From positions 1-22,463 of the IMG/VR virus record IMGVR_UViG_3300022542_000961: a stretch of 22,463 bases of DNA. The stretch is one strand, 5' to 3'. Each line of letters opens with the position of its first letter. The stretch's first letter is position 1. The position numbers and the translations under genes are program-made. Source of the DNA: a virus. Below the pieces are notes generated by a model. That model saw only the letters and a program-made list of their open reading frames with translations. It was not told where the DNA came from and did not search any database. This document shows, in pieces, positions 1 through 22,463 of this stretch.

Positions 1-1
1 G

Positions 2-205
2 TTCCTCAAAACCCGTTCAAGTGATGGGGTAGGTAAAACTATCTACCTAAAATGGAATGGAAGTACATTACGAATAACAAACCCTGATGGTGATAATAAA
101 CACCAAACGAACCTAAACATACGTAATCCAAAAGCGAAGAATGGTTCAGAAGATTTTCTTTCTTCCCCAAGTGGAAATGGGTTGATAGATTTAATTGACG
201 TATAG
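2..205 (+). CDS. C-terminal end of an unrecognised protein (partial)
   Basis: An open frame enters from the left edge in the frame beginning at base 2 and runs 67 codons to TAG at 203-205. It contains no stop and has the codon character of the neighbouring genes. The visible peptide is polar, rich in Asn, Gly, Lys and Ser (for example YLKWNGSTLRITNPDGDN), and ends NGLIDLIDV. It has no membrane segment and no motif I recognise. The start lies outside the window. The polar beta-type composition would suit a virion protein, but that is only a guess. No terminator is visible behind it; the next gene's promoter starts three bases after its stop codon. Confidence 0.6.
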   Translation, partial: FLKTRSSDGVGKTIYLKWNGSTLRITNPDGDNKHQTNLNIRNPKAKNGSEDFLSSPSGNGLIDLIDV

Positions 206-207
206 CG

Positions 208-236
208 TTGACTTACAACACAAAAAACTATATAAT
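208..236 (+). promoter_or_regulatory. sigma70-type promoter
   Basis: TTGACT at 208-213 and TATAAT at 231-236 are separated by exactly 17 bases, which is close to the bacterial sigma70 consensus. It lies 24 bases before the ATG at 261. The same two hexamers with the same spacing recur at 6934-6962. This suggests host RNA polymerase transcribes the following pair of small genes early. Confidence 0.8.
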
Positions 237-260
237 ATACAATAATTATAGGAGAGCAAG

Positions 261-626
261 ATGCAAACAATTGAACCAATTACTATTATTAATGTGGATG
301 ATGTTCCTCACGCAGTGAGTGATATGTCCGAAGAAGTAAAACGTCTCGTTGATTTTTACAACGATTGGCGAACTGAAGAAGCCCAACTTAAAGGCGACAC
401 ACTAAAAGTACAAGCAGCGATGCGTGACCTTTCTCGTGAAATCATTACAACAATTCGTCGTGAAAAGGAACAGGCTGATGCTGAACAAGCTGCAATCGTG
501 GTTGCTCAAGAAAAAGAAAAAGAAGCTGCTAAAGAAGAAGTAGAAATAACAGACGAACCCGAAACACAAGTTGAAGATACCGTTGAATTTTCAGATGGTG
601 AAACTGATGGTAATGCCGATGCTTAA
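261..626 (+). CDS. Small acidic coiled-coil phage protein (DUF6447-like)
   Basis: A 121-residue protein with AGGAG nine bases before its ATG. The N-terminus (ITIINVDDVPHAVSDMSEEV) followed by a long helix with alternating charge resembles the small phage proteins grouped as DUF6447, which begin with an I-x-I-D-G-x-x-Y-x-L-x-x-L-S-type strand and continue as one helix. The family call is from memory of the pattern and is tentative. Residues 70-95 are Lys/Glu/Ala-rich and coiled-coil-like, and residues 95-121 are a strongly acidic tail. Function is unknown. It is the first gene behind a strong sigma70-like promoter, so early expression is likely. The next gene starts inside its last codons. Confidence 0.8.
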   Translation: MQTIEPITIINVDDVPHAVSDMSEEVKRLVDFYNDWRTEEAQLKGDTLKVQAAMRDLSREIITTIRREKEQADAEQAAIVVAQEKEKEAAKEEVEITDEPETQVEDTVEFSDGETDGNADA

Positions 627-939
627 AGAACGGGAAATTACAAATATCCGTTATACGAAAGTAAACGATGACAGTGGTACACTCAATAGATTTGAAACGA
701 CAGATAGAACTATCATTCCAACTTCCGTTCCAAAGACTAATATAAAAGCAGTTGATGTAACAGGCCTCTCCGAGTCTGACCAAATTGAACTCCAAAGTTT
801 ATTAAATGAATATACAGAATATGTGCGAGAACATTTAAAATCAGCATATTCATTTGAAGATTGGACAAGTCATTCAAAAAACAAAGATGTTGATGTGAAA
901 TGGCGGACGTTTAAAGTTCAAAACACAGAAATACTCTAA
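613..939 (+). CDS. Conserved-looking phage protein, unknown function (possible WYL-like fold)
   Basis: About 108 residues. The frame is open from 571, but ATGs at 607, 613 and 619 fit better because they reduce the overlap with the upstream gene (stop at 624-626). I chose 613 without strong ribosome-site support. The core reads NIRYTKV, then RTIIPTSVP, then NIKAVDVTGL, followed by a helix. The order of R-Y-T, I-I-P and N-x-K-A-x-D is reminiscent of the short beta module in WYL-domain proteins, which sense ligands or nucleic acids; this is weak similarity only. It is translationally coupled to the preceding gene and followed by a clear terminator. Confidence 0.7.
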   Translation: MPMLKEREITNIRYTKVNDDSGTLNRFETTDRTIIPTSVPKTNIKAVDVTGLSESDQIELQSLLNEYTEYVREHLKSAYSFEDWTSHSKNKDVDVKWRTFKVQNTEIL

Positions 940-965
940 TCATCATTTTTGATGGTGCTCCAACT

Positions 966-998
966 AAACCCAATCTTTTAAAGGTTGGGTTTATTTTT
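966..998 (+). terminator. Rho-independent terminator
   Basis: AAACCCAA at 966-973 pairs perfectly with TTGGGTTT at 985-992. The stem extends inward through T-G, C-G, T-A and T-A pairs and is followed by ATTTTTG. It lies 27 bases after the stop of the gene ending at 939 and closes the first operon. Confidence 0.85.
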
Positions 999-1004
999 GT
1001 CTGA

Positions 1005-1012
1005 CATAAATA
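1005..1012 (+). promoter_or_regulatory. T4-type late promoter box (CATAAATA)
   Basis: CATAAATA differs by one base from the T4 late -10 box TATAAATA. It lies directly behind a terminator and 21 bases before the ATG at 1034, with no sigma70 -35 element. Similar boxes stand before several other genes in the window. Confidence 0.55.
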
Positions 1013-1033
1013 CAACATTAATGTGGAGATATG

Positions 1034-2542
1034 ATGAAATTAACCGAATTTATTAATGACAGTGTAGTAACTGATCAAGGTGTATACTTATTACACGAAG
1101 GAATTGAGCATATTGAAGCTCTACCACTTGATAAATTCATTGATGCTGTGGAAAATCTTGAGAAATTCATTGCAACTGAAAAGTTAGATGGTGCTAATTT
1201 AATATTTGGTTTTGATAATAAAGGAAAGTTCTACACAAGTCGTGAAGCCAAAGGTGCAGCTAAAAAATTGTATTCAGTTAATGATTACGAGGTCAATGCT
1301 GCAAATTCGGGGTTTGCAAGCGCACACGCAGCACTTGAGAAAGTGTCTCCAGAATTAAAGAAAGTAGTTGATAATGGTGAAGCAGTAGAAGTTGAAATAT
1401 TATTTGGCCGACAGCCGAATGCTATAGTGTATGGTTCATCATACGTAGCATTCCTTCGTATGCTTCCAGGTGAAAGCAAAAAACACCCAAATCAAGAAAA
1501 AATTAAAAAACTTGCCAATGTAATGAATAATAAATCAGTTAGTGTCACAACTAAACACGTAGCGACAGATGATGGAGTTGATATCAAAGCCGAAGATGTA
1601 AAACATACGTGGAAGTTTACATCTGTGTCGTATGTTGAGTCTCATCATTTTAGTAAAGTTAATGTTAAAAAAGAAATAGCTGATTTCCGCAAATTCCTTA
1701 AAGAAAAGAATAAGATAGGAGATCTTGGGTTGACGAATATGGATATCATTGGTATCAAATTACCGAGTGTCCCAAAAGAAGTCAGGCAAGAAGTTAAGGC
1801 TGAACGTGAAAGACTTGCAAAGATAGCAACTGAAAAATTCAAACTCCCAATAAAGGAAAAATTCCTTGATGAAGTTCTTCGTCAACTTGCTCCGGCGCTT
1901 CGTGATGTAGAGGTTGAAGCACACGAAGAAACTGGTGTTGAAGGTGTTGTACTCCTAAATCCAAAAACTCTTGAACAATTAAAAATTGTTGACAAAGATG
2001 TATTCACAATCATTAATCAGTTTAACTTTGCTATCCGTAATGAAATTAAGAGCACGGCACGTGGTCGTCAGAAATTTGAAAATGTTTCGTTAGGTGTTAA
2101 AGGTGATGTATTCGGTGATATGCTGCAACGAGTTGCAAAAGCAGTTGGTATTCCTGGTCTTGGTGAATATATCTCAATTAAACGAACAATCAAAAAATTC
2201 GTTGGCGATGACCTAAAAGAAACTATGAAAAATTTCACTGGAGAATTCAAGATAAAAGATGTCAACAAATTGAAAACGAAGGTGGTTGATGGTATTGAAG
2301 AAGGTATCAGTGATTTAGAGGATGGGTTGAAGAAGTATAACAAAGAATGGAAATCCTATACCCTAAAACTGAAGACTGGTAAAGAAATCAAATACACGAA
2401 AGAAATACATAATCGCACATTGATGGTATTCGCTGAAGTGCGTAAAGAAATGCGTGAAATGCTATCAAATGTGAAGAAAGCTAAGAATGTTGGTGATATT
2501 GCTGTTGCAGTATATGGAAAACAACTCCGTTCTATCCACTAA
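1034..2542 (+). CDS. Ligase-like covalent nucleotidyltransferase (DUF6267-type)
   Basis: About 502 residues. Two ATGs occur in a row (1031 and 1034). GGAG at 1025-1028 is better spaced for 1034. Motif I of the ATP/GTP-dependent ligase and capping-enzyme superfamily is clear: TEKLDGANL, with Lys50 as the expected AMP-accepting lysine. Further candidate motifs follow in the right order: VEVEILFG near residue 120 (motif III region), EGVVLLNP near 302 (motif IV) and LKIVDK near 317 (motif V). This supports an enzyme that forms a lysyl-AMP intermediate, probably an RNA or DNA end-sealing ligase. I recall long phage proteins of this kind being filed as DUF6267. The long helical Lys/Glu-rich C-terminal half (about 340-502) is not a known ligase domain. 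A late-type promoter and the neighbouring scaffold-like gene suggest late expression, unlike a typical early repair ligase. T4 RNA ligase 1 (gp63) also works in tail-fibre attachment, a possible precedent. Confidence 0.75.
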   Translation: MKLTEFINDSVVTDQGVYLLHEGIEHIEALPLDKFIDAVENLEKFIATEKLDGANLIFGFDNKGKFYTSREAKGAAKKLYSVNDYEVNAANSGFASAHAALEKVSPELKKVVDNGEAVEVEILFGRQPNAIVYGSSYVAFLRMLPGESKKHPNQEKIKKLANVMNNKSVSVTTKHVATDDGVDIKAEDVKHTWKFTSVSYVESHHFSKVNVKKEIADFRKFLKEKNKIGDLGLTNMDIIGIKLPSVPKEVRQEVKAERERLAKIATEKFKLPIKEKFLDEVLRQLAPALRDVEVEAHEETGVEGVVLLNPKTLEQLKIVDKDVFTIINQFNFAIRNEIKSTARGRQKFENVSLGVKGDVFGDMLQRVAKAVGIPGLGEYISIKRTIKKFVGDDLKETMKNFTGEFKIKDVNKLKTKVVDGIEEGISDLEDGLKKYNKEWKSYTLKLKTGKEIKYTKEIHNRTLMVFAEVRKEMREMLSNVKKAKNVGDIAVAVYGKQLRSIH

Positions 2543-2555
2543 ACAGCTTTGCTCT

Positions 2556-2563
2556 TATAAATA
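2556..2563 (+). promoter_or_regulatory. T4-type late promoter box (TATAAATA)
   Basis: This is an exact TATAAATA, the T4 late -10 consensus. It lies in the 50-base gap between the ligase-like gene and the next gene, 30 bases before the ATG at 2593. No matching -35 hexamer is needed or seen. Confidence 0.7.
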
Positions 2564-2592
2564 GATAAGACACGAATAATAGGAAAATAACT

Positions 2593-3576
2593 ATGTCACT
2601 ATTGCAAAAATTAATTAAAGAAGAAGCAGCGGAAGGCGCAGTAAGCGCAGGAGACGTTGCTGGTGTTCGTGAACCTTTAGGCTCTGAACCTACCGAAAAA
2701 GTAAAAGTGAAGAAAAAGAAAAAGAAAAAGAAAACATCTCTACTTAGACGCACCATTGCAGAAATGGAACAAAAATTTGACCAAGCAGATGTTATTTCAA
2801 AGCTCAAAGCCGCTGAAAAAAGTGCAATAATTGATCAAGATACTGTTGCTTTTGGACTTGAAGATGAAGAAGGTAATATGGTAAAAGTTCACGTTCGTGC
2901 AGAACAGGCTGAAGATTTTCAAGCCGCTCTCGAAACTGCTCTTGCTGGAAATGAAGATGATGAGACAGAAGATGCATCATCACTTGAAATTGCTGAAGTA
3001 TTGTTTGAACTAAAAGATAAATTTGAAATCGTTGATATTGACTGGGGAGCCATTCCAGAAGATGAAGAAGAAAATCAAGAAGTTGAAGGCGAAGGCGATG
3101 AATTAGGCCTTGGTGATGAAGAAGGTGACATGGGCGATGAAGACCTTGGTGATGAGGAAATGGTTGCCGATGAAGACCTTGGTGATGAAGAAGTAGCAGC
3201 AACCGCTCTAACCCAAGTTATAGATATGATGAAAGCTGATGCAGAAGCTAAGAAAGCAGAAGCAGAAGCTAAGAAAGCCGAGGCAGATGCAAAGACTGCT
3301 GGGTATGCTGCACAAGCAGCCGCTGAAAAAGTTAAACAAGAAGAAGAAATTCTTGATATGGAAACATATAACAAATCAAAGGCCGATGCTGATAAAGAAG
3401 CAAAACGTCTTGCTCAATTAGCAAAATACAAACACGACATGGCTGGCGAAGCTGATGTTGAAGTAACAAAAACAGAAACAGAAATAGATGTTGCGCCTGA
3501 AGAGGAAGAAGATACCAATACGTTAAGTGTTGATGACTTAACAGATCTATTGCGTAAAAGACTTCAATCAAATTAA
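2593..3576 (+). CDS. Acidic coiled-coil protein, possible prohead scaffold/core protein
   Basis: A 327-residue protein with an AGGA site before the ATG. It has distinct zones: an N-terminal 35 residues, a run of eight lysines at about 39-46, a moderately conserved-looking middle (about 50-160), a very acidic zone at about 155-205 built from repeated GDEDLGDEE units, an Ala/Lys/Glu heptad-like coiled coil at about 215-270 containing AEAKKAEAEAKKAEA, and an acidic tail ending in a short helix (VDDLTDLLRKRLQ). Highly charged, low-complexity helical proteins of this kind are typical of phage scaffold or prohead core proteins (compare T4 gp22, gp67 and gp68). A late-type promoter supports a morphogenesis role. 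No capsid gene lies in the window to confirm it, so the functional call is inference. Confidence 0.75.
   Translation: MSLLQKLIKEEAAEGAVSAGDVAGVREPLGSEPTEKVKVKKKKKKKKTSLLRRTIAEMEQKFDQADVISKLKAAEKSAIIDQDTVAFGLEDEEGNMVKVHVRAEQAEDFQAALETALAGNEDDETEDASSLEIAEVLFELKDKFEIVDIDWGAIPEDEEENQEVEGEGDELGLGDEEGDMGDEDLGDEEMVADEDLGDEEVAATALTQVIDMMKADAEAKKAEAEAKKAEADAKTAGYAAQAAAEKVKQEEEILDMETYNKSKADADKEAKRLAQLAKYKHDMAGEADVEVTKTETEIDVAPEEEEDTNTLSVDDLTDLLRKRLQSN
3136..3188 (+). repeat. 20-bp direct repeat in the acidic zone
   Basis: GATGAAGACCTTGGTGATGA occurs at 3136-3155 and again at 3169-3188, 33 bases apart and in frame, encoding two copies of DEDLGDE. It indicates local tandem duplication in a low-complexity part of the scaffold-like gene. 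Confidence 0.85.
3241..3278 (+). repeat. 21-bp-period tandem repeat in the coiled-coil zone
   Basis: GCAGAAGCTAAGAAAGC occurs at 3241-3257 and 3262-3278, a period of 21 bases or one heptad of seven residues. It encodes repeated AEAKKAE units, consistent with a coiled coil growing by heptad duplication. Confidence 0.85.
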
Positions 3577-3586
3577 GGGGATTAAG

Positions 3587-4171
3587 ATGGCAAAGGAACG
3601 ATTAAGCAGAAGTGACAAGGGTGTAACAGCACTTGTTCACTCTTTCATGAAAGACGGAATGGGACTTTCCCCAAAAACTATTAGTTTGGTAATGAAACGT
3701 ATTCGTGACCAAGGCGAACTTGCTCAAATGAAAAATCATATGCGTGGTTTAGGTGGTAGTACATATAAGCGTATCAACCAAGCTATGGATATGGCCGAAG
3801 AAGATGTGGCAAAAATGAGCAAAGGTAAGAAGGAAGACGACCAGGAAGAAAAAGCCGCTCCAGACAAAGCCGAAGCCAATGACGAAACTGAAGTAAAAGA
3901 AGGAAAATTTACATTCATGCATCACTTGCTTAACGAGCTTAATGTTCGTGACATTGCTGCAGATGAAGTTGAAACTGTTAGCAAAGAAGAGCGTATGAGA
4001 CGTGCTCGTATGGGAGACACTCAACTAAAACGTGAACGTACAAAAGAATTAACTGATCAGCAACGCAGCAAAGATCCTATTGATAAAAAGATTGTACAAC
4101 TTCGTCAACAAATTGCTAAACTCCAAAAAAGAAAGAAAGAAGCTGGTGGAGATACTGAGGGTACAGTATAA
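3587..4171 (+). CDS. Charged helical protein of unknown function
   Basis: A 194-residue protein with AGGGG eight bases before its ATG, ten bases after the previous stop. Residues 1-75 form a helical, fairly hydrophobic unit (GVTALVHSFMKDGMGLSPKT). Residues 80-110 are Lys/Glu-rich and probably disordered. Residues 108-130 contain FMHHLLNELNVRDIAADEVE, and the tail (135-188) is Arg/Lys-rich and helical, with a short coiled coil (KKIVQLRQQIAKLQKRKKE). I do not recognise a family. Its place between a scaffold-like gene and a highly basic small protein, all co-directional, suggests a shared late operon. A structural or assembly role is inference only. Its stop codon overlaps the next ATG by one base (TAATG). 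Confidence 0.75.
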   Translation: MAKERLSRSDKGVTALVHSFMKDGMGLSPKTISLVMKRIRDQGELAQMKNHMRGLGGSTYKRINQAMDMAEEDVAKMSKGKKEDDQEEKAAPDKAEANDETEVKEGKFTFMHHLLNELNVRDIAADEVETVSKEERMRRARMGDTQLKRERTKELTDQQRSKDPIDKKIVQLRQQIAKLQKRKKEAGGDTEGTV

Positions 4172-4512
4172 TGTTATTAGATGAAGTATTATACGAATGT
4201 GAAGTTATTTACACTGATGAAGAGGGTAATACCCTAAATGAAGCGGCGATTCGCCAATTTAAACGGTTCGGGACTGTAATTAAACGTCAATACCGGTGCA
4301 CTTCTGGTCCAAAAAAAGGTAAAATGGTAGCAACACCATCATCATGCGCAACCCGTAAAGATCCCAAAAAGGTTCGTCATGGTCGTAAAGTTGCCCGTAT
4401 GAAGAAAGGTGTACGTATTCGTAAAACTATTATCTCAAAGAGAAAAGCAGTTTCAAAAATGGTTACACGGATGAACCAACGATTAGCTGGTAAGAGACCT
4501 GCAAAAAAATAA
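4171..4512 (+). CDS. Small, very basic protein (possible nucleic-acid-binding or packaged protein)
   Basis: A 113-residue protein whose ATG shares a base with the preceding stop, so it is translationally coupled. The first 30 residues are acidic (LYECEVIYTDEEGNTLNEAA). The rest is dominated by Lys and Arg, with the segment YRCTSGPKKGKMVATPSSCA (two cysteines) and a C-terminus of repeated KK and RK clusters ending RPAKK. No membrane segment is present. The charge suggests DNA or RNA binding, or neutralisation of packaged DNA; the exact role is unknown. It contrasts strikingly with the acidic protein two genes upstream. Confidence 0.75.
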   Translation: MLLDEVLYECEVIYTDEEGNTLNEAAIRQFKRFGTVIKRQYRCTSGPKKGKMVATPSSCATRKDPKKVRHGRKVARMKKGVRIRKTIISKRKAVSKMVTRMNQRLAGKRPAKK

Positions 4513-4521
4513 ATAAGATGT

Positions 4522-5193
4522 ATGAAATTCGTACACACAAACACAATACAATTTGATGAATTGCATGCTGAAATTGTCCATGGACAACGTTGGTATACAA
4601 CTCCGTCTGGAACTAAGTATCCTTCCATAACAACCGTCCTTAGTGACAAACCTAAACCATATCTTGAAGCATGGAGACAATCACTCGGTCCAAAAAAAGC
4701 TGCTACAGAAACAGAACGATGTGCTACTCGTGGGACTGCAGTTCATCTATTAGCTGAGAAATACCTCAATAATGAGGAAGGTTTCTTAAAAGGCGAGAAA
4801 CCAGAATACATTCGTTTATTCAATCAAATTAAACTCCGCCTCAACAAAATTAATAATATTCGTGCTCAAGAAATTCCAATGTATAGTGAGAAATTAAAGC
4901 TTGCTGGTCGTGTTGATTGTGTTGGTGAATACGAAGGGATACTGTCTATCATTGATTTTAAGACGTCCAATAACAACAAAGATGAAGATATGATAGAGGA
5001 TTATTTCTTGCAGTGTACTGCATATGCTATTATGTATCATGAGTTATTCGGTGAGGCTATTGAAGATATTGTTATAATCATTGCAGTTGAGAAAGGAATG
5101 ATGCCAATGGTATATAAACGTAAAATTGATGATTATGTTGTACCATTGTTAGAACGTATAAATACCTTCTACAAGGAGAATTCAAATGGATAA
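4522..5193 (+). CDS. PD-(D/E)XK nuclease (RecB/Cas4-like exonuclease)
   Basis: A 223-residue protein with the full set of family landmarks in order: RGTAVH (His75), QEIPMYSE around Glu117, GRVDCV (Asp132), IIDFKTS (Asp145 and Lys147, the catalytic D-x-K), and YFLQCTAYA (Gln164, motif QxxxY-like). These place it in the PD-(D/E)XK superfamily with the RecB/Cas4 type of N-terminal His. A metal-dependent DNA exonuclease or endonuclease is expected, possibly in recombination, DNA-end processing or host DNA breakdown. It starts ten bases after the basic-protein gene. An out-of-frame ATG at 4518 was not chosen because only the 4522 frame is long. Its last eight bases overlap the next small gene. Confidence 0.85.
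   Translation: MKFVHTNTIQFDELHAEIVHGQRWYTTPSGTKYPSITTVLSDKPKPYLEAWRQSLGPKKAATETERCATRGTAVHLLAEKYLNNEEGFLKGEKPEYIRLFNQIKLRLNKINNIRAQEIPMYSEKLKLAGRVDCVGEYEGILSIIDFKTSNNNKDEDMIEDYFLQCTAYAIMYHELFGEAIEDIVIIIAVEKGMMPMVYKRKIDDYVVPLLERINTFYKENSNG
5157..5164 (+). promoter_or_regulatory. T4-type late promoter box inside the nuclease gene (TATAAATA)
   Basis: An exact TATAAATA lies within the last codons of the nuclease gene, 22 bases before the ATG at 5186. The spacing matches the palindromic late promoter at 13772-13783. It could let the small peptide and the protease be made late, apart from the nuclease. It encodes Arg-Ile-Asn-Thr, so chance occurrence in coding DNA cannot be excluded. Confidence 0.5.
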
Positions 5194-5362
5194 GACAAGA
5201 TTAATGGAATTGGCTGGAATGCAGTTGAATGAGATGGATCGTGGACCGCAAGCCGTTGAAGTATTAACTACTATTATTAGTGAATATGAAGATATCCAAA
5301 ATAATGACGTGAAAGACATATTAAAAGACTTGCGAGTATTGATTAACGATTTGGAAGCATAA
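5186..5362 (+). CDS. 58-residue helical peptide, unknown function
   Basis: ATG at 5186 follows AAGGAG (5174-5179) and runs 58 codons to TAA at 5360-5362. It overlaps the end of the nuclease gene by eight bases and abuts the next ATG at 5363, so it sits neatly in a coupled gene series. The sequence begins MDKTRLMELAGMQLNE and is helical and acidic throughout. The R-L-x-E-L-A-G start recalls short peptides and N-termini of phage head proteins, but I cannot assign it. A late-type box at 5157 may drive it. Confidence 0.75.
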   Translation: MDKTRLMELAGMQLNEMDRGPQAVEVLTTIISEYEDIQNNDVKDILKDLRVLINDLEA

Positions 5363-6283
5363 ATGAAATTTGAAAACATACAAGAATTAAACAGTGAATT
5401 TTCCAAAGGTAAATTAAAATCTTTACCTGAAAAAATTTCTATTGATGGTGTGGAATATCGGTTTACGAACAGTACTGTATATCCTCTTGAAGATATTGTC
5501 AATGATAAGAAAAAGCCTATGATGGTCTACGCTCTTGATCGTAAGAAAGAAAATGTTGCTAAGTATGATGAAAAACACACAAGTGCTGATGATGCAAAAA
5601 GTTTTCAAGATCGTTTAGTTTTTGTGTGGGCATCGGTTAGACTTATGATTCGTCCTGTCAATGTAAAATTTGTTTCCAAAGCTCGTATGACACAAGTAAT
5701 GGTTCGTGAAGCAAATGACCAAAACGTCATTGGTGATGTTGTAGAAATTCGTTTTACTACATTCCCACAACCTGTTACATTAAAAGGTAAAGTAGATACT
5801 GGTGCGTTGATGAGTTCACTTCATGCTGATAAATTTGAAATCAACGAAAAGGCAAATACTGTTAGTTTTGTATCCAAAGATATTTCAAATAATGTTATTA
5901 CTTTACCATTGCAAGATAAACAAGCTGTCAAATCAGCAGATGGTGGTACCGAATATCGTCCAGTCATTGCACTGAATATTGAAGTAAACGGAAAACGTAT
6001 ACCAGATGCATTATTCAATCTTAACGATCGTAATAACATGGACCATAAATTATTGGTTGGACAAAATATTCTTGAGAAAGGTAAGTTCTTAATTGATCCA
6101 TCTATACAAGAAGGTATTGAAATTACTGATTGGGATATGCTTGAAGCAGAATTTTCTAATATTGAAATACCAGCTCAATTTTTTGAAATTAGTGATGAAC
6201 ATCTGGTAGAAGAGTTACGTATTCGTTTAACACAAAATAACGATATTAACCTTACCGAAGACCTTACCTTTATAACAAAATAA
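5363..6283 (+). CDS. Retropepsin-like aspartic protease (RimB/DUF785 type)
   Basis: A 306-residue protein starting directly after the previous stop. Residues 1-125 are an unassigned extension. Residues 125-250 match the RimB-like retropepsin domain (ATP-dependent zinc protease, DUF785): a strand leading to KGKVDTGALMSSLHAD with catalytic Asp145 in D-T-G-A, then YRPVIALNIEVNG, then LLVGQNILEKGKFLIDPS (232-247). The pattern D-T-G-A ... R-P-V ... L-[LV]-G-[RQ]-x-x-L ... F-L-[IV]-D-P-S is the signature of this family. In bacteria RimB removes glutamates added to ribosomal protein S6 by RimK. No RimK-like ligase is visible here, and neighbours are late, structural-looking genes, so prohead maturation is an alternative role. 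The C-terminal 55 residues are acidic. The protease fold is fairly sure; the substrate is unknown. Confidence 0.75.
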   Translation: MKFENIQELNSEFSKGKLKSLPEKISIDGVEYRFTNSTVYPLEDIVNDKKKPMMVYALDRKKENVAKYDEKHTSADDAKSFQDRLVFVWASVRLMIRPVNVKFVSKARMTQVMVREANDQNVIGDVVEIRFTTFPQPVTLKGKVDTGALMSSLHADKFEINEKANTVSFVSKDISNNVITLPLQDKQAVKSADGGTEYRPVIALNIEVNGKRIPDALFNLNDRNNMDHKLLVGQNILEKGKFLIDPSIQEGIEITDWDMLEAEFSNIEIPAQFFEISDEHLVEELRIRLTQNNDINLTEDLTFITK

Positions 6284-6300
6284 TACATAGGAGCCAACAT

Positions 6301-6924
6301 ATGGCAAGTAAATCTCCTTTCTTAATTAAACAGGAGTTCATCTCTCCTCTCCATTGTGAAGACTTGGTTGACATGCTTGACCTTACTGTTCCTGATGTAG
6401 ACACAGAAGGACATCCACTTAAAACTATTCGTATGCATGATCGTGCAGAAGAAATCATATTTAATCGCATTGAACAACTTATTCCTGAATTTGAAGAATA
6501 TTATAGAGTAGACTATCGTGGTACTGAACCGATGGTATTTGAATGGTATACAGATGAATGTAAAGGATACAGTCCGCATTGTGAAAATAGTAATTACATA
6601 GGAAAGAAATGGCTTAAAACAAAAGACCGAGATTTTACTGGTGTATTATTTTTAAGTGATTATCAAGAACAAATTCCTTTTGATTCCGATTTTGAAGTAT
6701 ATGGCGGTAAGTTAGAATTTGCACAACATCAATTTGGTTTTAATCCTCAACGTGGGACGTTGGTATTATTTCCAAGCGACCCACATTTTATCAATAACAC
6801 TACTGAAATTCTGGTAGGTGATTTATATCAAGTTCGGTTCCATATTGCAACAGAAAAGCAATTTTTGTATGATCCAACTTGTTTTCCTGGAGATTACACC
6901 AGTTGGCTGCAGGAGTTCGCGTGA
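6301..6924 (+). CDS. 2-oxoglutarate/Fe(II)-dependent oxygenase (prolyl 4-hydroxylase-like)
   Basis: A 207-residue protein with AGGAG nine bases before the ATG. The double-stranded beta-helix oxygenase landmarks are present: YSPHCEN with His93 and Glu95 as the H-x-(D/E) iron pair, a stretch GVLFLSDYQE, GGKLEFAQ, RGTLVLFPSDPHFINN with distal His162, and YQVRFHI with Arg179 in the place that binds the 2-oxoglutarate carboxylate. Glu instead of Asp in the metal pair is less usual but known in the superfamily. P4H-like oxygenases are common in marine T4-like phages; substrates are mostly unknown and may be proteins or nucleic acids. It is the last gene of the block that starts at 1034. Confidence 0.8.
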   Translation: MASKSPFLIKQEFISPLHCEDLVDMLDLTVPDVDTEGHPLKTIRMHDRAEEIIFNRIEQLIPEFEEYYRVDYRGTEPMVFEWYTDECKGYSPHCENSNYIGKKWLKTKDRDFTGVLFLSDYQEQIPFDSDFEVYGGKLEFAQHQFGFNPQRGTLVLFPSDPHFINNTTEILVGDLYQVRFHIATEKQFLYDPTCFPGDYTSWLQEFA

Positions 6925-6933
6925 TATTACCCG

Positions 6934-6962
6934 TTGACTTTATTAGGGTAATGTAGTATAAT
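6934..6962 (+). promoter_or_regulatory. sigma70-type promoter, with a late-type box behind it
   Basis: TTGACT (6934-6939), 17 bases, TATAAT (6957-6962): the same hexamers and spacing as the promoter at 208-236. GATAAATA follows at 6968-6975, one base off the T4 late box. Both lie in the 107-base gap before the transglycosylase gene at 7032. This suggests dual early and late transcription of that gene. Confidence 0.75.
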
Positions 6963-7031
6963 AATGTGATAAATAAAGTAAGTCTTTAACGAGACCACGG
7001 TTACTTTTAGTTTAATTTTTGAGGTAGTAAA

Positions 7032-7970
7032 ATGAAGAAGCAAGCAACTAAAATCCTAGACAAGAAGAACTGGGAAATTTATATTGAAAATGTAAAGAAC
7101 TATTTTAAGAAACACCCACGTGGATTATACATCACAATCTGTACTGTAGCAATTTGTGCAACAGCATTTAAAGGTATGACCACTTTAGAAGCAATTAAAG
7201 TTGCTGATTCAAATGCAATACTACAACAAGCTAGATCAATTGTTGAAGTAGAACGTAGCCGAACCGAAGCAGTTAGAATTACAACAGAAGCTTCAATGAA
7301 CCCATACACCCTTGCAGCAAAGAACGCTGAATCATGTCCTCCTCCTGTATCTTTAACTATTAATTCTGTTGATTATAATGTTGGTAGTAATGATGGTGAA
7401 ACAGAACAAAACATTGCTGTTACGATTGTCAAGAGCCAAGGCAGAAAAACTAGATATAATCCTGAACAACGTAAGTTAATAACACTTGCTTATCATGTTG
7501 GGAAACGAATTGGGTACCCTGAAACTATCCAAGCAATTCTAATTCAAGAAACCCGAGCAGGTGCCTATGGTAACCGAATCGGTGACACTAATTTGCCAAT
7601 GGGTAAACGCTCATATGGTGTAATGCAAATGAAAGTAGCCACAGCAAGGGGTATTTTAAAAATTCACCCAAGTATGGTTACTACAAACTTCCCTGCTCGT
7701 AAATCTTTAAAACGAGTTCGTGATGAAGAAATTATTATTAAGTTAATTCAAAATGACGTGTTTAGTTTACAATTAGCTGCTTTTAATTTTGCTGATCATC
7801 GTAAGAAAAGCAAAAGTTGGTCACAATCAGTAGTAGCGTACAATACCGGACAGGGTGCTGCTAATAGAATAAAGAACCATAAAGAACATATCTACTATAA
7901 GCATGTACTTAAACGTATCATCAATGAAGTTAGACCCTTCAACTCACATGTTGGGTTAACAACCTCTTAA
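7032..7970 (+). CDS. Membrane-anchored lytic transglycosylase (SLT/GH23)
   Basis: A 312-residue protein with GAGG upstream of the ATG. A basic N-terminus (1-30) leads to one membrane segment at about 31-48 (LYITICTVAICATAF), so it is likely held in the inner membrane with the enzyme in the periplasm. Residues 140-290 carry the soluble lytic transglycosylase pattern: IQETRAGAYGN with catalytic Glu173, SYGVMQMK (194-201) and VVAYNTGQG (267-275). The enzyme cuts peptidoglycan to 1,6-anhydro-muropeptides. It may act in host lysis or in local wall opening at infection. It stands alone between a promoter and a strong terminator, so it is regulated separately from the replication genes downstream. 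The anchor is unusual for a virion lysozyme and fits a signal-arrest type endolysin; that role is inference. Confidence 0.85.
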   Translation: MKKQATKILDKKNWEIYIENVKNYFKKHPRGLYITICTVAICATAFKGMTTLEAIKVADSNAILQQARSIVEVERSRTEAVRITTEASMNPYTLAAKNAESCPPPVSLTINSVDYNVGSNDGETEQNIAVTIVKSQGRKTRYNPEQRKLITLAYHVGKRIGYPETIQAILIQETRAGAYGNRIGDTNLPMGKRSYGVMQMKVATARGILKIHPSMVTTNFPARKSLKRVRDEEIIIKLIQNDVFSLQLAAFNFADHRKKSKSWSQSVVAYNTGQGAANRIKNHKEHIYYKHVLKRIINEVRPFNSHVGLTTS

Positions 7971-7976
7971 ATCTCA

Positions 7977-8005
7977 AACGGGTCAGCAATGACCCGTTGC
8001 TTTTT
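7977..8005 (+). terminator. Rho-independent terminator with GCAA tetraloop
   Basis: AACGGGTCA (7977-7985) pairs perfectly over nine bases with TGACCCGTT (7990-7998) around a GCAA tetraloop, followed by GCTTTTT. It lies directly after the transglycosylase stop. Confidence 0.9.
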
Positions 8006-8025
8006 ATCTACACATAGTGTATAAT
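7997..8025 (+). promoter_or_regulatory. Probable sigma70-type promoter
   Basis: TATAAT at 8020-8025 lies 17 bases after TTGCTT (7997-8002). The -35 match is weak (three of six) and overlaps the terminator stem and tail. A second TATAAT lies at 8031-8036. It precedes the DsbA-like, GroES-like and polymerase genes. Confidence 0.55.
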
Positions 8026-8055
8026 CTCCTTATAATAATAAAAAAGGAGAATCAC

Positions 8056-8337
8056 ATGAGTGACCATATTACCGTTCCAAGCAGTCCTGCTGATCGTCAA
8101 AAAATGAAACAAATGCTTGCAGAGATGACGCATTGCCTTCAACGTGCAGACGATGAAAAAGAATCAATGAAAGAAATTGCCGAGGAAGTACACAAGCAAT
8201 TTGATATTCCAAAAAAGATCGTAAACAAATTAGCACGTACAATGTATAAACGTAATTACGCTGATCTACAAGCAGAGAATGAAGACTTTGAAATTCTTTA
8301 TGAAACTCTGGTTGAAGGCAAAATAGGAGAAGCGTAA
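8056..8337 (+). CDS. dsbA: DsbA-like double-stranded DNA-binding protein of T4-type phages
   Basis: A 93-residue protein. The frame is open from 8017, but the ATG at 8056 behind AAGGAG is clearly the start. The sequence has the pattern of the phage DsbA family: VPSSPADRQKMKQML, a helix with CLQRADDEKES, then EEVHKQFDIPKKIVNKLART, YKRNYADLQAENEDFEILYE. T4 DsbA binds double-stranded DNA near late promoters and helps late transcription; it is unrelated to the thiol-disulphide oxidoreductase of the same name. The family assignment rests on remembered motif order, not on a search. It opens a three-gene unit with the co-chaperonin and DNA polymerase. Confidence 0.75.
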   Translation: MSDHITVPSSPADRQKMKQMLAEMTHCLQRADDEKESMKEIAEEVHKQFDIPKKIVNKLARTMYKRNYADLQAENEDFEILYETLVEGKIGEA

Positions 8338-8339
8338 TC

Positions 8340-8627
8340 ATGAGTACTCTTCGTCCTTTATATGATCGTGTTATTATCAAACGCGATGAAGCAAAAGAAA
8401 CAACCGATAGTGGAATCATTATTGCTGGTGGTGGAGAAGAACCAACCACTGGTACTGTAATCGCTGTCGGTAGTGGTAAATTACTTGATGATGGTTCTAT
8501 TCGTCCAATGTCCGTTAAGGAAGGCGATAGAGTTATTGTAGCAGATGGTACTGGATTAGAACAAGAACACGATGGGGACTCATTACTTATTGTGTTTGAA
8601 CAAGATATAGTTGGTATTTTATCTTGA
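8340..8627 (+). CDS. GroES-like co-chaperonin
   Basis: A 95-residue protein, the usual length for GroES (about 95-97). The start LRPLYDRVIIKRDEA matches the GroES N-terminal strand, the segment ETTDSGIII corresponds to the mobile loop that docks on GroEL, and TTGTVIAVGSGKLLDDG, VKEGDRVIVADG and LLIVFEQDIVGIL complete the fold. It would cap host GroEL during folding of phage proteins, the job done by the diverged gp31 in T4 for the major capsid protein. AGGAG lies upstream, two bases after the previous stop. Its own stop overlaps the polymerase start. Unlike T4 gp31 it is plainly GroES-like and could have come from a host. Confidence 0.92.
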   Translation: MSTLRPLYDRVIIKRDEAKETTDSGIIIAGGGEEPTTGTVIAVGSGKLLDDGSIRPMSVKEGDRVIVADGTGLEQEHDGDSLLIVFEQDIVGILS

Positions 8628-11257
8628 GTTACATATCCGCAAAACGAAAAGGCGATGATGTAATAGTATGGGAGCGTGGAAAAGATGGTAGAGTAGAAAA
8701 AACCTACCAAGCTCCATATTACTTCTTTACTAAAGATGAAACTGGTCAAGATATCAGCATATTCGGTGACAAATTAACTCGCCACGATTTCAGAACCTCA
8801 AAAGAATTTAACCATGCTCGTTCAGAAATGGAAAGCTATGGTATGGAGTTGTTTGAGTCTGATATACCTCCTGAGATTCGTGTTCTTTCTGAATACTACT
8901 ATGGTAAACCTGCTCCTGTTCTTAATGTTACTTTTCTTGATATTGAAGTTGATTACAATAAGGATATTGGTTTTAGCTCTGTCGCTAATCCATACGCTCC
9001 AATCAACTCTATCGCAATGCACCATCAACATGAAAACCGTACTGTCGTGTATTGTGTTCCACCTGATGATTCTTGGACAGACCCAAGTCAATTTGACCAA
9101 GAACTTCACGACTTAGCAGAAATTGTTTTCTGTAAAGATGAAAAAGAATTATTATTATACATCATTGCTGAGATAGAAGATAGTGATGTTGTGTGTGGTT
9201 GGAATAGTGACTTCTTTGATATGCCGTATATTGCAAAACGTATTGAAATTGTTCTCGGTAAGAAATATTTTAGAATGTTATCTTTTCCTGGAGCTGGAAA
9301 TCCAAGGTACCGTGAAGTTGAAAAGTTTGGCAACATGCAAGAAACTATTGACTTACAAGGTCGCGTAAGTGTTGATTATCTTAACTTATTTCAAAAGTAT
9401 GAAATGGCTCAGAGACCTTCTTATAAATTAGAATCAGTTTCTGATGACGTTCTTCCAGATTTACCTAAGTTGCATTATGAAGGAACACTTCATGATTTAT
9501 ATCGTAAAGATTTCCAGCATTTTATCCGATACAACATACGAGATACAGAAATCCTAGTAGGATTTGAAGACGAGCTTGGTTATGTTGCACTGGCAAATGA
9601 AATGTATCACATCTCTGGTGGATTGTTTAAGCATGTAGGTGGTACATTAAAACTCGCTGAGCTTGCTATCAATAATAATTGTTGGCATAAATTAAACTTA
9701 CGAGTTCCTAATGTTCATGTACCAGAAACAACTGGATCTATCCAAGGTGCTTTCGTACTTATGCCACAAGTAGGATTACACGAATGGATAGGTTCTGTTG
9801 ATATCAACTCTCTATATCCGTCTGCCATCCGTTCTATTAATATCAGTCCTGAAACATTAATAGGTCAGTTTGTTGAAACCACAAGAGCATCAGAAGAGAT
9901 TGCAAAAGGCAGTTTCGTTAAACTTACTCTTGAGTATGAGAATGGTGATAGATTAGAAAAAACTGCTGATGAGTGGAGAGAAGTATTAAAAGATGACGTT
10001 TGTGCTGTTAGTGGGTATGGTACTGTATTCACTCAAAAGAAAAAAGGAATTATCCCAGCTATTCTTGAAGAATGGTACGCCATTCGTAAACAATTTCAAA
10101 AGCTAAAAGGACAGGCGTTGGATGATGGAGACAAACAGAAAGCAGCATATTATGATAGATTACAATATGTATATAAGATTAAACTGAATAGTCTATATGG
10201 TGCATTGAATAATGCATATTTCCGTTTTTATGATTTAAGAATGGGAGAAAGTACAACTGGTACTGGTCGTATGATTCTTGTTCACCAATGCGCTAAAGCA
10301 TGTGAATTGTTAGATGGTGAATATACTCTACCTGATATAAAGAGATACAAGTTAACAGATGGTACGTATGTTGGTTTAGATACTAAGAAGGCTCATGATG
10401 GAAGAATTCACTTTGGATATTCAGATAAGTGGTCAGTAGTATATGGTGATACTGATAGTTCATATTTTGTAACACATGCAGAGAATGAAGAACAATCTGT
10501 ATTAATTGCTGACAAGGTTGGACAACTAATTAGTGACTCATTCCCAGAATATATGAGAGAAACTTTCTTGTGCAATCCTGGATTTGATGACATTATTTTA
10601 ACTGGTCGTGAAATTGTTTCTGACCGTGGTATTTTTGTTGATAAAAAACGATACATCCTTCATGTTACTGATAATGAAGGTGAGAAAGTTGATAAGTTAA
10701 AAGTAATGGGTGTTGATACGAAGAAGACAACATTACCAGTAGCAGTTTCCAAGAGACTTAATTCGTTCGTGGAACGATTCCTTAAAGGTGAAGAGTGGGA
10801 TGTTATTGCTCAAGATATTGTAGATTATAAAGATGAACTAGAAAATGCTGATGATGTGATGACCATCGGTTTACCGAAAGGCGTAAAGAATGTAGAAAAG
10901 TATACTAAAGATTTAGAAATCTATGGTGTAGGACAAAGACTACCAGGTCATGTTGCAGCAAGTATACATTATAACTTAAATCTTGAAAAACATAACGATA
11001 AAGAAAGTATGCCAATTATTTCAGGAATGAAAATTAAAGTATTTTATCTTAAACAAAAGGTTGGACGGTTTAAGAGTATTGCATTACCTACCGATTTGGA
11101 AGTTGTTCCACAATGGTTTTTGGATGAGTTCGCTGTTGATATAGACGCTCACATTGAACGATTGGTTGATAAACCTCTTGGTAATATTATTAAAGCCATT
11201 GGCAAAGATGTTCCATCAAAACAAACAATGATAATTGATTCGTTATTAGATTTTTGA
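8624..11257 (+). CDS. 43: Family B DNA polymerase (T4 gp43-like)
   Basis: An 877-residue replicative polymerase with 3'-5' proofreading. Exo I: FLDIEVDYN (about 104-112). Exo II: WNSDFFDMPY (about 193). Exo III: YNIRDTEIL (about 303). Polymerase motif A: DINSLYPSAI (about 392), motif B: KLNSLYGAL (about 520), motif C: YGDTDSS (about 606). All catalytic aspartates are present, and the length is near T4 gp43 (898). The likely start is TTG at 8624, overlapping the co-chaperonin stop as TTGA, so translation is probably coupled; no good ribosome site is visible. The C-terminus IIDSLLDF is a short hydrophobic/acidic peptide like the clamp-binding tails of T4 and RB69 polymerases. The same peptide recurs after the double TGA stop (see 11258-11350). 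Confidence 0.95.
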   Translation: MSYISAKRKGDDVIVWERGKDGRVEKTYQAPYYFFTKDETGQDISIFGDKLTRHDFRTSKEFNHARSEMESYGMELFESDIPPEIRVLSEYYYGKPAPVLNVTFLDIEVDYNKDIGFSSVANPYAPINSIAMHHQHENRTVVYCVPPDDSWTDPSQFDQELHDLAEIVFCKDEKELLLYIIAEIEDSDVVCGWNSDFFDMPYIAKRIEIVLGKKYFRMLSFPGAGNPRYREVEKFGNMQETIDLQGRVSVDYLNLFQKYEMAQRPSYKLESVSDDVLPDLPKLHYEGTLHDLYRKDFQHFIRYNIRDTEILVGFEDELGYVALANEMYHISGGLFKHVGGTLKLAELAINNNCWHKLNLRVPNVHVPETTGSIQGAFVLMPQVGLHEWIGSVDINSLYPSAIRSINISPETLIGQFVETTRASEEIAKGSFVKLTLEYENGDRLEKTADEWREVLKDDVCAVSGYGTVFTQKKKGIIPAILEEWYAIRKQFQKLKGQALDDGDKQKAAYYDRLQYVYKIKLNSLYGALNNAYFRFYDLRMGESTTGTGRMILVHQCAKACELLDGEYTLPDIKRYKLTDGTYVGLDTKKAHDGRIHFGYSDKWSVVYGDTDSSYFVTHAENEEQSVLIADKVGQLISDSFPEYMRETFLCNPGFDDIILTGREIVSDRGIFVDKKRYILHVTDNEGEKVDKLKVMGVDTKKTTLPVAVSKRLNSFVERFLKGEEWDVIAQDIVDYKDELENADDVMTIGLPKGVKNVEKYTKDLEIYGVGQRLPGHVAASIHYNLNLEKHNDKESMPIISGMKIKVFYLKQKVGRFKSIALPTDLEVVPQWFLDEFAVDIDAHIERLVDKPLGNIIKAIGKDVPSKQTMIIDSLLDF

Positions 11258-11350
11258 TGAATATGGGGACAGGATTTGAAATACCCAAATGAAAAAGAAG
11301 AAAAGGCAGAGGGTCAGAAAGAGGTTGTTGATTCTTTACTGGATTTCTAG
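11258..11350 (+). other. In-frame extension after the polymerase stop, carrying a second clamp-binding-like peptide
   Basis: The polymerase ends with TGATGA. The same frame then stays open from 11261 to TAG at 11348-11350 and encodes 29 residues, ending KEVVDSLLDF, almost the same as the polymerase C-terminus (IIDSLLDF). Across DSLLDF the two DNA copies differ only by synonymous changes (TCG/TCT, TTA/CTG, TTT/TTC). TTG at 11276 with GGGG at 11265-11268 could start a 24-residue peptide; otherwise this is read-through or a relic of an older, longer polymerase tail. The last codons overlap the -35 box of the clamp promoter. Whether it is translated is unknown. Confidence 0.5.
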
Positions 11351-11356
11351 TATAAT
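11328..11356 (+). promoter_or_regulatory. sigma70-type promoter of the clamp operon
   Basis: TTGATT (11328-11333), 17 bases, TATAAT (11351-11356), 24 bases before the clamp ATG at 11380. This is the same distance to the start codon as for the promoter at 208-236. The -35 lies inside the coding-like DSLLDF repeat. Confidence 0.7.
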
Positions 11357-11379
11357 AAAAGAAAAATAAGGATAATAAA

Positions 11380-12084
11380 ATGAAACTTACCACAGATGAA
11401 ATAATCTATATTCAAAAAGTTGTTAAAACAGCACAAATGGTTGATATTGATAATATAATTATTGAGCCAAACCTTGTACGAGCAATTGATGACGACAAGA
11501 CAGTTGTACTATTCCAAGACAGTGATGTGCCTGATATGGCATTTGGTTCAATTGGATTAAACCGTATTAGTGTATTCATGTCACGATTAGATATCGCAAA
11601 GACTCAAGAAGGATTTACCATTGAATTAGATAATACAAATGATAGTGAATATGCAAGAGCATTAAATATGAAAGCCAAAGGTGTTAAAATTGATTATCGT
11701 TGTGCGAATCCATCAACTATTCAAGCACCACGACAAGTTAATGACGTACTTAAATATCGTGTTCCATTGAATGCAGAAGCAGTTGTCATGTTGCAAAAAG
11801 GACAATCAGCAATGAGTGCTGACACCGTTACCATCATCAGTAATAAGAATGGTGTATCATTTGAGATCGTTGACATCAATAGTGATATTTTTTCTTACAC
11901 CTTTACAGATAAGGTAGAGACATTGTCTGATAGCAATGATATAAATTTTGCTCATCGCTATCCTATTAAAACATTACTTCCTTTATTCAAGCAGAACCCT
12001 GAGGGATATTTTTCTGTTGGACAAAAAGGTATTCTAAGTATTTCTGTTAACGGATTGAACTTATTCGTTCTACCGCAGGTATAA
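11380..12084 (+). CDS. 45: DNA polymerase sliding clamp (T4 gp45-like)
   Basis: A 234-residue protein; T4 gp45 has 228. The beginning (MKLTTDEIIYIQKVVKTAQM) and overall run of two similar alpha/beta clamp domains (boundary near residue 120), ending GILSISVNGLNLFVLPQ, fit the trimeric gp45 family, which is poorly conserved but has this length and ending. The clamp holds the polymerase on DNA and, in T4, also activates late transcription through the C-terminal tails of gp33 and gp55. Position directly after the polymerase and before an RNase H-like exonuclease supports the call. AAGGA precedes the ATG. No clamp-loader genes are in the window. Confidence 0.8.
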   Translation: MKLTTDEIIYIQKVVKTAQMVDIDNIIIEPNLVRAIDDDKTVVLFQDSDVPDMAFGSIGLNRISVFMSRLDIAKTQEGFTIELDNTNDSEYARALNMKAKGVKIDYRCANPSTIQAPRQVNDVLKYRVPLNAEAVVMLQKGQSAMSADTVTIISNKNGVSFEIVDINSDIFSYTFTDKVETLSDSNDINFAHRYPIKTLLPLFKQNPEGYFSVGQKGILSISVNGLNLFVLPQV

Positions 12085-12088
12085 GATT

Positions 12089-12472
12089 ATGAGTGGATGG
12101 AAATTACGTTGGTGGAAAAATGCAGAAGAGATTCGTAATGATATTCTCAACGAGCTCCGTGTTGAACGTGCCAAAGAGAAAGAAGCCGAAGATAAGATCA
12201 AAAAAGAAGCTGATGATAAGATCAAAGCCGAAAATGCAGTAAAAGCAAAAGAACCTTGGGTTGATATTAAAGGCATATTGGAAGATCCAAAAAATGGTAT
12301 CAGGGTTGATTTGGACTGGAACGATGCTTTCGTAACTTACCTCCGAGACAATGGCATTACTGGTGTAGATGATGAAATTGTAGTACAGAAATGGATAACT
12401 ATGTTGTACAGAGATTTGATTGAACAAAACCAAGAAGCTCAAACACAAGGAATTAATAATGACCTCTTGTAA
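12089..12472 (+). CDS. Conserved-looking phage protein, unknown function
   Basis: A 127-residue protein starting four bases after the clamp stop, with AGGT nine bases before the ATG. Residues 15-55 are a Lys/Glu/Ala-rich coiled coil. Residues 57-115 look like a folded domain (PWVDIKGILEDPKNGIRVDL, then WNDAFVTYLRDNGI, then VVQKWITMLYRDLIE). This W-N-x-A-F-x-x-Y-L-R pattern is familiar from hypothetical proteins of marine T4-like phages, but no function is known to me. The end overlaps the exonuclease start. Its place between clamp and exonuclease suggests a replication or transcription accessory role. Confidence 0.8.
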   Translation: MSGWKLRWWKNAEEIRNDILNELRVERAKEKEAEDKIKKEADDKIKAENAVKAKEPWVDIKGILEDPKNGIRVDLDWNDAFVTYLRDNGITGVDDEIVVQKWITMLYRDLIEQNQEAQTQGINNDLL

Positions 12473-13376
12473 GAAGTATATACTGTTTGATATCAGTAAC
12501 TTACTGTATAGAGCATTCTTTGCTAACAAACAACAGGATGATCAAACAACTGCTGGTCTTGCGCATCATATAGCTCTAACAACGTTGAACAAATATTTTA
12601 AATTGTTCAGGCCACATAAAGTTATTATGGCATTTGATAGATCAAGTTGGCGAAAACTATACACTGGAAGTGATCTTTGTCTTTCTGGTAAACCATATAA
12701 AGGCAATCGCCGTCAAAGCATGACAGCTAAAGAAAAAGAAAAGTTTGAAGCGTTTCTCCAACATCTTCAAGAATTTGAAGAAATGGTTCGTGTACATTCA
12801 ACGATTGTATGTTTAGCAGGTGATGGATTAGAAGCTGATGATTTGGTGGCTGGGTTTTGTCAACGACATCCAGACGATGAAATTGTTATCGTTAGTGGAG
12901 ATAAAGATATGATCCAACTTCTTCGTCATGATGGAGTTCGTTTAGTAGATCCTGCCACTGGAAAAGATAGAACATTAGAAGAGTGGAACGGTGATGCTGA
13001 TTTATTCATGTTTGAAAAATGTCTTCGTGGAGATTCAGGTGATAATGTGGGAAGTGCATATCCACGCATCCGTAAAACAAAAATATTCAAAGCATATACA
13101 GATCCATTTGAACGTGTTAATATAATGAACGACACATGGGTAGACCAAACAGGAAAGGAACATGTTGTTCGTCATTTATATGCTGAAAATCAATTATTGA
13201 TGGATCTTACAGCGCAGCCTGAATGCATACGCCGTAAGATGGATGAGGTGATTGATCACGAAATGAGTGATCCTGGTTCCTTCAGTTATTTCCACTTTAT
13301 GAAATTCTTAGGAAAATATGAACTAAAGAAAATTGCTCAAAATCTTGAGCAATATGTCCCAATGCTGAGCAGGTAA
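12459..13376 (+). CDS. rnh: 5'-3' exonuclease / RNase H of T4 type (FEN/PIN superfamily)
   Basis: A 305-residue protein from the ATG at 12459, the same length as T4 RNase H. The frame is open from 12420, but AAGGA at 12447-12451 supports 12459. Acidic metal-binding residues appear in family order: LFDISNLLYRAF (Asp11), VIMAFDRSSWR (Asp60), KPYKGNRR (79-85), LEADDLV (Glu125-Asp128), VSGDKDMIQLL (Asp148, Asp150) and CLRGDSGDNVG (Asp192, Asp195; helix-3-turn region). It should remove RNA primers and flaps from lagging-strand fragments. It overlaps the preceding gene by 14 bases. Its last codons form two perfect hairpins (13332-13353 and 13364-13391). Confidence 0.9.
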   Translation: MTSCKKYILFDISNLLYRAFFANKQQDDQTTAGLAHHIALTTLNKYFKLFRPHKVIMAFDRSSWRKLYTGSDLCLSGKPYKGNRRQSMTAKEKEKFEAFLQHLQEFEEMVRVHSTIVCLAGDGLEADDLVAGFCQRHPDDEIVIVSGDKDMIQLLRHDGVRLVDPATGKDRTLEEWNGDADLFMFEKCLRGDSGDNVGSAYPRIRKTKIFKAYTDPFERVNIMNDTWVDQTGKEHVVRHLYAENQLLMDLTAQPECIRRKMDEVIDHEMSDPGSFSYFHFMKFLGKYELKKIAQNLEQYVPMLSR

Positions 13377-13391
13377 TTATTCCTGCTCAGC
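13364..13391. terminator. Hairpin spanning two convergent stop codons, likely bidirectional terminator
   Basis: GCTGAGCAGG (13364-13373) pairs perfectly with CCTGCTCAGC (13382-13391). The eight-base loop TAATTATT contains the TAA stop of the exonuclease on + and the TAA stop of the holin-like gene on -. A T-rich stretch (AGTTTCTTCTTTT) follows on +. The minus-side tail is not U-rich, so termination may be better for the + strand. Confidence 0.6.
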
Positions 13392-13748
13392 AGTTTCTTC
13401 TTTTGCTGGCTCTTCTTTCTTAGTAAACCAAGGTAATAATGGCTTGGTCCAATCTTTGCCTGAACTTGAGTATAATCCAATAACAACTGCTGCCATTGAA
13501 ACGATTGCAGTGACCAATACTGCTTGTTGTGTACTTGGTCCAACCACACCTGTAATATCACAAACTACCTCAGCTCCCAATAACTGACAATTTGTTTTCG
13601 TTATGATAACATCAATTGACGTATACCAAACCCATGTTTTCCATGTTAATACACCATAAGCTGCGACCATTGCACGTGGAATTATCCGCCACGCGTCAAC
13701 TGATTCTGCTACTGCATTTGACCATTTTCTAAATCCATTTACTTCCAT
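13377..13748 (-). CDS. Small membrane protein, putative holin
   Basis: A 123-residue protein from the ATG at 13748, with GGGAG upstream (13761-13757). The frame stays open to 13922, but that extension overlaps the late promoter and the PAAR gene and was rejected. An amphipathic N-terminus (EVNGFRKWSNAVAESVDAWR) precedes a first hydrophobic segment at about 24-45 (AMVAAYGVLTWKTWVWYTSI) and a second at about 76-95 (AVLVTAIVSMAAVVIGLYSS), then a polar tail with KKEEPAKEE. Two membrane segments, the GLYSSSGKDW ending and the charged tail resemble small phage holin-like proteins. It is late-controlled and divergent from the PAAR gene. Holin activity is inference. Confidence 0.75.
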   Translation of the reverse strand: MEVNGFRKWSNAVAESVDAWRIIPRAMVAAYGVLTWKTWVWYTSIDVIITKTNCQLLGAEVVCDITGVVGPSTQQAVLVTAIVSMAAVVIGLYSSSGKDWTKPLLPWFTKKEEPAKEETAEQE

Positions 13749-13771
13749 TGTAATTCTCCCTGTCTTATCCA

Positions 13772-13783
13772 TATTTATAAATA
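13772..13783. promoter_or_regulatory. Palindromic divergent T4-type late promoter
   Basis: TATTTATAAATA is a perfect 12-base palindrome containing TATAAATA on both strands, offset by four bases. It sits 24 bases from the start codon on each side: the holin-like gene on - (ATG at 13748) and the PAAR gene on + (ATG at 13807). Confidence 0.75.
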
Positions 13784-13806
13784 CGGGATAAAATAAGGAG
13801 TAATTT

Positions 13807-14100
13807 ATGCCAGCATTATGCAGAATAGGCGATCCAATAAGTTGTGGTGATGTGATGGCGAATGGTAGCGGAAACGTGTTTTCCAATGGTATTCCCGTGA
13901 CAAGAATTAATGTTGATAACACTGCTGGGCATTGTTACAATCCAACACCAATTGCACGTGGATCCAAAAACGTATTCATTAATAATATTCCTGTCGCACG
14001 AGTTGATGATCCAATCGTTGATCACACTTGTAGTCCTATACCTGCCACACATGGTGGAGCAATCGCTAATGGATCTCCGGACGTATTCGCTAACTCATGA
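13807..14100 (+). CDS. PAAR-domain spike-tip protein (T4 gp5.4-like)
   Basis: A 97-residue protein with AAGGAG nine bases before the ATG. It has the PAAR features: start PALCRIGDPISCGDVMANGS, repeated V-F-x-N-x-I-P-V-A/T-R units (VFSNGIPVTRI, VFINNIPVARV), conserved HCYNP and DHTC histidine-cysteine pairs that could bind metal in the cone tip, and the ending GSPDVFANS. PAAR proteins sharpen the end of the membrane-piercing spike of contractile phage tails and type VI systems. It is driven by the divergent late promoter. Its stop overlaps the next start as ATGA, coupling it to the fibrinogen-domain protein. Confidence 0.9.
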   Translation: MPALCRIGDPISCGDVMANGSGNVFSNGIPVTRINVDNTAGHCYNPTPIARGSKNVFINNIPVARVDDPIVDHTCSPIPATHGGAIANGSPDVFANS

Positions 14101-15440
14101 GTTGTACACCACCATACAATTATAGACCAACAATGCCACCAGTAGCAGATTGTTCAGCTCCTACATTTGCTGAGCATCGCTCACGTCTATTTGCTGGGGG
14201 GACATACTTTAGAAGTATTGAACAAGGTCCACAATGGAATGATATATCTATTGAAGTTGAACAAATTGGTAGCCCAATCACATATGATTTAACAGTTAGT
14301 TACCAAGGTATAGTAAAAGAAACATATAATGTTACACAAGTTCCAGATGGTGGAGGTGGATGTAATATAAGTGGAATAGATTTATTGCGCACTGCTATTA
14401 ATGGTATAAGCTCATATATTGAAATGTATCAACGAGGAGGAGATTTCATATTTGATAGTGGTGGCACCGATGATGATTGTCTTTCAATTTTTAATGAAAC
14501 ATATATGAGTGGTGGCAGTGGAAGTCCAGTAGATGCTTCTGAGCTGACAAAGATACATACTGGTCATGAGCGTACAATGATTATCATTAGTACTACTGAA
14601 AGACAAAATGGAACACCAACTAACCCTCCAGCAGAAAGACACGTACAACAATGGGGTGGATCTAATTGGATACCATATCAAAATTTTGTTCCTGGTGAAT
14701 GTCCTTCAACAACATTGATTGGTGTTCCTTATGTTGTTGATGTTGTCATCGAAGATGAACCAGAAATAATTACTATAGTTATTGATGGTGCATCAAGAAG
14801 ATGGAGTGATGGAACATATGCTGCTAACGCTAATGAGTATCTTAATCCTCCTATTGGTTATTCTTATGAAGGGGATGTTGGTGATGGTTTATATGCTATT
14901 GATCCAGATCAACTTGGTACTCCATTTGATGTATACGCTGATATGACTAATGATGGTGGTGGTTGGATGAGAGTAATAGATGGACCATCAACAACATTAG
15001 GTGAGTTAGATGTATTTGGTGATGTTTCAATTATAACCTCAACATATTATTCTGATCCTACTTATGGTGTTGGGTGGGGAGATAATTCTGATCTTGCCAA
15101 TTGGTCACTTGATGCAACTAGATATACAATAGACGCTGTAGATTTTAGTGAAATGCGTGTAACGCTTACAGGATTTTATGCAGGTGGAATGGGAAGAATA
15201 CGAGTAATGACATCGTCAGGTGTGGTTACAACACATATTAATGATGCATGGGCAATTGACTCTTCCGGACAATCATATAGAGTAAACGGTGTGGATATAT
15301 TCTATAAACAACTAATAGATGTTGTTAACCAACCAGAAATCTTAATTGGATTCGACCGAAATTCACAAATTAGTATGACAGGATATTCACCATCATATGT
15401 ATATACAAAACGTTACATTAACCAACTATGGTTACGATGA
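14097..15440 (+). CDS. Virion adhesin with C-terminal fibrinogen-like domain
   Basis: A 447-residue protein starting inside the PAAR stop (ATGA). Residues 1-30 are Pro/Cys-containing (MSCTPPYNYRPTMPPVADCS); residues 30-250 are beta-rich, Gly/Ser-rich and not recognised. From about residue 255 the sequence matches a fibrinogen-related (FReD-like) fold start: GDGLYAIDPDQ (about 262), GTPFDVYADMTNDGGGWMRV (about 275-294), with a later aromatic and Gly-rich part to FDRNSQISM and the C-terminus. Fibrinogen-related domains bind sugars or acetylated groups in animals and occur sporadically in bacteria and viruses. Location and coupling to the spike tip suggest a baseplate or receptor-binding protein. 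GSP tripeptides occur here twice. The typical disulphide cysteine pair is not evident in the domain (for example D-V-Y-A-D instead of D-V-Y-C-D). Confidence 0.75.
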   Translation: MSCTPPYNYRPTMPPVADCSAPTFAEHRSRLFAGGTYFRSIEQGPQWNDISIEVEQIGSPITYDLTVSYQGIVKETYNVTQVPDGGGGCNISGIDLLRTAINGISSYIEMYQRGGDFIFDSGGTDDDCLSIFNETYMSGGSGSPVDASELTKIHTGHERTMIIISTTERQNGTPTNPPAERHVQQWGGSNWIPYQNFVPGECPSTTLIGVPYVVDVVIEDEPEIITIVIDGASRRWSDGTYAANANEYLNPPIGYSYEGDVGDGLYAIDPDQLGTPFDVYADMTNDGGGWMRVIDGPSTTLGELDVFGDVSIITSTYYSDPTYGVGWGDNSDLANWSLDATRYTIDAVDFSEMRVTLTGFYAGGMGRIRVMTSSGVVTTHINDAWAIDSSGQSYRVNGVDIFYKQLIDVVNQPEILIGFDRNSQISMTGYSPSYVYTKRYINQLWLR

Positions 15441-15532
15441 TAACCCTATTATTCTAATTGGTAACCCCACAAAAAATCCCGCTAAATATTTTCAGGTAAT
15501 AAATTATTTAAAAATATTATAGGAGAATAATA

Positions 15533-15994
15533 ATGCCACAATCAAAATATCCACACATAGAATGGATTGATTTACAGAAAGATAACACCCTTGTGGAAGT
15601 GGCTGTTATGAAGCGTGATCAACTTGGAAACACATACTTTATTCGTTTAGATGCATTAGACACTATTGACAAAAGACGTTTATTTAAAATCGTAACTAAC
15701 CGAAATGCAGAATTATATGAATTATGGGATCTTATGAGCAATGTAACACTTGGAAATGGTGTAAACGCTCTTGAATATTTCCACCAACTTTGCAAAGTTG
15801 CAACTGGAACTGGTAGAATTATGAATCCTTCTAGTAGCGTTATTGGTACTACACCTAAAGCGCCTGCTGCGCCTGTTGCACCGGCACCAGTTGCTCAAAC
15901 AGTGGTAGCTGAGACTACACCAAGTACTGATGATAGCGTTACTACTACAGATAACATCGCATCTACTGATAGTACCATTACACCGACACAATAA
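15533..15994 (+). CDS. Unrecognised protein with Pro/Ala/Thr-rich tail
   Basis: A 153-residue protein with AGGAG ten bases before the ATG. Residues 1-105 look like a compact domain (YPHIEWIDLQKDNTLVEVAV, then GNTYFIRLDALDTIDKRRLF, then YELWDLMSN, YFHQLCKVATGTGRI). Residues 106-153 are a low-complexity tail: AP repeats, then Thr/Ser/Asp-rich. I do not recognise a family. The 92-base gap upstream is AT-rich with a weak hairpin (GGTTA/TAACC at about 15429-15444) and no convincing promoter, so it may be co-transcribed with the adhesin. It is followed by two strong hairpins facing the convergent genes. A virion or decoration role is possible but unsupported. Confidence 0.75.
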   Translation: MPQSKYPHIEWIDLQKDNTLVEVAVMKRDQLGNTYFIRLDALDTIDKRRLFKIVTNRNAELYELWDLMSNVTLGNGVNALEYFHQLCKVATGTGRIMNPSSSVIGTTPKAPAAPVAPAPVAQTVVAETTPSTDDSVTTTDNIASTDSTITPTQ

Positions 15995-16015
15995 AACTTG
16001 TTGTTGTATATCTGC

Positions 16016-16045
16016 AAAAAGGTGGACTTTAAGTCCACCTTTTTT
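16016..16045. terminator. Bidirectional terminator 1
   Basis: AAAAA, then GGTGGACTT (16021-16029) pairing with AAGTCCACC (16031-16039), then TTTTTT. The A-tract before and T-tract after make it work on both strands, between the gene ending at 15994 (+) and the gene ending at 16112 (-). Confidence 0.9.
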
Positions 16046-16066
16046 ATTTCTATTATATGTAAAAAC

Positions 16067-16094
16067 AAAAAAGAGGACCGAAGTCCTCTTTTTT
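16067..16094. terminator. Bidirectional terminator 2
   Basis: AAAAAA, then GAGGAC (16073-16078), loop CGAA, GTCCTC (16083-16088), then TTTTTT. It is a second symmetrical terminator, 21 bases after the first, most likely serving the leftward gene that ends at 16112. Confidence 0.9.
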
Positions 16095-16111
16095 CTGATT
16101 TGAATAACAGT

Positions 16112-17320
16112 TTATGCTGTTGTTCTTGCTACAGATACTGTAAGAGTATATGTAATAGTCAGTGTTCTATTTGCAGATTTTAATACTGGCGAAAAGATGA
16201 TATGTGTTAATAATCTTTCACGTTCTGTTGTAGCAGTAACAGGAGCATTTTGGAAACCTGCATCTGAACCAGCAACTGCTGATTCAAGTGTACCACCTGA
16301 AGGAGTGCCACCAGGATTAATAGAAGCAAGCATGTCAGCTCCACCACCAGTACCTGCTGCAACTAATACAGTTGAAGTGCCACCAAGAGTAGAACTTTCA
16401 ACTTTTAAGAAACCATAAGTTTGAGCACCAGTTATTGTAGGAAAGCTAGCTGTGTTATCCGTAATAGATATTACACCACCGTTAATTGCTGGTACAGCAG
16501 CAAATCCCCAAATAACATCACCGGTGTTAATCGCTTCACATATGTCACCATATAAGATTTCATTATTAGGACCTGAACCACCACCTGGTGTAGTAAAGTT
16601 AATTTGTTGAAGTGAACCGCCATCAATTGTAACATCAATGGAATATGCTGTAAAAGCAACAAGACCTGAATCATCTTCTGATGTTCTGTTACCAACATCA
16701 ATATTTTGATACCCTGTAGAAGCAATAGCTGGACCACCTGTAGTATATAATCCAATTTCATCAAATGTGAAATCGCTTTCAGTATTTTCTGTTGGAGCTT
16801 GTTGATCGTTTAAGAATTGTCCGGTTGGTTCACCTGGATTCAATACAGCTGAAATAACGATTTCAGAAGTAAGACCAAGTTCATTACTACGAACACCTGG
16901 ACCAGAAACATGTTCAACAGATGAAGGATCACCAGAAGGATCAGCACCACCACCTGAACGCTGCCCAGCATTTGGACCAGCAGAACCTGGATCTGTACCT
17001 AATAATCCACCACCAATGCTTTCATTAATAATTTCAGAATAAGTTTCGTTATATAAACGAGAATCCCAAGTATTTGAATCAGGACTCTGACCATCATTCG
17101 GGGTTTTATATGTGATTTGGAATGCAGCATCTGTTTCTGTGCCACCATTACCAAATGCAATTCTGTGAATCCAGTAGTTATCTTCACGTGAAAGTGCTCT
17201 CGCTATCACACGAGCCATGTTTTGAGGATGCACAGCATTGTCTCTGTCAAGTAACACGTTACCAGCATCATCTGTGATGTTTACGTGTCCTTTAACGCTA
17301 ATTGGTAAAAGTTGTTCCAT
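16112..17320 (-). CDS. Tail/baseplate-type structural protein, unassigned
   Basis: A 402-residue protein with AGGAG upstream of its ATG. The N-terminal part (ISVKGHVNITDDAGNVLLDR, then MARVIARALS, then YWIHRIAFGNGGTETD) is a pattern I associate with tail-fibre or baseplate proteins of marine myoviruses. Residues 100-155 are Gly/Ser/Pro-rich linkers (GGGADPSGDPSSVEHVSG). The middle and C-terminal parts are beta-rich, Gly/Thr/Ser-rich, and the end is a strand-rich LTITYTLTVSVART. There are no membrane segments and almost no cysteine, typical of virion fibres. A late box (17354-17361) lies before it. Precise function is not known. Confidence 0.75.
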   Translation of the reverse strand: MEQLLPISVKGHVNITDDAGNVLLDRDNAVHPQNMARVIARALSREDNYWIHRIAFGNGGTETDAAFQITYKTPNDGQSPDSNTWDSRLYNETYSEIINESIGGGLLGTDPGSAGPNAGQRSGGGADPSGDPSSVEHVSGPGVRSNELGLTSEIVISAVLNPGEPTGQFLNDQQAPTENTESDFTFDEIGLYTTGGPAIASTGYQNIDVGNRTSEDDSGLVAFTAYSIDVTIDGGSLQQINFTTPGGGSGPNNEILYGDICEAINTGDVIWGFAAVPAINGGVISITDNTASFPTITGAQTYGFLKVESSTLGGTSTVLVAAGTGGGADMLASINPGGTPSGGTLESAVAGSDAGFQNAPVTATTERERLLTHIIFSPVLKSANRTLTITYTLTVSVARTTA

Positions 17321-17353
17321 TCTATAGTCTCCTGCTATTTTGAATCTTTTTAG

Positions 17354-17361
17354 TATTTATG
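17354..17361 (-). promoter_or_regulatory. T4-type late promoter box (CATAAATA on -)
   Basis: The minus strand reads CATAAATA, one base from the T4 late consensus, 33 bases before the ATG at 17320 and just after the stop of the preceding minus-strand gene. Confidence 0.55.
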
Positions 17362-17364
17362 ATC

Positions 17365-17595
17365 TTAACCCATTCGCCGAACGCTAGTGGTTAATTGTTT
17401 AATCGCATTATTGAACATAATTGGTTCAACCTGCACATTCCCGAGGTCAAATTTGCTAATAAAGTCATCTTCAACATCTGCAAAGATAAAAGTACCTTTG
17501 TTTCCGTTCCGTTCAATTGAAGTCATACTGTAATTATGTACTCGTAAACTTGCTGCGAGTACTATGTCTGTTGTGTGAAATTCTGTAATTGTCAT
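17365..17595 (-). CDS. Small DUF5659-like phage protein
   Basis: A 76-residue protein with AGGGT before the ATG. The layout F-H-T-T-D-I-V-L-A-A-S-L, then a strand with GNKGTFIFAD, then DLGNVQVEPIMFNNAIKQL fits the small DUF5659 proteins (about 70 residues), which begin with a T-x-D-x-x-L-A-x-x-L unit and hold a G-x-x-x-F-x-F strand. Function of that family is unknown to me. It lies between the giant fibre gene and the tail-like gene on the same strand, with its own late-type box. Confidence 0.75.
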   Translation of the reverse strand: MTITEFHTTDIVLAASLRVHNYSMTSIERNGNKGTFIFADVEDDFISKFDLGNVQVEPIMFNNAIKQLTTSVRRMG

Positions 17596-17635
17596 TGGAT
17601 TACCCTTTTATCCTTTAATGTATTCTATCTTGCAT

Positions 17636-17643
17636 TATTTATC
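17636..17643 (-). promoter_or_regulatory. T4-type late promoter box (GATAAATA on -)
   Basis: The minus strand reads GATAAATA, one base from the late consensus, 40 bases before the ATG at 17595, in the 62-base gap after the giant fibre gene. Confidence 0.5.
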
Positions 17644-17657
17644 AGTTTACCTTATAA

Positions 17658-20600
17658 TTACTCAAATGTTCCACTGTATAAATGAATAACCGTGCCAAGA
17701 TTTTCATCAAAAGAACCAACGTCCCAGAATGGATAATCCCAAGAATCAATAAGTGAACCACCTGTTTGTAGAACTACTGCATCAGCAGTTTCAACCGCTA
17801 CAACACCAATCACATCACTAAACGCTATGACTGCTTGTGCATCATTATCAGGTTCAATGAATCCATATGGTATGCTTGTTGTCTCAAGATCTGGATATAC
17901 TGTTATTGTTGTATTTACTCCATCAAAATCTACTTCAGATCGTATTGGAGATCCATTTCTATAATCTTCATCAATTCGTACTTTATAAATTCCATTATTT
18001 GTTATACCTGGAGGTGATCCGTTTGGAGGTGATCCAGTAGTATCATAAGCACCAAGTATTTCAAAATCTTGACCAATTTGTAAATCGCCACGAGCATCAC
18101 CAACAACAGTAATTGTGTTATCTGTTAAGTCTACAGACAGTATTGGATATTGGAACCAATCATCAACAGTCCAACCAAATTGAAGCTCATCAGTTATTTG
18201 TCCTGATACTTGTGTACCAGTTGAACTTTGTAAATTAATAATTCGTCCAAATGGTTGTTGTTCAGTAACTACATCACCAACAATAAATATCAACGTTTCA
18301 TCTGTTCCACTGAATATTATAGAACCATTAGATGTTGGATATGGTGAACCACCATCAACTATCGTATTAGGAACTTGAGTAGTAACAGGAATTGTTGTGG
18401 TGTCTGAACCAGCATTGTAAGTTGCACCAGGAGTTAATACTGTGTAATTGTCATCATTCGTTGGTGAGCCTGAACCACTAACAATAAAATCAAATCCTGG
18501 AATAAACTTGCCTGTATAGTTTCCAGAAATTGTGAATGTATCTGCAACAGCATCGGCTGATACTATTTCAACAACACCTGCTCCATTATAAAATGAATAA
18601 TCAACAGTCCAAGAGCCATCATTAGTAATTGGTGGTGAGCCACCATCATTATAAGAATCTTGTACTTGGAAGGTTATACCTGCTGGCAACAATAATGTTT
18701 GATCACCAAGAACAGTAAACGTATCAAGAGTAGTGTCTGCATTAACTATATTAATAAAGTTTGCTGAACCAATAAGCTCACCAGACATTTCTACATTACC
18801 GGTAGTTGTTTGGCTTAAGAAATCTGTTGGTAACATATCAACATCAATACGTAATGGGCCAACCCACTGATATGTTATTCTATCAACATTTGCATCGCCA
18901 GTTGTTTGAGGAATAACAATTGTCTTTTGTGTATCTGGATCAAACAACGCGCCTTGAATTGTTCCAAGGTCTTTTGAATAATTTTGTACAATAGGAGTAA
19001 TTGGTGAGCCAACACCATTACTAAATGAAGCATTAACAACTTCTTCATCAACAACAATGACTGTATTAGTACCATCATATGTAGAACTTACAATAGTAAA
19101 CCAACCTTTATTAGTTAATGTATGGTCAACATAGAATTGTGTACCAGTTGTAAAATATCTTGTATTGTTACCAAGTATTGACATCGTATCAAGTACTGGC
19201 GATCCACTAGTAGACCCAACAGCTACAACTGGGAAGGTTGTTGCTTGCCATTGTCCCAATAATCCTGCGTCATCATACCCTTCAAATTTGGTTCCACCAA
19301 AGAAGTGATAAGAGAAGTTACCACCATAAATTTCATATGTATCATTTATAGTAATTGTACCACCAACACCGGCATCGGCTGGTGATTCTTCTGTAAATAT
19401 TTTAAACTCATCCATTTCTGCGACTGCAAAGATGTATGCTTTGCCTTCTTCTACACCTGATGGACCGTCTTCAAATGTTGCTCCCATAATGCAATATTTG
19501 CCTGAAATAGCAGCCGGAACTGCGAAATAGTCAATTGCAGGTGTACCAAATGCATTTGGATTATCAATTGTATGAACTAATGCACCTGTTGTTACATTAA
19601 AGATATATGCCTTGCCAGACCAATCAAAAGCACCATCATTCTCTCCGTAAGCACCTACAACACAATAGTTACCTGAAATACCAACCCAACCACCAAACCA
19701 ATCGCTGGCCGATATTGCATCTGGATTTGGATTATCAATTGTATGGATTAATTCACCTGTTGTTACATTATAGATATATGCTTTACCTGAATACTTTCCA
19801 CCTGCATCACTTTCTCCATATGCACCAATGATACAATAATCACCTGATATGCTTACTGAATCCCCAAAATAATCTTCTTCGGAGGTTCCATGTGGGTTTG
19901 GATCATCTAAAGTAAATAGCAATGATCCTGATATTACATCAAATATATATGCTTTACCAGCCCAAATGCCGTTTGCATCATCTGCCGCAAAGGCACCGAC
20001 AAGGCAATATGTACCTTCAATAGCGACTGCCCGACCAAAGCTGTCGCCACCATCTTGTGGTGATCCAGACTCATTTGGATTATCTAATGTATGAACTAAT
20101 GCACCTGTTGTTACATTAAAAATATATGCTTTACCTGAACCCAATCCACTAGAATCATCTTCTCTTTCTGCGGCCACAATACAATAGTTACCATGTATGT
20201 CAACATTGTTGCCAAATCTATCACCTACTGATGTGCCATACGCATTTGGATTGTCTAATGTATGAATTAATGCTCCAGTCGTTACATTAAAGATATATGC
20301 TTTACCTGAATCTAATCCACCGGCATCATCTTCTTGCTTTGCACCAACAATACAATAGTTACCATCAATAGCAACTTCATCTCCAAAATAATCATTATCA
20401 GATGGTGAACCAACCTCGTTTGGATTATCTAATGTATGAATTAACGCTCCAGTTATTACATCATAGATATATGCTTTACCAGAATCTAATCCACCGGCAT
20501 AATCTTCATATTTTGAACCAACAATACAACGGTCGCCTGAAATATCTACTGACCAACCAAATTTATCTCCTGTTGCAGTACCAAATGAAGATGGATTATC

Positions 20601-22463
20601 TAATGTATGAACTAATACTGCCTCATCTGGTTCATTTTGAACATATTCACCAACACCTGCAGCAACTGTATATGTTCCATCACTTGATGCTGTTCCACTT
20701 ACGGTAAAAGTATCACCAGGTTGAAATGCAGTTGCAAATGCTTGGTTCCCAGAAATTTTAAACCCTGGAAGGGTAGTAAGAGTAGGTGATCCAACAGCAG
20801 CTTCTGAAATAATAATTGAATGTGTTTGAGATTGAGGAGTAACAACATTTTCTAAAGGAGAACCACCACTATAAGTTCCACCATGGAATACTGTATGAGG
20901 TTCTGAACTAAATCCAGCAATAAGAACATTTGATTGTATTCCGGTTCTATCTTTAACAGTTGCAACAATCCAATCTCCAACATTTATGGTTGGACTTGTA
21001 ATTGTAAATACGGTTGCACTATCAAGTGTGAAACCTGCAGGCAATCCATTAATCGTTACTGATAGTAATTCTGAATCTGTACCTGGTACTGCAGTTCCTA
21101 ATGTATATGTTGTCTGTCCTGTAACTGGACTTCCTGTTGCTGATGCTGAATAATGTTGTACCGCTATTGGTTCTATTTCACTTGCGCCGAATATTTCTGT
21201 TCCACCAAATACACCTAAGCTATTAACTTCTACCCAACCTGTATCTATCGTAGTACCATCAACAACTCTGTATATGCGTTGATACATTTGATCCGTATCA
21301 GAATCAACCCAGTATGCGGTTGTAATGCCAACCCATCGTAATCCGTTCCATTGTTTCATCACCGCTGAGGTTACCGTGATAGGAGAACCTGTTGATAATG
21401 TTTGGTCCAACCAAAAAGTAAACAACGGAATGCTTAGAGGACTTCCTGAAGGTGATGGTGCAGTATCAGATTCTATAATGGTTGGTTCTGTAGAGCTTAA
21501 TATAGTTCCGTATGGAACACCACCATATGGAACACCATCAGTGTTCTCAAGGTTGTATGCCATAATATTATCTTGGAAGTCTAATTGTAAATTACCGAAT
21601 TCAATACGTTCATCAAATATTACATCAATCCTTGATTCAGGAGTAGTAGAACAATAAACTTGTTCATCAAATCCTATAGGCCTAAATAACAGTTGACCTT
21701 TTCTTGATGCTTCTGGGAATGGAACATTCTGTGAAACGTATAATACTGTATCACCATCTACTAACTGTACTTGTATGACAAAGTATACTCCATCATTACC
21801 ATCTGAGAATTTAATTTCAATTAAAGTACCACGATCAAAAGTAGTAGTATAATCACCAGCAATGGTAAACGTGTTAATTGATGTTCCTTCATTTATATCA
21901 GTAACATCATAAGCAACATTTGTTATGTATACTACACCATTATCAAATACAGCTGGTGAACCAACAACAGACCAATTTTGTTCTGAAGTAATAATTGTTA
22001 GTGGGGCAGTTGGAATTGTATTATCAACTGTAACACTTTGTATGGTTAAAGCTAAACTGTTTATTGTTGTTACTGGAGGTGAACCTGCAGTGGTGGTAAC
22101 GTATTCAAGTTGTAGTTGTACACCTGCCACAAATTCTGCTGAATAATCACCAGCAATTGTTATTTGGTTAACAGTATCATCTACACTAACAATATCATAA
22201 ATTGGAGTATATGAATCATACACCTCACCAAATCCACCCGAACAATTCTCTTCAATGTGTTGTGGTACTATATTTGTTCCGTATAAATTACTATCTGGGC
22301 AATATTCAATTGCATTGTGAACAATTTGTCCATCAATTGTTGTGTCTGGAATATTTGATGATACCCAAATAATAGTATTAGTACCATCAAATAATGTTGA
22401 AGTTATTGTATATTTGTTATCGTTAAGAGTACTACCAAATACTTGAGTAACCATACCAACAAA
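17658..22463 (-). CDS. Giant modular tail-fibre-like protein with seven-repeat FG-GAP propeller (5' end outside window)
   Basis: At least 1,601 residues; the frame is open to the right edge, so the true start is probably beyond it. The ATG at 22454 falls in the middle of a repeat unit and is unlikely to be the start. Numbered from that ATG: (a) copies of a roughly 75-residue beta module, D-T-F-T-I-x-G-[DN]-Y-T-x-x-F then N-D-G-x-Y-T-V then D-G-x-x-T-x-I, at about 1-260 and again at about 1060-1550; (b) a unique part at about 260-600; (c) seven tandem repeats of about 57 residues at about 609-1013, each with H-T-L-D-N-P-N, D-x-F-G, G-x-Y-C-I-V-G-A and S-G-K-A-Y-I-F-N-V-T-T-G, the FG-GAP/integrin-type pattern, expected to fold as a seven-bladed beta-propeller. 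The C-terminus ends IHLYSGTFE. This fits a long tail fibre or host adhesin. The tripeptide GSP occurs 17 times. There are no membrane segments. Confidence 0.85.
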   Translation of the reverse strand, partial: FVGMVTQVFGSTLNDNKYTITSTLFDGTNTIIWVSSNIPDTTIDGQIVHNAIEYCPDSNLYGTNIVPQHIEENCSGGFGEVYDSYTPIYDIVSVDDTVNQITIAGDYSAEFVAGVQLQLEYVTTTAGSPPVTTINSLALTIQSVTVDNTIPTAPLTIITSEQNWSVVGSPAVFDNGVVYITNVAYDVTDINEGTSINTFTIAGDYTTTFDRGTLIEIKFSDGNDGVYFVIQVQLVDGDTVLYVSQNVPFPEASRKGQLLFRPIGFDEQVYCSTTPESRIDVIFDERIEFGNLQLDFQDNIMAYNLENTDGVPYGGVPYGTILSSTEPTIIESDTAPSPSGSPLSIPLFTFWLDQTLSTGSPITVTSAVMKQWNGLRWVGITTAYWVDSDTDQMYQRIYRVVDGTTIDTGWVEVNSLGVFGGTEIFGASEIEPIAVQHYSASATGSPVTGQTTYTLGTAVPGTDSELLSVTINGLPAGFTLDSATVFTITSPTINVGDWIVATVKDRTGIQSNVLIAGFSSEPHTVFHGGTYSGGSPLENVVTPQSQTHSIIISEAAVGSPTLTTLPGFKISGNQAFATAFQPGDTFTVSGTASSDGTYTVAAGVGEYVQNEPDEAVLVHTLDNPSSFGTATGDKFGWSVDISGDRCIVGSKYEDYAGGLDSGKAYIYDVITGALIHTLDNPNEVGSPSDNDYFGDEVAIDGNYCIVGAKQEDDAGGLDSGKAYIFNVTTGALIHTLDNPNAYGTSVGDRFGNNVDIHGNYCIVAAEREDDSSGLGSGKAYIFNVTTGALVHTLDNPNESGSPQDGGDSFGRAVAIEGTYCLVGAFAADDANGIWAGKAYIFDVISGSLLFTLDDPNPHGTSEEDYFGDSVSISGDYCIIGAYGESDAGGKYSGKAYIYNVTTGELIHTIDNPNPDAISASDWFGGWVGISGNYCVVGAYGENDGAFDWSGKAYIFNVTTGALVHTIDNPNAFGTPAIDYFAVPAAISGKYCIMGATFEDGPSGVEEGKAYIFAVAEMDEFKIFTEESPADAGVGGTITINDTYEIYGGNFSYHFFGGTKFEGYDDAGLLGQWQATTFPVVAVGSTSGSPVLDTMSILGNNTRYFTTGTQFYVDHTLTNKGWFTIVSSTYDGTNTVIVVDEEVVNASFSNGVGSPITPIVQNYSKDLGTIQGALFDPDTQKTIVIPQTTGDANVDRITYQWVGPLRIDVDMLPTDFLSQTTTGNVEMSGELIGSANFINIVNADTTLDTFTVLGDQTLLLPAGITFQVQDSYNDGGSPPITNDGSWTVDYSFYNGAGVVEIVSADAVADTFTISGNYTGKFIPGFDFIVSGSGSPTNDDNYTVLTPGATYNAGSDTTTIPVTTQVPNTIVDGGSPYPTSNGSIIFSGTDETLIFIVGDVVTEQQPFGRIINLQSSTGTQVSGQITDELQFGWTVDDWFQYPILSVDLTDNTITVVGDARGDLQIGQDFEILGAYDTTGSPPNGSPPGITNNGIYKVRIDEDYRNGSPIRSEVDFDGVNTTITVYPDLETTSIPYGFIEPDNDAQAVIAFSDVIGVVAVETADAVVLQTGGSLIDSWDYPFWDVGSFDENLGTVIHLYSGTFE
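19418..20628 (-). repeat. Seven tandem FG-GAP-type repeats (about 171 bp each)
   Basis: Seven in-frame units, boundaries approximate. Some stretches are identical at DNA level: a 32-base sequence starting GTATGAACTAATGCACCTGT occurs at both 19570-19601 and 20089-20120 on the + strand. Other units differ mainly by silent changes. This suggests recent duplication or gene conversion and a route for changing blade number. Confidence 0.85.

Follow-up and report, generated by a model that had tools for sequence, protein, structure and literature searches.

Why should the C-terminal peptide of a phage DNA polymerase occur a second time, in the same frame, beyond a double stop codon and shortly before the sliding clamp gene? 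The question is raised by a 22,463-nt stretch of viral DNA (the window; the polymerase, the second tail, the promoter-like site and the clamp lie on its plus strand). The answer that we favour is that positions 11257–11350 are very probably a decayed DUF488-N3a gene, formerly located between the polymerase and clamp genes, the end of which has probably been kept as the clamp promoter.

The polymerase–clamp junction

The polymerase gene (8624–11257) encodes an 877-aa family B, gp43-like protein (PHROG 262, E 3.6e-169; Pfam DNA_pol_B and DNA_pol_B_exo1). A gene for a GroES-like co-chaperonin (8340–8627; PHROG 3188, E 3.9e-24) lies immediately upstream. The polymerase ends in IIDSLLDF, followed by TGA at 11255–11257 and a second TGA at 11258–11260. 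Its tail DSLLDF (11237–11254) is clamp-binding-like and has the same hydrophobic/acidic pattern as the polymerase tails of relatives. The frame then stays open for 29 sense codons (11261–11347), up to KEVVDSLLDF and TAG at 11348–11350. As an earlier note on this DNA had stated, sequence and translation give a second in-frame DSLLDF past TGATGA, and the codons of the two copies (GAT TCG TTA TTA GAT TTT in the polymerase, GAT TCT TTA CTG GAT TTC in the second copy) differ by silent changes only. An ATG at 11257–11259, overlooked there, overlaps the polymerase stop (TGATG) and opens the short frame MNMGTGFEIPK, which ends in a stop.

The clamp ATG stands at 11380, 29 nt past the TAG. The 234-aa product (11380–12084; PHROG 223, E 1.2e-5) has a PCNA/gp45 fold: the AlphaFold model (pLDDT 93) matches PCNA (Foldseek E 1.3e-9) and T4 gp45 (6drt, E 7.4e-9). 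Further downstream, a PAAR-like protein (13807–14100) adjoins a predicted protein (14097–15440) in which a fibrinogen-C-like stretch (GDGLYAIDPDQLG...GGGWMRV) was recognised by eye; the two are a possible spike and adhesin.

Alignment with the closest relative

The closest relative, contig L001, encodes a polymerase 90% identical to that of the window at the protein level. Its gene order is polymerase, a 101-aa ORF, a 144-aa DUF488-N3a ORF starting with MNMNPKN, and clamp. The 144-aa protein carries the tail NEKEEKAEGQKVVVDSLLNF (fuller C-terminal end TGFIIPEWKNEKEEKAEGQKVVVDSLLNF); the 101-aa ORF (L001, 6647–6952) is without a Pfam match. The window DNA aligns with the end of this DUF488 gene and with its leader, given an 8-nt gap and a large gap. 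The first three codons, MNM (11257–11265), correspond to the L001 start; GGGACAGGATTTGAAATACCC (11266–11286) aligns with GAAACAGGGTTTATAATACCC of the L001 protein by DNA alignment and ORFs; and the 3' end, NEKEEKAEGQKEVVDSLLDF with its stop (11288–11350), is identical to the end of the L001 gene at 54 of 60 nt. Measured against the length of the L001 gene, the window lacks about 333 nt (111 codons) between codon 3 and the GGGACAGG stretch, and the 8-nt gap follows ATACCC. Since 8 is not a multiple of three, the tail has left the frame of its own start, which now reads MNM, then GTGFEIPK and a stop, and has landed in the polymerase frame. On its likeness to the L001 start, MNMGTGFEIPK is the start of the decayed gene. 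The DUF488-N3a domain itself is deleted, 3 N-terminal and about 27 C-terminal codons being left. The window is one metagenome contig, and there may be a local assembly error at the remnant.

The earlier note took the second tail for a copy of the polymerase tail, and the identity of all six tail residues would agree with a polymerase 3' end that had been duplicated in tandem. However, the 39 nt 5' of the second tail match DUF488 and not the polymerase, 4 of the 18 nt that encode the two tails differ, intact DUF488 genes carry the same tail, and the L001 alignment argues against a duplication, which we consider highly improbable. The suggestion of a relic survives in part: the element is indeed the remnant of a gene, but it derives from the C-terminus of DUF488-N3a, intact in relatives, and not from an older polymerase tail.

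Read-through of TGATGA, also suggested earlier, would use the 29-codon open frame ending in the tail peptide and yield a polymerase with two clamp-binding tails. It would have to pass a tandem double stop, however, and the polymerase frame is open here by accident, the 8-nt deletion having put the DUF488 tail out of its own frame. What follows the polymerase stop in relatives is the clamp leader, some other gene or DUF488 in a different frame, and none of those examined extends the polymerase frame. The chance that such a product exists is practically negligible.

The remnant could instead still be translated as a short clamp-binding, clamp-modulating peptide, either from TTG 11276, the start proposed earlier for a free 24-residue product, or by a +1 frameshift at CCC-AAA-TGA that joins MNMGTGFEIPK to EKEEKAEGQKEVVDSLLDF (about 30 aa). 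What is left of the 3' frame is open, with 3 synonymous and 2 non-synonymous codon differences from L001; judged from the L001 alignment, the first deletion preserves the frame; and the TGATG coupling at the ATG is intact. Yet the frame of the natural start is broken by the 8-nt deletion, no clear Shine-Dalgarno sequence is seen 5' of TTG 11276, and no relative examined keeps such a mini-gene. The earlier note had looked to an excess of silent changes in this region; the aligned remnant is conserved to the same degree as ordinary coding DNA between the window phage and L001, and selection on it was not detectable (at most 6 differences per 60 nt occur in 34% of coding stretches of the same length). 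Taken jointly, the two versions are very unlikely. That the peptide has been kept is true of the DUF488 protein in relatives and not of the remnant in the window.

DUF488-N3a genes in related phages

Intact DUF488 genes were found immediately 5' of the clamp gene in about ten related phage contigs (L001/L009, L006 and others), directly 3' of the polymerase gene where this is visible. In L006 and L008 their start codons overlap the polymerase stop as TGATG, just as in the window. The proteins are 125–144 aa long and share a conserved CYE-CHR motif; the TSNYAR and LCYE-P-FCHR motifs are invariant. All 12 intact proteins examined match Pfam PF22751, DUF488-N3a (Active DUF488-N3 subclade), at E ≤ 0.001, and the scores for L001, L006 and L008 (31.0, 36.8 and 33.3 bits, respectively) are above the cutoff of 27 bits. 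Single-sequence searches with DUF488 and the clamp reached the L001/L009 contigs only, and queries with alignments reached further. A DNA-level search of the phages collection returned no match, and no DUF488 match was found in XacN1 (Xanthomonas), CM1 (Stenotrophomonas) and Phosso (Sinorhizobium), which are among the nearest named phages by polymerase.

In the AlphaFold model of the DUF488 protein (pLDDT 89), most of the tail is held in a C-terminal helix (126–142) that is less certain. Comparison of the model with solved structures (PDB profile search, Foldseek) gave no significant match. The fold matches obtained, to SAM methyltransferases, are weak (E 0.06 and above), and therefore we propose no catalytic activity. 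To our knowledge, DUF488 proteins are widespread and uncharacterised.

Some other arrangements were seen. In L010, a DUF488-N3a gene (9408–9806) lies away from the clamp, beside an RNase H-like gene, and its product ends in ALINDIFGVK, which looks faintly clamp-binding-like. A D-alanyl-D-alanine-carboxypeptidase-like gene, recognised by eye, replaces DUF488 3' of the polymerase in L010 (6590–7636), L012 and L014.

The C-terminal tail

Most intact DUF488 proteins end in the pattern V-D-x-[LI]-[LIF]-x-F; tails include VDSLLNF, VDSIIEF, VDNLFDF, VDDLLDF, VDNLLQF, VDSLLAF, VDSILDF, VVSLLEF and VDDLLVF. Looser forms occur in L040, L061 and L062, and the clamp-adjacent DUF488 proteins of L041, L042 and L066 have no clear tail, their genes also being without the promoter described below. 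The tail is a short hydrophobic/acidic C-terminal segment similar to that of the cognate polymerase. The resemblance of the second peptide to a clamp-binding tail, pointed out earlier, is borne out by the pattern common to the DUF488 and polymerase tails of relatives; at the level of sequence, the DUF488 tail resembles, and would mimic, the tail by which the polymerase binds the clamp. L006 shows the silent-only pattern independently and more cleanly, in two intact genes: its polymerase and DUF488 both end in VDDLLDF, and the 21 nt encoding this tail differ between the genes at 7 sites, all of them silent. In L038 and L054 the tail is present without the promoter, hence it is kept as protein, and peptide and promoter are separable. 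Eight whole records were scanned for the tail pattern, which was found in polymerase tails, DUF488 tails and one other place, a short frame that ends in VDQILYF; the latter match was taken as chance.

In T4, gp43, gp55 and gp33 bind the clamp gp45 through hydrophobic/acidic motifs at their C-termini (PMC2988020, PMC7892883), and these tails are interchangeable (PMC2988020). The window resembles the T4-type system in the PCNA/gp45 fold of its clamp. Unlike in T4, the second tail is that of a DUF488-N3a protein whose gene lies beside the clamp gene; gp43 of T4 ends in ASLDFLFG, and the general pattern alone is common to the T4 and window tails. In two distant phage homologues of DUF488, phiKZ gp151 and SPN3US_0120, the C-terminus has no such tail. 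From these comparisons we infer that the tail would tether the DUF488 protein to the sliding clamp; no report of clamp binding by DUF488 was found in the literature searched.

The putative clamp promoter

The earlier note had placed the −35 box of the clamp promoter within the second copy, and this assignment stands. A −35-like hexamer, TTGATT (11328–11333; TTGACA in five relatives), lies inside the V-D-S codons of the tail, and a −10-like hexamer, TATAAT (11351–11356), follows right after the TAG, with a 17-nt spacer between them. This site, scoring 10/12, is the only plus-strand promoter-like site in 10900–11700. A single such site is not above shuffles (2 found in all, 4.5 expected), so the case for a promoter is built on the relatives.

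The relatives were anchored at the stop codon. With a 17-nt spacer up to the end of that codon, the upstream hexamer is TTGACA in L033, L034, L035, L037 and L043 and a close variant in others; the hexamer that begins right past the stop is TATAAT or one change away. The criterion for a sigma-70 promoter was a pair of −35 and −10 hexamers with a 16–18 nt spacer, above chance across relatives. Scores of at least 10/12 were obtained in 11 of 19 clamp-upstream genes against 0.33 expected, a count that does not come from an independent sample, as most of the 19 loci helped to reveal the pattern. The set was gathered mainly via the clamp gene, the window and L013 being added. The null model left the encoded protein unchanged while sampling codons by local usage, and took the downstream hexamer from the local leader; over 20,000 draws, 0.33 genes on average and 4 at most reached this score. 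The site is absent from all examined polymerase tails that precede DUF488, and among polymerase tails directly 5' of the clamp it is present in L002 and L013 and absent in L059 and L072. In L061 (clamp at 4001), the DUF488 tail LVDTLLDFE has one extra residue past DF; despite this, the position of TTGACA is unchanged, and TAATCT lies 17 nt downstream.

From this geometry we infer that the tail codons and the TATAAT after the stop would act as the promoter of the clamp gene, and the 3' end of the remnant probably survives since the same letters form this promoter. As in other promoters inside the 3' end of an upstream gene, the −35 box lies within codons and the −10 box just past the stop. Unlike in those, the codons are those of a clamp-binding-like tail, the clamp gene is downstream, and the register is fixed in many divergent phages.

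Conversely, the tail could be a mere by-product of a promoter at the gene end and no clamp-binding motif, given that the promoter fixes GTTGAC, hence V-D, at one place. However, the sequence of the 17-nt spacer is unconstrained, yet two hydrophobic residues and the final F are seen in nearly all tails; the tail occurs without the promoter in L038 and L054; and polymerase tails that do not serve as promoters share the peptide pattern. A by-product is therefore unlikely.

Proposed explanation

We propose that a DUF488-N3a gene would once have stood between the polymerase and clamp genes, its protein being bound to the clamp through the polymerase-like tail. The tail codons would have doubled as the clamp promoter, with TTGAC(A/T) as the −35 box, the rest of the tail and the TAG as the 17-nt spacer, and TATAAT as the −10 box. 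Two deletions in the window have taken most of the gene and broken its frame, the 3' end being retained most likely for driving the clamp gene. We lean, by a modest degree, towards a wider form of this explanation, in which a group of large phages tethers DUF488-N3a to the clamp by a polymerase-mimicking tail whose codons double as the clamp promoter, and gene losses leave the tail DNA behind, as in the window, or pass it to the polymerase, as in L002. If so tethered, DUF488-N3a would probably be an enzyme acting on newly made DNA or nucleotides at the fork.

That a DUF488 protein encoded next to polymerase and clamp should carry a polymerase-like clamp tail gives a direct and testable indication of work at the replication fork for its branch of the family, and, as a broader lead, DUF488 proteins look clamp-tethered by sequence. 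A protein-interaction motif that shares its DNA with a promoter is a clear case of dual-coding constraint. Such sharing would explain how a peptide-like sequence can outlive its gene untranslated, and calls for caution in reading short conserved ORFs.

Two probable routes of gene loss

The 92-kb record L002 contains no DUF488 gene. Its polymerase end (6499–6560) is a mosaic, which resembles a polymerase gene until the tail begins and continues with a DUF488-like tail and the clamp promoter. Over the 39 nt 5' of the tail, it agrees with the window polymerase at 30 positions and with the remnant at 12, whereas its 24-nt tail matches the remnant at 22 of 24 positions and the polymerase at 16; its leader matches that of the remnant at 10 of 12. 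From these matches, L002 appears to have lost DUF488 when the two tail-coding repeats recombined. Internal deletion, as in the window, is a second route to the loss, and either route leaves the promoter ahead of the clamp.
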